Origin: Pedobacter sp. MR2016-24
Lineage (GTDB): Bacteria; Bacteroidota; Bacteroidia; Sphingobacteriales; Sphingobacteriaceae
DNA length: 64,000 nucleotides
Assembly: GCF_026239655.1 (NCBI RefSeq)
Contig: NZ_JAPIVO010000003.1
Span: 558,001-622,000, forward strand
Direction: 5' to 3'
How positions within the stretch are numbered: the first letter of the stretch is position 1; each line of letters starts with the position of its first letter. Below are positions 1 through 64,000 of this stretch, in pieces. A model generated the notes under the pieces. It was not told the DNA's origin and searched no databases. It saw only the letters and a list, made by a program, of their open reading frames with translations. Made by a program: the position numbers and the translations under genes.

Positions 1-576
1 CATCCGCAAAGCGGCGAAATATTGTTCGATGGCAAGGCAGCCAGTGAATATTCATTGACCGACATCAGGAACCAGGTAGCAATCGTTCCTCAGGATGTCA
101 TGTTGTTTGGCGGAACGATACTGGAAAACATCGCCTATGGCAAGTTAACCGCAACCAAAGAGGAAATTATACAGGCTGCACAAAGGGCAAATGCACATCA
201 GTTTATCACTTCATTTCCTGAATCTTATGATACTGTGGTGGGAGAACGTGGTGTAAAACTATCTGGCGGCCAGCGTCAGCGTGTTGCTATTGCACGCGCA
301 CTGTTGAAAAACCCATCAATATTGATTTTGGATGAGGCCACTTCTTCGCTGGACTCTGAATCGGAACGTTTAGTACAGGAAGCCCTGGAAGAATTAATGA
401 AGGGCCGTACTTCCATTATTATCGCACACCGGTTGTCTACTATTCGTGAGGCAGACAAAATCATTGTTTTGGAAAAAGGACAAATTATCGAATCTGGCAC
501 CCATCAGGAATTGATCAGCAGTGAACAGGGATTGTACAAATATTTGAGTGGCTTACAATTTGAAGCAGGTAGTTAA
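1..576 (+). CDS. ABC exporter ATP-binding domain, C-terminal part (5'-truncated by window edge)
   Basis: The reading frame is open from base 1, so this is the end of a longer gene whose Walker A and any membrane domain lie outside the window. Visible in order are the Q-loop (IVPQDVMLFGGTILENIAYG), the ABC signature (LSGGQRQRVAIARALL), Walker B plus D-loop (ILILDEATSSLDSES) and the H-loop His (IIIAHRLSTI). The Q-loop and D-loop wording is typical of the fused permease-ATPase exporters (MsbA/lipid or multidrug type, type IV exporter fold). ATP hydrolysis would drive export across the inner membrane. The substrate cannot be told from this part. The ATPase assignment is firm; the exporter subfamily is inference. 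Confidence 0.92.
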   Translation, partial: HPQSGEILFDGKAASEYSLTDIRNQVAIVPQDVMLFGGTILENIAYGKLTATKEEIIQAAQRANAHQFITSFPESYDTVVGERGVKLSGGQRQRVAIARALLKNPSILILDEATSSLDSESERLVQEALEELMKGRTSIIIAHRLSTIREADKIIVLEKGQIIESGTHQELISSEQGLYKYLSGLQFEAGS

Positions 577-990
577 ATTTGTTCATTTTATCTCCATAAT
601 TGCTGATTTAAATTTGTGCAATTATTCTGTTAGTTGATCTCATTTGACATTGGCCTATTGTCTTCGCCTACAAACATACATCACAAACTGGCGTAATTCT
701 TATGCCTAAGACAAAAAATACCTGTATGGCATCATATGGCGTGAGCCTGTCATAGCACATCTACAGAAAGCCTCCACAAATTCCTTCATCCCTGATCCGG
801 CAATAACAGATTCGGGAACGAGTAGTACCTGAGTTTGGGATACACCACGGATAGAACACAGAAACAATACCGAAATAGCACCCGTTTTTCAACTAGTGAA
901 AATGGGGTGGAGTATCGGTGCAGTATTTCAAACGTTGATGTAGGCTAATCGACACCACAGTCCTGATGAGCACACCGAAAATGTCTCCGT
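577..990. other. Gene-poor 414-bp gap
   Basis: This gap lies between the 3' ends of the ABC exporter gene and the minus-strand hybrid kinase. No terminator hairpin with a T-run is obvious. On the minus strand, 706-888 is open for about 60 codons without a convincing start (it reads ...VLLVPESVIAGSGMKEF...), so it may be a decayed gene fragment or chance. Nothing else was recognised. Confidence 0.5.
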
Positions 991-3222
991 TTATCCAGTT
1001 GGATGCAGTTTAAATTCCAGCCTGAACTGCGTCCCACAGTTTACTTTGCTTTCTACAGATATGGTTCCGCCAAGTGTCTCTATCTGTGTTTTTACCATAA
1101 AGAGTCCCATGCCTTTACCTTCCACATGGCTATGGAATCGTTTATACAATCCAAACACCTGTCCCTTGTTCTTTACGAGGTCAATACCGATACCATTGTC
1201 AGTAAAGGTTAAGATAAATGTATCGCCTATTTTTTCAGTTTTAATTTCAATGACCGGATTAACAGCAGGCTGACGGTATTTTATACTGTTTGAAATCAGG
1301 TTGTAAAATATGCTGTGCAGGAAACTTTTTAATGTCCAAATTTCGTCGCCGGCATTAAAGTCGGTAATGAACTCAACTTTCTGCTCGCTGATCAGGTTGG
1401 GTAAATATGTTAAAACCTCTTCCAGCAATCTGGAAAGAATGATAGTCTCCTTATTTTCTATAATTTCACGCTTCAACTGGAGAATAGCATTCAAATCTAT
1501 GATTACAGTATCCAGCTTTCTGGTCGAGGCGATCAGGTGATCCATTAATATACTGCTCTCCCCATCTCCGACCTGGTCTTTACGCAGTACCTCGGCCAAA
1601 CCAATGATATTCGCGACCGGAGCCCGGAGGTTATGTGAAATGATATAGGAAAATTGTTCCAGATCATTGTTACGCTTTAAGATATCAGATACCATCTTGG
1701 TGCGTTCCATCTCACCAAACTTGCGTTCAGTAATATCTTTGAAAAAGATAGACAAACCTTTAGCGGATGGATACACGGTAATGTCCAGCCAGCAATTCAG
1801 GCTTTTCAAAAACCATTCATAGTTATGCACCTTATTCTCCTTAGCTGCAGTCAGCGTATTCAGGTGGCTAAGGGTGCCTATAGCATTTTCGTATAGATCC
1901 CAAATATTTCGGCCAATCACTTCTTCTCTTTTTTTCTGAAGAATACTTTCTGCTTCTTTGTTCCAGTAGGTGATCATCCAGTTGATATCAAGGGTGAAAA
2001 AACCATCACCAATACTTTCCAGAATCATATTTTTCTCTTCAGCTACTTTCAGCAGTTCGAGTTCAGCCCTTTTCAGGATGTCTATATCCTGAAAACTCCC
2101 ACTGATTTTAACACATCTGCCACTGATAAAATCTGGTTCACTAATGATCCGAACCCATCGTTCATTCCCTTTAGCAGTAATGATCTGAAGTTCCAGATCC
2201 AGCGTCTTCCCGGTAGTAATCACTATGTTTAACTGATCGGTGATTGTCTCTCTGCTGAATCCCTCCTTGTAAAAACTGGTGGCTGATTCAACAGTGGGAA
2301 TATAGTCGTGCCCCACCTCATGAATTTGTTTGGTGATACCAGACCAATAGAGTTTATCGGTTTCCAGATCGAGTTCATAACTTCCGATTCGGGCAAGGCT
2401 AGTGGCTTTATCCAATAAAACTTCCAGTGCTTTTTTCTCTTCTTCGGCTTTTATCTTTTTGGTATTGTCCCGGAAGTTAAGGACAAGCGCGTTTACATTT
2501 TTATCATGTAAAAGGTTGGTGATGGTTCCGTCGGTATAAATATAATTAAGGTCTTTTTGAAGGAACCTGAATTTATTGGCAATAGCAATTCCTGGTAATT
2601 GCAATACCTGTTCAAAAAACACAATGTAATCTTCCAGATCATCAGGGTGAATATAATCTAATAGCTTTTTACCCACCCGTTCGCTGAAGTCAAATCCTGT
2701 AAGCCTTTCCACAGCCGGACTTTGATAAGTAAATTCCGCCAGTTCATTGATAACAATAATGGCATCGGCACTATTTTCTATCAAGGCACGAAATAGTGTT
2801 TCATTTTTAACCAGATCATCCTGAATACGCTGACGATCTTTGAGGAGCTGAAATTTTTCCAAAGCATTTGCTAATGCAGTGGGTAATCTTTCCAGTCTGT
2901 CTTTTAAAATATAGTCGTCCGCTCCCCTTTTGATCACATCAACCGCAAACTCTTCAGAAATTGTGGCAGTGATCAGTATAAAAGGAATTTTTAAGTCCAT
3001 CGTCTTAAAGATAGACAAGGCTTCATGGGAATTGAATGAAGGCAGAGAATGGTCAGAAAGAACAATATCCGGAGCAAATTCAGTTAAAGCATTAATAAAA
3101 TTCTCCCTGTTATCTACTACCAGCCGCTCAAAATCCAACTTCGCTTTTTTCAAAGCCCTGTTTACCAGTTCGGCATCACTAAACAGATCTTCAAGATGTA
3201 ATATCCTCAATTTAGTATTCAT
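991..3222 (-). CDS. Hybrid sensor: receiver domain - multiple PAS - histidine kinase
   Basis: A 743-residue soluble kinase with no membrane segment. The N-terminal receiver domain (about residues 5-125) has the acidic pocket ED at 11-12, a probable phospho-acceptor Asp57 (VLSDHSLP) and the conserved Lys (YILKD). Three PAS-like modules follow (about 145-260, 275-390 and 395-510). The HisKA dimerisation helix carries the phospho-His (FSYIISHNLRAP, about 520-590), and the HATPase_c domain has an N-box (FYNLISNSIKYR), G1 (DNGIGID) and G2 (GKGMGLFMV). It is the last gene of a three-gene minus-strand group, 9 bp after the response regulator. It probably takes a phosphoryl signal through its N-terminal receiver and combines it with PAS-sensed cues. 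The ligand is unknown. Confidence 0.9.
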   Translation of the reverse strand: MNTKLRILHLEDLFSDAELVNRALKKAKLDFERLVVDNRENFINALTEFAPDIVLSDHSLPSFNSHEALSIFKTMDLKIPFILITATISEEFAVDVIKRGADDYILKDRLERLPTALANALEKFQLLKDRQRIQDDLVKNETLFRALIENSADAIIVINELAEFTYQSPAVERLTGFDFSERVGKKLLDYIHPDDLEDYIVFFEQVLQLPGIAIANKFRFLQKDLNYIYTDGTITNLLHDKNVNALVLNFRDNTKKIKAEEEKKALEVLLDKATSLARIGSYELDLETDKLYWSGITKQIHEVGHDYIPTVESATSFYKEGFSRETITDQLNIVITTGKTLDLELQIITAKGNERWVRIISEPDFISGRCVKISGSFQDIDILKRAELELLKVAEEKNMILESIGDGFFTLDINWMITYWNKEAESILQKKREEVIGRNIWDLYENAIGTLSHLNTLTAAKENKVHNYEWFLKSLNCWLDITVYPSAKGLSIFFKDITERKFGEMERTKMVSDILKRNNDLEQFSYIISHNLRAPVANIIGLAEVLRKDQVGDGESSILMDHLIASTRKLDTVIIDLNAILQLKREIIENKETIILSRLLEEVLTYLPNLISEQKVEFITDFNAGDEIWTLKSFLHSIFYNLISNSIKYRQPAVNPVIEIKTEKIGDTFILTFTDNGIGIDLVKNKGQVFGLYKRFHSHVEGKGMGLFMVKTQIETLGGTISVESKVNCGTQFRLEFKLHPTG

Positions 3223-3231
3223 GTCTTCAAA

Positions 3232-3690
3232 TTAGACTTCCGGTGAATTGTTAATTGCCAGCCAGTAAAATCCCAGCTCTGCGATGGTTTTAGAGAAGTT
3301 CTCAAAACCCACTGGTTTCACTACATAACTATTTACCCCCAGCTGATGACTTTCGAGGATATCTTTTTCCTGTTTAGAAGAAGTCATCATTACTACAGGA
3401 ATCAGTTTAGTTCTTTCATCATTTTTAATCACACGCAGCACTTCCAGTCCGCTTACTTTCGGCATTTTGATATCCAGGAAGATTACTTTGGGTTTATTCT
3501 CTATATCTCTTCCTTCAAATTCTCCCTTTCCGAAGATGAAGTCCAATGCCTGTGCACCGTCAATTAAATGTACCAGGTTATTGGCCAGGTTATGTTTTTT
3601 TAATGCCCTGATAGTAAGCATTGCGTCTGATTTATTGTCTTCCACCAGGAGAATCTGGACTTCCCTATGCGACATTTCTACTGATTCCAT
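3232..3690 (-). CDS. Single-domain response regulator (Rcp1-like)
   Basis: A stand-alone receiver domain with no output domain. Motifs are the acidic pair EDN ([13 protein letters not shown]), phospho-acceptor Asp in [10 protein letters not shown], Thr/Ser in VVMMTSSK, and Lys in YVVKPVGF. The start is placed at the ATG at 3690, 2 bp after the stop of the upstream kinase. The frame continues upstream, but an earlier start would overlap the kinase; a second ATG five codons in is also possible. Rcp1-type regulators (the cyanobacterial phytochrome partner is the known example) relay phosphate to other proteins. Sitting between two kinases, it probably shuttles phosphate between the repeat-bearing kinase and the hybrid kinase. 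The relay direction is inference. Confidence 0.88.
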
Positions 3691-3692
3691 GT

Positions 3693-5201
3693 TTAAATTT
3701 TTATCAATGTTGGTAATGAAATATAAAAGCATGCCCCCTGATCCACAAGCCCTTCTGCCCAGGCTGATCCACTATGTTTGCTGATAATCCGTTGGATGAT
3801 TGCCAAACCAACGCCAGTTCCTTCAAATTCGTTTGAACTGTGGAGACGTTGAAAAACGCCATATAATTTATCGTAATACTTCATGTCAAAACCTGCTCCA
3901 TTATCTTTTACATAGTACACGGTTTGTTTGTCTTTTTTGTAAGAGCCGATTTCAATCAAGGCTTCTTCTTTTTTACCTGTATATTTAAAAGCATTTGAAA
4001 TCAGGTTAATGAAGACTTGTTTTAACATATTTTTATCTCCCGTAATACGCCCGAGGGGACGGACAGTAATATTCACCTGCCTGTCTGCGTTTTCTTTTTG
4101 CAGTCCTCCAACAATTGATTCTACCATTTCTGTGATATTGATATTCACCATCGACAGATTTTGCTTGCCAAAACGCGAAAATTCCAGCAGGTTATCAATC
4201 AGCTGCCCCATCCTACTGGAGTTGCCTACAATTTCATTTAAAATCTCTATAGCATCAGGATCCAGCTGCTCCTGATAATCTTCTACCAGAATCTGAGTAA
4301 AACCATTAATTGCACGAAGTGGAGCTCTTAAATCGTGTGAAACAGAGTACGAGAAGGATTCCATCTCCTTATTGGCTGCTTCCAGCTGAGCTGTACGTTC
4401 AATGATTTTCTGTTCCAGGCCGATATTTAATTCTGCAATTTGATATTCTGCCTTTTTTAGGTGCTCATTTGCGATAATAAGTTCGGCAGCCCTGTTTTCT
4501 TTTTCTTCATTCTGGAAGGCCAGTTCCTTATTGGCGATAATCAGTTCAGCTGCTCTGTTTTCCTTTTCTTCATTCTGAAAGGCCAGTTCTTTATTGGCGA
4601 TAACCAGTTCAGCCGCCCTGTTTTCTTTCTCCTCATTTTGAAATATAAGTTCTTTATTGGCAATGATCAGTTCAGCGGCCCTGTTTTCTTTCTCCTCATT
4701 TTGGAAGGCCAGTTCTTTATTCGCAATAATCAGTTCAGCAGCCCTGTTTCCCTTTTCTTCGTTTTGGAAGGCCAGTTCTTTATTGGCGATCACCAGCTCA
4801 GCCGCCCTGTTTTCCTTTTCTTCATTTTGGAAAGCGAGTTCTTTGTTGGCAATGACGAGCTCAGCAGCCCTGTTCTCCTTTTCTTCGTTCTGAAAAATGA
4901 GTTCCTTATTGGCGATGATCAGTTCAGCAGCCCTGTCTTCTTTTTCTTCAGCCTGGAAAGCCAGCTCTTTATTGGCAATGACCAGCTCCGCAGCACGGTT
5001 CCCCTTCTCTTCATTTTGAAAAGCCAGTTCCTTGTTGGCAATAACCAGTTCTTCCGCACGTTTCTTTTTTTCTTCTTTCTGGAACGCCAGTTCTTTGTTG
5101 GCAATGATCAGTTCAGCGGCCCTGTTTTCTTTTTCCTCATGTTGGAAAGCCAGCTCCTCCGTGGGAACAATGGACATATCCTTCTTGTTTATTTTATGCA
5201 T
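3693..5201 (-). CDS. Histidine kinase with 11 tandem 21-residue coiled-coil repeats
   Basis: A 502-residue kinase. After a 15-residue leader come eleven near-identical 21-residue units (consensus [20 protein letters not shown] plus K; residues 16-246), then a continuing helix into the HisKA domain with phospho-His289 ([16 protein letters not shown]). The HATPase_c domain has an N-box ([12 protein letters not shown]), G1 (DNGAGFDM) and G2 (GTGVGLAII). No PAS, GAF or membrane segment is present, so the long charged helix takes the place of a sensor domain. Twenty-one residues are exactly three heptads, so adding or losing a unit keeps the coiled-coil phase. It is the first gene of the operon with the Rcp1-like regulator and the hybrid kinase. 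The kinase call is firm; the role of the repeats is inference. Confidence 0.92.
4464..5156 (-). repeat. 11 x 63-bp in-frame tandem repeat
   Basis: Eleven uninterrupted 63-bp units code for the 21-residue helix repeats of the histidine kinase. Units are nearly identical in protein but not in DNA. Over a 16-codon stretch of units 5 and 9 (same amino acids) I count 11 synonymous differences and no replacement. The array is therefore old and held by selection on the protein, rather than a fresh slippage expansion. Confidence 0.95.
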
Positions 5202-5658
5202 CAGAATAATTTGAGAATAATAATATTACCGACGTGATATAAGGAGGAGTTCCGGTTGTAATAATGATAACGGAAGAACGATATATAGCAGAACAGTGTA
5301 CTAATATATCATTTAATTAACTGTTTAAGCATATAATAATTACTATATTTTCACTGACTGATTTTCACTAAGGCACCAGATGAATTAACGAAAGAACAAT
5401 TATTTCTATAGCAGATTTCTATTCTCTTTAATGATTATAGTACAGTCGGGCAACTCTATAGCATAGTGCTATTGTATTATTTAATTTATTCACAGAAATA
5501 GGCTTCCGACTCATGGCCATCACCAGTATCAAGTAAAAATCGTCAGTGCATTAATCATAAAGATTTGACCGCTTATGATGAATATGATTTATTAACCCAG
5601 GTGCATGAACCTTAGCTGCTGTTGCTCTAGTTTTGTTTCATCATTTAAAACAAAAATC
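5202..5658. other. Divergent intergenic region between kinase operon and cupin gene
   Basis: An AT-rich 457-bp region between divergent genes, so it should hold promoters for both. On the plus strand a Bacteroidota -7 element is visible at 5628. No clear minus-strand match (CAAAnnTA on this strand) was found for the kinase operon. No gene or stable hairpin was recognised. Confidence 0.5.
5628..5635 (+). promoter_or_regulatory. Promoter -7 element of the cupin gene
   Basis: TAGTTTTG matches the Bacteroidota -7 consensus TAnnTTTG, 23 bp before the ATG at 5659. It lies downstream of the in-frame ATG at 5605, which argues that translation starts at 5659. No clean -33 TTG at the standard distance was found. 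Confidence 0.5.
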
Positions 5659-6186
5659 ATGACAACAGTAAAAATTCCAGGATACATTAAACTGATCAGG
5701 TCTGCAGGCACCGGCGCGGAAAGTGAATTGGAAATGAATATTCTTCCGGGCGAAAAAACCCCATGGCATTATCACACGCTATTTTCAGAAACTTTTATCG
5801 TTTTGAAAGGCAAATTGAAAGTGGGTAAAGGTAATGACACTTATCATTTGGGTGAGGGAGACACGGTGACTATAAATCCAAATGAGAAACACTTTTACCA
5901 CAATGTCTCCAAAGAGGAATGTATTGTGAAAGCCATCCTTATTCCCGGGAACAAAAACTTTGAAAATTCCCTTCTCATACTGAAAGGGCTGGCAAAAGAT
6001 GGTCTGGCCAGTACAGCAGGTACGCCTAAAAATTTTTCCGATCTGGCACTGTTTGTTTATCTCAATAATTCTAAGATGGTTGGGATTCAAAAAATTGCAG
6101 AACCGCTGTTTGACTACATCGCAAAACTGGCGATTAAACGAGGTCGATTGCAGGAATTGATCGGGAAGTATTGTAAAACAACATAA
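5659..6186 (+). CDS. Cupin-domain protein
   Basis: A 175-residue small cytosolic protein. Residues about 20-90 form one cupin barrel: motif 1 is represented by PGEKTPWHYHTLFSETFIVL (HxH plus a downstream Glu) and motif 2 by INPNEKHFYHN. These His/Glu positions are the usual metal ligands. The C-terminal 70 residues are helical and not recognised. The start is the ATG at 5659, supported by the -7 promoter element just upstream. It stands before a convergent AraC regulator. Cupins of this size range from sugar isomerases to dioxygenases and binding proteins, so the substrate is unknown. Confidence 0.85.
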   Translation: MTTVKIPGYIKLIRSAGTGAESELEMNILPGEKTPWHYHTLFSETFIVLKGKLKVGKGNDTYHLGEGDTVTINPNEKHFYHNVSKEECIVKAILIPGNKNFENSLLILKGLAKDGLASTAGTPKNFSDLALFVYLNNSKMVGIQKIAEPLFDYIAKLAIKRGRLQELIGKYCKTT

Positions 6187-6258
6187 AAAGATGAATAAAA
6201 TAACGCCTGATAAACCTGTGCGGCTCAGCCTGAAAAAAATGATTTGATAAAATCAAGT

Positions 6259-7254
6259 TTACTGCGATGAGAATTTTTTCGGTTTAATCCCAATATGCTC
6301 TTCAAACACACGGGTAAAATGCCCCAGATTGGAAAATCCCATTTGATACCCCACCTCGGATACCGTGAGTCTTCGCTCTTTAAGCAGTCTCGCGGCTTCC
6401 TTCATCCTGAAGCGCTGATAATAGTTAAAAATGCTTTCACCAAAAATCTGTTTAAATAAGCGCTTAAGTTTGGATTTACTCATTGCTGCCTCTTCTGCAA
6501 GATCCGCTAATACAGGGGATATAGAAAGATCTTTTAATATTTTAGCTCTGACCAGGTACACTTTCTCGGCATCAATTTCATTAACAGCTTGTATGATCGT
6601 ATTTTCTCTTTTTAAAAGTTCTGCAAATACCAGGCAGATCAGCTCTTCCGCTTTTAGCCGGTAATATAAGTGATGCAACGTTTCTGGTATATGGTTATCA
6701 GTAACTTCCAAAGCTATTCTCTGAATATCCGGTGTGATTACTTCCTCAAAAAGTACGGGTTGATCATCCTCCAATATTGTGCTCAGGATCGAATTTTCAA
6801 TTTGGGTTCCCAGCAGGTTCTTTAAATCCGAGGTGTATATGGCTACCAAAATAGATCTGAAATTTGTATGGCTGGGATAGAACATTTCCAGGTTCAGTTT
6901 CCCTTTTCCAATTTGCACCGATGGAAGGTTTTGCAGCGCTGTCCGGTCTGCGTTCTTATTTTTGGGAGGAAGAATATTATTGAAAGAAAGCAATACCCTT
7001 TCATGCGAATTGAAACTGAAGTTCCTTCTGATGAGAAGATCATTATTAAATTCACAGTCCCGGATCATCATTCCAACAGAGTTGCCTAAAAAGAAACCTC
7101 TAAGGTAGCCGCTTCCTTTATTCTCCGGAACTATCAAATAACCATTTTCGCAGGTAGTGCCCAATACTTCCGCCAACTTATCCAATACATTGTGCGATTC
7201 ACTAACATTTAATTCTATCACCTGAGCTTTCACGACTAAAATTTGGTCAAACAT
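6259..7254 (-). CDS. AraC-family transcriptional regulator (paralogue 1)
   Basis: A 331-residue protein. The C-terminal ~100 residues form the double helix-turn-helix of AraC/XylS proteins (LADLAEEAAMSKSKLKRLFK, then VSEVGYQMGFSNLGHFTRVF ending GIKPKKF). The N-terminal ~220 residues are an effector/dimerisation domain of unassigned ligand and share blocks with the AraC protein at 8521-9483 (PENKGSGY versus PENKGAGY, MMIRD versus MMIRN). The gene is divergent from the FAD monooxygenase at 7399, the usual position for a local activator. The inducer is unknown. Confidence 0.9.
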   Translation of the reverse strand: MFDQILVVKAQVIELNVSESHNVLDKLAEVLGTTCENGYLIVPENKGSGYLRGFFLGNSVGMMIRDCEFNNDLLIRRNFSFNSHERVLLSFNNILPPKNKNADRTALQNLPSVQIGKGKLNLEMFYPSHTNFRSILVAIYTSDLKNLLGTQIENSILSTILEDDQPVLFEEVITPDIQRIALEVTDNHIPETLHHLYYRLKAEELICLVFAELLKRENTIIQAVNEIDAEKVYLVRAKILKDLSISPVLADLAEEAAMSKSKLKRLFKQIFGESIFNYYQRFRMKEAARLLKERRLTVSEVGYQMGFSNLGHFTRVFEEHIGIKPKKFSSQ

Positions 7255-7280
7255 AACTATTTTGCTCCTTACATGCCCTG

Positions 7281-7288
7281 TACTTTTG
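7281..7288 (+). promoter_or_regulatory. Promoter -7 element for the FAD monooxygenase
   Basis: TACTTTTG fits the Bacteroidota TAnnTTTG element. A TTG at 7262-7264 lies 16 bp upstream, slightly short of the usual spacing. The 5' leader would be about 105 bp. It sits in the divergent gap with the AraC gene, where the regulator probably binds. Confidence 0.45.
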
Positions 7289-7398
7289 TACTATAAGATT
7301 TTTGAGCCAGCAGTTTTCCCACCAAATTGGCCGGGAAAACTGCTCCCTGCAAAAATCACCTCACTGCTAATTATTCATAAATAATAATAGAAATATCA

Positions 7399-8508
7399 AT
7401 GACAACTATCAGAAAATCAGTTTTAATATCAGGAGCAAGTATTGCTGGATTGACCATGGCGTATTGGATGAACCATTATGGTTATGATGTGACTGTGGTG
7501 GAAATTGGCCGCGAGCCAAGACGGGGCGGTTCGCCCATTGATGTACGTGGCGAATCTTTGTATTGCGCTAAACGAATGGGCATATTGGATGCTATCAGAC
7601 AAGCCAAACTACCGACGAAAGGGTTAAAGTTTATGAATTCCCGAAATGAGGTACAGGGCATAATGCTGGTAGAGGAAATCGGTGCGCTATCACCTGATGA
7701 TACAGAAATCAGAAGGGATGACCTGGTGAACATTTTGTACGCAAAAGTTAAACATTTGGTTAGCTATAAATTTGGCAATCGTATCACACAATTGGACCAG
7801 AATGAAGCAAATGTGAAAGTTACTTTTAAGGATGGCACCACAGGCATATACGACTTTGTAATTGGCGCAGACGGCATTCATTCTGGTGTGAGGAAGTTAG
7901 CTTTTGGCCCGGAGGAGCAATTTACGCATTTTCTAAATTTTTATTTCTCTGTATTTACTGTAGATGGAAGTCTGGGAGAGCAAAACTATGCCCATATGTA
8001 CAATACACCAGATACGATGGCCACCATATATTTTTACAATATAGATTCAGCTGACGCGCTTTTAGCTTTCAGGGCTTCGCATAAAGTTATCTTTGATCGC
8101 TACAATGTACAGGAACAAAAGCAAATTGTAATTGATGCATTTGCGGGCATCGGCTGGAAAGTCCCCCGGCTGCTGGATGCATTACAACAAGCAGACAATT
8201 TTTATCTGGATCAGGGATGTCAGATCAAAATGCCGGCCTGGACCAGAGGCAGAGTAGCCTTAATAGGTGATGCAGGATATGCGCCCGCATTTCCAACCGG
8301 TATGGGCAGTACGCTGGCTATGCATGGGGCTACAATTCTGGCTGATGCCATTGCAGAAAATGAAAACTACGAGACTGCATTTAAAGTATATGAGGAAAGC
8401 TTCCGCCCGGTTGTTGATCAGTTGCAGGCAACCGTTTACGATGGCATGTCATTCGTATTACCGGATACCGCGGAAAAAATTGCAGCGCGTAATAGCCTTG
8501 GAAAGTAA
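7399..8508 (+). CDS. FAD-dependent monooxygenase (PHBH fold)
   Basis: A 369-residue class A flavoprotein monooxygenase. It has the N-terminal dinucleotide fold (ISGASIAGLTMAYWM, Glu at the end of strand 2 in VTVVEIG), the DG motif (VIGADGIHSGVRK) and the GD FAD-ribityl motif (VALIGDAGYAPAFPTGMG). No membrane segment or C-terminal thioredoxin-like domain is present. Such enzymes use NAD(P)H and O2 to hydroxylate aromatic or polyketide-like compounds in the cytosol. The gene is divergent from an AraC regulator and belongs to a different subfamily from the TetX-like enzyme downstream. The substrate cannot be inferred. Confidence 0.88.
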   Translation: MTTIRKSVLISGASIAGLTMAYWMNHYGYDVTVVEIGREPRRGGSPIDVRGESLYCAKRMGILDAIRQAKLPTKGLKFMNSRNEVQGIMLVEEIGALSPDDTEIRRDDLVNILYAKVKHLVSYKFGNRITQLDQNEANVKVTFKDGTTGIYDFVIGADGIHSGVRKLAFGPEEQFTHFLNFYFSVFTVDGSLGEQNYAHMYNTPDTMATIYFYNIDSADALLAFRASHKVIFDRYNVQEQKQIVIDAFAGIGWKVPRLLDALQQADNFYLDQGCQIKMPAWTRGRVALIGDAGYAPAFPTGMGSTLAMHGATILADAIAENENYETAFKVYEESFRPVVDQLQATVYDGMSFVLPDTAEKIAARNSLGK

Positions 8509-8520
8509 TGGCTGTTCCTT

Positions 8521-9483
8521 TTAATGTTCACTGGAATATTTCTTCGGTTTGATACCCATCAGCTGCTCAAAAACTCTGGAAAAATGGCTCAGATTTGTAA
8601 ACCCAAGCTGGTAGCCCACTTCGGAAACAGTCAGTCGCCCTTCCCTGAGTTTTTGAGCAGCTTTCTGGATTCGCCAGAATTGGTAATACTCAAAAACACC
8701 TTTTCCAAAAGTCTGCCGGAAAAGCTTGCGCAGTTTGGGTTCGCTCATGCCCGCATCCTTTGCCAGTGCAGCAATATGAGGTGGTTCCTCGTTAAGCAAT
8801 TGTAACCTGGATTTAACGGCATATATCGCTTTGATATCGTCTACATGCATCGCACCATTGGGCACACCTTCCCGCCGCATCAGTATGGCAAAAATATGAA
8901 ATAGCAACTCTTCACATTTCAACTTGTAGTACTGGCTTTCCAAAATCCCGGGAACAACCTGTTGAAGCATCTCACTGGCGGTATGAATGATTGATGAAGA
9001 GATACCAGATTCCAGTATAAAATTATCTCTGGCTTCCAGAACACCTCTGACCACCGGATGATCTACCCGCCCGAATAACTGAAGGAGATACTGCCTGGAA
9101 ACTGCTATGGTTACGCTTCCAAATAGCGTGTTTGAAGGCATAGAGATGACACTGGAAACAGCATGCCTGCAGATCATTATATTTGCCTGTTCAGGTATTA
9201 ACTCCTGATCTGGCTGAAGTGCTGAAGGTAAAATTCCGCTTAACATAAAAATAATATCATCCTGGCCTTCCGCCAATTCATTTGTGCGCTCAACAAACAC
9301 CTCTTCTTTCAGGTAGTAATTCCGGATCATCATACGCAAATCCTTTCCCCAGGAAAAGCCAGTCATATATCCTGCACCTTTGTTTTCAGGAATATGTATA
9401 AACCTTCCGTCGACGGTCGCACCAATTGCCCTTGCAAATTCCTTTGTGATACCAGATCCTTTATCTATAACCGATATTTTCAT
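8521..9483 (-). CDS. AraC-family transcriptional regulator (paralogue 2)
   Basis: A 320-residue protein. The C-terminal AraC double HTH (IAALAKDAGMSEPKLRKLFR, VSEVGYQLGFTNLSHFSRVF, GIKPKKY) follows an N-terminal domain that resembles that of the regulator at 6259-7254. The two are clear paralogues. The gene is divergent from the TetX-like monooxygenase at 9575 across a 91-bp gap, and its 3' end is 12 bp from the preceding monooxygenase. It is likely the dedicated regulator of the TetX-like gene. The effector is unknown. Confidence 0.9.
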   Translation of the reverse strand: MKISVIDKGSGITKEFARAIGATVDGRFIHIPENKGAGYMTGFSWGKDLRMMIRNYYLKEEVFVERTNELAEGQDDIIFMLSGILPSALQPDQELIPEQANIMICRHAVSSVISMPSNTLFGSVTIAVSRQYLLQLFGRVDHPVVRGVLEARDNFILESGISSSIIHTASEMLQQVVPGILESQYYKLKCEELLFHIFAILMRREGVPNGAMHVDDIKAIYAVKSRLQLLNEEPPHIAALAKDAGMSEPKLRKLFRQTFGKGVFEYYQFWRIQKAAQKLREGRLTVSEVGYQLGFTNLSHFSRVFEQLMGIKPKKYSSEH

Positions 9484-9574
9484 TTACGACTATTTTATTT
9501 GCGAATCAGACTATTTTATTCTTAAAGGTATGCAGAATTTTGTAAACATCATCAAACAACTCATCTAAAAAGAT

Positions 9575-10735
9575 ATGTTAGCAGAAAATAAACAAATAGC
9601 CATAGTAGGCGGCGGACCGGCTGGTTTAACACTTGCCCGGCTTCTACAGCAAAAGGGTATGCAGGTGAAAGTATATGAACGGGATGCTGATCGTTATTTC
9701 CGCCAGCAAGGTGCAACGCTGGACCTGCATTATGGTTCCGGCCTGAAAGCACTGCGCGCAGCCGGACTGATGGCAGAATTTAAAAAGCATTATCGCGCTG
9801 GCGCAGAAAGAGTAACGATTACCGATAATAATGCGGTAGCACATTATACCGAATCTCATAACGCGCCGCTTGAGGATCTGGATAGTGAACATTCCCGACC
9901 AGAGATTGACCGCGGGCCGCTTCGTGATCTTCTCATTAACTCCTTAAATGAAGATACAATCATATGGAATTCAAAGTTCGCTGCACTCGAAAAAAACGGT
10001 GAGGGCTGGAATCTGCTATTTGAAAACGGAACCACCGCTTATGCCGATCTGGTCATTGCAGCAGACGGTGCAAACACGAAAATCAGGAAGTATATTACAG
10101 CTATTGACCGTATTTATTCGGGCACAACCATCATCGAAGGAAATATCTACAATGCAGCCGTCAATGCTCCCGGTTTATGGAAAATGACCAACGGCGGAAA
10201 GATCTTCGCACATTGGAAGAGCAAGGCCATTGTACTGAGTGCAAAGGGAGAAGGCTCGCTGTCATTTTATACGATGACTAAAGAGAATGAAGACTGGGTA
10301 AATTCACCTGGTATTAATTTCTCCAGCAAAGAGGAGGTTCTTAACTGGTTTAAACAACGCTTTTCGGACTGGAGTGCCGACTGGCATGAAATCTTTGAAA
10401 CTGACGATTCCTATTTTGTTCACCGCCCGCAGTATTCTTTTCCTACCGGTCAATCCTGGGAACCGCTTCCAAACCTTACCATGCTGGGTGATGCAGCACA
10501 TCAGACACCGCCTTCAGGTGACGGGGTGAACCAGGCGATGCTGGATGCAGTGGAATTGTATGAAGCACTTTGCATCGAAAACTTTGGTACAGTAGAGGAA
10601 GCCATCGCATCCTTTGAAAAGAGTATGCTGAAGAGAAGTTCGGAAGTGACCGTGGAAGCTTTACAGCTGGTAGATGGTATGCTTTCAGAAAATAACCTTC
10701 AGTTTATGCTGGACTTTTTTAATGAATTGAGATAA
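9575..10735 (+). CDS. TetX-like FAD-dependent monooxygenase
   Basis: A 386-residue class A flavin monooxygenase that resembles the tetracycline-inactivating enzyme TetX along its length. Shared blocks include IAIVGGGPAGLTLARLLQQK, VYERD, GATLDLHYGSG, the DG region ADLVIAADGANTKIRK, and the GD motif TMLGDAAHQTPPSGDGVNQA. The sheet that contacts tetracycline in TetX looks changed. From memory of TetX, positions 192 (Gln), 213 (Arg) and 234 (His) appear as Glu (IIEGNI), Lys (NGGKIF) and Ser (SLSF) here. The flavin chemistry is therefore firm, but tetracycline as substrate is doubtful. The gene is divergent from its AraC regulator and 3 bp before a convergent methyltransferase remnant. Confidence 0.88.
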   Translation: MLAENKQIAIVGGGPAGLTLARLLQQKGMQVKVYERDADRYFRQQGATLDLHYGSGLKALRAAGLMAEFKKHYRAGAERVTITDNNAVAHYTESHNAPLEDLDSEHSRPEIDRGPLRDLLINSLNEDTIIWNSKFAALEKNGEGWNLLFENGTTAYADLVIAADGANTKIRKYITAIDRIYSGTTIIEGNIYNAAVNAPGLWKMTNGGKIFAHWKSKAIVLSAKGEGSLSFYTMTKENEDWVNSPGINFSSKEEVLNWFKQRFSDWSADWHEIFETDDSYFVHRPQYSFPTGQSWEPLPNLTMLGDAAHQTPPSGDGVNQAMLDAVELYEALCIENFGTVEEAIASFEKSMLKRSSEVTVEALQLVDGMLSENNLQFMLDFFNELR

Positions 10736-10738
10736 TGC

Positions 10739-11251
10739 TTAGCAACCTGCTGATGATAAAATTTGCTTCTGGCCGGAGATGATGACAATAGGAGTTGCCG
10801 ACCGATAACGTTGTTTATTACTGTTATCGCTGTGCTGCCTCACCTGAATATTTATAAATCCAGCTTTTTTAAATAGTTGTTCCACCTGTTCAATTGTATA
10901 AAAGGTAAAATCAGGTAAAGTCCATGGCAGTTTTTCTCCGGCATTTTTTTCGATAAAAGCGAGCGTAAGTTTTTTCCCGGGCTTCAGCACGCGATGTATT
11001 TCCATGAAATGCTGTATCGGATCTTTCCAGAAATAAATGGAGTTTGTTGTATAACAGCCGTTAAAGGAATTACTTTCATAATCCAGTATGCCTGTTCCAT
11101 ATGCATTAACTACCAGTTTTGATTCCGCTTTTTCAAAAACAAGTAATTCATTTGCCTTTAGAATATCGCTATCGCGGTCTTCATTAAGCACTGTAAAATA
11201 AGAACGTATGTGATGTTTTGCTGCCGTTTTAAAATCTATTGGTGTATCCAT
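10739..11251 (-). CDS. Truncated class I SAM-dependent methyltransferase
   Basis: A 170-residue protein. Residues about 50-165 match the second half of class I methyltransferases (DYESNSFNGCYTTNSIYFW, then a VLKPGKKLTLAFIEK strand-loop and a helix-strand tail with LFKKAGF). The glycine-rich SAM-binding motif I and the preceding helices are absent. The first ~45 residues (MDTPIDFKTAAKHHIRSYFT...) do not resemble the usual N-terminus. A working enzyme would need a partner or another cofactor site, so this may be a pseudogene or a gene fused to foreign sequence at its 5' end. It is divergent from the AraC gene at 11402. Confidence 0.6.
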   Translation of the reverse strand: MDTPIDFKTAAKHHIRSYFTVLNEDRDSDILKANELLVFEKAESKLVVNAYGTGILDYESNSFNGCYTTNSIYFWKDPIQHFMEIHRVLKPGKKLTLAFIEKNAGEKLPWTLPDFTFYTIEQVEQLFKKAGFINIQVRQHSDNSNKQRYRSATPIVIISGQKQILSSAGC

Positions 11252-11401
11252 GATTAACTCTCTCTCCTGCTGTAGTATCTGCTGACAAAATTGAAGGAAT
11301 CACCGGACCAGGTGTTACACCACAGGGATTTTCTTTTATACCAAAAGGATTTTTTTAAAATCTTTTTAGATATGTTATATTTTTTTCTCATCATTGCCAT
11401 T

Positions 11402-12394
11402 ATGGGAATCAACGTTGGGAAGGATTACGGGAGCTGGAAAAAAGTAGGCGGAAGATTTGAGCAAGTTCCCTTGCAAGGAAACCTGGTCACAGAAAAGCGG
11501 GAAAAGTATAATTTTTCATTTAGTGATGCAGAGTTGGTACAGATCACTATCCCCGATATTTATATTGTATACGGGGATATCAGGTTCAAACAAGAGCAGA
11601 TGTATTTCCGGCCAACTTACGATGTACCGGATATGGTCAAACTGCGATTTACATTGTCCGGGAACGGCACCATTTATAATGAGGTGAATCAACAAACCTA
11701 TCATTTCAATTCCAACCAGCAAAACATCATTTATATGCCGGAGCTGGATGGAACAGGAAAATACGATACCGGACATAACTATAGTTTCTTTGAGGTCCAT
11801 TTTGCGAAGGAAAAGTTCCTGCAGCTCGCTGAAAATTCCAGCAATGCCCTGAAAGTACTGGCAGGCCATGTGGATGCCGGACATTATGTTCAGCTGGGAG
11901 AACAAAACCTACCCATTTCTCTGGCGATGCATGAGTGTATTAGAAGCATTATCAACTGTAATTATACCGGAGGTTTAAAATTGATTTTTCTTCAATCGAA
12001 ATGTCTGGAGTTACTTGTTCTTCAGGCCGAAGCCTTTGAACGGGGATTGATCAGCGACCAGGATAACCCGCTGAAATCTGCACATGATCAGGAAGCTATT
12101 TATTATGCCAGAGATTTTCTGATTGAAAACATTCATCAGCCCCCTTCAATTGCAGAGCTGGCCAAAATATGCGGCACCAATGAGTTTAAACTTAAGCAAG
12201 GATTTAAAAGATTATTTGACAATAGTATATTCGGTTATCTGAGTGATTATAAACTGAATCATGCCAAAGAAATGCTGTTAGATGGTAAAGCTATAAAGGC
12301 TGTTGCCTTTGAATTGAATTATTCCTCTGTACAGCATTTTAGTACGGCGTTCCGAAAGAAATTTGCTGTATCACCCGGTAAAGTAAAAATCTAA
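11402..12394 (+). CDS. AraC-family transcriptional regulator
   Basis: About 330 residues from the ATG at 11402 (MGINVGKDYG); the frame is open upstream with ATGs at 11291 and 11372, but the extra residues are hydrophobic and atypical. The C-terminal AraC HTH pair is clear (SIAELAKICGTNEFKLKQGF; IKAVAFELNYSSVQHFSTAF, ending AVSPGKVK). The N-terminal half (YFRPTYDVPDMVKLRFTLSG...) is a beta-rich sensing domain like those of PchR-type siderophore regulators, though this is weak. It is not a close paralogue of the two upstream AraC proteins. The target is probably a neighbouring gene. Confidence 0.85.
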   Translation: MGINVGKDYGSWKKVGGRFEQVPLQGNLVTEKREKYNFSFSDAELVQITIPDIYIVYGDIRFKQEQMYFRPTYDVPDMVKLRFTLSGNGTIYNEVNQQTYHFNSNQQNIIYMPELDGTGKYDTGHNYSFFEVHFAKEKFLQLAENSSNALKVLAGHVDAGHYVQLGEQNLPISLAMHECIRSIINCNYTGGLKLIFLQSKCLELLVLQAEAFERGLISDQDNPLKSAHDQEAIYYARDFLIENIHQPPSIAELAKICGTNEFKLKQGFKRLFDNSIFGYLSDYKLNHAKEMLLDGKAIKAVAFELNYSSVQHFSTAFRKKFAVSPGKVKI

Positions 12395-12599
12395 AGTTCA
12401 GGTTCCTCGTCAGCAGGTTAATTTTTTCCTGTTATGGCATCACGACGAAGCTCTGGTGAACCACTGTGCATTACCGTACAATAGCTGTTCAGTATCGAAC
12501 ATACAGTCCAAATTATTTATGTATTTCACTTATTTTAAGCGACATATAAATCATTAATTATTTGGCATGCTATTCGCAAAAGCCGATAAAAAGGAATAT

Positions 12600-14972
12600 A
12601 TGCTCGCACTCAACTTTAAAATAGCATTAAGGAACATTGGTAAAAATCCAGGCTTTTCCCTTATCAATATCGGCGGTTTGGCAGTTGGACTTGCCTCTTG
12701 TCTGATGTTATTGCTGTATGTTAATTACGAGTGGAATTATGATAAACAGTTCAGGGACATTGACCGGATATATTTTGCGCAGCTCAACTTAAAGCTGGGC
12801 GGTAATGTCATTACTTTAGAAGCTACGCCTATTAAGCTTGCCAATGCAGCAGCTCAGGAGATCCCGGGGATTGAGTTTGCTTCGAGGATAAGCGGCGTTG
12901 AAAACAAGCTCTTTACTTATCACCAAAATAAGATCAAATTAGATTTTAGCTATATAGACCCTGCATTTCTAAAGATATTCAATTATGCTTTCCTTAAAGG
13001 AAACCCCTTAACAGCATTAAAACAGCCTAATTCTGTGATACTTACTGCAAGTACTGCTAAAAAGTTATTTGGCAGTGAAGAGCCTGTAGGAAAAAGCCTG
13101 ATGTGGGATAACCGTAAACCGGTGGTGGTAACGGCGGTAATTGCTGATCTGCCTAAAAATCAAAGTTTCCAGTTCGAAGCATTGCAAACCTGGGCTTTTC
13201 ATGATCAGGAATATCCCGATCATGTCAATGATGGCTGGGGCACTATCAATTGTTTAACGCTATTTAAACTTAAAAAGAATGCAGATTTTAACGCGGCCGA
13301 TGCTTCTCTGAGGAAACTGGTTAAAGGGCACCATAAGGAAACGCAGATGGAGATTTTTCTTTTCCCTTTCAGCAAATATCAATTGTATGACCATTTTGAA
13401 AATGGAAAAGTTGCCGGTGGCAGAATTGATCAGGTGAGGCTGTTCTTTTTTCTTGCCTTTTGTGTATTGCTGATTGCCAGTATAAATTATATGAATCTTT
13501 CTACCGCAAGATCAGAAAAACGCGCAAGGGAAGTTGGTGTCAGGAAAGCACTGGGTTCAAGCAGAAATTCTCTGATCAGCCAGTTCCTGATGGAATCCCT
13601 GTTATTGTCTTTCATAGCCATGCTTATTGCTTTTGCACTGATCGAATTGACACTGCCTTACTTTAATCATCTGCTGGATATCGTCATTATGATTAACTAT
13701 AGATCTCCGTTATTCTGGTGTACTATGATCTCCCTGGTATTCATTACCGGATTCCTTGCCGGCTGTTATCCTGCTTTTTACCTTTCATCTTTCACACCGG
13801 TGAAAGTGTTAAAAGGGTTTTCCAATTCTGGCAAAGGTTCGCTCTCTATCAGAAAATTGCTGGTTGTCTTTCAGTTCAGTCTGTCCATAGTGATGATTAT
13901 CGGTGCGACAATAGTTTATTCTCAAATTCAGTACATGAAGAATAAACCGCTGGGTTTTGATAAAAACAATCTGGTTCAACTTGCACTCGAAGGAGAATTT
14001 ACTCACCCGGGTAAGGTGGAGATCCTGAAAGCAGCGCTAAAAAAAGAAAATGCAATTGTATCAGGAACAGAATACGCAGCAGATTTTACCGCTAATGGAG
14101 GCTCGATTACTGGCGATTTCAGCTGGCCTGGTAAAAATGTGAAAGATGAATATATTATCAGTTACCGGAGTGTCGGATTTGATTTTATCAGCACAATTGG
14201 TGCTAAAATGATTCATGGAACCGACTTTTCACATCAGCTATCATCAGATACTGCTGGCGGTGTTATTCTAAATGAGGCGGCTGCGAAACTGATGGCATTG
14301 CAGCATCCTATTGGCACCACTATAACCTGGGGTGATGCCAAAAAGCATATCATAGGTATAGTAAATGATTATAATAATGCAAACGTGGGAAGTAAGTCAG
14401 AGCCTACTGTTTTCTATTATGCGCCTAAAGAGAGCAGCGCTTTATTGCTGAGACTGAATCCTGATCAACCACTAAGCACTGCTGTTCAAACAATTAACAG
14501 GATTAGTCAGCAGTTGAATCCTGCTTACCCACCTGCAGTGAAATATATTACTGAAGGTATGGAACAAAAGCTAAAATCTGAAAAATTATTAGGTGTACTT
14601 TCCAATATTTTCGGCAGCTTCGCGATTTTGATCTCCTGTCTGGGATTGCTCGGATTAGCATTATATATGGCTGAGCAGCGTAAACGTGAAATTAGTATCA
14701 GAAAGGTGCTGGGAGCAGATTTAAAAAGCATTCTTGTATTGCTGAATAAAGACTTTATCAAATTGGTTTTGATCGCTAATGTCATTGCCATCCCTATCGC
14801 CTATGCTTTGTTAACAAATTGGCTGAAAACTTATGATTATAAAGTAAGCACAGGCTTATGGCCGTATCTATTAGCGGCAGGAGTTTCAATGGCTATAGCA
14901 GTTCTTACCATCAGTATGCAAAGTTTCAAGGTAGCTAAGGCTAATCCTGTAGATGCGTTGAAGTATGAATAA
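12600..14972 (+). CDS. ABC transporter permease, FtsX/MacB type
   Basis: About 790 residues. It has two repeated FtsX units, each preceded or followed by a large MacB-type periplasmic core domain. TM1 is at the N-terminus (NIGGLAVGLASCLMLLLYVN), a three-TM FtsX block is at about residues 280-420 (LFFFLAFCVLLIASINYMNL, RSEKRAREVGVRKALGSS), and a second block is at the C-terminus (EQRKREISIRKVLGAD). The ATG at 12600 is preferred over 12567 because AAGGAA lies just upstream and the following sequence (LNFKIALRNIGKNPGF) is the normal family start. No ATPase gene is adjacent. Such orphan Bacteroidota permeases are thought to export peptides or lipoproteins, or to act mechanically. Confidence 0.9.
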   Translation: MLALNFKIALRNIGKNPGFSLINIGGLAVGLASCLMLLLYVNYEWNYDKQFRDIDRIYFAQLNLKLGGNVITLEATPIKLANAAAQEIPGIEFASRISGVENKLFTYHQNKIKLDFSYIDPAFLKIFNYAFLKGNPLTALKQPNSVILTASTAKKLFGSEEPVGKSLMWDNRKPVVVTAVIADLPKNQSFQFEALQTWAFHDQEYPDHVNDGWGTINCLTLFKLKKNADFNAADASLRKLVKGHHKETQMEIFLFPFSKYQLYDHFENGKVAGGRIDQVRLFFFLAFCVLLIASINYMNLSTARSEKRAREVGVRKALGSSRNSLISQFLMESLLLSFIAMLIAFALIELTLPYFNHLLDIVIMINYRSPLFWCTMISLVFITGFLAGCYPAFYLSSFTPVKVLKGFSNSGKGSLSIRKLLVVFQFSLSIVMIIGATIVYSQIQYMKNKPLGFDKNNLVQLALEGEFTHPGKVEILKAALKKENAIVSGTEYAADFTANGGSITGDFSWPGKNVKDEYIISYRSVGFDFISTIGAKMIHGTDFSHQLSSDTAGGVILNEAAAKLMALQHPIGTTITWGDAKKHIIGIVNDYNNANVGSKSEPTVFYYAPKESSALLLRLNPDQPLSTAVQTINRISQQLNPAYPPAVKYITEGMEQKLKSEKLLGVLSNIFGSFAILISCLGLLGLALYMAEQRKREISIRKVLGADLKSILVLLNKDFIKLVLIANVIAIPIAYALLTNWLKTYDYKVSTGLWPYLLAAGVSMAIAVLTISMQSFKVAKANPVDALKYE

Positions 14973-16551
14973 CTAATCCCTCATCTGCGGGCAATTTTAG
15001 CAAGCCGTCTTTCCAGTCATAGGTGCCGCCTGTACTGGAAAGAACCACATTTCCGCCATACTCAGACGGGATATCAAAGGTGGCCGGTTCATGGCTCAGG
15101 TTGAGCACAATTAAAAATCCACCATGCCCCATTAATTCCCTCGTATATACAAGCAGTTGCTGGTCGATATAGACCTGTTTGTATGCACCATACAAGAGCG
15201 CCGGCGAAGTTTGTCGCAACCTGATCAACTTTTTATACAATGATAAGTTAGAATTGACCTCTTCCTCTTGCTTTTCAACATTGTGGTCAGCAAAATCATC
15301 CGCTATCCGCAACCAGGGCTTTCCCGTGGTGAAACCAGCCTGCGCAGTTGAATCCCACTGCATTGGCGTGCGTGCAGGATCACGACTGATGTTCAGCTCT
15401 GGCATATTCAAGCCTTGCGGATCCTGTTGTTCATCTAAAGGAATGTGTACATCCTTCATTCCTATTTCATCTCCATAGTATAAAGTCGGCGTACCCCTGA
15501 GCGTCAGCAACAACATGGCTGCCACACGCGCCTGTCCTTCCCCGATTCTGGTGGCAATGCGTGGACGATCGTGGTTGCTCAAGACCCAATTTGGCCATGC
15601 ATTTGGCGGTAATGCCTGCTCATAAGCCAAAATCGACGAAGCGATTGTTTGTGCATCCCAGTTGATTCCCATCAGCGTAAAATTGAATGGTAGATGTATT
15701 CCGTCATTATTACGACCGTAATAGGTCATTAGCTTTTCATACGGCAGGTAGATTTCGCCGATCAGCACCCTATCTTTATAAGCATCAGTCAGGTTACGCA
15801 TGCGTTTGACAATGTCCTGCACTTCAGGCTGGTCTGTTGAATTTACGGTCAGCAGGCTATCGTAGCCCGGCATATGTGGTGCAAAACCAGGATTGGGTGG
15901 ATTATCTGCGAAACTTTCGCTCTTAAAGATATGCCACAATACATCTATTCTGAAACCATCCACACCTTTATCCAGCCAAAAGCGCATCACACCGAGCATG
16001 GCTTCCACTAACTCTTCGTTTCTCCAGTTAAGGTCCGGTTGTTCTTTTAAAAAACCATGATAATAATATTGAGCGGTGGCCTCATCCCATTCCCACGCAC
16101 TTCCGCCAAATACACTCAGCCAATTGTTTGGCACCGAACCATCTTCGCGCGCATCTTTCCAAATGTACCAGTCCCGTTTTGGGTTGTCCTTAGCCGATCG
16201 TGATTCCCTGAACCAGGGGTGTTCGCTCGAACTATGGTTGGGGACCAGATCCAGTAATATTTTGATACCACGCTGAAGTGCTTCTTTCAACAGATGATCA
16301 AAGTCTTCCATCGTGCCGAATATGGGATGTATAGCTGTATAGTCTGCAACATCATAACCAAAATCTGCCATAGGTGAGGGAAAGATGGGCGAAAGCCAGA
16401 TAGCTTCAATACCCAGCGTTTGGAGGTAATCCAATCGTTGTACTATACCGGTCAAATCCCCTATCCCATCAGCATTGCTATCCTGGAATGAACGCGGATA
16501 AACCTGATAGATAATAGCGCGGTGCCACCAAAGAAAATTACCTTCCTTCAT
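14941..16551 (-). CDS. GH13 alpha-glucosidase (oligo-1,6-glucosidase/maltase type)
   Basis: A 536-residue glycoside hydrolase family 13 enzyme. The TIM barrel carries region I (LLDLVPNHSS), nucleophile Asp in region II (GFRIDVLW), acid/base Glu in region III (LIGEIYLP) and the transition-state Asp in region IV (VLSNHDRPR). WWHRAIIYQVYPRSF near the N-terminus and RDPARTPMQW are typical of alpha-glucosidases. There is no signal peptide, so it acts in the cytosol on maltose-like or isomaltose-like sugars. The ATG at 16551 is chosen because the open frame further upstream (to 16758) lacks family sequence and runs into the divergent gene. Its 3' end overlaps the convergent permease gene by 32 bp. 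It is not part of a visible Sus-type locus. Confidence 0.9.
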   Translation of the reverse strand: MKEGNFLWWHRAIIYQVYPRSFQDSNADGIGDLTGIVQRLDYLQTLGIEAIWLSPIFPSPMADFGYDVADYTAIHPIFGTMEDFDHLLKEALQRGIKILLDLVPNHSSSEHPWFRESRSAKDNPKRDWYIWKDAREDGSVPNNWLSVFGGSAWEWDEATAQYYYHGFLKEQPDLNWRNEELVEAMLGVMRFWLDKGVDGFRIDVLWHIFKSESFADNPPNPGFAPHMPGYDSLLTVNSTDQPEVQDIVKRMRNLTDAYKDRVLIGEIYLPYEKLMTYYGRNNDGIHLPFNFTLMGINWDAQTIASSILAYEQALPPNAWPNWVLSNHDRPRIATRIGEGQARVAAMLLLTLRGTPTLYYGDEIGMKDVHIPLDEQQDPQGLNMPELNISRDPARTPMQWDSTAQAGFTTGKPWLRIADDFADHNVEKQEEEVNSNLSLYKKLIRLRQTSPALLYGAYKQVYIDQQLLVYTRELMGHGGFLIVLNLSHEPATFDIPSEYGGNVVLSSTGGTYDWKDGLLKLPADEGLVIHTSTHLQD

Positions 16552-16681
16552 AAAAATTTCGTTAATCGTTTCATTTATAGACAACGAATTGTGGTGGGGA
16601 TTGTTTTGAATATGACTTTCCCTGAACACATCCGTTAAGTGGTGATTCCTATATTTACCATTGTAATTTATCACCGGATTT

Positions 16682-17704
16682 ATGAAGAAAATAGGATTTT
16701 TATCTTTCGGACACTGGGCTAACCATCCAGGATACCAGGCCCGTACGGCAAGTGACACACTACTTCAGTCGATAGACCTGGCGGTTGCTGCAGAAGAGAT
16801 TGGCATAGACGGCGCATATTTCAGGGTACACCATTTCGCCGCTCAGTTAGCGTCACCGTTCCCTTTACTATCGGCTATAGGTGCCAAAACAACTCAAATA
16901 GAAATAGGCACCGGTGTAATTGATATGCGTTATGAAAATCCATTATACATGGTTGAGGACGCCGGGGCAGCTGACCTGATCTCAGGTAGCCGGTTACAGT
17001 TAGGGCTGAGCAGAGGATCACCGGAACAAGTCATAGCAGGCTGGCGCAATTTCGGTTACCAACCGTCAGACGGAGAGACGGATGCTGACATGGGACGTCG
17101 CAAAGCCCTGGAATTTTTGGATAAGCTGAGCGGTAAAGGCTTTGCTGAGCCCAACCCCTCTCCTATGTTTCCGAATCCGCCGGGTTTATTACGTTTAGAA
17201 CCTTTTTCTGAAGGATTGCGGGAACGGATCTGGTGGGGTGCTGCTTCTAACGCTACAGCCGTATGGGCAGCTGAAAATGGCATGCACCTGCAAAGCTCTA
17301 CGTTGAAATTTGATGAAAATGGTAAACCTTTCCACGTACAACAGGCGGAACAAATCAGGTTGTATAAGGAGGCCTGGAAAAAAGCAGGTCACGAGCGCGA
17401 AGCAAGGGTTTCGGTGAGCCGTTCCATTTTTGCACTGGTGAATGATCAGGACCGGTATTTATTTGGTCGTGAAGCTGGCCAGTCTGACAAAATCGGCTAT
17501 ATAGAAAGTGACAAACGCGCCATATTTGGGCGGGGTTATGCCGCCGAACCTGATCAACTCATCAAAGAACTTGCAGCAGACGAAGCTTTACAGGAAGCAG
17601 ATACAGTACTTTTAACCATACCGAATACATTAGGTGTTGATTATAACGTACATGTCTTGTCTTCGATTTTAGAGCATGTTGCACCTGGACTGGGCTGGCG
17701 TTAA
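16682..17704 (+). CDS. Luciferase-like (LLM class) flavin-dependent oxidoreductase
   Basis: A 340-residue TIM-barrel flavin enzyme of the bacterial luciferase superfamily. Typical features are the N-terminal strand plus AAEEIGIDGAYFRVHHFA, the strand-4 block IEIGTGVIDMRYENPLYM and SRLQLGLSRGSPEQV. It would use FMNH2 or F420 with O2 or another acceptor. No partner reductase is adjacent, and the substrate is unknown. It is divergent from the GH13 gene with a 130-bp gap holding a weak -7-like TATATTTA near 16658. Confidence 0.85.
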   Translation: MKKIGFLSFGHWANHPGYQARTASDTLLQSIDLAVAAEEIGIDGAYFRVHHFAAQLASPFPLLSAIGAKTTQIEIGTGVIDMRYENPLYMVEDAGAADLISGSRLQLGLSRGSPEQVIAGWRNFGYQPSDGETDADMGRRKALEFLDKLSGKGFAEPNPSPMFPNPPGLLRLEPFSEGLRERIWWGAASNATAVWAAENGMHLQSSTLKFDENGKPFHVQQAEQIRLYKEAWKKAGHEREARVSVSRSIFALVNDQDRYLFGREAGQSDKIGYIESDKRAIFGRGYAAEPDQLIKELAADEALQEADTVLLTIPNTLGVDYNVHVLSSILEHVAPGLGWR

Positions 17705-18008
17705 GTCGAGATTACATTTTCCTAAACGCTGATCAGCTTTATACGCGATCAGAATCTTATGCTGTAAACAATAACAAGCATCCCTCCTGCTGTGGGTGAA
17801 AAAATCGGAGAAATCTCCATCCTCAATTTTTGGGTCACCTGACCAATAAATTATTTCATAAATTAGAAAGATTTTCATCAGCACTAAACAATTACACCTT
17901 CTTACAGTTAGCTATTCAGGATTATATTATCTTTAGAGCGTTGAACAGGTTAAAGAAATCAATATGTATATTCGTTTTTTATTATTTTGTTACAGATAAT
18001 ACTAGTTT
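17705..18008. other. 304-bp gap upstream of the three-gene unknown operon
   Basis: An AT-rich region between two plus-strand genes. TATCTTTA near 17928 is one base off the TAnnTTTG consensus and could be the promoter of the operon starting at 18009. No convincing terminator for the upstream gene was seen. A 71-codon minus-strand frame (17669-17884) is not supported as a gene. Confidence 0.4.
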
Positions 18009-18719
18009 ATGAGCGAAGAACCAGCACGCCGATCCTCCGGACTTTTACAAAGCCTGAAGAAATTAATCTTTGAAGATAGCCCGGAGCCTTCAGTTCCTGA
18101 ATCGGGTATCCCATCTATCCCGCCTGCAGTGGAAGCGCCGTCAACCGGAAATGTAACTATTAACCCGAATATTGATCTCAATCAAAACCCCACAGTTTTG
18201 CCATCAACAGATGTAAAGCAGATGAAGGTTAAAGTACTGGAAATTCTTGAGCGGCTAAATGAACCAGGTCTTGATTTTTTCGAAGTATGGAATGCCGCAG
18301 CCCAGATGGGTAGTGTGGATGCGATCTCAATCAAAGCGGCTTATACCTCTTTGAAATATGTAGATAAAAACCTTGATAAAGAAAAACTGATTACCAGTGC
18401 CCGAAAATATGCCGGCAGTCTAAAAACTATTATAGATAAAGAAAGCAGTCAGAAACAGTTGCAAAAGCAGCGTATTGAGCAAAATCAGGTTTCAGAAAAG
18501 GCAAGTCTAAGCACTGAAATTGAGTCTATTGAAAGAAATATTGAACAGTTACAGCAACAGTTAAATACGAAACAAAAAGAACTAAAAAATATAAACAGTA
18601 AATATGAACCACAGCTAAAGGATATTGATCATAAAATTGCTATTGGCAATACCGCTGTAACCGAGGTGATTAATGATATCAATACAGCCATTAGTATAAT
18701 TGAAACCAACATAAACTAA
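18009..18719 (+). CDS. Unknown helical/coiled-coil protein, first gene of unknown operon
   Basis: 236 residues, not recognised. Residues 1-75 are low-complexity, Pro/Ser/Asn-rich and probably disordered (includes SVPESGIPSIPPAVEAPS). Residues 75-140 look like a compact helical domain (VKVLEILERLNEPGLDFFEVW...). Residues 145-236 form a long coiled coil rich in Gln, Glu and Lys (EIESIERNIEQLQQQLNTKQ) that ends in a hydrophilic helix. There is no signal peptide or membrane segment, so it is probably cytosolic. It is followed after 8 bp by a membrane coiled-coil gene and then by an ASKHA-like gene, which suggests a single complex. It may be the soluble partner of the second protein. Confidence 0.8.
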   Translation: MSEEPARRSSGLLQSLKKLIFEDSPEPSVPESGIPSIPPAVEAPSTGNVTINPNIDLNQNPTVLPSTDVKQMKVKVLEILERLNEPGLDFFEVWNAAAQMGSVDAISIKAAYTSLKYVDKNLDKEKLITSARKYAGSLKTIIDKESSQKQLQKQRIEQNQVSEKASLSTEIESIERNIEQLQQQLNTKQKELKNINSKYEPQLKDIDHKIAIGNTAVTEVINDINTAISIIETNIN

Positions 18720-18727
18720 AAACAACA

Positions 18728-19837
18728 ATGGAAAACAAGAGTGAATTTGTAAACATACCAGCAGAACTGAAAAGTCAGCTCCCCATATTTCAGGTGCTGG
18801 GCGATCATTTACCAAGTCAGCTGCAGACCCCTGAAGCTAAGAAAACAATTTCCAGCATATTCTTCTGGGCACTTATTTTAGGTGGTGCATATGCCTTCTT
18901 CCGGTTTTTGCCTATTATGTTAGAATATGCAGCAAAAAGTATTCTGCTTGTTGTTTTCAGTATCATTCTGATTGTTTTATTATTACTGGCGCCAAAAATC
19001 ATTGCACTGTTACACCGCCTGGGAACTATCCTTCTTTTTAAAGGTGAAAAATCAATTATCCGTAATAATCCTATTGAAACGCTTCAACTATTATCAAAAG
19101 ATGCAAAGGACACCTTAAAACGTGTCAAAGAAAAGATTACGAATGTTGACGGTGTACGTATTGACATGATTCAAAGCGGCGAAACTGCTCAAAAAACAGC
19201 AGAAGAAAAATACACTTATGCAAAACGCTTTACCGTAGAGGCTGCCAGCCTTGATGAAAAAGGCAAACAGGAAATAGCTAACAATAATAATGAAAAAGCA
19301 AATGAATATGGCAGAGACGCTAAAGAAACGCGCACCAAAGCTTTTTTATTAGGTAAAGAAGGAGAATCTGAAGAACAGAATGCCAGAAGTTATGTTCAGT
19401 ATGCAAATCAGTTTGCCAAAGTACTGGAAGTATTAAAAGATAACGAAAGCGCCGCCAGAATATATGTGAGTACATTGGATAGCAGTATCTCTATTATCTC
19501 TAAAAAGCTGGAAGCTACGCAGAAGATGAAAAATGCTACTGATGGCTTAGCAGAAGTATTTAATATCAAAGATAGCTGGGTATTCCAGGAAGCGATGAAT
19601 GCAGCGACAGGTGCAATAAGTCAGAATATTGCCTCTATTCGTTCCAACCTTGATTTCCTGGATCAGAATAATAACATTACTGTAGGTGGCGCGCCATCGC
19701 AGGTAGAGTTGGAAGATTTCATTAAAAAAGTAGATGAGCGTAATCTTAAAATGCTTAATGTAAGTCAGATGAGCGACGCATCATATGAGCTAAAACCAAA
19801 TGAGAAAATGGATAAGGGCTTTACTTTACTTGATTAA
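18728..19837 (+). CDS. Unknown two-TM protein with long cytosolic coiled coil
   Basis: 369 residues, family not recognised. A ~40-residue N-terminal segment is followed by two hydrophobic helices (about 42-66, SIFFWALILGGAYAFFRFLP, and 70-98, ILLVVFSIILIVLLLLAPKI). A ~270-residue Ala/Glu/Lys-rich helical part follows (ISKKLEATQKMKNATDGLAE). With both TMs near the N-terminus, N- and C-termini should lie on the same side, most likely the cytosol. The helical part recalls PspA-type membrane-stress proteins in composition and length, but I cannot show homology. It is the middle gene of the operon, 8 bp after the first gene and 25 bp before the third. Confidence 0.82.
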   Translation: MENKSEFVNIPAELKSQLPIFQVLGDHLPSQLQTPEAKKTISSIFFWALILGGAYAFFRFLPIMLEYAAKSILLVVFSIILIVLLLLAPKIIALLHRLGTILLFKGEKSIIRNNPIETLQLLSKDAKDTLKRVKEKITNVDGVRIDMIQSGETAQKTAEEKYTYAKRFTVEAASLDEKGKQEIANNNNEKANEYGRDAKETRTKAFLLGKEGESEEQNARSYVQYANQFAKVLEVLKDNESAARIYVSTLDSSISIISKKLEATQKMKNATDGLAEVFNIKDSWVFQEAMNAATGAISQNIASIRSNLDFLDQNNNITVGGAPSQVELEDFIKKVDERNLKMLNVSQMSDASYELKPNEKMDKGFTLLD

Positions 19838-19862
19838 CACATAAAATTAAAACATTAAAAAC

Positions 19863-20858
19863 ATGGAAGAAAAATCAATCTGGGCCCAATTACGCTGGCC
19901 GATTAAAGCAATCATTATCGCTATTCCCATTATTGGAATAGGTTACTGGGCTTTTGATAGCGGTAAATTTGATGCAGCTAGTCATAAAAATGGATCCTTA
20001 ACTGATAGTATTGCTGGTAGGACTGATACTTCGGCAGCAAAAACTACAGATGATAAAAGAACTTTTAACTACAGCCCCGAAAAGCCTGTTAATGGTGAAT
20101 ATAAAGGCGTTGTAGAAGTAGGTGCCTCGGGCTTTAATTCTTTTGTAGTAAATATTGATAAAGAAAAAAACTGGGAAATTATCTCCAAAGATTTTGGCAA
20201 ATCATTTGTTTACGAAGGCATGGCCAATACCGCCGACATCCGTACAGGTTTGAAAGATTATATAGGTGCAATGTTCGATAAAGGTGTTAAGTCAAGAAAT
20301 ATCCATTTTGTAATTAGTTCCGGCGCGCAGAAAGAGCCAAAAACGGCCTTGATAAGTTCCGAACTGAAGAAAATGGGATATGTTGTTAATCTTGTTACAG
20401 CCGAGCAGGAAGGTAAGCTTGCATTGAAATGTGTATTACCTAAGTCCTACTATGATAACTCTTTTGTCGTGGATATTGGTTCGGGAAACACAAAAATTTC
20501 CTGGATAAGTGGAGACGTAAAATCCGCTGAAGCACCAGGTGCAAAGTATTATGAAAAAGACTTAAAAGACGATGCTGTATATGCTGAGGTAAAGGCTACT
20601 GCAGAAAAAATACCGGCAGCAAAACGGGAAGTATGCTTTATCATTGGCGGTGTTCCTTATGAACTGGCCAAACAAATCCGTAATGGAGAAGAGCGATTCA
20701 CTGTACTAAACGATCCTGAAAAGTATAATACAGATAAGGTGAAGATTAAAAGTGGCGTTAATATCTATAAAGCGATCAAGGATGCGACTAACTGCGATAC
20801 CTTCGTTTTTGACTGGGATGCTAACTTTACTATCGGATTCCTATTGTCTGTTAAATAG
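19863..20858 (+). CDS. Membrane-anchored ASKHA (Ppx/GppA-like) protein, unknown function
   Basis: 331 residues. One N-terminal TM helix (15-30, KAIIIAIPIIGIGYWA) and a ~50-residue polar linker lead to a domain with the landmarks of the actin/Hsp70/Ppx-GppA fold. These are a phosphate-1-like strand-turn (VEVGASGFNSFVV, 84-96), VNLVTAEQEGKLAL (175-188) matching the IISGEEEARL block of Ppx/GppA, phosphate-2 (FVVDIGSGNTKISWI, 201-215) and an adenosine-like GG motif (VCFIIGGVPYELAK, 257-270). The phosphate-1 Asp of Ppx/GppA is Glu85 here. The domain is shorter than in Ppx. Basic residues before the TM would by the positive-inside rule put the domain in the periplasm, which is hard to reconcile with ATP binding. 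Polyphosphate or nucleotide chemistry is possible but unproven. Confidence 0.8.
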   Translation: MEEKSIWAQLRWPIKAIIIAIPIIGIGYWAFDSGKFDAASHKNGSLTDSIAGRTDTSAAKTTDDKRTFNYSPEKPVNGEYKGVVEVGASGFNSFVVNIDKEKNWEIISKDFGKSFVYEGMANTADIRTGLKDYIGAMFDKGVKSRNIHFVISSGAQKEPKTALISSELKKMGYVVNLVTAEQEGKLALKCVLPKSYYDNSFVVDIGSGNTKISWISGDVKSAEAPGAKYYEKDLKDDAVYAEVKATAEKIPAAKREVCFIIGGVPYELAKQIRNGEERFTVLNDPEKYNTDKVKIKSGVNIYKAIKDATNCDTFVFDWDANFTIGFLLSVK

Positions 20859-20932
20859 AAACAGTAAATCAAATATATTTACGCTCCTGACCAGTTGAAC
20901 TTTAGTTGAGTATATAATGTCTGGTAAATAGT

Positions 20933-20973
20933 AAAGAAAAAAGTCTGGCGCCTATGGCACCAGACTTTTTTCT
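20933..20973. terminator. Bidirectional terminator between the unknown operon and mnmE
   Basis: A nearly perfect palindrome: AAAGAAAAAAGTCTGG on the left mirrors CCAGACTTTTTTCTTT on the right around GCGCCTATGGCA. An A-run on one side and a T-run on the other serve both strands. It ends at the mnmE stop codon. Confidence 0.9.
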
Positions 20974-22344
20974 TTACTTCCCGATACAGAACTTACTAAA
21001 GATATTCGCCAACAAGTCGTCATTTGATACTGCACCGGTAATCTCACCAAGGTAATAAAGCGCTTGTTTAATATCAATCGCCAGAAACTCTGAAGTTACC
21101 GGGTTAACCAAACCTTCACTCACACTGCTCAATGATTCCTGGGTTCTTCTTAGTGCTTCTACGTGTCTGATATTAGTCACCATCGTATGGCTTTCAGAAA
21201 GTTTATCTCCTACTGCTGTTTCGTACAGCAACTCTTTCAGCTCTTCGATATTGTTATTCTCTTTGGCAGAGATCGAAATGAACTGTATGTCGGAAGGCAA
21301 ATTCAACTCTTTAATTCTATCCCTATAGGTCAGGTCCATCTTATTGGCTACAGCAACAAAAGCTATATCTGGTTTATGTAAGTTGGCAATATCTTCCCTG
21401 ATTTCAGCAGAAGTAAGGTTCACTACATCGAAAAGGTACACAAGAACGGCCGACTGGCTAATCTTCTGCATGGTCTTCTCCACTCCTATCGCTTCAATAG
21501 TGTCTGTCGCTTCACGTATACCAGCGGTATCAATTAAACGGAAGTTGATACCGTTAATATTTAAAACTTCCTCTATGGTGTCCCTGGTGGTTCCTGCGAT
21601 CTCGCTGACAATAGCGCGGTCTTCGTTTAACAATGCATTTAACAAAGTTGATTTCCCTGCATTAGGGCGACCAGCAATCACGGTGTTAATGCCTTCTTTG
21701 ATCACATTCCCCAATTCGAATGAGCGGATCAGCTTGTTCAATACCAGCGTAATCTTGTTAATCAGTTCCTGTAATTGATCCCTGTTAGCAAACTCTACAT
21801 CTTCTTCGGAAAAATCAAGCTCCAGCTCAATCATAGAAGCAAAATGGATTAGCTGCTCTCGCAATACATTTAATTCTGTACTGAATCCGCCTCTTAGTTG
21901 ATTCATGGCTACACTGTGCGCAGCTTGTGAATCGGAAGAAATCAAATCAGCCACCGCTTCTGCTTGTGAAAGATCCATCGCGCCGTTCAGGAAAGCACGG
22001 AGTGTAAATTCTCCCGGTTTAGCGGCAGATGCCCCCTTTTTTATCAATAAATTTATAATCTGCTGGATGATATAGTTTGAACCATGACAGGAGATTTCCA
22101 CTACGTTTTCTTTGGTGTAAGATTTTGGACCTACGAAGAGGCTGACTACGACTTCATCTATCACAACTTCGCCATCCTTGATTAACCCGAAATGCAGGGT
22201 ATGTGTAGCTTGGCTGAGCAGGTCTTTACCTTTAAATACAGAATTGGTGATGGCAATAGCGTCTTTTCCTGATAAACGGATTACACCTATGGCGCCTGCG
22301 CCAGGAGGGGTTGATAAGGCTACTATTGTTTCATTTGACATCAT
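20974..22344 (-). CDS. mnmE: tRNA uridine-5-carboxymethylaminomethyl modification GTPase MnmE
   Basis: 456 residues, the normal MnmE length, from the ATG at 22344 (a second ATG is the next codon). The frame is open for 73 further codons upstream but without family sequence. The N-terminal tetrahydrofolate-binding domain (ETIVALSTPPGAGAIGVIRL), the helical domain and an inserted G domain are visible, with P-loop GRPNAGKSTLLN, DTAG and NKMD. The C-terminal CIGK motif (FSKFCIGK) has the catalytic Cys. With MnmG it modifies the wobble uridine of certain tRNAs in the cytosol. A -7 element lies about 30 bp upstream. Confidence 0.97.
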   Translation of the reverse strand: MMSNETIVALSTPPGAGAIGVIRLSGKDAIAITNSVFKGKDLLSQATHTLHFGLIKDGEVVIDEVVVSLFVGPKSYTKENVVEISCHGSNYIIQQIINLLIKKGASAAKPGEFTLRAFLNGAMDLSQAEAVADLISSDSQAAHSVAMNQLRGGFSTELNVLREQLIHFASMIELELDFSEEDVEFANRDQLQELINKITLVLNKLIRSFELGNVIKEGINTVIAGRPNAGKSTLLNALLNEDRAIVSEIAGTTRDTIEEVLNINGINFRLIDTAGIREATDTIEAIGVEKTMQKISQSAVLVYLFDVVNLTSAEIREDIANLHKPDIAFVAVANKMDLTYRDRIKELNLPSDIQFISISAKENNNIEELKELLYETAVGDKLSESHTMVTNIRHVEALRRTQESLSSVSEGLVNPVTSEFLAIDIKQALYYLGEITGAVSNDDLLANIFSKFCIGK

Positions 22345-22373
22345 GGGTACTATCGTTTGATTATAAGAATACG

Positions 22374-22381
22374 CAAAACTA
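22374..22381 (-). promoter_or_regulatory. Promoter -7 element of mnmE
   Basis: CAAAACTA on the plus strand reads TAGTTTTG on the minus strand, an exact TAnnTTTG match 29 bp before the mnmE ATG. It supports the start at 22344 rather than an upstream one. Confidence 0.5.
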
Positions 22382-22438
22382 CCCAAACATTTCGGTCTAT
22401 CTCCTGTTAGTTCATGTAAATTTAACAGAAGAATTACA

Positions 22439-23560
22439 ATGAAAGAATTACCGCTCACCGTCAAACGGTCGCTCGAATTACTTGGTCTTGTTTTGGTAGG
22501 TGCTATCTTTGTGATTGGTAGTGATATTATCATGCCTGTAATCATGGCCTTTTTTATCAGCATTATGCTGGTTCCTATTTACAGATTTCTAAGAAAATAT
22601 AAGTTTCCTGAAGTTGCAGCTATCATTTTACCAATTTTACTGGTGGCGATCTTTGTAGGATTAATCGTCTGGTTTTTCACCGCACAAGTAGGTATGCTGG
22701 TAGCAGATTTTCCGCAGATCAAGAAAAACGTGTCATTGCATTTACAGTCGTTAAGCACCTGGGTGAGCAGCGTGAGTCACTATTCAACAACAGAACAGAT
22801 TAACTTTATCAACAAAAAAAGTAATGACCTGCTGGCAATGGCCGGAAACATGGCAAGTGGGGCAGCAGTTACACTGAGTTCGGTATTTGTCTTTGTCGGA
22901 TTACTGCCGATCTATATTTACCTGATGCTTTTCTACAAAGATATCCTGTTGCGCTTTATTTTTATGTGGTTTAATAAAGATCACCACCCTAAGGTTAAAG
23001 ATGCGATTTATGAAACCGAATCGATTATTAAAAGCTACCTGGTAGGCTTATTGATCCAGGTAACTTATATGACCATATTATTAGGCGGAATTTTGCTGTT
23101 GCTGGGGATTAAACATGCCTTGCTGATAGGGGTAATTTTCGCTATCCTTAACCTGATCCCATACGTGGGCGCCCTGTTAGGTAACATCATAGGGGTATTG
23201 TTAACGCTTACTGCTGCGACTACCTTAGGCCCGATAATTACTGTACTGGCTGTAATTGCGGGTGTGCAGTTCCTGGACAACAATATCCTGATGCCAAGAA
23301 TTGTTGGTTCTAAAATCAAGATCAATGCATTGATGGCTATTCTTGGGGTAATTGTAGGTGGAAGTATTGCCGGGGTGTCCGGGATGTTCTTATCTATGCC
23401 CATCATAGCAGTGCTCAAAGTAGTGTTCGACAGGACTGAGATGTTTAAACAATGGGGTGCATTGTTCGGCGATGAGAGACCAGCAAGAAGCCCTATGACC
23501 TTCCCTGTTTTCAGGAAAAAAGCCGCAGTAAGTACTAAAGAAGGTGTAGAAGGTAAATAA
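22439..23560 (+). CDS. AI-2E family (PerM/YdiK-like) transporter
   Basis: 373 residues with about eight membrane helices. Two N-terminal helices (LELLGLVLVGAIFVIGSDII, FPEVAAIILPILLVAIFVG) precede a ~90-residue soluble segment, then a second group. The family block PYVGALLGNIIGVLLTLTAA and the GGSIAGVSGMFLSMPIIAVL stretch near the end identify the AI-2E transporter family (PF01594). Characterised members export autoinducer-2 or act as Na+/H+ antiporters, so the substrate is open. It is divergent from mnmE and followed by a short hairpin terminator. Confidence 0.9.
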   Translation: MKELPLTVKRSLELLGLVLVGAIFVIGSDIIMPVIMAFFISIMLVPIYRFLRKYKFPEVAAIILPILLVAIFVGLIVWFFTAQVGMLVADFPQIKKNVSLHLQSLSTWVSSVSHYSTTEQINFINKKSNDLLAMAGNMASGAAVTLSSVFVFVGLLPIYIYLMLFYKDILLRFIFMWFNKDHHPKVKDAIYETESIIKSYLVGLLIQVTYMTILLGGILLLLGIKHALLIGVIFAILNLIPYVGALLGNIIGVLLTLTAATTLGPIITVLAVIAGVQFLDNNILMPRIVGSKIKINALMAILGVIVGGSIAGVSGMFLSMPIIAVLKVVFDRTEMFKQWGALFGDERPARSPMTFPVFRKKAAVSTKEGVEGK

Positions 23561-23586
23561 AGGAATACAAGCAAATTAATTAAGAA

Positions 23587-23608
23587 AGGGCACTTTGTGG
23601 GGTGCCCT
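23587..23608 (+). terminator. Short hairpin after the AI-2E transporter gene
   Basis: AGGGCAC pairs with GTGCCCT across an 8-nt loop, 26 bp after the stop. The downstream T-run is poor (CCTCTATTTGG), so termination may be weak. Confidence 0.5.
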
Positions 23609-23828
23609 CCTCTATTTGGTGTGTATTGTGTTTGCTTGTTTGGGATAATCTGTGAGACTTACATAAATGTCAAAATATTTTCACAGCTTATATTTCTGTA
23701 AAGATATATTAATATTTTGAATTAATAAACAAAATTTATCAAAACAGACAGATTAGGTTATTTTCATAAACATTGTTTACATAACCGTGTAAAATACTGT
23801 AAAGAAAACCCAAACCTTGCGCAAATAT

Positions 23829-25601
23829 TTACATTCTTTCCGGCACTTCTATACCCAAAATACGCATACCTGATTTCAAAATTCCAGCAGTAACATCACT
23901 TAAACTTAACCTCAGTCGTTTTAGCTGCTCATCTTCTTCTTTAACGATGGGTGGAATTTCGTGATAGAATTTATTGAACATTTTTGCTACCTCATAAATG
24001 TAGTTTGCTAAGCTGGCAGGGCTAAAAGTTTTTGCAGCAGCAGATATTTCTGAAGGATATTTAGCTAAAAGGATGATCATATCCAGTTCAGTTTCTGATA
24101 ATGCTACCTGATTGTCGATGAATACACCAGGTGTATAATCAGCTTTAAGCAATAATGATTTTATCCTCGCGTGTGTATATTGTATAAAAGGACCAGTGTT
24201 TCCCTGGAAGTCGATCGACTCAGCAGGATCAAACAATAAACGTTTTTTAGGTTCCACTTTCAGCAGGAAATATTTCAGGGCACCCATCCCTATATTGTAA
24301 TAGAGGGTTTCTCTTTCTTCTTCACTGAAATGATCTACTTTACCTAAGGCCTCGGTTTTTTGTTTTGCTGTAGCTACCATTTCGGCAATCAGATCATCAG
24401 CATCCACAACAGTACCTTCACGTGATTTCATTTTACCACTTGGAAGGTCTACCATGCCGTAAGACAAATGGTATAAACCTTTTGCCCAGCTTTTACCTAA
24501 CTTATCTAAAATCAGGAACAAAACCTTGAAATGGTAGTCCTGTTCGTTTCCTACAACATAGATAGACTCATTCATTTTGAAATCGTCATATTTCATCTGC
24601 GCAGTACCCAGATCTTGTGTAATGTATACAGAAGTACCATCTGCACGCAGTACCAGTTTCTGATCCAGACCATCAGCAGTAAGATCGATCCAGACAGAGC
24701 CATCTTCTTTTTTAAAGAACACGCCCTTAGCGAGACCTTCTTCCACAGTATCTTTTCCTAATAAATAGGTATTGCTTTCGTAATAAAACTTATCAAAATC
24801 AACCCCAAGGTTTTTGTAACTGATGGCGAAACCTTCATAAACCCATCCATTCATGGTTTTCCAGAGGTCAATCACAGCTTCATCGCCAGCTTCCCAGGCC
24901 AACAGCATCGCTTGCGCTGCTTTGATCAGGGGAGCATTCTTTTTTGCTTCATCTTCCGTCTGGCCTTCAGCTTTTAAAGCTTCGATTTCTTTTTTATATT
25001 CTTTATCAAAGATCACATAGTATTTACCCACCAGGTGATCACCTTTCAGTCCTGAGCTCTCCGGCGTTTCACCATTTCCCCATTTCTGCCAGGCCAGCAT
25101 GGATTTACAGATATGTATCCCTCTGTCATTTACCAGGTTCACTTTATATACTTCTGCGCCATCAGCTTTCAGCAATTCTGAAACAGAATAGCCTAATAAG
25201 TTATTTCTAACATGCCCCAGGTGCAATGGTTTGTTGGTATTTGGTGATGAATATTCTACCATCACTTTCCTGCCGTTGGATGGGATCACACCGAAATCTG
25301 GTTGCAGCAGGGAGTTATTAAATAAGTCCAGCCAATAGTCATTCGCAATACTCAGGTTCAAAAACCCCTTCACCACATTAAATGCAGTCACTTCTTTTAA
25401 ATTATCCACAAGATACGCGCCGAGGTCATTCGCCGTCTGCTCTGGTGATTTCTTCGAAAAACGTACAATTGGAAAAACTACTATCGTTGCCTGCCCCTCA
25501 AACTCTTTACGTGTATCTTGTATACTGATCAGACTTTCCGCAACCTCTTCATTATAAAGATGCTTAATGCCTTTCACTACTTCGGTAATAATAAAATTCA
25601 T
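23829..25601 (-). CDS. argS: Arginyl-tRNA synthetase
   Basis: 590 residues, a class I synthetase. The HIGH motif is HLGHVRNNLLG with the ArgRS-specific lead-in EYSSPNTNKPLHLGH. The KMSK-loop equivalent is GKMKSREGTVV. The N-terminal Arg_tRNA_synt_N domain and the C-terminal DALR anticodon-binding domain (ARIKSLL... to the PERM end) are present. The start at 25601 (MNFIITEVV) is preferred over 25625 because the extra residues are unconserved. It charges tRNA-Arg with arginine. It is divergent from the arginine deiminase gene, which degrades the same amino acid. Confidence 0.96.
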   Translation of the reverse strand: MNFIITEVVKGIKHLYNEEVAESLISIQDTRKEFEGQATIVVFPIVRFSKKSPEQTANDLGAYLVDNLKEVTAFNVVKGFLNLSIANDYWLDLFNNSLLQPDFGVIPSNGRKVMVEYSSPNTNKPLHLGHVRNNLLGYSVSELLKADGAEVYKVNLVNDRGIHICKSMLAWQKWGNGETPESSGLKGDHLVGKYYVIFDKEYKKEIEALKAEGQTEDEAKKNAPLIKAAQAMLLAWEAGDEAVIDLWKTMNGWVYEGFAISYKNLGVDFDKFYYESNTYLLGKDTVEEGLAKGVFFKKEDGSVWIDLTADGLDQKLVLRADGTSVYITQDLGTAQMKYDDFKMNESIYVVGNEQDYHFKVLFLILDKLGKSWAKGLYHLSYGMVDLPSGKMKSREGTVVDADDLIAEMVATAKQKTEALGKVDHFSEEERETLYYNIGMGALKYFLLKVEPKKRLLFDPAESIDFQGNTGPFIQYTHARIKSLLLKADYTPGVFIDNQVALSETELDMIILLAKYPSEISAAAKTFSPASLANYIYEVAKMFNKFYHEIPPIVKEEDEQLKRLRLSLSDVTAGILKSGMRILGIEVPERM

Positions 25602-25660
25602 GGCCAAAAATAACCAAATAAGCAATAATGAGCGAATAATATAATTTAAAAATATTTAGA

Positions 25661-25668
25661 TAGATTTG
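25661..25668 (+). promoter_or_regulatory. Promoter -7 element of the arginine deiminase group
   Basis: TAGATTTG matches TAnnTTTG, 16 bp before the ATG at 25685, which implies a very short leader. No -33 TTG at standard distance is obvious in the AT-rich upstream. Confidence 0.5.
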
Positions 25669-25684
25669 CCATACACCAAAATAT

Positions 25685-27136
25685 ATGAGCGAACAAAACA
25701 AGAATTTCGAAGTAAACGTGAGTACAGAAATAGGGCGACTGCGCAAGTTGTTAATTCATAGCCCTGATAGCGGTTTAGGTAAGGTTGTGCCGTCGAAGGC
25801 GCAGGACTGGCTTTTTGAAGACATTGTGCACCTGGAAACCATCCGTAAAGATGAATATGATTATTATGTTAAACTGCTGATGTACTTTCTTGATCCTGGT
25901 AAGATTAAGGGCAAACTGAAAGAAATTGATGCGGAAGAGGCAAACAGACAGTTTTTTAAGCCGGACGACACTGGTTTTCATCATTCTGAAGCGGTCATAG
26001 AAATTCAAAATCTATTGTCGGACATACTGGAAGACGTTTCTATCAAAAGAAAACTAACGGCATCTGTTTGCGCTATTGAAGGCTGTACGTATCGCTTACA
26101 GCTGCAGATGATCCAGACGGACGCAAAAGAGCTGGCTAAAATATTTATCTCGGGCAGCATGGCCGATGATCTGATGATCTTTGCCCCTATTCCCAACCTG
26201 ATTTTTACGCGTGACGTAGGTATCACAATTAATAAACATATTCTGCTGAACAAACCGGCGAAAAAAGCAAGGAGTCGTGAAACATTGCTGATGCGTTATA
26301 TCTTTTTTAACCATCCGCTGTTTGCAGCTTATACGGATAATATCCTGGAAATTCCTGATGCGGCACAACATTTCCTGCGTCCTGGTGAAGAAGAAGAGCA
26401 CCGGACTACACTGGAAGGTGGAGATGTGATGATGGTAAGTGAAAATCACGTGTTGATTGGCTGCAGTGAACGTACTTCTGCGTATGGCGCAAATGAGGCG
26501 ATTAAATTGCTGTTCGACAATAATGTGGTGGATAAAGTGACCGTAGTGCGGATTCCCAACAAAAGGGATTTTATGCATATTGATACGGTATTTACACAAG
26601 TGAAAAGGAATGTATGGACATTACTGAGCTCGATATCGAAAAACCATGTCAATAATCCGGCAGAACCGATCAGCTTCCTGATTGAACCAGATACGAAAGA
26701 TGTGACAGAGATCCTGCAATTCAAAAAGGGTGAGGCACAACCATTACTATTCGAGAGCATAGAAGCTTTACTGGATGATATCAGTGTGAATGAACTGGGC
26801 AGTAAAGAAAAAACCAGATTCATTTACAGCGGAAATGGCAACTTCCCTTATGATGCAAGGGAGCAATGGACAGATTCATGTAACCTGCTTGCCATTAAAG
26901 AAGGAGTAGTTCTGGGATATGACCGGAACGACAAAACAATAGAAGCTTTTAAAAGCAATGGTTTCGATGTAGTCAAGGTAAAAGATCTGATCAACGACCT
27001 CGAAAGCGGGAAAGTGAATGCGGATACCATCACGGATACGCTGATTTTAATGCCTTCTGCAGAACTTTCGAGAGCCAGAGGCGGATTTCACTGCATGAGC
27101 TTGCCATTGCTGAGGGATGAACTGCAAAATAATTAA
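25685..27136 (+). CDS. Arginine deiminase-family enzyme
   Basis: 483 residues of the guanidino-group-modifying (pentein) fold. Catalytic landmarks in order are IFTRDVG, the Glu/Asp block LEGGDVMMV, the His block HIDTVFT, and the C-terminal nucleophile Cys in ARGGFHCMSLPLLRD. Arginine deiminase converts L-arginine to L-citrulline and ammonia. The protein is longer than bacterial ArcA (about 410), with an insertion in the N-terminal half (residues about 60-115). It is followed after 19 bp by another pentein (CtlX-like) and then by a fold-III decarboxylase. No carbamate kinase or ornithine carbamoyltransferase is nearby, unlike the classical arcABC pathway. Confidence 0.88.
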   Translation: MSEQNKNFEVNVSTEIGRLRKLLIHSPDSGLGKVVPSKAQDWLFEDIVHLETIRKDEYDYYVKLLMYFLDPGKIKGKLKEIDAEEANRQFFKPDDTGFHHSEAVIEIQNLLSDILEDVSIKRKLTASVCAIEGCTYRLQLQMIQTDAKELAKIFISGSMADDLMIFAPIPNLIFTRDVGITINKHILLNKPAKKARSRETLLMRYIFFNHPLFAAYTDNILEIPDAAQHFLRPGEEEEHRTTLEGGDVMMVSENHVLIGCSERTSAYGANEAIKLLFDNNVVDKVTVVRIPNKRDFMHIDTVFTQVKRNVWTLLSSISKNHVNNPAEPISFLIEPDTKDVTEILQFKKGEAQPLLFESIEALLDDISVNELGSKEKTRFIYSGNGNFPYDAREQWTDSCNLLAIKEGVVLGYDRNDKTIEAFKSNGFDVVKVKDLINDLESGKVNADTITDTLILMPSAELSRARGGFHCMSLPLLRDELQNN

Positions 27137-27155
27137 GCGACCTTAAGATTACACT

Positions 27156-28079
27156 ATGCAAACCACCAATCATATATTAATGATCAGGCCGGTCGACTTC
27201 AAATTTAATGAACAGACGGCAGGAAATAATAAGTTTCAGCAGGCATCAGACGGAAGTCCAGAGGAAAGTAAGGTTCAGTCGCAGGCCCTGCAGGAGTTTG
27301 ACAGCTTTGTCAGCCTCCTCCGCAAAAACGATGTCGACGTAACCGTAATTGACGACACGCTGCAACCGGAAACACCTGATTCCATTTTTCCTAATAACTG
27401 GGTATCTTTTCATGACACTGCGGAGGTGTTCCTTTATCCTATGTTTTCGGAAAACAGGAGACAGGAACGCCGGGAAGATATCCTTAAAACCCTGAGTGCA
27501 ACTTTTAATATCAGCAAAATTACTGACCTATCAGGTTACGAGGCTAAAAACAGCTTCCTGGAAGGTACGGGCAGCATGGTCTTAGACCGTGAACACCAAA
27601 TCGCTTATGCCTGTTTATCGTTAAGAACAGACCTGCAGGTACTGGGTGATTTCTGTACTCAATCGGGTTATACGGCGGTTACCTTTGATGCAACAGACAG
27701 CAGTGGTTTCCCGATCTATCATACCAATGTGATGATGTGTATTGGCGACCATTTTGCAGTAACCTGTATGGAGTCTGTTAAAGACGCAAATGACAGGGAA
27801 AAATTAATCCTTAGTTTCCGCCAGACAGGAAAAGAACTTGTAGAGATTTCACTCGATCAGATGAATCATTTTGCCGGCAATATGCTCCAGGTTAAAAGCA
27901 GTTCGGGAGAAGCTTTACTTGTCATGTCTGAACAAGCGTATTTATCCCTCACGAAAGCGCAAATAACCGCACTGGAAAAGTACAGCAGGTTGATTTACGC
28001 CCCTTTATATACCATAGAAAAAAACGGCGGAGGAAGTGCACGCTGTATGCTTGCGGAGATTCACCTGGAGAAAAGATAA
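27156..28079 (+). CDS. ctlX: CtlX-like citrulline hydrolase (pentein fold)
   Basis: 307 residues of the amidinotransferase/deiminase superfamily. Landmarks are IRPVDFKFNEQTAGNN, the PNNWVSFHD block with catalytic Asp region, FLEGTGSMVLD, the His in IYHTNVMMC, and the C-terminal Cys in GGGSARCMLAEIHL. These fit the CtlX family, reported to hydrolyse citrulline to ornithine, carbon dioxide and ammonia. Placed 19 bp after arginine deiminase, it would complete an arginine-to-ornithine route that makes no carbamoyl phosphate. An alternative is a dimethylarginine-type hydrolase; the neighbours favour citrulline. Confidence 0.8.
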   Translation: MQTTNHILMIRPVDFKFNEQTAGNNKFQQASDGSPEESKVQSQALQEFDSFVSLLRKNDVDVTVIDDTLQPETPDSIFPNNWVSFHDTAEVFLYPMFSENRRQERREDILKTLSATFNISKITDLSGYEAKNSFLEGTGSMVLDREHQIAYACLSLRTDLQVLGDFCTQSGYTAVTFDATDSSGFPIYHTNVMMCIGDHFAVTCMESVKDANDREKLILSFRQTGKELVEISLDQMNHFAGNMLQVKSSSGEALLVMSEQAYLSLTKAQITALEKYSRLIYAPLYTIEKNGGGSARCMLAEIHLEKR

Positions 28080-28169
28080 ATAATACGTATTGATGACAGT
28101 ATTTTCATTTATAAAAGCTGTTTCTCAATTTAAAATTACATTTTTGCAAAAATTATTTAATGACCATAA

Positions 28170-29561
28170 ATGCAGAGTTACTCCGAATTTCTTGATCTAA
28201 GTGTTGGCTTCCCTCAGGAAGGCTTCAGCGTTATAGATGACGAATTGTATTTTCAAGATCTAAACCTCATGGAAATGATTGAAACTTATGGTACGCCATT
28301 ACGTTTCACTTACCTTCCGATGATCACTAAGAAGATCCAGCAGGCAAAACTGCTGTTTCAAACTGCTATCATCAAGAACAATTACCGCGGAGATTATAAG
28401 TACTGTTATTGTACAAAAAGCTCCCACTTCAAACACATCGTTGAAGAGGCCCTAAAGAACGGAATCCACCTGGAAACATCATCTGCATTTGATATGCCGA
28501 TGATCGAAGCCCTGGAGAAAAAAGGTGCCCTGACTAAGGACATTACGGTAATCTGTAACGGATTTAAAACCTACCAGTACAAGCAATATATCATCGATAT
28601 GTTGCATGATGGCTATAAAAACATTATCCCAGTACTGGACAACAAAGAGGAATTTAACCTTTTTGATGACGAGGTAGAACTGGACACACCATGTAACCTG
28701 GGTATCCGTATCGCTGCAGAGGAACAACCAGATTCACAATTCTATACTTCCCGCCTCGGTGTACGTATGGAAGATGTAATCGAATTTTATAACAATAAGA
28801 TTTCTGCAAACCCGAACTTCCGCGTTAAATTGCTGCACTTCTTCATCAACTCTGGTATCACGGATTCACCCTACTACTGGAACGAGCTGGAGAAATATGT
28901 AACCCTATACTGCAAATTCAAGAAAATCAATCCTGAGCTGGATACTTTAGATATCGGTGGTGGTATGCCATTTAAAGACTCACTGGTATTTGATTTTGAT
29001 TATGAGTACATGGTAAACGAGATCGTAAAACGTATCAAAGAAATTTGTGCTGAACACGATGTAGTAGAACCAGATATCATTACTGAATTCGGAAAATACA
29101 CCGTTGCTGAAGCTTCAGGTATCCTCTACAAAGTATTAGGCCGTAAACAACAAAACGACCGTGAAAAATGGTTAATGCTGGATGGCTCGTTTATTACCAA
29201 CCTTCCGGATGTATGGGCATTAAACCAAAAATATATCCTTCTTCCCATCAACAACTGGGATGCCGAATACGAGCGTGTCAACCTCGGCGGTATCACCTGC
29301 GACGGACAGGATTATTACAACCAGGAAGCACATATGAACTCCGTATTTATGCCTAAAACGCGTAAAGTACAATACCTCGGTTTCTTCAATACCGGTGCTT
29401 ACCAGGAAGTATTGAGTGGTTACGGTGGTATCCACCACTGCTTATTACCAAGTCCTAAGCACGTAATCATTCGCCGTAACCGTGATGAGACCTTCAACTT
29501 TGAGGTTTTCGGAGAAGAGCAAAACAGTAAACAAGTGCTTAAAATCCTGGGTTACACTTAG
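28170..29561 (+). CDS. Fold-III PLP-dependent decarboxylase (arginine/ornithine type)
   Basis: 463 residues of the Orn/DAP/Arg decarboxylase 2 superfamily. The PLP Lys is likely in KYCYCTKSSHF. Further blocks are HFFINSGI, the glycine loop DIGGGMPF, EFGKYTVAEAS (position of the usual EPGR) and GFFNTGAYQEVLSG near the C-terminus. It is shorter than E. coli SpeA (about 658) and lacks that enzyme's extra helical domain. Bacteroidota members of this type are annotated as arginine decarboxylase, which would yield agmatine. Because its two upstream neighbours would make ornithine, ornithine decarboxylation to putrescine is also possible. A strong terminator follows. Confidence 0.82.
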   Translation: MQSYSEFLDLSVGFPQEGFSVIDDELYFQDLNLMEMIETYGTPLRFTYLPMITKKIQQAKLLFQTAIIKNNYRGDYKYCYCTKSSHFKHIVEEALKNGIHLETSSAFDMPMIEALEKKGALTKDITVICNGFKTYQYKQYIIDMLHDGYKNIIPVLDNKEEFNLFDDEVELDTPCNLGIRIAAEEQPDSQFYTSRLGVRMEDVIEFYNNKISANPNFRVKLLHFFINSGITDSPYYWNELEKYVTLYCKFKKINPELDTLDIGGGMPFKDSLVFDFDYEYMVNEIVKRIKEICAEHDVVEPDIITEFGKYTVAEASGILYKVLGRKQQNDREKWLMLDGSFITNLPDVWALNQKYILLPINNWDAEYERVNLGGITCDGQDYYNQEAHMNSVFMPKTRKVQYLGFFNTGAYQEVLSGYGGIHHCLLPSPKHVIIRRNRDETFNFEVFGEEQNSKQVLKILGYT

Positions 29562-29586
29562 GATAACAGCCTCATCAAAATACAAA

Positions 29587-29619
29587 GCCCCGTAAATCAC
29601 AAATTTACGGGGCTTTTTT
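29587..29619 (+). terminator. Rho-independent terminator of the arginine group
   Basis: GCCCCGTAAAT pairs perfectly with ATTTACGGGGC around a 5-nt loop (CACAA) and is followed by six T, 25 bp after the decarboxylase stop codon. Confidence 0.95.
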
Positions 29620-29640
29620 GTTTACAGCCGCTAACACATT

Positions 29641-29740
29641 TTGCAACCTGCTAACATAAAGATCTTTCAACCTGCTAACACAAAGATTTTGCTTCCTCCT
29701 AACACTAAGATCTTTCAACCTGCTCACGAAAAAAATTCTG
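29641..29740. repeat. 24-bp imperfect tandem repeat, about four units
   Basis: Units begin at 29644, 29668, 29692 and 29716 with the pattern CAACCTGCTAACAnAAAGAT and a spacer. The third is the most diverged, and a partial fifth may follow. It is non-coding by position, between a terminator and hairpin 29842, although 24 bp keeps frame and the minus strand would read RLKDLxVS-like repeats in a 93-codon frame with no other support. Confidence 0.8.
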
Positions 29741-29841
29741 CTCCCTGCTATCTGCCCCCTCCCGGATGACCCCGGATATTTCCTGAGTGCATCTGATTTT
29801 GGAAAACTGCATGGTCCAAAATCCCCTCCATTGCTTAAAAT

Positions 29842-29920
29842 AAAAAATGACCTGCTGTTTTCCGGCCTTCTCAATTTGCATCGCAAATTTAGGCAGCCGG
29901 AAAACAGCAGGTCATTTTTT
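29842..29920. repeat. Conserved-core hairpin, copy A (bidirectional terminator)
   Basis: A perfect 25-bp outer stem (29842-29866 with 29896-29920) begins with an A-run and ends with a T-run. Inside are a 6x6 internal loop (CTTCTC against TAGGCA) and an inner stem AATTTGC/GCAAATT with loop ATC. Bases 29865-29896 (32 nt) recur exactly, in inverse orientation, at 54245-54276. It lies between convergent genes (decarboxylase and hsp20) and probably terminates both strands. Confidence 0.9.
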
Positions 29921-29962
29921 ATTAGTCCAACTTCAGGATCACTCTCCCAAAATCAGCAGCAC

Positions 29963-30397
29963 TTAAGAAACCTTTATCTCTTTGATCTCTGGTTGCACAT
30001 CAACCCTTTTCCCCAATGTAATCGTCAAAATACCATTCACATATTCCGCAGCAATTTTATCAGCATCTACACTTTCAGGTAAAGTAAACGACCTTGCAAA
30101 CGATAAATAATCAAATTCTTTTCTGCTGTAATCTTTTGCTACTGCACCGTCTTCAGCTTTTTTCTCTGCCCATACGGAGAGCGTATCTTTTTTAACATTA
30201 ATCTGGAAATCTTCTTTCAGCAAACCAGGTGCAGCCAATTCAATTGTATAATCGGTAGCGCTTTCCAGGATGTTTACCCCGGGTACTTTGCTAACAGCAT
30301 AGTTTTTATTCAATGCTTCACTAAACAAAGAATCAAAAACATTGTTAAAGTAAGGTGCAGTGTTTCTTGTACGATTGTTAAATTTTACTAGTGTCAT
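29963..30397 (-). CDS. Small heat-shock protein, Hsp20/alpha-crystallin family
   Basis: 144 residues. The central alpha-crystallin domain (about 40-130) has the ELAAPGLLKEDFQINVK block, a DYLSFARSFTLPESVD segment and the conserved VNGILTITLGK strand. The N-terminal arm (FNNVFDSLFSEAL) is typical of Bacteroidota Hsp20. It is an ATP-independent cytosolic holdase that binds unfolding proteins. It stands alone, and its 3' end faces hairpin copy A 43 bp away. No CIRCE inverted repeat was seen in the 77-bp upstream gap. Confidence 0.93.
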   Translation of the reverse strand: MTLVKFNNRTRNTAPYFNNVFDSLFSEALNKNYAVSKVPGVNILESATDYTIELAAPGLLKEDFQINVKKDTLSVWAEKKAEDGAVAKDYSRKEFDYLSFARSFTLPESVDADKIAAEYVNGILTITLGKRVDVQPEIKEIKVS

Positions 30398-30474
30398 TGT
30401 ATGTTCTCCTTTAATTTTTTTAATATCTATTAATTACAACCACCTATTCAACTCCCGTACCAACCCAAATATTT

Positions 30475-30957
30475 ATGATTTTCAAGACACTTTGGCATAA
30501 GAAAGAAAAACAAACAGACAAAAAGGCAGAGGTCATTAATAATTTAGACAGTTTTAAGTATAAGACTACCATAGAAACCAGATTTGCAGATTTCGATATG
30601 ATGGGGCATGTAAACAATGCCGTATATTTCACCTACATGGAAATTGCTCGCACCAAGTACTGGAAACATGCGATATCATGGGATTGGGAAAAGACCGGAG
30701 TGGTGATTGCGCAGGCTTCGCTCGATTACCTATTACCGGTATTTCTGAAAGATCAGATCAGCATGTATGTGCGCACTTCCAGAATAGGTAATACCAGTTT
30801 CGACCTGGAATACTTACTCGTGAAACATGTAAATGGCAAAGAAGAAGTATGTGCAAAAGGAAAAAGCGTATGCGTAGCATTCGATTATGCAGCCAAAAGA
30901 CCCGCTGCCATTCCCGTTACAGAGAAGCAGAAAATGCTCACCTTCGAGCAGCTATAG
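30475..30957 (+). CDS. Hot-dog fold acyl-CoA thioesterase
   Basis: 160 residues with a 4HBT-type hot-dog domain (about 28-150). The active-site segment ADFDMMGHVNNAVYFTYMEI carries the Asp and the H-V-N-N pattern of 4-hydroxybenzoyl-CoA/YbgC-like thioesterases. The first ~25 residues are basic and probably disordered. It hydrolyses acyl-CoA esters in the cytosol; the acyl specificity is unknown. It is divergent from hsp20 and convergent with the GlcD-like gene. Confidence 0.88.
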   Translation: MIFKTLWHKKEKQTDKKAEVINNLDSFKYKTTIETRFADFDMMGHVNNAVYFTYMEIARTKYWKHAISWDWEKTGVVIAQASLDYLLPVFLKDQISMYVRTSRIGNTSFDLEYLLVKHVNGKEEVCAKGKSVCVAFDYAAKRPAAIPVTEKQKMLTFEQL

Positions 30958-30996
30958 ACGCTGCCGGAAGATGAACCCTATTTATCAGAAAGATGA

Positions 30997-32406
30997 TTAA
31001 AAGATTTTGCCTGGATTAAGTATGGTATTGGGATCAAACACCTTTTTAATACTGCGCATGAGCCCGAGATGAATTTCACTGTATTTGATCGGCATGAATT
31101 CTTTTTGTACCAGTCCGATTCCGTGTTCTCCGGAAATCGTACCACCAAGATCGGCCGTTAGCTGGAATAGTTCCCTGATCCCATCTTTGAGCTTATTTTT
31201 CCAGTCCTCATCACTCATTCCCGCTTTAATAATATTGATGTGGAGGTTGCCATCGCCCGCATGGCCATAACATACGCTTTCAAAGCCATACCGGGAACCA
31301 ATCTCTTTTATCCCATTAATCAGCTGAGGCAAAGCAGCTCTCGGCACTACCGTATCTTCCTCTTTATATACAGAATTGGATTTTACCGACTCGGCCATCG
31401 TTCTGCGCATACGCCACAATTCTTCTTTCTGACCAGCAGTATCTGCTAAAAGTACATTCGTGCAGCCATAAGCTTCCAACACGGTATTTACCTTTTCACA
31501 ATCCTTATAAATTACCTCCAGATCATTTCCATCAAACTCAATCATCAGATAAGCGTTAATGCCTTCTTCCAGGACGAACTTAATCTGATCGTATTGCACT
31601 ACCCATTCCACCCCTCTTCTTTCCATAAATTCTAAAGCGGAAGGAATCACTCCTGCCCTGAAAATGGCTGATACCGCAGCACAAGCCTGTTCATTTTCCA
31701 GAAAAGAGCCCAGCATCAGTACACTCAATGTTGGTTTCGGAATGAGCTTCGTCACGATCCTGGTGACTACAGCCAGGGTACCTTCCGACCCGATCATGAG
31801 TTGAGTAAGGTTATAACCGGATGCATACTTCAGGGTATTGGCGCCTGTCCAGATGACTTCACCCGTGGGGAGTACCACTTCCAGATTGAGAATATACTCT
31901 CTGATGGTGCCGTATTTTACAACCCGCGGTCCGCCGGATCCATGGGCCACATTCCCCCCAATAAAACAAGAACCTTTACTGGAGGGATCTACAGGGTATA
32001 ATAAACCATGTTCCCCCACTGCATTTATGAATTCTTCTGTAATCACACCTGGCTCTACAATAGCCTGCAGATTCTCGGTATCAATAGAGATAATAGATTT
32101 GAACTTCTCCATAGATAACAGTACACCACCAAAAATTGGCAATGCTGCACCGCTTAAACCTGTACCACCACCACGGGGCGTAACAGGAATATGATTTTCA
32201 TTGCAGAGCTTTAATAAGGCGGAAACCCCAGCAGTATCAACCGGCTTCACTACTACCTCCGGGTTATAATGGAGGTCTTCTGTTTCATCGTGACTATAAT
32301 CTTCGAGTATAGCCTGGTCTGTAAATACATTTGCCTCCCCTACTGCAGCGGCAATTTGCTGTAATAAAGCGGTAGTAATTTTAGTATAGGTAGTGGGTGC
32401 TGACAT
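30997..32406 (-). CDS. FAD-linked oxidase, GlcD-like (glycolate/D-lactate dehydrogenase)
   Basis: 469 residues of the PCMH/vanillyl-alcohol-oxidase family. The FAD-binding part has TPRGGGTGLSGAALPIFGGV and GSCFIGGNVAHGSGG. The C-terminal cap carries the metal and substrate signature CYGHAGDGNLHINI and GTISGEHGIGLVQKEF. It oxidises a 2-hydroxy acid (glycolate or D-lactate) to the keto acid and passes electrons to a membrane carrier. It lacks the fused Fe-S C-terminal domain of long D-lactate dehydrogenases, and no GlcE or GlcF gene is adjacent. It follows folB by 8 bp on the same strand, a likely shared transcript without obvious functional link. Confidence 0.9.
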   Translation of the reverse strand: MSAPTTYTKITTALLQQIAAAVGEANVFTDQAILEDYSHDETEDLHYNPEVVVKPVDTAGVSALLKLCNENHIPVTPRGGGTGLSGAALPIFGGVLLSMEKFKSIISIDTENLQAIVEPGVITEEFINAVGEHGLLYPVDPSSKGSCFIGGNVAHGSGGPRVVKYGTIREYILNLEVVLPTGEVIWTGANTLKYASGYNLTQLMIGSEGTLAVVTRIVTKLIPKPTLSVLMLGSFLENEQACAAVSAIFRAGVIPSALEFMERRGVEWVVQYDQIKFVLEEGINAYLMIEFDGNDLEVIYKDCEKVNTVLEAYGCTNVLLADTAGQKEELWRMRRTMAESVKSNSVYKEEDTVVPRAALPQLINGIKEIGSRYGFESVCYGHAGDGNLHINIIKAGMSDEDWKNKLKDGIRELFQLTADLGGTISGEHGIGLVQKEFMPIKYSEIHLGLMRSIKKVFDPNTILNPGKIF

Positions 32407-32414
32407 ATTTATGG

Positions 32415-32795
32415 TTAAACCTGATTATGGTTCTTTTTTTCTGAGGAATAAGACAATTGCACAAAGGAATGGTTGATTTCCCCCGGCATTGGCGGATGCA
32501 TTTTTTTAATTCCCGCTAACGCAGTAAGCACAAAGGGAAAAGCAGACAATACCCTGTCCAGGATAAGCCTTACTACTGTTTCCAGCAGTTGTTTGGTACT
32601 GGCCATTTCCTCGAGGATAATGGTATTGAGCACTTCATAATTTACAGTACGCTCCAGATCTTCGGTGTTTCCGGAAGGATAAAAGGTCACTTCCACACTC
32701 ACCAGGAATTCTGTACCAGTAAGTTGTTCTTCAGGATAATAACCATGAAGAGAGAAACATTTAACATCATTGAGGGCGACTGTCTGCAGGTACAT
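32415..32795 (-). CDS. folB: Dihydroneopterin aldolase
   Basis: 126 residues, the usual FolB length. Family marks are VALNDVKCFSLHGYYPEEQ at the N-terminus (with the conserved Gly-Tyr/Phe near the pterin site), a TVNYEVLNTII segment (YxxL) and the catalytic Lys region near AGIKKMHPPMPG. The enzyme splits dihydroneopterin to 6-hydroxymethyl-dihydropterin and glycolaldehyde in folate synthesis. The by-product glycolaldehyde could in principle become glycolate, the substrate class of the co-oriented GlcD-like enzyme; this link is speculation. Confidence 0.88.
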   Translation of the reverse strand: MYLQTVALNDVKCFSLHGYYPEEQLTGTEFLVSVEVTFYPSGNTEDLERTVNYEVLNTIILEEMASTKQLLETVVRLILDRVLSAFPFVLTALAGIKKMHPPMPGEINHSFVQLSYSSEKKNHNQV

Positions 32796-32880
32796 AAGGT
32801 ATTTTAAATAAGGAAATGCTTGAAATGAGTAACAAATTTAATTTTTTACGGCGTTTTAACCAGTGATTAACCGAATTTAT

Positions 32881-32888
32881 TACCTTTG
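32881..32888 (+). promoter_or_regulatory. Promoter -7 element of the acyl-CoA dehydrogenase gene
   Basis: TACCTTTG matches TAnnTTTG 28 bp before the ATG at 32917. No exact -33 TTG is visible. Confidence 0.5.
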
Positions 32889-32916
32889 AAATACTACCCA
32901 AATATAGCTGATAACC

Positions 32917-34107
32917 ATGAATAAATCTGGAAAGAAAGACCTTTACGAAGCACCTGATTATTATTTGCTCGACGAATTATTGTCTGATGAACATAAACTG
33001 ATTCGTACCGCGGCGCGGGACTGGGTGAAAAAAGAGCTCAGCCCTGTAATTGAGGACTATGCACAAAAAGCAGAATTCCCTAAACATCTAATCAAAGGTT
33101 TGGGAGAGATCGGTGCTTTCGGGCCCACAATTCCGGTGGAATATGGTGGTGCAGGACTGGATTATATCGCCTATGGCATCATTATGCAGGAACTGGAACG
33201 TGGCGATTCAGGCATCCGTTCTACGGCATCGGTACAAGGCTCTCTGGTGATGTACCCCATTTATGCTTACGGATCTGAGGAGCAGCGTAAAAAGTACCTG
33301 CCTAAACTGGCTACTGGTGAAATGATGGGCTGTTTCGGTTTAACGGAGCCCGATCATGGATCTAATCCGGGTGGAATGGTAACTCATATTAAAGATGCGG
33401 GCGACCATTACATTTTAAATGGCGCGAAGATGTGGATTTCGAATGCGCCTTTTGCAGATATTGCAGTAGTATGGGCAAAAGATGAAGCCGGAAAAATCAG
33501 GGGTATGGTAGTGGAACGTGGTATGGAAGGCTTTACTACACCAGAAACACATAACAAGTGGAGCTTAAGAGCTTCTGCTACGGGAGAACTGGTATTCGAC
33601 AATGTGAAAATACCTAAAGAAAACATCTTCCCTGAAATATCAGGATTGAAAGGGCCGCTGGGTTGCCTGAACCAGGCACGTTATGGTATTGCATGGGGAG
33701 CTTTAGGTGCGGCAATGGACTGCTATGACACCGCACTCCGATATGCAAAAGAGCGCGTACAGTTTGGTAAACCAATTGGCGGCTTTCAGCTGCAGCAAAA
33801 GAAACTGGCAGAAATGATTACAGAAATCACCAAAGGTCAGCTATTGGTATGGCGACTGGGTGTATTGAAAAGTGAAAACAGGGCTACCGCGGAACAAATT
33901 TCCATGGCCAAAAGAAACAGCGTGGAAATAGCGCTGGATGTAGCCAGAAATGCCAGACAGATGTTAGGAGGAATGGGCATTACAGGCGAATATTCCATTA
34001 TGCGCCATATGATGAACCTGGAATCTGTAGTGACTTATGAAGGCACACATGATATACATTTACTGATCACAGGTATGGATGTAACCGGATTAAACGCATT
34101 TAAATAA
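32917..34107 (+). CDS. Acyl-CoA dehydrogenase, glutaryl-CoA dehydrogenase type
   Basis: 396 residues with the full ACAD fold. Landmarks are MGCFGLTEPDHGSNPGGM (FAD/substrate loop), MWISNAPFADIAVVWAK, RYAKERVQFGKPIGGFQLQQ, and the catalytic Glu in VTYEGTHDIH near the C-terminus. The position of the Glu and the SIRSTASVQGSLV-like N-terminal region (here GIRSTASVQGSLV) are those of glutaryl-CoA dehydrogenases, which oxidise and decarboxylate glutaryl-CoA to crotonyl-CoA in lysine and tryptophan breakdown. No electron-transfer flavoprotein gene is adjacent. Substrate choice is likely but unproven. Confidence 0.88.
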   Translation: MNKSGKKDLYEAPDYYLLDELLSDEHKLIRTAARDWVKKELSPVIEDYAQKAEFPKHLIKGLGEIGAFGPTIPVEYGGAGLDYIAYGIIMQELERGDSGIRSTASVQGSLVMYPIYAYGSEEQRKKYLPKLATGEMMGCFGLTEPDHGSNPGGMVTHIKDAGDHYILNGAKMWISNAPFADIAVVWAKDEAGKIRGMVVERGMEGFTTPETHNKWSLRASATGELVFDNVKIPKENIFPEISGLKGPLGCLNQARYGIAWGALGAAMDCYDTALRYAKERVQFGKPIGGFQLQQKKLAEMITEITKGQLLVWRLGVLKSENRATAEQISMAKRNSVEIALDVARNARQMLGGMGITGEYSIMRHMMNLESVVTYEGTHDIHLLITGMDVTGLNAFK

Positions 34108-34138
34108 AACACAATCACAACAATTAACGCTCTCTCTC

Positions 34139-36811
34139 ATGTACAACGACTCTCTTCGGAGAATTTTACTGGTATTGCTCATTCTTTGCAGCACATTTTT
34201 CCTATCCAGCTCACAAGGCAAGAACTTTTCTGTAAACAGAACAGCGCCCTCGTGGATCGTAAAAGTAGATCCTTCGGGTGGAAAGCCTAAATCAAAAGAT
34301 ATTATTGATGGTTATTATCTGTCACTGATGGAATATCAGCAACATGCTGAACTGCAGGAAGAATACACACATATTATCCGGCAGATTGTATCTGATGCTG
34401 GTGTGCAAAATGCATCGCAGATCTCAGTGACATATGATCCCTCGTATCAAAAACTAATCTTTAATAAGGTAATCATATGGCGTGACAACAAGCCTTATGA
34501 TCAGCTGAATGCGACAAAGTTTAAGGTCCTGCAGAATGAAAAAGACTTATCGAAATTCATCTACAGCGGCACTTACGATGCTTACATGTTGCTGGACGAC
34601 ATCAGGAAGGGTGACCGTATAGAATATGCTTTTACGTTGAAAGGTTATAATCCTATTTTTGGCAAGAAATACGCCAGTTCTATTTATACAGAATCATCCA
34701 CCTCAATTGGTCACTCCTACATGAACCTGATGGTCAGTAAAACCAGGGATCTGAAGTTCAAAAGCTTCAATTCAGCGAATGCTGCCAGGGTATCAGACAA
34801 AGACGGACTTAAATTATATGAATGGGAAGGCCGGCTCACCAAAACTTATCGTTCTGCAGATTATGAACCTTCCTGGTACAATCCATTTAAATATGTGCAG
34901 ATTTCTGAATACCAGGACTGGAATGAAATTGTAAACTGGGGATTGCGGGTAAACAGCTATGAGGGCTTGAAAACACCATTGGTAGACCAGAAAGTAAAAG
35001 AGCTGATGGCGAAGGCCAAAAATGATACTGCAAAATACATCGTTCTGGCTACCAGATTTGCACAGGATGAAATTCGTTATATGGGCATAGAGATGGGGCA
35101 GTATTCCCAGCGTCCAAACTCTCCGGAAAAGGTATTCAGGCAGCGTTATGGCGACTGTAAAGATAAATCTTTATTGCTGACCTATTTATTAAACAAAGCG
35201 AATGTGAGTGCTTATATGGCTTATGTAGATACTTATGCGGGAAAGAAGACTGATGAATTCCTGCCAAGTCCCGATCTATTTAACCATGTAGTCGTAGTAG
35301 TAGAATACCATAATAATAAAACATGGATTGACCCCACAATATCTTATCAGCGCGGCACTTTTGATAATATCTATTTCCCTAATTACGGAAAGGCTCTGGT
35401 ATTGAAGCCTGGCGTAGGATCTCCTGAGGATGTCATCAGCATTGCAACCGGCAAACTGATTGCCAACCTGAATTTCACTATTGCTGATACTACAAGCAAT
35501 AAAGAGACTAAGCTGATCATCAACAGTACCTATACTGATAATTATGCGGACGATATCCGGTCGCTTATTGCGGATGAGGGGGATGACGGAATTGAAAAAT
35601 CTTTCCTCGATTATATTAAGAAATACTATCCTGACATCGAAAATGAGGGCAATATTAAGATTAAGGACAATGAAGAAACGAATACCATAGACATTACAGA
35701 ATCTTACGTGATTAAAAACATGTGGCAGGAGGATGAAAAAAATACCGGTCTGCGTTATACTTATTTTTATGGCGATATGATTGATCATACGCTGAGGGAG
35801 ATAGCTATCAAAAACAGGACGGAGCCCCTGGCACTAAAATATCCGGTGAATATTGAACAGAAGGTATTCATTAATCTTCCTTATGTACCTGATATCAGCG
35901 ATGAAAGTGAAGTAGTAGAAACGGACAATAATTATTTTGAGTTCAACTCCTTTCATAAAGGTAACCAGATCAGACTCAACTATGTATACCGGACGCTAAC
36001 CGACCATGTAGACGAAAATGGTCTGAAACAATACGTAAAAGACACTAAGAAGATCAGCGATATGCTGGCTTACCGGATTAACTGGGGTGGTGACACTGCC
36101 ACATACAATTTGAACCCTTATCTGATTATGCTCGTGATACTGACGATGGTGGTGTCGGCTTTTTATTTTATCCGCATCCATCAGCAGCAATATGAATTTG
36201 ATCTTGACCGGATCAATGCTGCCAGACCAATTGGCGGCTGGCTGGTTATGGTGGCTATTACATTGATTATTTCTCCATTTAGCTTGATTGCCTCCGCCTT
36301 TAAGTCTGAGATTTTCAATATGACTGTATGGGATGCCGCAGAGAAGTTAAACACCATGCAGCAATTCACCGTACACGGCTTCTTTGTTGTGACAGCGGTA
36401 GGCTTTGCAATACAACTTACCTGGGTTTTTCTGTTGCTTGTGCTGTTTTTTAACCGCCGGGAGGTATTTCCGCAACAATTCATCAGATATATGATCTTTT
36501 ATGCTGCTTTAACTATCTTTGATGCGGCGGGAGGCGTCTTTATTAGTGCCATCACGCATGTTACGATGCCAAACGGAGCTGAACTGGCAAAAGCATTGAT
36601 CAGAATTATTGTAATGGGACTGTGGGTTGCTTATTTCAAAAAATCGGAACGTGTTAGAGAAACCTTTGTATTTACCTATCCGGATCATCTTTGGAAAACT
36701 GCCTGGATGGAGCAAACCAATCAACTGATAAATAAAAAACAAGATACCATTCATCAGTCGCCCGTTGCCACTGAAGAAGATTTAAAAAACAACAACAATG
36801 AAAACGTTTAA
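34139..36811 (+). CDS. DUF3857/transglutaminase-like protein with C-terminal DUF2569 membrane domain
   Basis: 890 residues. A signal or anchor helix (RRILLVLLILCSTFFLSS) is followed by a DUF3857 domain (about 60-240). A transglutaminase-like domain (about 270-400) has its Cys in RYGDCKDKSLLL, His in DLFNHVVVVVEY and Asp in WIDPT. A beta-rich linker leads to a first TM (YLIMLVILTMVVSAFYFI), and four further hydrophobic helices follow from ARPIGGWLVMVAITLIISPF, the DUF2569 signature. The catalytic triad appears intact and should face the periplasm. Likely roles are cell-surface peptide handling or cross-linking; none is established. The stop overlaps the next gene by 14 bp. Confidence 0.85.
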   Translation: MYNDSLRRILLVLLILCSTFFLSSSQGKNFSVNRTAPSWIVKVDPSGGKPKSKDIIDGYYLSLMEYQQHAELQEEYTHIIRQIVSDAGVQNASQISVTYDPSYQKLIFNKVIIWRDNKPYDQLNATKFKVLQNEKDLSKFIYSGTYDAYMLLDDIRKGDRIEYAFTLKGYNPIFGKKYASSIYTESSTSIGHSYMNLMVSKTRDLKFKSFNSANAARVSDKDGLKLYEWEGRLTKTYRSADYEPSWYNPFKYVQISEYQDWNEIVNWGLRVNSYEGLKTPLVDQKVKELMAKAKNDTAKYIVLATRFAQDEIRYMGIEMGQYSQRPNSPEKVFRQRYGDCKDKSLLLTYLLNKANVSAYMAYVDTYAGKKTDEFLPSPDLFNHVVVVVEYHNNKTWIDPTISYQRGTFDNIYFPNYGKALVLKPGVGSPEDVISIATGKLIANLNFTIADTTSNKETKLIINSTYTDNYADDIRSLIADEGDDGIEKSFLDYIKKYYPDIENEGNIKIKDNEETNTIDITESYVIKNMWQEDEKNTGLRYTYFYGDMIDHTLREIAIKNRTEPLALKYPVNIEQKVFINLPYVPDISDESEVVETDNNYFEFNSFHKGNQIRLNYVYRTLTDHVDENGLKQYVKDTKKISDMLAYRINWGGDTATYNLNPYLIMLVILTMVVSAFYFIRIHQQQYEFDLDRINAARPIGGWLVMVAITLIISPFSLIASAFKSEIFNMTVWDAAEKLNTMQQFTVHGFFVVTAVGFAIQLTWVFLLLVLFFNRREVFPQQFIRYMIFYAALTIFDAAGGVFISAITHVTMPNGAELAKALIRIIVMGLWVAYFKKSERVRETFVFTYPDHLWKTAWMEQTNQLINKKQDTIHQSPVATEEDLKNNNNENV

Positions 36812-37181
36812 AAAATACCTGCCCCTACCCGCGAGCACTGAAGAAGTTTATCTGGCCCTGACTAAAGCACAAAGTATCCAGTTATGGACAGGTGCAGAAG
36901 TAGAATTTACAGAAGAAGCCGGCACAGAGTTCTCCTTTTGGGAAGGTGATATCGTAGGGAAGAACATAGAGTTTGACTTTGGCAAAAGAATTGTACAGCA
37001 ATGGTACTTCGGAGAAGAGAATGAACCGTCTATCGTTACGATAAAACTGCACCCTGATAAAAAAGGTACTTCACTGGAATTTGTACAAACAAACATCCCT
37101 GACGAAGACTATGATGATTTCACTGCGGGAATTACAGAACACTACCTTGGCGGTTTAGCTGACTTCTTTGAAGAGGAATAA
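36798..37181 (+). CDS. SRPBCC/AHSA1-type ligand-binding protein
   Basis: 127 residues with the START/Bet v 1-like helix-grip fold of AHSA1 proteins: an N-terminal strand and helix (STEEVYLALTKAQSIQLWTG), FSFWEGDIVGKNIEF, IVQQWYF and a C-terminal helix (HYLGGLADFFEEE). It is a single domain without signal peptide, probably cytosolic. It begins inside the last codons of the DUF3857 gene (14-bp overlap), so the two are translationally coupled. The ligand is unknown. Confidence 0.82.
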   Translation: MKTFKKYLPLPASTEEVYLALTKAQSIQLWTGAEVEFTEEAGTEFSFWEGDIVGKNIEFDFGKRIVQQWYFGEENEPSIVTIKLHPDKKGTSLEFVQTNIPDEDYDDFTAGITEHYLGGLADFFEEE

Positions 37182-37230
37182 AATACATCTGTTCATGCAT
37201 TGTGCATAACAGCTCAACCTATCAAAATCT

Positions 37231-37443
37231 ATGAAAAACATCGGACTATTGCTTATCGTTATTGGTGCCGTTCTATTAATATGGACAGGCTTTACTTATA
37301 CTAAGAAAGAAAAAATAATTGATGCCGGTCCAATAGAAATCTCCGCCGACCGCGAGAAAAGTGTAAACTGGTCACCTTATGCAGGCGGCATTGTACTGCT
37401 CGCAGGAATTATTATCCTTGTTACTTCAAAAAAAAATAACTAG
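37231..37443 (+). CDS. Small two-TM membrane protein
   Basis: 70 residues. Helix 1 (NIGLLLIVIGAVLLIWTGFTY) and helix 2 (YAGGIVLLAGIIILVTS) flank a ~30-residue polar loop (KKEKIIDAGPIEISADREKS). The layout resembles small DUF3185-like membrane proteins, but I cannot confirm the family. It is 49 bp after the SRPBCC gene and followed by a terminator, so it is probably the last gene of that unit. Function unknown. Confidence 0.7.
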   Translation: MKNIGLLLIVIGAVLLIWTGFTYTKKEKIIDAGPIEISADREKSVNWSPYAGGIVLLAGIIILVTSKKNN

Positions 37444-37480
37444 AATATAAAGCTAATCGGCTTATCCTTTAAAACACTTA

Positions 37481-37527
37481 AAAAAGCAAACAGCTCATTC
37501 CGGGTAGAAATGAGCTGTTTGCTTTTT
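37481..37527. terminator. Bidirectional hairpin terminator after the 70-aa membrane protein
   Basis: AAAAAGCAAACAGCTCATT pairs fully with AATGAGCTGTTTGCTTTTT around a 9-nt loop. Compared with the hairpin at 37662, the stem is the same except that AA/TT has become GG/CC on both arms, a compensated double change. Confidence 0.9.
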
Positions 37528-37661
37528 ACTATCTATCCAGGTTATATTATACTAAATTCTCTAAATTATATCCCAATCTCCCCCTTGGTGATGTATACGC
37601 AACCTGCCTCAGTAAAAATCCTGCATATTGCTTATCTCCCATACAGGAGATGGATAAGTAT

Positions 37662-37743
37662 AAAAAGCGGACAGCTCATTTCTGGCCTGCAAGATTTTAC
37701 CCTTCAGTAAAATGTTGAGTCAGAAATGAGCTGTCCGCTTTTT
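37662..37743. repeat. Conserved-architecture hairpin, diverged copy D
   Basis: A perfect 23-bp outer stem (37662-37684 with 37721-37743) starts with A5 and ends with T5. Inside are an asymmetric internal loop and an inner stem ATTTTAC/GTAAAAT with loop CCTTCA. The plan (outer stem, internal loop, short AT-rich inner stem) is that of copies A-C, but the core is diverged (read on the minus strand, CTCAA and GCAGGC remain). It lies between the convergent 70-aa gene and lysA and probably terminates both. Confidence 0.75.
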
Positions 37744-37756
37744 ATTGATAGATCTC

Positions 37757-38911
37757 TTACAACTCACTATAAGCAACACGCACATTTTCTCTGAGGTTAT
37801 AATGCGAGGCCATAACCTCTCCATAAGCCCCGGTGCTCCGTATCCCAATGAGGTCCCCCCTGCTTGTCTCCTGCATCTCCACTTCTTTCCCAAAACAATC
37901 CGTACTCTCACATATAGGTCCTACCACATCATACTTAGCTGCAATCCCTTTTTCCCTTTTACTCAGATTCTCTATCTGGTGATACGCCTGATATAATGCA
38001 GGACGCATCAGTTCCGTCATACCCGCATCAAGGATAATAAAATTTTTCTTCTTGCCATTTTTTACATAAAGCACTTTACTGATCAGCGATGAAGACTGTC
38101 CTACCAATGCTCTGCCCAGTTCAAAATGTACTTCCTGATTAGACCTTACCTCAAGAAAATCATTAAAAATCTTAAAATAAGCCTCGAAGTCAGGAATCTG
38201 TGCTTCAGGCTGATGGTAATTGATTCCCAATCCACCACCAACATTTAAGATCCTTACGATGAATCCGCGTTCTTCAAACCATTGTGCAAATTCATTTACA
38301 CGCACACAAAGGTTTTTGTACACATCCAGATTTGTAATTTGAGAGCCGATATGGAAATGTATCCCAACGAATTCCAACTGTGGACATTGTTTCAACATAT
38401 CCGCACAAGCAGGCAGGTCCCAGGAGTTGATCCCGAACTTATTCTCATCCAGACCAGTTGTGATATTATGATGCGTATGTGCATCCACATTTGGATTGAT
38501 GCGGATCGCTACTTTTGCTGTTTTATTCTTTTTTGCTGCGAGCTCATTGATTACTTCCAGCTCCTGAATAGATTCCACATTGAAACAGAAGATATCCTGA
38601 TCCAGCGATTCATTAATCTCCCTGTCTGACTTCCCCACACCAGCGAATACGATCTGCGCATTAGAAAAACCTACTTCCACTGCTTTTTTCACTTCGTTCC
38701 CACTTACACAGTCGGCCCCAAAACCAGTTTCCTTAATCTTTTGTAACAGCACCTCATTAAAATTCGCTTTCATTGCATAATGCACATGAAAACCATACGC
38801 TTTAGCTGCGCTTGCACAGGCACCCAGGGTATCCTGTAATAAACTGAGGTCATAATAATAGAAAGGTGTTTCTAAATTTGCAAATTGCGCTATATCTTTG
38901 TTAGAAAACAT
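37757..38911 (-). CDS. lysA: Diaminopimelate decarboxylase
   Basis: 384 residues from the ATG at 38911 (MFSNKDIAQF). A start at 38959 adds unconserved residues. It is a fold-III PLP enzyme: the PLP Lys is in HVHYAMKANFNEVLL, the LysA-type block is GADCVSGNEVKKAVEVGF, then GIHFHIGSQITNL, NVGGGLGINY, FELGRALVG, ICESTDCFGKEVEM (the Cys of the other subunit's active site) and GAYGEVMASHYN. It decarboxylates meso-diaminopimelate to lysine, the last step of the pathway. It is followed upstream on the same strand by lysC. A small plus-strand frame fills the gap between them. Confidence 0.96.
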   Translation of the reverse strand: MFSNKDIAQFANLETPFYYYDLSLLQDTLGACASAAKAYGFHVHYAMKANFNEVLLQKIKETGFGADCVSGNEVKKAVEVGFSNAQIVFAGVGKSDREINESLDQDIFCFNVESIQELEVINELAAKKNKTAKVAIRINPNVDAHTHHNITTGLDENKFGINSWDLPACADMLKQCPQLEFVGIHFHIGSQITNLDVYKNLCVRVNEFAQWFEERGFIVRILNVGGGLGINYHQPEAQIPDFEAYFKIFNDFLEVRSNQEVHFELGRALVGQSSSLISKVLYVKNGKKKNFIILDAGMTELMRPALYQAYHQIENLSKREKGIAAKYDVVGPICESTDCFGKEVEMQETSRGDLIGIRSTGAYGEVMASHYNLRENVRVAYSEL

Positions 38912-38912
38912 A

Positions 38913-39089
38913 ATGTTTAAATATCTTATTGTATTTTGTTTAGTTGGAATGGTCCTCATTTACATGGGTAACTACTTTGATCTCCAGCGTCAGAAAATCA
39001 GCAGAAAAGAATACGAAAGAAGAATCAGGTTCTTCATCGTACTCTTATTTATCATTATAGCTATCCTCACCTATCTTAAAAAAAGATAA
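38913..39089 (+). CDS. Possible small two-TM protein between lysA and lysC
   Basis: 58 residues from the ATG at 38913 (or 63 from 38898). Two hydrophobic helices (KYLIVFCLVGMVLIYMG and FIVLLFIIIAILTYLKK) flank a charged loop (DLQRQKISRKEYERRIR), a plausible hairpin membrane protein and not the composition of a chance frame. It lies on the strand opposite lysC and lysA and ends 12 bp from the 3' end of lysC. It has no family match I recognise. If real, it would need a promoter overlapping the 5' end of lysA. Confidence 0.5.
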   Translation: MFKYLIVFCLVGMVLIYMGNYFDLQRQKISRKEYERRIRFFIVLLFIIIAILTYLKKR

Positions 39090-39100
39090 GCACCTTATAT

Positions 39101-40414
39101 TTATTCAAAAATTCGGTTGTGTAAACTTTTCAGACTTTCCGTTTTATCCTCTTTATGTACTAATAAAGAGATATTATAGTTACTGCCACCGTAAGAAATC
39201 ATACGGATGGGAATATGTTTCATGGCATCCAGCACACGTGCAGCAAAACCATGTTTCTCTGCACCAAAATCACCCACCACACAGATGATCGACATATCCT
39301 TGTCCAGTTCTACAGAACCGAAAGCATGCAGCTCTTCTACAATCTGGTCCAGGTTATCAGTGAAATCAATCGTTAAGGATACCGCAACTTCAGAAGTGGT
39401 GATCATATCAATCGGCGTTTTATAGCGCTCAAAGATTTCGAAGATCCTCCTTAAGAAACCGTAGGCCAGTAACATTCTGCTCGACTGTATCTTGATTGCT
39501 GTGATGCCATCTTTGGCAGCGATGGATTTAATCTTGCCCTTTTCGCTTTCGCTTGAGATTAAGGTACCCATTGCAGCAGGCTCCATGGTGTTCAATAACC
39601 TTACGGGAATCTTATACTTCTGTGCAGGGAATACCGATTGCGGATGCAGGATTTTAGCCCCGAAATAAGCAAGCTCTGCCGCTTCGTCAAAAGATAAGTG
39701 AGAAATTGGTTTCGTGTTTTTTACGATTCTCGGGTCATTATTATGCATGCCGTCAATATCCGTCCAGATCTGCACTTCTTCTGCAAGAATAGCAGCACCG
39801 ATCAGGGAAGCGGTATAATCACTTCCTCCGCGTCTCAGGTTATCTACTTCACCAAAGCTGTTTCGGCAGATAAATCCCTGCGTTATAAACAGTTTATTAT
39901 CCGGGTGCTGATCCAGTAAAGGCTGCAGATGTGCTGTAGAATATGGAATATCAGGCTCATTGTCTTCATCTGTCTTCATGAAGTCAAGTGCTGGCAGCAA
40001 TACCGAAGGCACACCAATAGATTTCAGATAGATATGGTACAAGGTAGTCGACAACAATTCGCCCTGCGCAAGTACTACTTTCTCCTCTATCAGCGTAAAA
40101 ATATCATTCGCCAGTGAAGCTAAAAACCCGAAATGGTAATCCACCACCTCCTGTCCCTGCTCACGGAATTCCGCTGCAGGTAAAAGCTCAGCAACAAAAT
40201 CATTATATTTTTGGTTCAGGGCGTTAATCAAAGTTAACGCCCCCTGTTTATCTTCCTTTAAAAGTTTGCCCGAAATTTCTACTAAACTATTTGTTGTACC
40301 AGACACGGCTGATAAAACTACAATTTGTGCTTCTGCTGGATTAATGATATCCAGCAATTTGGTCATCCGCTCAGGGCTTCCGACAGAAGTTCCGCCAAAC
40401 TTTAATATCTTCAT
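39101..40414 (-). CDS. lysC: Aspartate kinase
   Basis: 437 residues, a monofunctional aspartokinase. The kinase domain has KFGGTSVGSPERM at the N-terminus, LSAVSGTTNSLVEI and RRGGSDYTASLIGA. Two ACT domains follow (from about residue 300: IKIQSSRMLLAYGFLRRIFE and ISIICVVGDFG-like segments) and are the usual site of lysine feedback. It phosphorylates aspartate, the first step towards lysine, threonine and methionine. Pairing with lysA suggests the lysine-sensitive type. No homoserine dehydrogenase domain is fused. Confidence 0.94.
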   Translation of the reverse strand: MKILKFGGTSVGSPERMTKLLDIINPAEAQIVVLSAVSGTTNSLVEISGKLLKEDKQGALTLINALNQKYNDFVAELLPAAEFREQGQEVVDYHFGFLASLANDIFTLIEEKVVLAQGELLSTTLYHIYLKSIGVPSVLLPALDFMKTDEDNEPDIPYSTAHLQPLLDQHPDNKLFITQGFICRNSFGEVDNLRRGGSDYTASLIGAAILAEEVQIWTDIDGMHNNDPRIVKNTKPISHLSFDEAAELAYFGAKILHPQSVFPAQKYKIPVRLLNTMEPAAMGTLISSESEKGKIKSIAAKDGITAIKIQSSRMLLAYGFLRRIFEIFERYKTPIDMITTSEVAVSLTIDFTDNLDQIVEELHAFGSVELDKDMSIICVVGDFGAEKHGFAARVLDAMKHIPIRMISYGGSNYNISLLVHKEDKTESLKSLHNRIFE

Positions 40415-40680
40415 TTTTCTTTATTGGTTTTAGTTGTTCTTGTTTACGCGCTATACGTGTTTCCCTGTCAGGTAACAATTAATTATTAACAGGTATTTTT
40501 AATTCAATTTATTTGGTATATAATTGTATTGGGGCGTGAAATTAAATAAAACAGTCCTAATAATTACGATATCAGCAAAATAAAATTCGGGAATCTCCGC
40601 TTATTTATTTTAATAGGCCAAACATGACCCTTCATATTTTGTTTATCAATTAGAAAATATCAAATACTTATATAGAAAAC

Positions 40681-42414
40681 ATGCAATTAGAAGCATCTAC
40701 ACTAAACACCATTAACGAGTGGCTTAACGGCAATTACGATGAGCAAACCAAACAGGAAATTCAGCAACTATTAGATAAAGAAGCTTTTACTGAGCTGACT
40801 GACTCTTTTTACAGGAGCCTGGAATTCGGTACGGGCGGATTGCGCGGGATTATGGGTGCAGGATCCAACAGGATCAATAAATATACAATTGGTACGGCTA
40901 CCCAGGGTTTAAGTAATTATCTGCTGAATAAGTATCCGGGAGAAAAGATCAAGGTAGCCATTGCGCACGACAGCAGAAATAACTCTGACGTGTTTTCTAA
41001 AATTACTGCTGACGTATTTTCGGCTAACGGCATTCATGTTTACTTCTTTAAAGCATTGCGCCCTACACCGGAACTTTCTTTTGCGGTAAGACATTTAGGC
41101 TGCCGTAGCGGAGTGATGCTGACTGCTTCTCATAACCCGAAAGAATACAACGGCTATAAAGCTTATGGTGCGGATGGCGGGCAGTTTACTGCTCCGGATG
41201 ATCAGATGGTGATGGATGAAGTGGCTAAAATAAAAAGCATTGACGAGGTTAAGTTTGACCGCATAGATAGTAATGTTGAAATTATCGGTGAAGAAATCGA
41301 CCAGTTATATTTAGATAAGATCACTGAGCTCTCTGTTTCTCCTGAAGCGATCAAAAGGCAGAAAGATTTAAAAATCGTTTACTCTCCTATCCACGGAACA
41401 GGAATTACATTAGTGCCACAGGCATTAGCGCAGTTTGGTTTTGAGAACCTGACGCTGGTTGAAGAGCAGAGTACACCAGATGGCAACTTCCCGACGGTAG
41501 TCTATCCTAATCCTGAGGAAAAAGAAGCGCTGACACTGGCACTGGCTAAGGCAAAAGAAATTGATGCCGACCTGGTAATGGCGACGGATCCGGATGCTGA
41601 CAGGGTGGGTATTGCGGTTAAAAATACAGATGGTGAATTTGTATTGCTGAATGGTAATCAGACAGGAAGTTTACTGATCAATTACCTGCTTACTGCATGG
41701 GAAGAAAAAGGTAAACTGGACGGCGACCAGTACATTGTGAAAACAATTGTAACTTCTAACCTGATCGAAGCTATTGCTGACAAGAAAAAAGTAAAATACT
41801 ACAATACCTTAACAGGTTTCAAATTCATCGGACAATTGATTACCAGCCTGCAAGGCAAGAAAACATTTATTGGTGGTGGTGAGGAAAGTTATGGTTACCT
41901 GATCGGTGAACTGGTGAGGGATAAAGATGCAATTATTTCATGTGCATTTATCGCTGAAATGACGGCTTTCTACAAAGATAAAGGCACGAGTTTATATGAG
42001 GCCTTACTGGACATGTATGTAGAGTACGGTTTATATAAAGAAGAACTGGTTTCCCTGACTAAAAAGGGAAAAACAGGTGCTGAAGAAATCAAGGCCATGA
42101 TGGAGAAATTCAGAAGTAATCCTCCTTTGACACTGGGCGGCTCTAAAGTAAAAACGTTGAAAGATTATGAATTGGGGGTAGAAACAGATCTGCTTTCCAA
42201 AGAGAAAACACAACTGGACTTCCCTAAATCTGACGTACTGCAGTTCATTACTGAAGATGGAAGTATTATCTCTGCAAGACCATCGGGTACAGAGCCTAAA
42301 ATCAAGTTCTATTGCAGTGTAAATGCTCCTCTGGCTGACAAAGCCGCATTCAAGGAAGCTGACCTCGCTTTAGGAAATAAAATAAAATCATTAATGGAAG
42401 ATCTGCAGGCATAG
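40681..42414 (+). CDS. Phospho-sugar mutase (phosphoglucomutase/phosphomannomutase)
   Basis: 577 residues of the alpha-D-phosphohexomutase superfamily, PgcA-like in length. The four landmark loops are GTGGLRGIMGAGSNRIN, the phosphoserine loop TASHNPKEYNGYKAYG (Ser of SHN), the metal loop DPDADRVGIAV with the sugar loop GGGEESYGYLIG, and the phosphate-binding loop RPSGTEPKIKFY. It interconverts hexose 1- and 6-phosphates (or pentose phosphates) in the cytosol, feeding glycogen and envelope sugar synthesis. It stands alone between a long AT-rich 266-bp upstream region and a good terminator. Confidence 0.92.
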   Translation: MQLEASTLNTINEWLNGNYDEQTKQEIQQLLDKEAFTELTDSFYRSLEFGTGGLRGIMGAGSNRINKYTIGTATQGLSNYLLNKYPGEKIKVAIAHDSRNNSDVFSKITADVFSANGIHVYFFKALRPTPELSFAVRHLGCRSGVMLTASHNPKEYNGYKAYGADGGQFTAPDDQMVMDEVAKIKSIDEVKFDRIDSNVEIIGEEIDQLYLDKITELSVSPEAIKRQKDLKIVYSPIHGTGITLVPQALAQFGFENLTLVEEQSTPDGNFPTVVYPNPEEKEALTLALAKAKEIDADLVMATDPDADRVGIAVKNTDGEFVLLNGNQTGSLLINYLLTAWEEKGKLDGDQYIVKTIVTSNLIEAIADKKKVKYYNTLTGFKFIGQLITSLQGKKTFIGGGEESYGYLIGELVRDKDAIISCAFIAEMTAFYKDKGTSLYEALLDMYVEYGLYKEELVSLTKKGKTGAEEIKAMMEKFRSNPPLTLGGSKVKTLKDYELGVETDLLSKEKTQLDFPKSDVLQFITEDGSIISARPSGTEPKIKFYCSVNAPLADKAAFKEADLALGNKIKSLMEDLQA

Positions 42415-42431
42415 GTTATCCCCATTAACGT

Positions 42432-42467
42432 AAAAAGGAGCTGCCCATTCCGGACAGCTCCTTTTTT
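42432..42467. terminator. Bidirectional terminator between phosphomutase and LacI gene
   Basis: AAAAAGGAGCTG pairs with CAGCTCCTTTTTT around an 11-nt loop. It is flanked by A- and T-runs on the two sides and lies between convergent genes. Confidence 0.88.
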
Positions 42468-42483
42468 ATGAGGTAAAATCAGC

Positions 42484-43500
42484 TTAACGCTCTATGAAAC
42501 TTGCATCTAGGATCACATTACTCTTTTCTTCTTTCTCGCCAAAGGTGTTTACCTTAACCATCTCTTTGAGAATCAAGTCAATCACATTGTCTGCAATTCG
42601 TTCGATAGGTTGATCAACAACGCTGATTGGTGGACAGTGCAGTTCAAATATATCATGATCATCGTAAGCAACTACCTGGAAATTCTCATCAATCTTTTTA
42701 TCCATATCCCTGAAACAGAATAATCCTCTTACGGCCAGGTAATTCGTGGAGAACAATACGGCCTCGATATCCGGATTATCTGTAAAAAACCGAATCAGTT
42801 CTGTAGTAGTTTCCGCGGCCGAATTGGTAAATGGAATCTGAATGCACAATTTTTTAATCGGCTTTAGCTTATGCAGTTTTAATGCGTCTTCATATCCGCG
42901 CTGACGGTCTTTGATTTGCTGCACTTCAATATCCACAGTTACAAAAGCAATTTTTTTCTTGCCTTTATTGATGAGGAATTCGGTGGCGGCAAATGTGCCT
43001 CCTTTATTATCTACCAGTACACAATTGACATCAAGATCCGGAAGGTTACGGTCAAACAAGACTACAGGGATATTATCGCTGATCAGCTCTTTTATGTCCT
43101 CTTCCATCCCCAGCATAGGTGCAATGATATAACCATCAACCTGTCTCGATTTAAACATGCGAAAAAGTCCCTTAGCTTTATCTATATCATTTTCTGTACT
43201 GGAATAGATGATCTTATATCCATGTTTATAGGCCTTATCTTCAATCAGGCGGGCTATTGACGCAAAAAAGGGGTTGGAGATATCTTCAACAATCAAACCG
43301 ATAGTTTTAGAGTTTCCTGTTCGTAAACTCCGCGCTACCTGGTTAGGTCTGAATCCCAGATCCTTGATGATAGTCTGAACTTTAGTGATCATATCCTGGC
43401 TGATCCGCATTTTTTCGGCTTTGCCATTCAATATAAAAGATACAGTGGTGATAGATACATTAGCCTTTTTGGCAATGTCCTTTATGGAAAGCGGTTTCAT
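42484..43500 (-). CDS. LacI-family transcriptional regulator
   Basis: 338 residues. The N-terminal LacI HTH and hinge are clear (SIKDIAKKANVSITTVSFIL, then RPNQVARSLRTGNSKTIGL). The periplasmic-binding-protein-like effector domain follows (VEDISNPFFASIARLIED, VDGYIIAPM, VVAYDDHDIFEL). LacI proteins bind inverted-repeat operators and respond to sugars or nucleosides. No sugar-utilisation gene is adjacent except the phosphomutase across a terminator, so targets may be remote or the gene itself. The 420-bp upstream region has a 7-bp inverted repeat. Confidence 0.92.
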   Translation of the reverse strand: MKPLSIKDIAKKANVSITTVSFILNGKAEKMRISQDMITKVQTIIKDLGFRPNQVARSLRTGNSKTIGLIVEDISNPFFASIARLIEDKAYKHGYKIIYSSTENDIDKAKGLFRMFKSRQVDGYIIAPMLGMEEDIKELISDNIPVVLFDRNLPDLDVNCVLVDNKGGTFAATEFLINKGKKKIAFVTVDIEVQQIKDRQRGYEDALKLHKLKPIKKLCIQIPFTNSAAETTTELIRFFTDNPDIEAVLFSTNYLAVRGLFCFRDMDKKIDENFQVVAYDDHDIFELHCPPISVVDQPIERIADNVIDLILKEMVKVNTFGEKEEKSNVILDASFIER

Positions 43501-43920
43501 CTGTTTATTTTTTTAATGCCTATTGTTGTTCAAAAGAGGCTAATGAATCGTGTTTATTCTATTGAAAAACACTCAATTACATCGGCTCAATTATTTATTT
43601 GGTTATTATACGCTGCCAAGCTAGAGAAATAAAAATTAATAATAAAACAGTCTGCACTGTCTGATGATCAATTTTTTTTTCACATCTGCGTATGGTATGG
43701 AATGGGGACTATTCCATAGTTTAAGTATAATGATAAAATTACTTATTTATTGTGTGAAAAGAGCGAATTACATAAAAGAATTCTAACAGAACAGCATCAG
43801 GCTTAAACTTAGCGTTCCTGTTTTATTGAATAAATTACCTCAAAATTATATTAACACAGCTGTTTCTACTGGTTTCTAACCATAATAAACCGTAAATTCG
43901 CACTATCATCAAATCTGAAT
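43501..43920. other. Long divergent regulatory gap between LacI gene and cbpA
   Basis: 420 bp, strongly AT-rich, with no gene of its own. It must hold promoters for both divergent genes. GTAAATTCG near 43892 is a weak -7-like match for cbpA. An inverted repeat ATGGAAT-7 nt-ATTCCAT lies at 43697-43717. No CIRCE-type heat-shock repeat was recognised. Confidence 0.5.
43697..43717. promoter_or_regulatory. Inverted repeat, possible operator
   Basis: ATGGAAT and ATTCCAT are perfect 7-bp arms around GGGGACT, about 200 bp from both divergent genes. It lacks the central CG typical of LacI operators, so ownership by the adjacent regulator is only a guess. Confidence 0.3.
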
Positions 43921-44835
43921 ATGGCATACATTGATTACTATAAAGTTCTGGGCGTAGATAAAAGCGCATCGCAGGATGATATTAAAAAAGCATATAGAAA
44001 GCTTGCACGTAAATATCATCCTGATCTTAATCCTGATGATAAAGAAGCGAATAAACAATTCCAGCAGATTAATGAAGCGAATGAAGCATTAAGTGATCCG
44101 GATAAGCGCAAGAAATACGATGAATATGGAGAAAACTGGAAACATGCAGACCAGTTTCAGCAGTCGGGCCAATCGAGAAACCCTTTTGGTGGCGGCCGTA
44201 GCAGTTATGGTGGCGGTGGTTCTGAAGGTTTTGGCGGTGGTTTTGGAGGGGGCGACTTCTCTGATTTCTTTGAATCGATGTTCGGCGGCGGTGGCGGAAG
44301 TCGTTCCCGGAATAATGCCCGGTTCAAAGGTCAGGATCTGCAGGCAGAACTGAAAATATCTTTAAGGGAAGCAGCGCAAACACATAAACCTACGGTTACC
44401 GTTAATGGTAAGAGCCTGAGAATATCTATCCCTGGCGGCATTGCTAACGGACAGGTGATCAAACTGAAGGGACAAGGTGGTGCGGGTACCAATGGCGGAC
44501 CTGCGGGCGACCTGCTGATTACTATTACTGTGCTGGAAGATCCGATTTTTAAAAGGTTGAATGACGACCTGTACCTCAATAAGGAGATTGACTTGTACAC
44601 GGCCATTCTGGGCGGGGAAGTTACCGTAGATACGCTGGATGGAAAAGTAAAATTAAAAGTACCGGCAGGAACACAAAACGGCACCAGGATACGTTTGAAA
44701 AGCAAAGGATTCCCTGTATACAAAAAAGAGGGAGAAGCGGGAAACCTTTTTGTGACTTATACCATAAAAATACCTACCAGCTTAACTGAACAAGAGACTA
44801 AGTTATTTACTGAATTGAGAGAAATGGCGGGGTAA
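43921..44835 (+). CDS. cbpA: DnaJ-class co-chaperone CbpA
   Basis: 304 residues. The J domain (1-70) has the HPD tripeptide ([11 protein letters not shown]). A Gly/Phe-rich linker (about 80-130) follows, and then the two beta-barrel substrate domains of DnaJ C ([40 protein letters not shown]). The Cys-rich zinc finger of DnaJ is absent, which together with the adjacent CbpM gene identifies the CbpA type. It stimulates the DnaK ATPase and delivers clients in the cytosol. E. coli CbpA also binds DNA. Confidence 0.93.
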
Positions 44836-44854
44836 TAATCTAATTTCATCATCC

Positions 44855-45154
44855 ATGAAAACAGAATTAATCACTATAACCGAATATTGTAACAGCTGTG
44901 CAATTGATCCTTCTTTTATAGGTCGGCTGGAGGAATCCGGACTCATTGCACTGACCGTCATTGGCAACGACAAGTTCATCCACGAGGAACAATTAATGGA
45001 AATGGAACGTTATATCCATTTCCATTATGATATGGATATTAATGTGGAAGGAATTGATGCGATTATGCATCTGCTACAAAAAGTAAGGTCCATGCAGCAG
45101 GAAATCCTTGAACTGCGCAATCAGGTCCACCTGCACAAACCACCCCACGATTAA
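44855..45154 (+). CDS. cbpM: Chaperone modulator CbpM
   Basis: 99 residues with the MerR-like winged-helix layout of CbpM: LITITEYCNSCAIDPSFIGR, GLIALTVIGNDKFIHEEQL, then an amphipathic helix (MHLLQKVRSMQQEILELRNQ). CbpM binds the J domain of CbpA and blocks its co-chaperone and DNA-binding activity. The gene is 19 bp downstream of cbpA, the standard arrangement. Confidence 0.9.
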   Translation: MKTELITITEYCNSCAIDPSFIGRLEESGLIALTVIGNDKFIHEEQLMEMERYIHFHYDMDINVEGIDAIMHLLQKVRSMQQEILELRNQVHLHKPPHD

Positions 45155-45173
45155 TATGCTGCTGCCTGGTGAT

Positions 45174-46148
45174 TTAATTGTTATAGATTTCAGGATTGAC
45201 GATGTGAGGTAATTTTTCACCCTTTAAAGCGGCAATGATATTCTCCGCGGCAAGACAGGCCATCGCATTTCTTGTACCTTCAGTAGCAGATCCTATATGG
45301 GGAAGCACGCTTACGTTAGGCATTTTAAGCAATGGGTTCGCGGGTGACATCGGTTCCGGATGAGTCACATCCAGTCCGGCTCCCCAGATCATCTTCTCCT
45401 GCAGCGCCTTAGTAAGGTCTGTTTCATTATGGATTGATCCCCTGGCTGTATTGACAAAAATTGCACCCGGCTTCATCTGCTTGAATGCCGCCATATTGAA
45501 TTTACCTTCTGTTTCCGGCGTCAATGCAGTGTGCACACTGATCACATCGCTCTGTTTTAACAGCTCTTCGAAGGAGACATAAGTAGCATTCAGTTCCTTT
45601 TCCGCCTGCTCATTTCTACTCCTGTTATGATAGATGATTTTCATATCATAAGCCGCAGCACTGCGTTTGGCCATCTCTATACCAATTTTACCCAGGCCGA
45701 AGATGCCCAGAGTACATCCTCTCAGTTCCCGGCCTAAATTAGCTGTAGGCTCAAAAAATCCCCATTCACCATTTAGGATCTGCTGGTGCATATAAAATGC
45801 GTTGCGTGAAGTAGCCAGCATCAATAAAAAGGCGGTATCCGCGGTTGCCTCACTCAAGACGCCCGGCGTATTGCCAATAGGAATATGGAGACTTGTTGCA
45901 GTTTCTATATCTACGTTATCATAACCGACAGAGTGTAATGCAATTACTTTAAGGTGTTTGCTGGCTGTTAAAAATTCAGCATTCAACTGCTGACCAGCAG
46001 ATAATAAAGCATCTGCATCACGGCAATTTTCAATCAGTTCTTCCTGTGTCAGCTTCCTTTTCTCTTCCCATTGTTTAACTTCCAGTCCTGCTGCCTGAAG
46101 CAGTTTTAAACCGGCTTCGGGAAGGACCCTGGTTACAAATACTTTCAT
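45174..46148 (-). CDS. D-2-hydroxyacid dehydrogenase (glyoxylate/hydroxypyruvate reductase type)
   Basis: 324 residues from the ATG at 46148 (MKVFVTRVLPEAG); a tandem ATG at 46151 and one at 46181 are alternatives. The Rossmann NAD-binding part has GCTLGIFGLGKIGIEMAKRS. Catalytic Arg is in NTARGSIH, Glu in GLDVTHPEP and His in LPHIGSAT. The family reduces glyoxylate, hydroxypyruvate or related keto acids. The Asp/His-specific sub-signatures do not settle the substrate. Its 5' end lies near the terminator of the superoxide dismutase gene on the same strand. Confidence 0.9.
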   Translation of the reverse strand: MKVFVTRVLPEAGLKLLQAAGLEVKQWEEKRKLTQEELIENCRDADALLSAGQQLNAEFLTASKHLKVIALHSVGYDNVDIETATSLHIPIGNTPGVLSEATADTAFLLMLATSRNAFYMHQQILNGEWGFFEPTANLGRELRGCTLGIFGLGKIGIEMAKRSAAAYDMKIIYHNRSRNEQAEKELNATYVSFEELLKQSDVISVHTALTPETEGKFNMAAFKQMKPGAIFVNTARGSIHNETDLTKALQEKMIWGAGLDVTHPEPMSPANPLLKMPNVSVLPHIGSATEGTRNAMACLAAENIIAALKGEKLPHIVNPEIYNN

Positions 46149-46185
46149 CATGTGTGTTCTTATCAGTTTAACCTCGTACAAAACT

Positions 46186-46212
46186 AAAAAAGCTGCCCGT
46201 ATGGACAGCCTC
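46186..46212 (-). terminator. Terminator of the superoxide dismutase gene
   Basis: On the minus strand GCTGTCC pairs with GGGCAGC (one G-U) around a 4-nt loop, followed by TTTTTT, about 45 bp after the sod stop codon. Confidence 0.8.
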
Positions 46213-46254
46213 TTTATAGCATTATATCAATTTATGTTTTTGATATGATAGCTA

Positions 46255-46926
46255 TTATTTTTTTACTGCTTCGTTGTATCTTCTTTCCACTTCAGGCCAG
46301 TTCACTACCGTCCACCATGCAGTAATATAATCAGGACGTTTGTTCTGATATTTCAGATAATACGCATGTTCCCATACATCCAGTGCCAAAATAGGTGCAC
46401 CTTTCTGAGCAACAACATCCATTAAAGGATTATCCTGATTTGCTGTAGTGGTTATTTTAAGTTTACCGTTCTGTACGATCAGCCATGCCCAGCCCGAACC
46501 AAAACGTTTGGCTGCACTGTCTGCGAAGGTAGTTTTAAACTTTTCCATAGAACCGAAAGTAGCTGTGATTTCCTTCAGAAAAGCCGCAGATGCCGGTTTT
46601 GGTTTCGGTGCCATCAGTTGCCAGAACAGGCTATGATTAAAATGTCCGCCCGCATTGTTGCGAATTACCGCCGGATATGCAGAAACACCAGTAAGCAACT
46701 CTGCCAGTGTTTTACCTTCAGCAGCATTGCCTTTTACAGCAGCATTGAGATTGGTCACATAGGCCTGATGATGTTTGGTATAATGAATTTCCATCGTTTC
46801 TTTATCTATAGCCGGCTCAAGTGCATTATATGCATAAGGTAAGGGAGCAAGTTTAAACTGGGCGTTAACCATTTGTGTACCTGTCAACAAGAGTATTACG
46901 GGTAATATACTTTTAAATAGTTTCAT
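46255..46926 (-). CDS. Exported Fe/Mn superoxide dismutase
   Basis: 223 residues from the ATG at 46926 (an ATG two codons earlier is equally possible). A signal peptide ([20 protein letters not shown], cleavage after NA-Q) precedes a complete Fe/Mn-SOD. Metal ligands are in [12 protein letters not shown] (His), [10 protein letters not shown] (His) and [13 protein letters not shown] (Asp and His). The enzyme would dismutate superoxide in the periplasm, unusual for this family, which is mostly cytosolic. It follows the PepSY/SCO group on the same strand with a 52-bp gap and has its own terminator. Confidence 0.93.
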
Positions 46927-46978
46927 AGTCATTACTTATTGTGTTGTGTATTTAAAACGATTGTAAACAATATTTGTT

Positions 46979-48580
46979 TTATTTCATCCGTATAAACAGC
47001 ACTAATCCCGTCAGGCTAACCACCAGCACACCGAAAGCTGCCATTGCCGTAAAAAAGTCACGGAAGTTTTTACCGGCAAAATCTACCAGCAGAAATTTGT
47101 GGAATACGGCAAAGCTTAGCCCTTCCCTCCTGTCTCCATCCTGTATTTTAGCCGCCATCATACCCGTTGCCGGTTCCAGATAATAAGTAAGGTGTTCCGG
47201 CGTACTAAGTGCAATTTTGATGACCGGCAGCCTTTTATTAATGAAGCCGTATTCTGTATCAAATTTGCTCAGATATGCTGAAGAGGAAACGATAAGCGGT
47301 GCTGACTGATCCGCCTGCGCATTGGCCATCATCTCACAACACGCTGCATCACCATCCGCGGCACTTTGCGCTACGAAATGTTTCACCAGACTGTAACTAT
47401 GTTCCATTGCACCATCCTGCAGCAGTTTGCCGGTTGCTGCATCATAATAGTCCAGCTCCGGCTTCAGCTGTTTATCTTTTCCTTTGAACATCGTTTCCGC
47501 CTGAGCTACCTGCTGCTTCTTCCAGCTATCATTCTCCTTTTTGAGCATATAAACCTGGTAATAAGTATGATCATTAAAACGCGTTAGAGAAAAGTTACTC
47601 ACCTCTGCCCAATTTAGCGGAAGCAGATGGGGTGCTATGCGTAAATCTTTTACCTTGATCTCAGGTTCAAAAATATAGTTAATCCTGTCATCTGGTTTGA
47701 ACTTCCGTGTTGCGTGATAAGCACCAGACCCCATAAATGTGAAAGTAACCAATGCAGTAGCGATACCAATACTCCTGTGATTTCTGCGCAAAAAGCTGAG
47801 TCGCTGGCCCGCCACAGGTTTTTTGAATTTTTTCCATAAAAAGCCATAAATCACTATTCCGCTCAGTGTGGAAAAGATAACGATTGAAGAAAAGATCAGG
47901 ATAACGATATATCTAAAGGTGTTATTCGTGATTTTTGCCAGGAATTCATAACTATGTAAATTACTGAAAACCCAGAGAAAAACTTTTCTGCTCGTATCAT
48001 TATAATTTGCCAGTCGGCTATGTCCGGTCTCCACATACATATCCATCCCATCTTTCCTGTCTAAACTTACCTTCCATACCGGCAGGTAACGGTTTACATA
48101 TTTGTATTCATCCGTAAAAGAAGAAATTTGAGCTACTGAAGTCACCTTCGAGGTACTGTCGCCCAGAAAATAACGCGCCAGCCAGACTGCATACAAACGT
48201 TCACCATCCGGCAGTACCTTACCATCAGTGGCAGAAAAGTAAGTCAATTCATTTTTACGGTTTTTGACCTGATAATACGTTTTGCCATTAAAACTGATCA
48301 GCCTGAAGTTTTTCAGTGAATAAATACCGTTTTTGCTGAGTACCTCGTTCAATGACAGTTTAATCTCTTCTACTTTTAGAGGAGCCGGCTTGCTGTATTC
48401 ATGCGCAATAGTCAGTTTAAACCAATGCGCAATGATAGGGTGACTTAATCCGGAGCAGGTCCACAAGATCACAGGAATCACTGTTAAGATTCCCAGTATC
48501 CGGTGCCATTTATACATATTGCGCTTCACGATTTGCGTAATGCCTTTTTTCTGACTTACGCTCTTTGTTTTCTCCTCCAT
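46979..48580 (-). CDS. PepSY-associated TM protein
   Basis: 533 residues from the ATG at 48580 (MEEKTKSVSQ), 1 bp after the SCO gene stop. The N-terminal TM follows a basic stretch (RNMYKWHRILGILTVIPVIL, typical start of PepSY_TM proteins) with two periplasmic PepSY-like regions (about 90-170 and 350-470). Two central TMs (YIVILIFSSIVIFSTLSGIV, GIATALVTFTFMGSG) and a last one (FFTAMAAFGVLVVSLTGLVL) are visible. A His pair in NLHSYEF may bind haem or metal. Family members include ferric-reductase-like and copper-linked proteins. The neighbours suggest a role in metal or respiratory-chain assembly, unproven. Confidence 0.87.
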   Translation of the reverse strand: MEEKTKSVSQKKGITQIVKRNMYKWHRILGILTVIPVILWTCSGLSHPIIAHWFKLTIAHEYSKPAPLKVEEIKLSLNEVLSKNGIYSLKNFRLISFNGKTYYQVKNRKNELTYFSATDGKVLPDGERLYAVWLARYFLGDSTSKVTSVAQISSFTDEYKYVNRYLPVWKVSLDRKDGMDMYVETGHSRLANYNDTSRKVFLWVFSNLHSYEFLAKITNNTFRYIVILIFSSIVIFSTLSGIVIYGFLWKKFKKPVAGQRLSFLRRNHRSIGIATALVTFTFMGSGAYHATRKFKPDDRINYIFEPEIKVKDLRIAPHLLPLNWAEVSNFSLTRFNDHTYYQVYMLKKENDSWKKQQVAQAETMFKGKDKQLKPELDYYDAATGKLLQDGAMEHSYSLVKHFVAQSAADGDAACCEMMANAQADQSAPLIVSSSAYLSKFDTEYGFINKRLPVIKIALSTPEHLTYYLEPATGMMAAKIQDGDRREGLSFAVFHKFLLVDFAGKNFRDFFTAMAAFGVLVVSLTGLVLFIRMK

Positions 48581-48581
48581 G

Positions 48582-49205
48582 TTATTTCCTGTATTCGGCA
48601 AGTAAAACATCCATATCATTCATCAGCTGTTGCACCTGCTCATCTTCTGTGCCATCATAAGCTCCTCTGATACGTTTATCTTTATCAACCAGAACTAAGT
48701 AACCCTGATGAACAAAACCTCCGGCAGCTTTGCCGTCTTCCCCTACAGACACCAGGTAGTTCCGCTCTGCAATGGCATAAACAGCATCCCTTGTTCCCCA
48801 TAGGAATTCCCATTGCGTTCCTTTGATCCCAAGTTTAGTGGCATAGGCTTTCATTCTCGAAGGCGTATCGTATTTCATATCAATCGTATGCGAAGCAAAT
48901 TTCACTTCCGGGTTATTCAGGTACTTACTATAAACCTTGAGCAGGTTCCTGTGCATAGTCGGGCAGATGGTTGGACAGGATGTAAAGAAAAAATCAGCCA
49001 CATAGATTTTACCATTAAAATCCTTTTCCGTTACCGGCAAACTGTCCTGGTTTAGAAAACGAAATGCGGGAATTGTCCGGTAAGTGGTATCTGTACCGGT
49101 AATTTCCTGCTGTAAATACGGGAGACGTTTAGCCTGATTTGTACAGGCTGTCCACCCTGTTGCTCCGGCGAGGAGCAGCAGGGAATAAATGATAATCTTG
49201 CGCAT
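48582..49205 (-). CDS. SCO1/SenC-family copper chaperone (paralogue 1)
   Basis: 207 residues. An N-terminal lipoprotein-like signal (LLLLAGATGWTAC) is followed by a thioredoxin fold with the copper CxxxC in FFTSCPTICPTMHRNL and the ligand His in FVHQGYLVLVDKD. SCO proteins load copper into the CuA centre of cytochrome c oxidase and have thiol-reductase activity in the periplasm. A close paralogue is encoded at 51223. Its start overlaps the stop of the upstream lipoprotein gene (TAATG), so the two are translationally coupled. Confidence 0.93.
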   Translation of the reverse strand: MRKIIIYSLLLLAGATGWTACTNQAKRLPYLQQEITGTDTTYRTIPAFRFLNQDSLPVTEKDFNGKIYVADFFFTSCPTICPTMHRNLLKVYSKYLNNPEVKFASHTIDMKYDTPSRMKAYATKLGIKGTQWEFLWGTRDAVYAIAERNYLVSVGEDGKAAGGFVHQGYLVLVDKDKRIRGAYDGTEDEQVQQLMNDMDVLLAEYRK

Positions 49206-49639
49206 TATCTCTTGAATTTTAAAAGGTAACCGGTAGACGATTTTATTTCCTGTTTATACAGGCTGTCAATCTTACCTATCTTGATCCGTTCTGCTTTAAA
49301 GTATTCTACAGCCTGCTCATTGGATTTGCCCGTAATATCAGGTTCAAAAGCATGCATCCAGTCGTTCATCAGCTCTTCGGCTTTATTCAGCCTTCCTGCC
49401 ATGCTCCGCATCACCTCTTTTTCTTTAGCAGTATCCAGTTCTTTAAAGGTGGTCTTTAAAGCGGGCAGGTTTTTCATCAATGAATCGATCTTCATACCGT
49501 TATTCACGAGTATGCTGTTATCTTCCATGAGGATATCATGGAATTTCATTACTTCTTCTCTTTCGGTTTTATAATTTGCGTGTTGCGTGCAGGAACTGCT
49601 TAGGCCGGCACACAGGAGGGCGACTACTAAATATTTCAT
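49205..49639 (-). CDS. Putative lipoprotein of unknown function
   Basis: 144 residues from the ATG at 49639 (MKYLVVALLCAGLSSSCTQ), a clear lipoprotein signal with lipobox Cys. The mature part is helical and charged (ILMEDNSILVNNGMKIDSLM, MRSMAGRLNKAEELMNDWMH) without recognised domain. The open frame upstream of 49639 is not family-like. It lies between the Cys-rich gene and SCO with 1-bp overlap to SCO. Related Bacteroidota proteins sit near SCO and cytochrome genes by my recollection, so a metal-related periplasmic role is possible. Confidence 0.78.
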   Translation of the reverse strand: MKYLVVALLCAGLSSSCTQHANYKTEREEVMKFHDILMEDNSILVNNGMKIDSLMKNLPALKTTFKELDTAKEKEVMRSMAGRLNKAEELMNDWMHAFEPDITGKSNEQAVEYFKAERIKIGKIDSLYKQEIKSSTGYLLKFKR

Positions 49640-49747
49640 ATAAATGCGGACAGACATAAAAGCACAAACAGCCTTTATGTGGTGATAACAATAAAAATTA
49701 ATAAGGAAATAGCTGCTGCCGTAGATCACAGCAGCGGCAAATACAGG

Positions 49748-50119
49748 TTAGCAGAATCGCGGAGGATGGAAAATGCTGTTCACTATTGACAGAGGCATTC
49801 CCGTTGAAACCGGTATATGCAATCGTATCTCTGTGAAATTGTATTGCTGAAACAGTAAAGGAGTGTAATACACAGGCTCCTGTAATTGTATTTTTTGCAG
49901 CTGACGCTCTTGTTTCTGCTCTTTTTCTTCTGCCTGCTTCAGTTTCTTCATCAGGTAGCACTTGCCGTTACAGTGCAGCTGCGGTTTATCTTTATTGACG
50001 CATAATTCTGCCGCAATATAGTTCTGGTTCAGCTCAAATCCTGCCATCACAAAAAGTGGCGACAAGTTCATGGAAACTGAACTGACTAAAAGCAATATGG
50101 CTATTAAGCGTCCAAACAT
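49748..50119 (-). CDS. Small exported Cys-containing protein, unknown
   Basis: 123 residues. The N-terminal signal or anchor helix (LIAILLLVSSVSMNLSPLFV) is followed by a conserved-looking knot of Cys: Cys40, Cys50 and Cys54 (CVNKDKPQLHCNGKCYLMKK). A Glu/Gln/Lys helix and a hydrophobic C-terminus (HPPRFC) complete it. The Cys and His spacing could bind copper or form disulfides. It is the first gene of the minus-strand set leading to SCO, PepSY and SOD, and begins 2 bp after the fabH 3' end on the same strand, so co-transcription with fabH is possible. Confidence 0.75.
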   Translation of the reverse strand: MFGRLIAILLLVSSVSMNLSPLFVMAGFELNQNYIAAELCVNKDKPQLHCNGKCYLMKKLKQAEEKEQKQERQLQKIQLQEPVYYTPLLFQQYNFTEIRLHIPVSTGMPLSIVNSIFHPPRFC

Positions 50120-50120
50120 G

Positions 50121-51122
50121 TTAACTTCTTAGTTTACCCCACTTTAAATAGGTGGCACCCCAGGAAAATCCTGCACCAAAGGCTGTTAACAACAGATTAT
50201 CATTTTCTTTAAAGTCGTTTTTGAATTCCCACATGCACAATGGAATTGTTGCAGCTGTTGTATTACCGTAGCGCTGGATGTTTACTTTAACCTGGTCCAT
50301 CGTAAGTCCTAGTTTTTCGCCTACCGAGTGAATAATCCTCAGGTTTGCCTGATGCGGAATTAACCAGTTAATGTCTTTAGTCGACAGTTCATTACGCTCC
50401 ATCACTTCCGTACAACTCTGGGTCATGCCCTCAATTGCTGCTTTGAATACAATTCTGCCGTTCTGAGAGATATAGTTCAGCTTTTTATCCAGCGTATCCG
50501 CTGAAGATGGGTTTAGTGAACCACCAGCCGTTACGATCAGGTGCTCTTTACCTGCACCATCAGTTCTGAAGATATTATCTACTACACCAACTTCGGCCTC
50601 GGTTTGCTCCAGTAATACTGCACCTGCGCCATCACCAAAGAGTATGCAGGTATTTCTGTCTGTATAATTAACGATAGAGCTGTTTGCATCAGCCCCGATA
50701 ACAATTACATTTTTATACCTGTTGCTTTCAATTAAACTTGCACCAAGTGTTAAAGCATAAAGAAAACCACTGCAGGCAGCATTACTGTCTACTCCCCATG
50801 CGTTTTTCAGTCCGGCTTTTTCACATACTATACTTGCTGTTGAAACCATGATGTAATCCGGTGTTGCAGTGGCTACGATTACACATTCAATTTCATCAGG
50901 ATCAATATTACTGTCTTCAAGAAGTCTTTTTACAGCCATAGTGGCCAAATCGGAAGTCGCGAGTGAGTCATCATTTAATATCCTTCTCTCCTCAATTCCC
51001 GTTCTGGAAATAATCCATTCATTGTTGGTATCCACCATTTTTTCCAGATCGTGGTTAGATAAAACCGTATCTGGAACGTACCCGCCTAAAGCTGTGATGG
51101 CAGCATTATATCTTTTTCTCAT
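50121..51122 (-). CDS. fabH: 3-oxoacyl-ACP synthase III
   Basis: 333 residues. It is the thiolase-fold enzyme that condenses acetyl-CoA (or a branched acyl-CoA) with malonyl-ACP to start fatty-acid synthesis. The Cys-His-Asn triad is in SNAACSGFLYALTLG, WLIPHQANLRII and RYGNTTAATIP. The N-terminal block GGYVPDTVLSNHDLEKMVDT and TGIEERR are standard. It is embedded between two copper/SCO gene groups without functional link. In other Bacteroidota it is often with plsX and rpmF; neither is here, so it may be a second copy. Confidence 0.95.
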   Translation of the reverse strand: MRKRYNAAITALGGYVPDTVLSNHDLEKMVDTNNEWIISRTGIEERRILNDDSLATSDLATMAVKRLLEDSNIDPDEIECVIVATATPDYIMVSTASIVCEKAGLKNAWGVDSNAACSGFLYALTLGASLIESNRYKNVIVIGADANSSIVNYTDRNTCILFGDGAGAVLLEQTEAEVGVVDNIFRTDGAGKEHLIVTAGGSLNPSSADTLDKKLNYISQNGRIVFKAAIEGMTQSCTEVMERNELSTKDINWLIPHQANLRIIHSVGEKLGLTMDQVKVNIQRYGNTTAATIPLCMWEFKNDFKENDNLLLTAFGAGFSWGATYLKWGKLRS

Positions 51123-51144
51123 TAAGTATTAAAAATCTTGGCCG

Positions 51145-51152
51145 CAAAACTA
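51145..51152 (-). promoter_or_regulatory. Promoter -7 element of fabH
   Basis: CAAAACTA on the plus strand reads TAGTTTTG on the minus strand, 22 bp before the fabH ATG. It is the same octamer as at mnmE. Confidence 0.5.
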
Positions 51153-51195
51153 AGAAATATTTACAGCTACGTTACACTTTATTTTTATAGTACTG

Positions 51196-51203
51196 TACCT
51201 TTG
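51196..51203 (+). promoter_or_regulatory. Promoter -7 element of the second SCO gene
   Basis: TACCTTTG matches TAnnTTTG, 19 bp before the ATG at 51223, in the divergent gap with fabH. Confidence 0.5.
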
Positions 51204-51222
51204 CACCACAATTCAATCAACT

Positions 51223-51888
51223 ATGAAACATTTGTATTCGGCCGCATGCGCACTATTGGTATCGTCTGCCCTGTTCCTTACCTCTTGTAAAGAAGACAAA
51301 AAATTACCTGTTTATGGCTTAAGGGAGACTAAAACGATTAAAAATGCTGATGGTTCTGCCGGTGTTGATACAATTTATCAGACTATACCAGCTTTTAAGT
51401 TACTGAACCAGGATAGTGTTTATATTACTAACGATCAATTCAAGGGTAAAATATATATTGCAGATTTCTTTTTCACTTCCTGCACCAGCATCTGCCCTAT
51501 TATGCATAGAAACCTGAAAACGATATACGATAAGTTTCAGGACAATCCGGATGTCCTATTTTTATCGCATACTATAGACTTTAAATATGACACTCCTTCT
51601 GTGCTTAAAAAGTACGCTAAGAAGCTAGGTGTAGACGGGCCGAAATGGCAATTTGTATATGGGCCCAAAGATACAATATATACATTAGCAGAAAAAAGCT
51701 ATCTGGTAGCGGTAATGCAGGACAGCACGAACAGGGATGGTTATGTACATCAGGGTTTCCTGGTATTGATTGATAAGGACAAGAAAATCCGTGGCGCATA
51801 TGATGGCACCAATCCGGAGCAGGTAGCCCAACTGATGAAAGATATTCCTATTTTACTTGCAGAGGATCACAAAGCCGATAAGAAATAG
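51223..51888 (+). CDS. SCO1/SenC-family copper chaperone (paralogue 2)
   Basis: 221 residues. Lipoprotein signal ending LTSC, then the SCO thioredoxin fold with copper-binding CxxxC (FFTSCTSICPIMHRNLK) and the His in YVHQGFLVLIDKD. It is close to the SCO at 48582 over the whole length (both have IPAFRFLNQDS/IPAFKLLNQDS and RGAYDGT). It is divergent from fabH and followed after 3 bp by a cytochrome c gene, which supports a role in oxidase assembly or electron transfer. Confidence 0.94.
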   Translation: MKHLYSAACALLVSSALFLTSCKEDKKLPVYGLRETKTIKNADGSAGVDTIYQTIPAFKLLNQDSVYITNDQFKGKIYIADFFFTSCTSICPIMHRNLKTIYDKFQDNPDVLFLSHTIDFKYDTPSVLKKYAKKLGVDGPKWQFVYGPKDTIYTLAEKSYLVAVMQDSTNRDGYVHQGFLVLIDKDKKIRGAYDGTNPEQVAQLMKDIPILLAEDHKADKK

Positions 51889-51891
51889 AAC

Positions 51892-52311
51892 ATGCGAAAA
51901 TCGATTATTATCCTATTCTTTCTGTCAACATTAACCGGCATATTCTACTCCTGCCAAACTGCAGAGCGCATTCAGCAGGATGCCTACTATGTAAACGGCA
52001 GGGACTTATATATTAAACACTGCCAGAACTGCCACGGCGCAAATGGCGAAGGTCTGGGAGAGCTGGCTCCTCCTTTAACGGACACAGTTTACTTAAAACA
52101 GAACAAAGCTCAACTGGCCTGTTTTATCAAGAATGGACTGTCTGCTCCTGTAACGGTGCATGGCAAAGTCTATGAAGGTAAGATGCCGGATCTGAATATG
52201 GCGGATATTGACCTGGCACAGGTAATTGTATATATCACCAACAGTTTCGGCAATAAACAGGGTATGTACAGCACCGAACAGATCGCAGCCGATCTGAAAA
52301 AGTGTAAATAG
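51892..52311 (+). CDS. Class I cytochrome c, lipoprotein
   Basis: 139 residues. Lipoprotein signal (LFFLSTLTGIFYSC) and a single haem motif CxxCH (IKHCQNCHGANGEGLG), with the axial Met probably in YEGKMPDLNMADI. It is a small haem c domain attached to a membrane on the periplasmic side, likely an electron donor to a terminal oxidase or a carrier. It is co-oriented and 3 bp after the SCO gene. Haem attachment would need the cytochrome c maturation system encoded elsewhere. Confidence 0.93.
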   Translation: MRKSIIILFFLSTLTGIFYSCQTAERIQQDAYYVNGRDLYIKHCQNCHGANGEGLGELAPPLTDTVYLKQNKAQLACFIKNGLSAPVTVHGKVYEGKMPDLNMADIDLAQVIVYITNSFGNKQGMYSTEQIAADLKKCK

Positions 52312-52320
52312 CAATTTATT

Positions 52321-52328
52321 TATATCTT
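52321..52328 (+). promoter_or_regulatory. Promoter -7 element of rnpB
   Basis: TATCTTTG matches TAnnTTTG and ends 6 bp before the predicted 5' end of RNase P RNA at 52335, the correct distance for a start site. It supports both the promoter and the RNA boundary. Confidence 0.7.
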
Positions 52329-52334
52329 TGCGCA

Positions 52335-52719
52335 AAATGCAAGCTGTTCTATCGCTGGATGAACGCGCAAGCGGGAGTCGAGAGGAAAGTCCGGGCAACG
52401 CAGAGCATCCCGCTTCCTAACGGGAAGAGGTTTAGGATTGAAAACCTGAATTATGGAAAGTGCCGCAGAAAGCACACCGCCGATGGCCTGCAAAGGCACA
52501 GGTAAGGTTGAAAACGTGAGGTAAGAGCTCACGATGTTTCCGGGCAACCGGAGATTTGGTAAACCCCGGGAGTTGAAAGACCAAATAGGCTAATGCACGT
52601 AGGGCTGCTCGTCCGATGTTAGTGGGTAGGTCGTTAGAGATAAATGGCGACATTTATAGTAGATTAATGGTAGAAGCCCTGATTGATCAGGGTACAGAAC
52701 CCGGCTTACAGGCTTGCAT
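52335..52719 (+). ncRNA. rnpB: RNase P RNA
   Basis: The catalytic RNA of RNase P, which trims the 5' leader of tRNA precursors. It has the highly conserved P4-proximal block GAGGAAAGTCCGGGC at about 52380 and the 3' conserved region ACAGAACCCGGCTTACA at about 52694-52710. Terminal ATGCAAGC and GCTTGCAT ends (P1) pair, and a T-run directly follows. Length about 385 nt is normal for bacterial type A RNA. The 5' end matches the -7 element at 52321; the exact 3' end is approximate. Confidence 0.95.
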
Positions 52720-52806
52720 TTTTTTATAATTATCAGCTATTTTATCAGTATATATTGATAATTAGTAAATATATTCGTATCCTAGAAAAGAAGACGACTG
52801 AAACCT

Positions 52807-54207
52807 ATGGCAAAATTATTAATAATTGATGATGAGCGTGCAATAAGAAGCACATTGCGAGAAATCTTAGAGTATGAGAATTACGAAGTAGATGATATTG
52901 ATAATGGCGTTGACGGTCTTGATTTGATTAAAAAGAAAAAATACGACCTTGTTTTATGTGATATAAAGATGAACAAGATGGATGGTATGGAGGTGCTTGA
53001 ACAAGCTCTGGCCTACAGTCCTGATCTTCCTTTTATCATGATATCTGGTCATGGTACTGTGGAAACAGCCATCGAGGCGAGTAAAAAAGGGGCATTCGAC
53101 TTTATTTCTAAACCACCAGATTTAAACCGTTTACTCATTACGGTAAGAAACGCACTCGACAGAGGAAATCTGGTTACTGAAACTAAGGTCCTGAAAAGGA
53201 AAGTAAGTAAAACAAGAGATATCCTTGGAAGCTCCGATAACATTACTAAAATCAAAGAAACCATTGAACGTGTTGCCCCTACTGAGGCCCGGGTATTGAT
53301 TACCGGCGCAAATGGTAGCGGTAAAGAATTGGTTGCCCGCTGGTTACACGAGAAATCTGCACGTGCAGACAACCCTTTAATCGAGGTTAACTGTGCTGCT
53401 ATCCCATCCGAACTGATTGAAAGTGAATTGTTCGGACATGAGAAAGGTTCATTTACTTCCGCTGTAAAACAACGTATCGGTAAATTTGAACTGGCCAATG
53501 GCGGCACCTTGTTCCTGGATGAGATTGGTGATATGAGTATCTCCGCACAGGCAAAAGTACTGCGCGCTTTACAAGAGCACAAAATCACCCGTGTTGGCGG
53601 TGAAAAAGAATTTGAAGTGAACGTACGTGTAATTGCGGCAACGAACAAGGATCTGATGAAGGAAATCGAAGACGGTAATTTCAGAATGGATTTGTACCAC
53701 CGCCTGAACGTGATCAATATCCATGTACCTCACTTAACAGAAAGAAGAGAGGATATTCCTGAAATTGCCATGAGCTTCCTGGAAGAGATCTGTAAGGATT
53801 ATGGTATGCCTGTTAAAAAAATCAGTGATGCCGGTATGACTGCATTGCAGAACTTACCATGGACAGGTAACGTGCGTGAACTGCACAATATGATTGAACG
53901 TTTGATTATATTAAGCGATAAGGTAATTACGGACAATGATGTTGCCGCATTTGCTAATCCGGGCGGAGGCACCAATATTGGCGCTACGGGTTCTGTCCCT
54001 GCGAATGGTACAGCTGCTGCAGGCACCAACTACGATAAATTCAATAACTTCCAGGACTATAAAGACCATGCTGAGCGTGAATTTATCAAGTTTAAACTGG
54101 AGAAAAACAACTGGAATGTTTCCAAAACAGCAGACGACATTGATATCCAAAGAAGTCACCTTTATAGTAAAATTGAGAAATTCGGCTTAAAAAGAGTCTC
54201 GGAATAA
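52807..54207 (+). CDS. Sigma-54-type response regulator (NtrC family, GAFTGA variant)
   Basis: 466 residues. Receiver domain (1-120) with phospho-Asp in LVLCDIKMNKMDG; AAA+ domain (about 140-375) with Walker A-like TGANGSGKELVARW, Walker B LFLDEIGDM and arginine fingers; a Gly/Ala-rich linker; and a FIS-type HTH (WNVSKTADDIDIQRSHLYSK). The sigma-54 contacting L1 loop GAFTGA is GSFTSA (HEKGSFTSAVKQ), with Ala-to-Ser and Gly-to-Ser changes, so normal sigma-54 activation is uncertain. No sensor kinase is adjacent. Its transcript ends in hairpin 54222. Confidence 0.92.
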   Translation: MAKLLIIDDERAIRSTLREILEYENYEVDDIDNGVDGLDLIKKKKYDLVLCDIKMNKMDGMEVLEQALAYSPDLPFIMISGHGTVETAIEASKKGAFDFISKPPDLNRLLITVRNALDRGNLVTETKVLKRKVSKTRDILGSSDNITKIKETIERVAPTEARVLITGANGSGKELVARWLHEKSARADNPLIEVNCAAIPSELIESELFGHEKGSFTSAVKQRIGKFELANGGTLFLDEIGDMSISAQAKVLRALQEHKITRVGGEKEFEVNVRVIAATNKDLMKEIEDGNFRMDLYHRLNVINIHVPHLTERREDIPEIAMSFLEEICKDYGMPVKKISDAGMTALQNLPWTGNVRELHNMIERLIILSDKVITDNDVAAFANPGGGTNIGATGSVPANGTAAAGTNYDKFNNFQDYKDHAEREFIKFKLEKNNWNVSKTADDIDIQRSHLYSKIEKFGLKRVSE

Positions 54208-54221
54208 CCTATAAAGAATTT

Positions 54222-54299
54222 AAAAAAGAGAAGCTGAGTTTCGACTGCCTAAATTTGCGATGCAAATTGAGAAGGCCGAAACCCAGCTTCTTCTTTTTT
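54222..54299. repeat. Conserved-core hairpin, copy B (inverse orientation)
   Basis: Outer arms 54222-54243 and 54277-54299 begin with A6 and end with T6. They are complementary except for one C/A position (G-U on the other strand) and a one-base bulge. The core 54245-54276 is the exact reverse complement of 29865-29896 (32 of 32). It serves as terminator for the sigma-54 gene (15 bp after the stop). The arms share no sequence with copy A beyond the core. Confidence 0.88.
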
Positions 54300-54665
54300 G
54301 CAGCTACCTCTCAGGATTTAACTCCCTGCCAATTGGTTAAGGTCATCCCAAAGCGCCCCCCGGATCAGCAACATAACTGGAGTTATTTCACAATCTTTAC
54401 AACACAAGCTGTACGCAATAAATACTATTTCAACTATTTATAGCACCCCCAGCGCCATCATTGTGGCCCCATAAGCAAAACTAACATGTATTTCCAGGTT
54501 ATTTATTCATCTGCCTCTTTTTGGTCCAAGCGCCCATCACCTTAATTTTGGCTATATATCCTATAAGCTCTGATCATTTATCTTGCTACACGATTCCTTT
54601 TCAACCTATTTTGCTCCATACTCTTTCTGCTCCCGGCCAGATCATCCCCCAGGATACGCGTTAAA
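54300..54665. other. Gap between hairpins B and C
   Basis: 366 bp, AT-rich with C-rich patches. No open frame, promoter or RNA gene was recognised. Read on the minus strand, its end next to hairpin B has GGATGACC followed 24 nt later by TCCTGAG. The same two words flank copy A (about 29764-29786), which hints that the repeat unit extends beyond the hairpin. Confidence 0.4.
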
Positions 54666-54744
54666 AAAAAATTACTGATACATTTTAGACCTTCTAAGTT
54701 TGCGCAGCAAATTTAGGCAGGCTAAAATGTATCAGTAATTTTTT
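54666..54744. repeat. Conserved-core hairpin, copy C
   Basis: A perfect 23-bp outer stem (54666-54688 with 54722-54744), A-run left and T-run right. The core CCTTCTAAGTTTGC-loop-GCAAATTTAGGCAG differs from copy A at only a few core bases plus the apical triloop. It is the 3' flank of the convergent ClC gene and probably its terminator. Outer arms are unrelated to A, B and D. Confidence 0.9.
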
Positions 54745-54767
54745 AAGGAAAGGATCCCCCTCTTTAG

Positions 54768-56558
54768 TTACTCCATGTAATCCGCCTGCCTGCTCAACAA
54801 CGCCCTGTACTTATTGAAAACAGCAGTCTTCGATACAAAACCTATGTATTCTTCCTGCGCATTTACCACAGGTAACAACCATGCATTCTCTTTCTCCATT
54901 TTCTTCATCACTATTTTCAGCGATTCGTCGATAAATATAATCTCCGGAGAAGGCTGCATCATATCTTTCACAGTAAGCTCTGCGATGTTCGGATTGTTTA
55001 TCCCTTTTTTCAATACATCTTCCACGTAAATCAATCCTTTGAAAGTATTGTCTTCAGCAATTACCGGAAAGATATTCCTTTTGGAAGACAGGATTTCATT
55101 CAGCCTTTCAGAGATCATATCTGCATCGTGCAGGATCAGGTAATCGCGCTCCACCAGATACTTTACCTTCATCATGTTCAGTACTGTAGAGTCCTTGTCT
55201 TCGAGCGACATCAGTTCTCCGCTTTCAGCCAATGGTTTGGTATAAATAGAATATTTGTTTTTACTTCTGTTGATCAGATAGGCAATTGCTGAAGTAATCA
55301 TCAGTGGAACCATTAATACATAACCGCCCGTTATTTCCGCAATCAGGAATATACCCGTTAATGGTGCATGCATAATTGCGCTTAAAGATGCAGCCATTCC
55401 CGCTACGATGAAGTTGGCGACATTTACATGTGCAATTCCAAGCGTATTGATAGAAAAAGCCAGAATAAAACCGAGCAGTCCGCCCATAATCAGACTTGGT
55501 GCAAAAATACCACCATTTCCTCCTGCGCCCAGTGTGATCAGCGTGGCGGCGGACTTAGCAAAAAGCGTGACCGTGGTAAACAAAATAATTGCCCACTGTG
55601 CATTGCTGTATTCCGCGAAAATACTATTGGTGATGACCGTACTGTAGTTTCCCCCCAATAAGTTCTTCATCGTAATGAATCCCTCACCATATAATGTAGG
55701 GAACAAGAAAACCAGGGCTCCCAGAAATAACCCTCCTGCCAATACTTTTTGATAGGGCCCCTTGATCTTATAAAACATTTTCTTATTGAAATAATAAGCT
55801 TTGTTGAAATAGATCGAGAAGAGTCCGATGAGACAGGCTAACACAACATACCATATTAAGGAACCAAATACCCATCCTTCCGTTACCAGAAAAAACAGTT
55901 GCTCATTATAGAAAAAACGAGCGACTACCGCTGCTGTTGCGGAGGCGAGCAGCAATGGAATAAAAGCAGGAATGGTAAATTCAGGCAAAAGGATTTCTAT
56001 GGCAAAAACGATTCCCGCTATCGGGCTGTTAAAAGCCCCTGCAATCCCTGCAGCTGCTCCACAAGCGAGTAACATCGTGGTCTCTCTGTATGACAGACCC
56101 AGGAAACGGCCTACCAAGGAGCCTATCCCTGCGCCGCTGGTTACAATCGGGGCTTCAAGACCAGTTGATCCACCGAAACCTACCGTAAGTGCAGCCGTTA
56201 TGATTTGGGAGTAGATATTATGTGGCTCTACCCTGCTTGATTTTTTTGAGATGGTATATAATAATGGAGTAAGACCAGTTTCGAATTTACCTTTGCGGAT
56301 AAAACGGCGAACGTACATGACCGATAGTAAAATCCCGATTGTAGGAAACACCAGGAAAAGGTAATACTTGTATTGCCAGTGAAAGCCATCCTGCAGAAAA
56401 TCTTCGATATGATGCGTCAGCGTTTTCAGTAATGCAGCTGCCAGTCCGGCAAGAATACCCACCACAAGTGCGGCAAATACCAGGAAATTTCTGTTGGAGA
56501 TTTTTGATTTACGGTATTGATTTATGGCATCAACATAATTCACCATTCTTACATACAT
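54768..56558 (-). CDS. ClC-family chloride channel/transporter with CBS pair
   Basis: 596 residues. About ten membrane helices with ClC selectivity loops: GSTGLEAPIVTSGAG (the Glu of GxEAP corresponds to the gating Glu), NSPIAGIVFAIE, GAGGNGGIFAPSLIMGG and a pore Tyr region near the C-terminal helices. A cytosolic CBS pair follows (about 445-595: YLVERDYLILHDADMISERL, LTVKDMMQPSPEIIFIDESL), which usually senses adenosine nucleotides. It moves chloride (or fluoride) across the inner membrane as channel or H+ antiporter. The start has a second ATG at codon 5. Confidence 0.92.
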   Translation of the reverse strand: MYVRMVNYVDAINQYRKSKISNRNFLVFAALVVGILAGLAAALLKTLTHHIEDFLQDGFHWQYKYYLFLVFPTIGILLSVMYVRRFIRKGKFETGLTPLLYTISKKSSRVEPHNIYSQIITAALTVGFGGSTGLEAPIVTSGAGIGSLVGRFLGLSYRETTMLLACGAAAGIAGAFNSPIAGIVFAIEILLPEFTIPAFIPLLLASATAAVVARFFYNEQLFFLVTEGWVFGSLIWYVVLACLIGLFSIYFNKAYYFNKKMFYKIKGPYQKVLAGGLFLGALVFLFPTLYGEGFITMKNLLGGNYSTVITNSIFAEYSNAQWAIILFTTVTLFAKSAATLITLGAGGNGGIFAPSLIMGGLLGFILAFSINTLGIAHVNVANFIVAGMAASLSAIMHAPLTGIFLIAEITGGYVLMVPLMITSAIAYLINRSKNKYSIYTKPLAESGELMSLEDKDSTVLNMMKVKYLVERDYLILHDADMISERLNEILSSKRNIFPVIAEDNTFKGLIYVEDVLKKGINNPNIAELTVKDMMQPSPEIIFIDESLKIVMKKMEKENAWLLPVVNAQEEYIGFVSKTAVFNKYRALLSRQADYME

Positions 56559-56569
56559 TATTCTTCTTA

Positions 56570-57292
56570 TTATAAATCGAACTTATCTAATAATTTGATG
56601 AGCGTAGCGTAGTCTTTTGGATATGGGGCTTCGATGACGATGTCCTGATCATCCAGTCCTTTAAAGACAAGATGCCGGGCATGTAATGCAAAACGTTTCA
56701 TGATTGGTTGTTCCTCATCGTCTTTTGCAATCCGGTATCCCTTTTTCATACTGGATAAATATACCGGCTTACCTTTATACATCGTATCTCCGCAGATGGC
56801 GGCACGCTGTGTAGCCAGGTGAATCCTGATCTGGTGCATGCGCCCTGTGATAGGTTTACATTCTACCAATGTATAATGTTTATAAAACTTGATGGAATTG
56901 AAGATCGTTTCTGCACGTTTGCCCTCTTTACGGTCTATCGTTACGCTCTTGTTTCCGTCATTAAGGATTGGAAGGTCGATAAATAACTCGTTGAACGTAA
57001 CTTGTCCGTCTACCACAGCATGATACGTCTTTTTTACCCGGCGTTTTTCAAACTGCATAGATACCGAGCGGTAGGCTTCAGGATTTTTAGCAATGATGAT
57101 TGCACCCGAGGTTTCCTTATCCAGACGGTGACAAACCTGTGCGTCCGGGGAATATTGTCTGGCAAGGCGAAGGATATTTACTTCGCCTGAGCCGCCACGC
57201 TCATCAAGTGAGGCAACAAATGGCGGCTTATTTACAACGATATGGTTATCGTCTTCGAATAGAATGAGGTCTTTAAATGAAGGATATTTCAA
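56570..57292 (-). CDS. RluA-family pseudouridine synthase
   Basis: 240 residues. The RluA catalytic signature HRLDKETSGAIIIAKNPEAY holds the active-site Asp, followed by KKTYHAVVDG and the GRMHQIRIHLAT block. It is a single-domain enzyme without S4 RNA-binding extension. It isomerises uridine to pseudouridine in rRNA or tRNA; the target site cannot be told. It lies 11 bp upstream of the ClC gene on the same strand, so the two may share a transcript. Confidence 0.92.
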   Translation of the reverse strand: MKYPSFKDLILFEDDNHIVVNKPPFVASLDERGGSGEVNILRLARQYSPDAQVCHRLDKETSGAIIIAKNPEAYRSVSMQFEKRRVKKTYHAVVDGQVTFNELFIDLPILNDGNKSVTIDRKEGKRAETIFNSIKFYKHYTLVECKPITGRMHQIRIHLATQRAAICGDTMYKGKPVYLSSMKKGYRIAKDDEEQPIMKRFALHARHLVFKGLDDQDIVIEAPYPKDYATLIKLLDKFDL

Positions 57293-57363
57293 TGGTATGG
57301 ATTTATAAAACTGTACAAAAGTACAAATCTATACCGTACCATATGGAATAAGAATGTAAATGA

Positions 57364-58053
57364 TTAAGAAAGTTCAAATTTATAGCCTACACCTTTCACT
57401 GTAGCTACGTAAGTTTCTCCTAGTTTTTCTCTCAGTTTACGGATATGCACGTCGATAGTACGGTTGGTCACCACAACTGAATCTTCCCAGATATTTTTAA
57501 GGATTGATTCTCTTGTATATACTTTACCCGGTTTCGATGCCAGCAGGTATAACAATTCGAATTCCTTTTTCGCAAGTACTACTTTCTGTCCTCCCTGGAA
57601 CACCAGGTAAGCTTCTCTGTCAATCACCAGATCTCCTATTTCAACTTTGTTGTCTGAAACTTCGTCACTGCTTACATTCCTTCTCAGGATGGCATTGATA
57701 CGGCTCACCAGGGCTCTCGGTTTAATAGGTTTAGCGATATAATCATCAGCACCTACATTGAAACCTGCGATTTCTGAATATTCTTCGCTACGGGCAGTTA
57801 AGAACACCATAAAAGTATTTTTGAACTCAGGAATTGCACGCATTAAACGGCATGCCTCGATACCGTCCATTTTAGGCATCATGATATCCAGGATAATCAG
57901 ATCCGGATGAACCTTTTTTGCCAATGTGATACCATCCTGGCCGTTACCTGCCAGATACACCTGATAGCCTTCTTTTTTTAGGTTATATTCAATTAACTCT
58001 AAAATATCCGGTTCGTCATCAATAATCAGTATCTTTTGTTTTACGGTGCTCAT
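57364..58053 (-). CDS. OmpR/PhoB-family response regulator
   Basis: 229 residues. Receiver domain (about 7-120) with acidic pocket DDE (ILIIDDEPDILEL), phospho-Asp in LIILDIMMPKMDG and Lys in YIAKPIKPRAL. Winged-helix DNA-binding domain (about 135-228) with VVLAKKEFELLYLLASKPGK and VVTNRTIDVHIRKLREKLGE. No histidine kinase is adjacent. It is a typical DNA-binding regulator responding to an unlinked sensor. Confidence 0.95.
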   Translation of the reverse strand: MSTVKQKILIIDDEPDILELIEYNLKKEGYQVYLAGNGQDGITLAKKVHPDLIILDIMMPKMDGIEACRLMRAIPEFKNTFMVFLTARSEEYSEIAGFNVGADDYIAKPIKPRALVSRINAILRRNVSSDEVSDNKVEIGDLVIDREAYLVFQGGQKVVLAKKEFELLYLLASKPGKVYTRESILKNIWEDSVVVTNRTIDVHIRKLREKLGETYVATVKGVGYKFELS

Positions 58054-58159
58054 GTTCTTTAAATATTTGTTACGAAATTAACGAATCAATTATACTATAA
58101 GGTTAAAGTGAGGTTAACAAATTGTTAATAGCGCCTTTTATATTAACATGCAATTAGGG

Positions 58160-59278
58160 TTAGCGTAAAGTTTTATTTAAAAAAGAGTCCAGTTCTTCCC
58201 CACGCAGGTTTTTAGCGATGATTTTTCCTTCAGGATCAATAATGAATGAACTTGGAATAGCTTCTATTTGATATAACCTTACAGTCGGGCTTTCAAAGTC
58301 TTTCAGTTCACTTGCATGTGTCCATGTTAAACCATCCGCAATAACCGCCTGTTTCCATGCGACAGGATCTTTGTCAAGGGAAACACCCAGTACTGTAAAT
58401 TTGCGGTCTTTATATTTATTAAATACACGTACTACATTCGGATTCTCTTGTCTGCAGGGCTGACACCAGGAAGCCCAGAAATCGAGCAATACATATTTAC
58501 CTCTCAGGCTTGACAGTTTCACCGTTTTATCATCAATCGTTGCCATACTGAAATCAGGAGCGGTTTGCCCTATCTGCACTGTTCTCAGTTTCGCCATCCT
58601 CACCAGGAAATCTGTTACTGCCTGGTTTTTATTGAAATTGCTTTTGATCTTCTCAGCATAGGTCAGCAATTCCTGTTCGTAGTCATTCTGACTCAAAGAA
58701 TTGATGGCGTAGAAGCTGGTCAGCGAGCTGGTATTGTCCATCGCAAACCTGATGATATAATTGATAAAGTCTTCATTCTCCTTAATGAGTGCAGGACGCA
58801 TCTGGTTGGCAATCGCATCCCTGTTTTGAGGCTGACTGCTTACATTTTCTTCAAACTGTGCCTGCATGGCCGCCTGTTTAGCGATATGCATGTTTTTCTG
58901 CTTGTTCAGTTCTTCCAGCTTATCTGCTTCTTCCGCACCTGATAAGGTATAAGACAGAGTGTTATCAGACAAATCTGCCTGTAATTTAATATGGTCGCCA
59001 TTTTTAGCGATGACAATATATTCACTGCGATCAATCTTCACCTTGAAGAAATCCACTTCCGGTGTACTGTGAGCAAACTGGAATTCACCTTTGTCTGATA
59101 ATACAGTAGAATCAACCGCAGTTTCATTCGCGCGTTCTATACTATATAAGTATACCTGCGTTTTTGGTTTCGCATTCTCAAACTTTCCGCTGATTTCAAA
59201 TTTACTTTTGTCTTTACATGCGACAAAAACAACGCATAATGCGAATAAGAAGATTGCTTTTTTAATTTGTGTATTCAT
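58160..59278 (-). CDS. TlpA-like thiol-disulfide lipoprotein (DUF4369 plus thioredoxin)
   Basis: 372 residues from the ATG at 59278 (MNTQIKKAI). A lipoprotein signal (LFALCVVFVAC) is followed by an N-terminal DUF4369-like beta domain (about 30-115) and a helical spacer (about 120-225). The C-terminal thioredoxin domain has the redox CxxC in DFWASWCQPCRQENPNVV and cis-Pro in AIPSSFIID. It would reduce or shuttle disulfides of exported proteins in the periplasm. Bacteroidota encode many such proteins with unknown clients. Confidence 0.92.
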   Translation of the reverse strand: MNTQIKKAIFLFALCVVFVACKDKSKFEISGKFENAKPKTQVYLYSIERANETAVDSTVLSDKGEFQFAHSTPEVDFFKVKIDRSEYIVIAKNGDHIKLQADLSDNTLSYTLSGAEEADKLEELNKQKNMHIAKQAAMQAQFEENVSSQPQNRDAIANQMRPALIKENEDFINYIIRFAMDNTSSLTSFYAINSLSQNDYEQELLTYAEKIKSNFNKNQAVTDFLVRMAKLRTVQIGQTAPDFSMATIDDKTVKLSSLRGKYVLLDFWASWCQPCRQENPNVVRVFNKYKDRKFTVLGVSLDKDPVAWKQAVIADGLTWTHASELKDFESPTVRLYQIEAIPSSFIIDPEGKIIAKNLRGEELDSFLNKTLR

Positions 59279-59333
59279 TGATGGTTTCATTCACCTGTGT
59301 GTTTACAATATACGCAGTGCTTCGGCGCACGCG

Positions 59334-60797
59334 CTATTTTAATTTATCCTGTAACAGTTCATTTACTTTTTGTGCATCAGCTTTGCCCTTTGCCAGTTTC
59401 ATTACTTCGCCGACAAAGAGTCCGAGCACTCCTTTTTTACCCTTTTTATAAGCCTGTACCTGGGGACTGAATTTTTCCAGCACCTGATCTACAAATCCTG
59501 AAAGTTCATCACTATTTTCAACAATCAGCAAATTCATTTCAGCTGCAAGTTGTGCTACATTGGCATTTTCATTTGATTGTATAGCAGGTATCAACTGCTG
59601 TAAAGCAATTTGCTGCGTAATTTTCTTATCATCTACCAGGTTAATCACCGCGGCAAGTTGTAAGGGCTGTACCCTGAAATCACCAATAGTAACTGCCTGC
59701 TCATTCAATAAAGCACGGACAGCTCCTGTTAACCAGTTGATCAGGCTTTTGGGGTTATTAATCACTGTTAAAGCTGTGTGGAAATAATCCAGCAGCACTT
59801 TGTCTTCTGCAAAGATCACCGCTTCAGCATTGCTGATACCAAAATCAGACATCAGTTTATCGGTAATTTCTCTCGGTAATGCCGGCATAGCGCTTCTGAT
59901 TGCTGCCAGCCATTCATCCGAAATATGTACCGGAGGAAGATCCGGGTCGGGAAAATAACGGTAGTCATTTGCCATTTCCTTGGTACGCATAGGTGCCGTA
60001 GTGCCTGCATCTGCGTCAAAGGTTAATGTGCTCTGGATAATCCTGCCCCCGTCATTCACTACTTCCTGCTGGCGTTTAAATTCAAACTCCATTGCACGGC
60101 GTACGTTCCTGATAGAGTTCAGGTTTTTAACCTCGCAGCGTGTACCGAACCCGATAGTACCCGTTTCGCGGATAGAAATATTCGCATCACAACGTAAACT
60201 GCCTTCTTCCATATTTCCGTCGCTTACACCCAGATGCCTTACGAGCTTTCTCATTTCTGTAAGCAAGGCTGAAGCCTCTTCTGCCGAGCGGATATCCGGC
60301 TCGGTTACAATTTCTATTAAAGGTACACCCGCACGGTTCAGGTCTACATAAGAATAATGCTCATCCTGATCATGCAGACTTTTACCTGCATCTTCTTCCA
60401 GGTGAATCCTGTTGATACCGATCCGTTTTTCTGTACCATCACTCAATACCAGATCAATATAGCCATTACGGCAGATAGGCTGATTGTCCTGCGTGATCTG
60501 ATATCCCTTCGGAAGATCCGCATAGAAGTAATTTTTTCTGTCGAAATAGTTGACCTGATTGATTTCACAATTTAAAGCCAGCCCCATTTTAATCGCTTTC
60601 TCCACTACCTCCTTATTCAATTTAGGTAAGGCACCGGGAAGGGCAAGGGAAACGGGTGAGATGTGTGCATTCGGTTTTGCTCCGAATGTGGCGCTGTCTG
60701 AAGAGAATATCTTTGAAGCAGTATTTAACTGAACATGAATTTCCAGGCCTGATACTAATTCAAATTCTGTTGCTGTAACTGCAGTTGCTGTACTCAT
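59334..60797 (-). CDS. gatB: Aspartyl/glutamyl-tRNA amidotransferase subunit B
   Basis: 487 residues, the usual GatB length. Landmarks are EFELVSGLEIHVQLNTASKI, the catalytic kinase-like segment DRKNYFYADLPKGYQITQ, GVPLIEIVTEPD, and EEGSLRCDANISI (metal and Cys), followed by the C-terminal GatB/YqeY helical domain. With GatA and GatC it converts Glu-tRNA-Gln (or Asp-tRNA-Asn) to the amide form in the cytosol. gatA and gatC are not adjacent. Confidence 0.95.
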   Translation of the reverse strand: MSTATAVTATEFELVSGLEIHVQLNTASKIFSSDSATFGAKPNAHISPVSLALPGALPKLNKEVVEKAIKMGLALNCEINQVNYFDRKNYFYADLPKGYQITQDNQPICRNGYIDLVLSDGTEKRIGINRIHLEEDAGKSLHDQDEHYSYVDLNRAGVPLIEIVTEPDIRSAEEASALLTEMRKLVRHLGVSDGNMEEGSLRCDANISIRETGTIGFGTRCEVKNLNSIRNVRRAMEFEFKRQQEVVNDGGRIIQSTLTFDADAGTTAPMRTKEMANDYRYFPDPDLPPVHISDEWLAAIRSAMPALPREITDKLMSDFGISNAEAVIFAEDKVLLDYFHTALTVINNPKSLINWLTGAVRALLNEQAVTIGDFRVQPLQLAAVINLVDDKKITQQIALQQLIPAIQSNENANVAQLAAEMNLLIVENSDELSGFVDQVLEKFSPQVQAYKKGKKGVLGLFVGEVMKLAKGKADAQKVNELLQDKLK

Positions 60798-60840
60798 TTA
60801 AAGGCAATATATTAAACCATTTTATTGAAATGCTGTCTCA

Positions 60841-60848
60841 CAAATATA
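60841..60848 (-). promoter_or_regulatory. Promoter -7 element of gatB
   Basis: CAAATATA reads TATATTTG on the minus strand, an exact TAnnTTTG match 43 bp before the gatB ATG. No -33 TTG at standard spacing was seen. Confidence 0.4.
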
Positions 60849-60941
60849 ACCAAATTAGTTTATGCCATTCGTTCAAACACACATTTTAAATAGTGGCACA
60901 TAATTTGGAAGTAATGTTATAACACACAAATCTGAAACAAA

Positions 60942-61472
60942 ATGAAAAAACTACTTTTAATAGCTACTCTGGGGATAGGTTCCCTGATAGCTGCAGCACC
61001 AGCAAAGGCACAAGTTAGTTTAAGTGTCAACATTGGCACCCAGCCGCAATGGGGACCTACGGGTTACGATCATGTAGATTATTATTATCTGCCGGAAGTG
61101 GAGAGTTACTATTATGTGCCGACAAGGCAGTTTGTTTATTATAGCGGTAACCGGTGGGTACACGCACGCAATCTACCTTCACGTTACCGGGATTATGATT
61201 TATACAGGGGAAGAAAAGTAGTAATCAACTCACCACGTCCATATCTGCACCATAACAATTACCGCACGCAGTATGGAAGAGCGAATTATGGATACAGCAG
61301 ACCAGCAAGAGTAGTAGTTAGAAATAATTACAGAGGCAATAACTATAGAAGAGAAAGCTTTAGCCGCAGGGACAACCGCAGGGGTCGTGATCAGTTCAGG
61401 GCTCAAAATAACCGGGGTGATCATGGGCACCATGACCGGGGAGGTAACAAAGGCGGCAGAGGTCGTCACTAA
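60942..61472 (+). CDS. Exported basic Tyr/Arg/Gly-rich protein
   Basis: 176 residues. Signal peptide (LLLIATLGIGSLIAAAPAKA, cleavage before QV). A ~60-residue N-terminal part has aromatic repeats (YDHVDYYYLPEVESYYYVPT, FVYYSGNRWVHARNL). The C-terminal ~70 residues are very basic and rich in Arg, Asn and Gly (RRDNRRGRDQF) and end in HHDRGGNKGG. Similar secreted proteins are common in Bacteroidota without known function. The basic tail may bind surface polymers or nucleic acid. It is followed by a strong terminator. Confidence 0.85.
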   Translation: MKKLLLIATLGIGSLIAAAPAKAQVSLSVNIGTQPQWGPTGYDHVDYYYLPEVESYYYVPTRQFVYYSGNRWVHARNLPSRYRDYDLYRGRKVVINSPRPYLHHNNYRTQYGRANYGYSRPARVVVRNNYRGNNYRRESFSRRDNRRGRDQFRAQNNRGDHGHHDRGGNKGGRGRH

Positions 61473-61511
61473 TTCATATTATTTTTCAAGAAAGAGGTTA
61501 GGTCCTTTCTT

Positions 61512-61550
61512 AAAAAAAGCACCCTTTTCAAATGAAAAGGGTGCTTTTTT
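61512..61550. terminator. Bidirectional terminator between exported protein gene and alaS
   Basis: AAAAAAGCACCCTTTTCA pairs with TGAAAAGGGTGCTTTTTT around a 2-nt loop, flanked by A- and T-runs, between convergent genes. Confidence 0.95.
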
Positions 61551-61589
61551 ATGTTAACAGGAAGCGAACTAAACAGCCGCCGATCCTCT

Positions 61590-64000
61590 TTAAACAGTGA
61601 TTAAAGATGCTGCTTTTTCTAATACCTTAGACAGACCATCTTTATTTTTACCCCCGGCAGTAGCGTAGAACGGCTGACCGCCACCACCACCCTGGATGTC
61701 TTTTGCAAGTTCTCTTACAATATTGGAAGCATTTAGCCCACGTTCTGCAACCAAATTTTCAGATAACATCACACTGATTCCAGGTTTGTCGTCAATCAAA
61801 GTAGTAAACACCAAAAACAGGTTGTCTACCAGGTCTTTTACAGCGAAGGCCAGATTTTTAACTGCATCTGCATTGGGCAGATCTACATGAACAGCAATCA
61901 GGTTAACACCATTTATCGTTTTCATATGATGCACGATTTCGTGTTTTAAGTCGCCTGAACGCGCCAGCACTGCTTTTTCTGCATCTTTCTTTAACCTGTT
62001 ATTCTCTTCAAGCAAAGCCGTCACAGCACCTGTCAGGTCTTTATTCCCTTTCAGCAACGACTTTAACTGGTTGATTTCCTGATTCTGATTAATGATGAAA
62101 GCTTCTGCAGCATCTGCAGTAATCGCCTCAATCCTTCTTACCCCGGCTGCTACGGCACTTTCAGAAAGGATTTTAAGGTATCCTATCTGGCCTGTTGCCG
62201 CTACGTGCGTTCCACCGCAAAGTTCTTTGGAGTAATTATCATCAAAAGTGATAATTCTTACGAAGTCCCCATACTTCTCTCCGAACAAAGCCGTCACTCC
62301 GCTGGATAACGCGTCGTCATAAGGCACATCTCGCTGCTCCTTTAATTTCAGGTTTTCCCTTATTTTTTTGTTGACTAAATGCTCAATCTGTGCCAGTTCT
62401 TCATCAGTGATCCTGGCAAAATGTGAAAAATCGAAACGCAGGTATTCTGAATTCACCAAAGATCCTTTCTGATTCACATGACTGCCCAGTACAGTTTTCA
62501 AAGCTGCATGCAATAAGTGAGTAGCAGAGTGATTATTATTGGTTTGAGTACGTTTATCTTCATCAACAACTGCCCAGAACTGTCCGTCAAGATCTTCTGG
62601 CAAAGTATCAGTATAGTGAACAATTACTCCATTTTCCTTTTTGGTATCAGTGATATCCACAAAGAAAAGTCGGGAATGATCTTCAAGGCGACCGGTATCA
62701 CCTACCTGACCACCACTTTCGCCATAAAACGGAGTTTTTTGCAGTACGATCTGGTATTGCTCTTTTCCTTTTGAAGTTACCTGCCTGTATTTTAATATCT
62801 TAGTTTCAATTTCGAGCAAATCATAACCAACAAACTCAGTTTCAGGATAATCATTGACAGTAACCCAGTCTCCTGTATCAATAGCTGTTGCAGCCCTTGA
62901 GCGTGATTTCTGTATCTGCAGACTCTTCTGATACTCGTCCATATCAACTGTCCATTTTTTTTCCCTCGCCATTAACTCCGTCAGATCAATTGGGAAACCA
63001 TAAGTATCCTGCAATTCAAAAGCGAACTCTCCTGAAATGACCATCTGATCTTTAAGTATACTATACACCCAGGCATCTTCAAAAGGTTTTTCCAGTTCAA
63101 TGGCATTTTCAGACATCAGGAATTCCGCCTGTTTTTTCGTATAATTCTCAAAGCGCTGAATACCCGTTGCCAATGTCCTCAGGAAAGAAATTTCCTCTTC
63201 CAGCACTACCTTTTGTACAAAATCCTGCTGCATAGCCAACTCATCGAAAACCCCTTTGAACTGGTTTGCCAGTACTGGCACCAATTGATTCAGGAAAGGC
63301 TCTTTCAGGTTCAGGAAAGTATAAGCATAACGTACTGCTCTTCTTAAAATACGGCGGATCACATAACCTGCTTTATTATTTGCAGGCAACTGCCCGTCTG
63401 CAATGACGAATGATATTGCCCGGATATGATCGGCCATGACACGCATGGCGATATCCGTTTTTTCTTCTGCACCGTAAACAATTCCTGCCTTTTCGGCGAT
63501 GAACTGAATAAGTGGCTGAAAAACATCCGTATCATAATTCGATTCTTTTTCCTGCAGAACGCGGACTAAACGTTCAAAGCCCATTCCTGTATCCACATGC
63601 TGTGCAGGCAAAGGCTGTAATGAACCATCTTTTAACCTGTTGAACTGCATGAATACATTGTTCCAGATCTCAATTACCTGAGGATGATCTGCATTTACCA
63701 GCTCTTTACCCGAAACTGCTGCACGCTCATGCGCAGGACGGCAGTCCACATGGATTTCAGAACATGGTCCGCATGGTCCGGTATCTCCCATCTCCCAGAA
63801 ATTGTCTTTTTTATTTCCAAGAATTATACGGTCTTCCGGAACGAATTTTTTCCATAATTCGTAAGCCTCATTATCTCTGGGTAATCCCTCTTTATCGTCC
63901 CCTTCAAAGATCGAAACATAGAGTTTGTCTTTTGGGATTTTATACACTTCAGTAAGCAGTTCCCAGCTCCATTCAATCGCTTCCTTCTTGAAATAATCGC
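61590..64000 (-). CDS. alaS: Alanyl-tRNA synthetase (5'-truncated by window edge)
   Basis: More than 800 residues are visible. The frame stays open through position 64000, so the N-terminus with class II motif 1 is outside. Seen here are the class II aminoacylation part (GDTGPCGPCSEIHVD with zinc-like Cys, GFERLVRVLQ), then the editing domain with NNHSATHLLHAAL (HxxxH) and CGGTHVAATGQIGY (Cys-His), and the C-terminal coiled-coil and glycine-rich domain (GGGGGQPFYATAGG). It charges tRNA-Ala and edits mischarged Ser/Gly. The start was not seen. Confidence 0.96.
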   Translation of the reverse strand, partial: DYFKKEAIEWSWELLTEVYKIPKDKLYVSIFEGDDKEGLPRDNEAYELWKKFVPEDRIILGNKKDNFWEMGDTGPCGPCSEIHVDCRPAHERAAVSGKELVNADHPQVIEIWNNVFMQFNRLKDGSLQPLPAQHVDTGMGFERLVRVLQEKESNYDTDVFQPLIQFIAEKAGIVYGAEEKTDIAMRVMADHIRAISFVIADGQLPANNKAGYVIRRILRRAVRYAYTFLNLKEPFLNQLVPVLANQFKGVFDELAMQQDFVQKVVLEEEISFLRTLATGIQRFENYTKKQAEFLMSENAIELEKPFEDAWVYSILKDQMVISGEFAFELQDTYGFPIDLTELMAREKKWTVDMDEYQKSLQIQKSRSRAATAIDTGDWVTVNDYPETEFVGYDLLEIETKILKYRQVTSKGKEQYQIVLQKTPFYGESGGQVGDTGRLEDHSRLFFVDITDTKKENGVIVHYTDTLPEDLDGQFWAVVDEDKRTQTNNNHSATHLLHAALKTVLGSHVNQKGSLVNSEYLRFDFSHFARITDEELAQIEHLVNKKIRENLKLKEQRDVPYDDALSSGVTALFGEKYGDFVRIITFDDNYSKELCGGTHVAATGQIGYLKILSESAVAAGVRRIEAITADAAEAFIINQNQEINQLKSLLKGNKDLTGAVTALLEENNRLKKDAEKAVLARSGDLKHEIVHHMKTINGVNLIAVHVDLPNADAVKNLAFAVKDLVDNLFLVFTTLIDDKPGISVMLSENLVAERGLNASNIVRELAKDIQGGGGGQPFYATAGGKNKDGLSKVLEKAASLITV

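Follow-up and report, generated by a model that had tools for sequence, protein, structure and literature searches.

What does a conserved unit of two helical proteins and a membrane-anchored, Ppx/GppA-like protein do at the bacterial membrane? The question was raised by three open reading frames of Pedobacter sp. MR2016-24, found in a stretch of 64,000 nucleotides (hereafter the window; contig NZ_JAPIVO010000003.1, positions 558,001 to 622,000). All three lie on the + strand with intergenic gaps of 8 and 25 bp (Table 1), followed by a hairpin with a folding energy of -27.7 kcal/mol (z of -9.1 against shuffled sequences). The hairpin, whose stem contains a mismatch, is absent from the list of a simple terminator scan. 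The co-directional unit with its downstream hairpin agrees with the preliminary description made from the sequence, and the three genes probably form one transcript. Hydropathy also agreed with that description in finding two membrane segments in gene 2 and one anchor in gene 3, with none in gene 1. An NCBIfam search returned nothing above cut-off.

Table 1 Features of the three-gene locus, in window coordinates.
Feature	Position	Strand	Basis or remark
Gene 1	18009..18719	+	236 aa, soluble coiled-coil partner
Gene 1 amphipathic stretch SGLLQSLKKLI, residues 10-20	18036..18068	+	Hydrophobic moment, run without control
Gene 2	18728..19837	+	369 aa, two-TM, long helical domain; probable remote PspA/IM30 relative via c25 family
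Gene 2 TM1, residues 40-58	18845..18901	+	Hydropathy
Gene 2 TM2, residues 71-89	18938..18994	+	Hydropathy
Gene 2 helical domain, residues 100-308	19025..19651	+	c25 profile match 32-308, E 3e-7 (Z 5000)
Gene 3	19863..20858	+	331 aa, membrane-anchored Ppx/GppA-fold (ASKHA) protein
Gene 3 membrane anchor, residues 13-31, probably N-in/C-out	19899..19955	+	Hydropathy; non-trio anchors resemble solute-binding/OmpA
Gene 3 ASKHA domain, residues 76-331	20088..20855	+	Predicted structure and fold search
Glu85, phosphate-1 position (Asp in Ppx)	20115..20117	+	Glu in 42/42
Glu183, equivalent of DrPPX E114 (catalytic Glu)	20409..20411	+	42/42
Asp204, equivalent of DrPPX D136	20472..20474	+	42/42
Lys211, at DrPPX E143 position (Glu in Ppx)	20493..20495	+	Lys in 42/42
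Hairpin, probable bidirectional terminator	20932..20976	.	Flanking A/T runs; 3' ends of gene 3 and convergent mnmE

The expectation that the trio would be kept together across genomes was borne out, as it is complete at 48 of 80 related loci (with broken frames in L078 and L080). Gene 3 is accompanied by gene 1 and vWA, PP2C and kinase genes at 17 loci, which have no gene 2 homologue, and by gene 1 and a protein of another family, c25, at five (with gene 3 about 1.4 kb farther along in L073). One locus each has gene 2 and gene 3 without gene 1, the gene 1-gene 3 pair alone, and an edge fragment, while seven have gene 3 without nearby partners. Gene 1 therefore shares its locus with gene 3 in 71/80 (48 trio, 17 triad, 5 c25 and 1 pair); the gene 1 profile used at the triad loci contains triad members, the first link having come from pairwise BLAST clusters. 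The relatives are 50-86% identical to the window gene 3 in an alignment of 42 rows (A1: 41 of the 80 loci plus the window, omitting near copies, the broken L078 and L080, and the fragment L081); the tree omitted L078, L080 and L081 and had six rows added beyond the source set of A1. As judged from these sequences, such identity and the recurrence of the trio indicate a conserved unit and not chance. Across 395 genomes, full-length gene 3 occurred in 8, gene 2 or c25 in 16, and both in 6 (Fisher 4e-8, uncorrected for kinship). At 16 loci of Sphingobacterium, two opposite-strand genes come after the trio; in L011, the one locus scanned, they encode an SPFH protein (Band_7_1) and, at a sub-threshold score, a zinc-ribbon-like protein.

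The ASKHA fold proposed for gene 3 was recovered by structure prediction (mean pLDDT 84.2). Residues 76-331 of the model are a complete Ppx/GppA-type ASKHA fold, closest to H. pylori PPX/GppA (Z 22.8, rmsd 3.1, 245 residues aligned) and then to Legionella NTPDase1 (Z 18.5). NTPDases are secreted or extracellular and have the same fold. The window protein is sub-threshold for Pfam Ppx-GppA (PF02541; 20.2 bits against a cut-off of 27), a family matched by 17/42 gene 3 members at E<=0.01; among relatives, L132 (29.3 bits) and L135 (56.7 bits) exceed the cut-off and L134 (18.7 bits) falls below it. The motifs first read from the sequence, together with the replacement of Asp by Glu in phosphate-1, are invariant in all 42 sequences: E85 (phosphate-1), E183 (EQEG), D204, G206, S207, N209, T210 and K211 (VDIGSGNTK) and G262-G263. 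G208 of VDIGSGNTK is kept in 41 of 42.

By the standards of Ppx, the nucleotide pocket, which if intact would have supported the preliminary description, is not intact. The catalytic acids of DrPPX are D7, E114, D136 and E143, and an Ala mutant of E143 has reduced activity (PMC11234463). These four positions read E, E, D and K in every gene 3 sequence aligned, so that two acids are kept, the Mg-site Asp has become Glu and the last Glu has become Lys. Because of this Lys, a sensor that binds its ligand seems to us likelier than a working exopolyphosphatase. The alternative of an active phosphatase in the periplasm, similar to an exopolyphosphatase or NTPDase, which scavenges or clears phosphoanhydrides and is simply placed in the membrane by genes 1 and 2, is unlikely: the full Ppx/NTPDase fold, shared with secreted enzymes, the two retained acids and the mild Asp-to-Glu change would suit it, but the Lys falls where mutation lowers DrPPX activity, and scavenging needs no conserved linkage to gene 2 such as that seen at 48 loci.

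On which side of the membrane would the sensor lie? Signals judged by eye were lipoprotein-like at the start of four gene 3 copies from two genomes and of secretion type in seven distant relatives (L134-L139, L145). We built a profile from the non-trio gene 3 anchors, leaving out those of trio type, and searched 510 anchored N-termini, a set that included gene 3 copies and in which eight solute-binding/OmpA proteins were entered twice. Among the matches shown, the best outside gene 3 were from L177 (8e-6), L217 (2e-5) and L208 (9e-4), followed by an unrelated protein of L179 (0.012) and by L175 (0.027), L220 (0.037) and L176 (0.038); the solute-binding/OmpA proteins of L221 and L222 were not among them. 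Such anchored solute-binding/OmpA proteins come after the gene 1-gene 2/c25 pair in L175-L177, L208, L217 and L220-L222, and OmpA was detected in 6/6 scanned proteins of that slot. From the lipoprotein-like or secreted relatives and the likeness of related anchors to those of these proteins, the ASKHA domain is most likely periplasmic. The positive-inside rule was indecisive, with a mean of 2.3 K/R before the anchor and 2.0 after it (of 87, 45 have more before, 28 equal numbers and 14 fewer). A disulfide was also considered as proof of export and dropped as proving nothing: of the 42 sequences, 26 have C258 together with C311, 5 have one of the two and 11 have neither, and the loss is perhaps one event, as these 11 are the triad rows.

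With the domain probably in the periplasm, it is unlikely that ATP or polyphosphate of the cytoplasm acts as the gate, and this part of the preliminary description, a nucleotide- or polyphosphate-gated scaffold, is not supported. A cytoplasmic ASKHA domain that gates the membrane scaffold is, in our estimate, quite improbable; the signals of the relatives and the resemblance of the anchors to those of OmpA-domain proteins tell against it, despite the undecided anchor charge, the cytoplasmic appearance of genes 1 and 2, and the kinase/phosphatase signalling implied by the triad at 17 loci.

The suspicion that gene 2 is of PspA type received some backing indirectly, by way of the c25 family, and failed in direct comparison. 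Gene 2 against PspA gave 1.1% in hhalign, and gene 2 has no Pfam match to PspA/IM30 (PF04012). Its structural model is poor (pLDDT 65.7), with mixed matches (chemoreceptors, SMC, Vipp1, ESCRT-III), none below E 0.01. The profile of 18 c25 sequences, which its own members match by construction, recovers 17/17 gene 2 sequences (the window copy at 3e-7 over residues 32-308) and 13/30 PspAs (best 4e-10), against a best reversed sequence of 5e-4 among 2,393 reversed ORFs and reversed family members. In the opposite direction, the PspA profile recovers 5/18 c25 proteins (best 1e-5), and the c25 proteins of L176 (29.0 bits) and L177 (23.3 bits) score below the PF04012 cut-off of 33.9. The L219 protein is matched by gene 2 (4e-15) and c25 (2e-11) alike; compared directly with PspA it is negative (1.0%). 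The soluble parts of gene 2 and c25 are weakly similar (E 0.002-0.004, 9-13%), so the membrane region contributes a large share of the score at full length. Charge around the gene 2 segments in L002 favours no orientation.

An unrelated two-TM coiled coil that resembles PspA by convergence would account for the failed direct comparison, for a coiled-coil background that reaches 53% probability over 38 columns (c25 against gene 1) and for the fact that the top nine of the 13 PspAs found by c25 belong to a single genus; the 17 of 30 that the profile missed include classical PspAs. This explanation is nevertheless doubtful, as c25 against PspA gives 83-91% where reversed controls give 0.5-1.4%, the best match spans the N-terminal DP region of PspA, and L219 bridges gene 2 and c25. 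We therefore regard a relationship of gene 2 to PspA as probable, with confidence somewhat lowered because a single genus supplies the best c25 matches.

Gene 1, the usual coiled-coil partner, consists of an N-terminal short amphipathic stretch, a Pro/Ser-rich linker, a small conserved region (NxPGxDFFEVWNAA) and a coiled coil. The amphipathic stretch is a possible membrane-binding helix, and matches elsewhere are generic coiled-coil ones only.

The triad loci bring in another alternative, namely that the unit serves in phage defence or is a mobile stress cassette. According to PMC11090510, TerY-P triads have ties to restriction systems, and modules of TerY-P-like type counteract phage; the family is patchily spread (29/301 family genomes), the Pedobacter copies have at least four different flanks, and a Hymenobacter plasmid copy has vWA and PP2C genes upstream. 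We consider a defence role very doubtful all the same: for genes 2 and 3 PADLOC gave nothing up to E 1, gene 1 matches two PADLOC models over its coiled coil (9e-5 and 0.003), of the L051 triad the kinase alone was matched, with defence kinases at 4e-6 or weaker, and none of 50,697 phage records gave a match. Phage origin was likewise set aside, PHROGs matches being weak (best 0.017), as was plasmid cargo, for which 72,556 plasmid records gave two hits, each from Hymenobacter, that cover 75-79% of gene 3. The incomplete gene table of the first plasmid has no kinase and lists gene 3 in two annotated pieces; vWA, PP2C and kinase are all unlisted for the second.

We favour the reading that the trio is an inner-membrane remodelling or stress module, at a probability of about 45%, set below 50% because of the single genus behind the best c25-PspA matches. 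Computation supports the gene 3 fold, the conserved linkage, the exchange in the solute-binding/OmpA slot and the c25 bridge to PspA; the topology of the window proteins, the ligand, the direction of signalling, oligomerisation and the stress role we infer. A hairpin of two TMs would hold gene 2 in the membrane and leave its long helical domain on the cytoplasmic side; as a probable remote PspA/Vipp1 (ESCRT-III superfamily) relative, the protein may assemble at the inner face. Gene 1 would be its cytoplasmic partner, perhaps touching the membrane through the N-terminal helix. Gene 3 would cross the membrane once, bind a phosphoanhydride ligand (polyphosphate, nucleotide or a pyrophosphate-containing envelope intermediate) with its periplasmic Ppx/NTPDase-fold domain and signal the state to the other two proteins by way of the anchor and a short cytoplasmic tail. 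Of the preliminary description, then, the operon, the ASKHA fold, the conserved trio and, indirectly, the PspA link are supported, and cytoplasmic gating and the intact pocket are not. More speculatively, and with the odds well against it, an envelope-exposed Bacteroidota ASKHA family (E[IV]G..G ... GNTK) may detect phosphoanhydrides on the outer side of the inner membrane and govern an anchored ESCRT-III-like remodeller across it, where solute-binding/OmpA sensors could take the place of the sensor and a kinase switch like TerY-P that of the effector.

These results point to an undescribed variant of bacterial membrane-stress machinery; a search of the open-licence literature, a scope that does not show undescribed status, found no paper with at least three of PspA, ESCRT-III, exopolyphosphatase, ASKHA, NTPDase and TerY. 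PMC11237479 states as unknown how assembly is controlled in those PspA homologues that have no AAA ATPase associated with them. By tying a probable PspA relative to a putative periplasmic Ppx-fold domain, the trio would be a tractable case, in a genus sample where recognisable PspA occurs in 0/13 genomes, the window's included. It would also extend where the Ppx/GppA fold is known to occur and what it is known to serve for, and offer TerY-P-like signalling a candidate membrane partner.

Compared with known systems, gene 3 shares with Ppx/GppA (PF02541) the whole N-domain fold, the catalytic Glu and the phosphate-2 Asp, and differs in its membrane anchor or signal, phosphate-1 Glu, Lys for the last catalytic Glu and score below the Pfam cut-off. 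With NTPDases (CD39/Legionella NTPDase1) it has the ASKHA fold in common, whereas sequence identity is about 15% and the GNTK motif is its own. The vWA, PP2C and kinase genes found 5' of gene 3 at the triad loci recall the TerY-P triad (vWA, PP2C, kinase with zinc ribbon) described in PMC11090510; they are absent from the window trio and its three flanking proteins in a Pfam scan, and a search of the window's genome with a PP2C protein, run without positive control, found nothing. The SPFH neighbour in L011 recalls B. subtilis pspA-ydjGHI, with its SPFH protein YdjI (PMC8581546), a likeness seen in Sphingobacterium alone; Band_7_1 was not found in the window's genome. A further close parallel is the transporter-linked PSP variant described in 2024, in which PspA or TM-containing Snf7 homologues occur with an ABC transporter and a PBPB-OmpA protein (PMC11237479); the main text of that paper has no occurrence of ASKHA, HSP70 or TerY. 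The loci with solute-binding/OmpA proteins described above resemble this variant, and their identity with it is a lead. Shared with the window are a TM-anchored protein, probably PspA/Snf7-like, and an operon partner with a presumably periplasmic ligand domain. In the window, however, the operon has no solute-binding/OmpA protein or ABC transporter gene: gene 3 fills the slot, ahead of the probable terminator, so that a Ppx-fold ASKHA domain would substitute for the solute-binding/OmpA part, next to gene 1 as the usual partner.

The three open reading frames, the gaps between them and the gene 3 motifs all agree with the preliminary description, and a hairpin (-27.7 kcal/mol, z -9.1), a probable terminator, was located where gene 3 and the convergent mnmE end. 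In Pfam, a luciferase-like monooxygenase gene lies upstream of this trio, and the MnmE gene followed by an AI-2E-type transporter gene lies downstream. Pfam and NCBIfam searches placed none of the three proteins (0/3) in a family over the cut-off; PHROGs and PADLOC gave weak matches only, and gene 3 matched Pfam Ppx-GppA below threshold (20.2 bits, E 4.4e-4).

Coordinates of the trio and associated features
Feature	Location	Strand
Gene 1, coiled-coil partner	18009-18719	+
Gene 2, two-TM protein	18728-19837	+
Gene 2 C-terminal tail	19811-19834	+
Gene 3, anchored ASKHA protein	19863-20858	+
SPFH (Band_7_1 + GYF_2) and zinc-ribbon-like genes	L011 7066-9346 and equivalents	opposite to trio

Searching GTDB contigs with gene 3 returned at least 80 loci, the 80 listed being from Bacteroidota, with one exception, according to titles and taxonomy. 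The gene is present in 29/301 genomes of the family and was matched in 18 of 395 genomes of a phylum sample, eight of the 18 at E<1e-100. The expectation that the trio is conserved together was borne out by profile typing of the 80 loci listed, which gave the gene 1-gene 2-gene 3 order in 48. Two of these, Niabella copies L078 and L080, have frames broken in both gene 2 and gene 3, which may reflect assembly error or decay. The other arrangements were vWA-PP2C-kinase-gene 3-gene 1 (17), gene 3 alone (7), gene 1-c25-gene 3, with the c25 family in the gene 2 slot (5), and one each of gene 2-gene 3 without gene 1, a gene 1-gene 3 pair and an edge fragment. One triad locus, L051, was scanned with Pfam, which confirmed VWA, PP2C_2 and Pkinase there. 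In a gene 3 tree of 87 rows, the 17/17 triad copies form a single clade (support 100/99) adjoining c25-bearing Segetibacter copies at a partly unresolved fork (86/91), and the triad was therefore probably recruited once. The exception to Bacteroidota, L053, is labelled Williamsia and clusters with the triad and Segetibacter rows; it may be misbinned. The Pedobacter trio has at least four distinct flanks, which fits its moving as a unit. Four loci (L041, L104-L106) carry a Pedobacter-type gene 3 (71-72% identical), with genes 1 and 2 absent from the available stretch.

The proposed Ppx/GppA likeness of gene 3 was upheld by its structure model (42-sequence alignment; mean pLDDT 84.2), in which residues 76-331 match Ppx/GppA structures: Z. 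mobilis PPX by Foldseek (E 2.6e-13) and, with VIA, H. pylori PPX/GppA (Z 22.8, rmsd 3.1, 245 residues), followed by Legionella NTPDase1 (Z 18.5). A profile search of PDB sequences aligned the EQEG segment with A. aeolicus Ppx (E 0.003). According to PMC11234463, alanine mutants of D7, E114, D136 and E143 in D. radiodurans PPX each have reduced activity. Alignment to the genome's own Ppx gives E85, E183, D204 and K211 as the equivalents, each invariant in 42/42 sequences; the profile alignment behind this is of modest quality (E 7.6e-4, 25%), and the mapping is therefore based on motifs and fold, the D. radiodurans numbering being carried over via shared motifs rather than direct alignment. Lysine at the last catalytic position would favour binding over hydrolysis.

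Several observations bear on which side of the membrane the ASKHA domain occupies. In one other family, two genomes (L132, L133) each encode two gene 3 relatives with lipoprotein-like signals ending FFSC or CFSC; the paired copies lie ~5 kb apart, the second directly after a putative small mechanosensitive channel gene. Seven more distant relatives (L134-L139, L145) have a secretion-type N-terminus, which in the larger proteins L134, L138, L139 and L145 is separated from the ASKHA family domain by an extra stretch (weak TPR score in L134). Among five distant relatives compared in full, GNTK is kept in 5/5, and the phosphate-1 residue is Glu in four and Asp in L134. At eight further loci (L175-L177, L208, L217, L220-L222), a gene 1-gene 2/c25 pair is followed, in the gene 3 position, by a protein of 510-613 aa with an N-terminal anchor. 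An OmpA domain was found in 6/6 of those scanned, and an NMT1-type solute-binding domain over the cut-off in L177 only and below it in L176. The ABC ATPase was confirmed by Pfam (L177, L220) or BLAST (L217); the permease match was sub-threshold in L176 and absent in L220. At L175, L208, L221 and L222, transporter genes were assigned by position or likeness to L176, L177, L217 and L220. A profile of the non-trio gene 3 anchor has these solute-binding/OmpA proteins as its top matches outside gene 3, together with one unrelated protein, L221 and L222 being absent among the matches listed. OmpA domains act in the periplasm, and this resemblance argues for an N-in/C-out anchor; the charge bias around it favours neither orientation clearly. 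The ASKHA domain is likely to be periplasmic.

Gene 2 comprises two hydrophobic segments and about 270 mostly helical residues. The PspA-type layout suggested for it found no support when the protein was compared directly with 30 PspAs from its class, but did through c25, whose profile matches gene 2 (residues 32-308) at 3e-7, the best reversed decoy reaching 5e-4. The c25 proteins score 29.0 (L176) and 23.3 bits (L177) against Pfam PspA_IM30 (cut-off 33.9) and the family aligns with the PspA profile at 83-91% (reversed controls 0.5-1.4%). Their profile finds 13/30 PspAs (best 4e-10); the link is weakened because 17/30 are missed and the best nine of the 13 share one genus. L219 and L220-L222 match both the gene 2 and c25 profiles. 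From these profile comparisons, we favour reading gene 2 as a membrane-anchored protein remotely related to PspA (probability about 0.6); the quality of its structure model is too low to serve as confirmation. The C-terminal tail, often [FY]xxLLD, recurs in many c25 proteins, with LLD ending 43/63 gene 2/c25 proteins (fragments counted), and is a possible docking peptide.

PspA itself had no match in 13 genomes of the genus, including this one. The phylum sample holds full gene 3 in 8 genomes, gene 2/c25 in 16 and both in 6. The two may act in trans, since they lie at separate places in G378, G468 and G500; in G512, separate contigs carry an L220-type gene 1-gene 2 operon and a distant gene 3 relative. 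Neither of the two genomes with lipoprotein-like copies has gene 2/c25; PspA is present in one of them (G401). Stand-alone gene 1-c25 pairs occur at L210, L213-L216 and L218, with two pairs each in G378 and G468, and c25 stands without a recognised gene 1 at L178, L209, L211 and L212.

We propose that the periplasmic Ppx-fold domain would bind a phosphoanhydride and that its state, via the anchor, could tune how a layer made by genes 1 and 2 assembles on the membrane's inner face. The short N-terminal tail of gene 3, strongly conserved around STW.RLRWP.KA in trio-type copies and different in triad-type ones, would suit a contact between gene 3 and gene 2 within the trio.

In 16 Sphingobacterium loci (L011 scanned), SPFH-type and zinc-ribbon-like genes lie 3' of the trio, which recalls, in this one genus, the SPFH-PspA link of B. 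subtilis described in PMC8581546. According to PMC11237479, PspA and TM-containing Snf7 homologues occur with ABC transporters and PBPB-OmpA proteins, a transporter-linked variant that the eight solute-binding/OmpA loci resemble. ASKHA, HSP70 and TerY are absent from its main text, and, within the open-licence literature, both the ASKHA-type and the TerY-P-type operon appear as new variants of this transporter-linked PspA/Snf7 kind.
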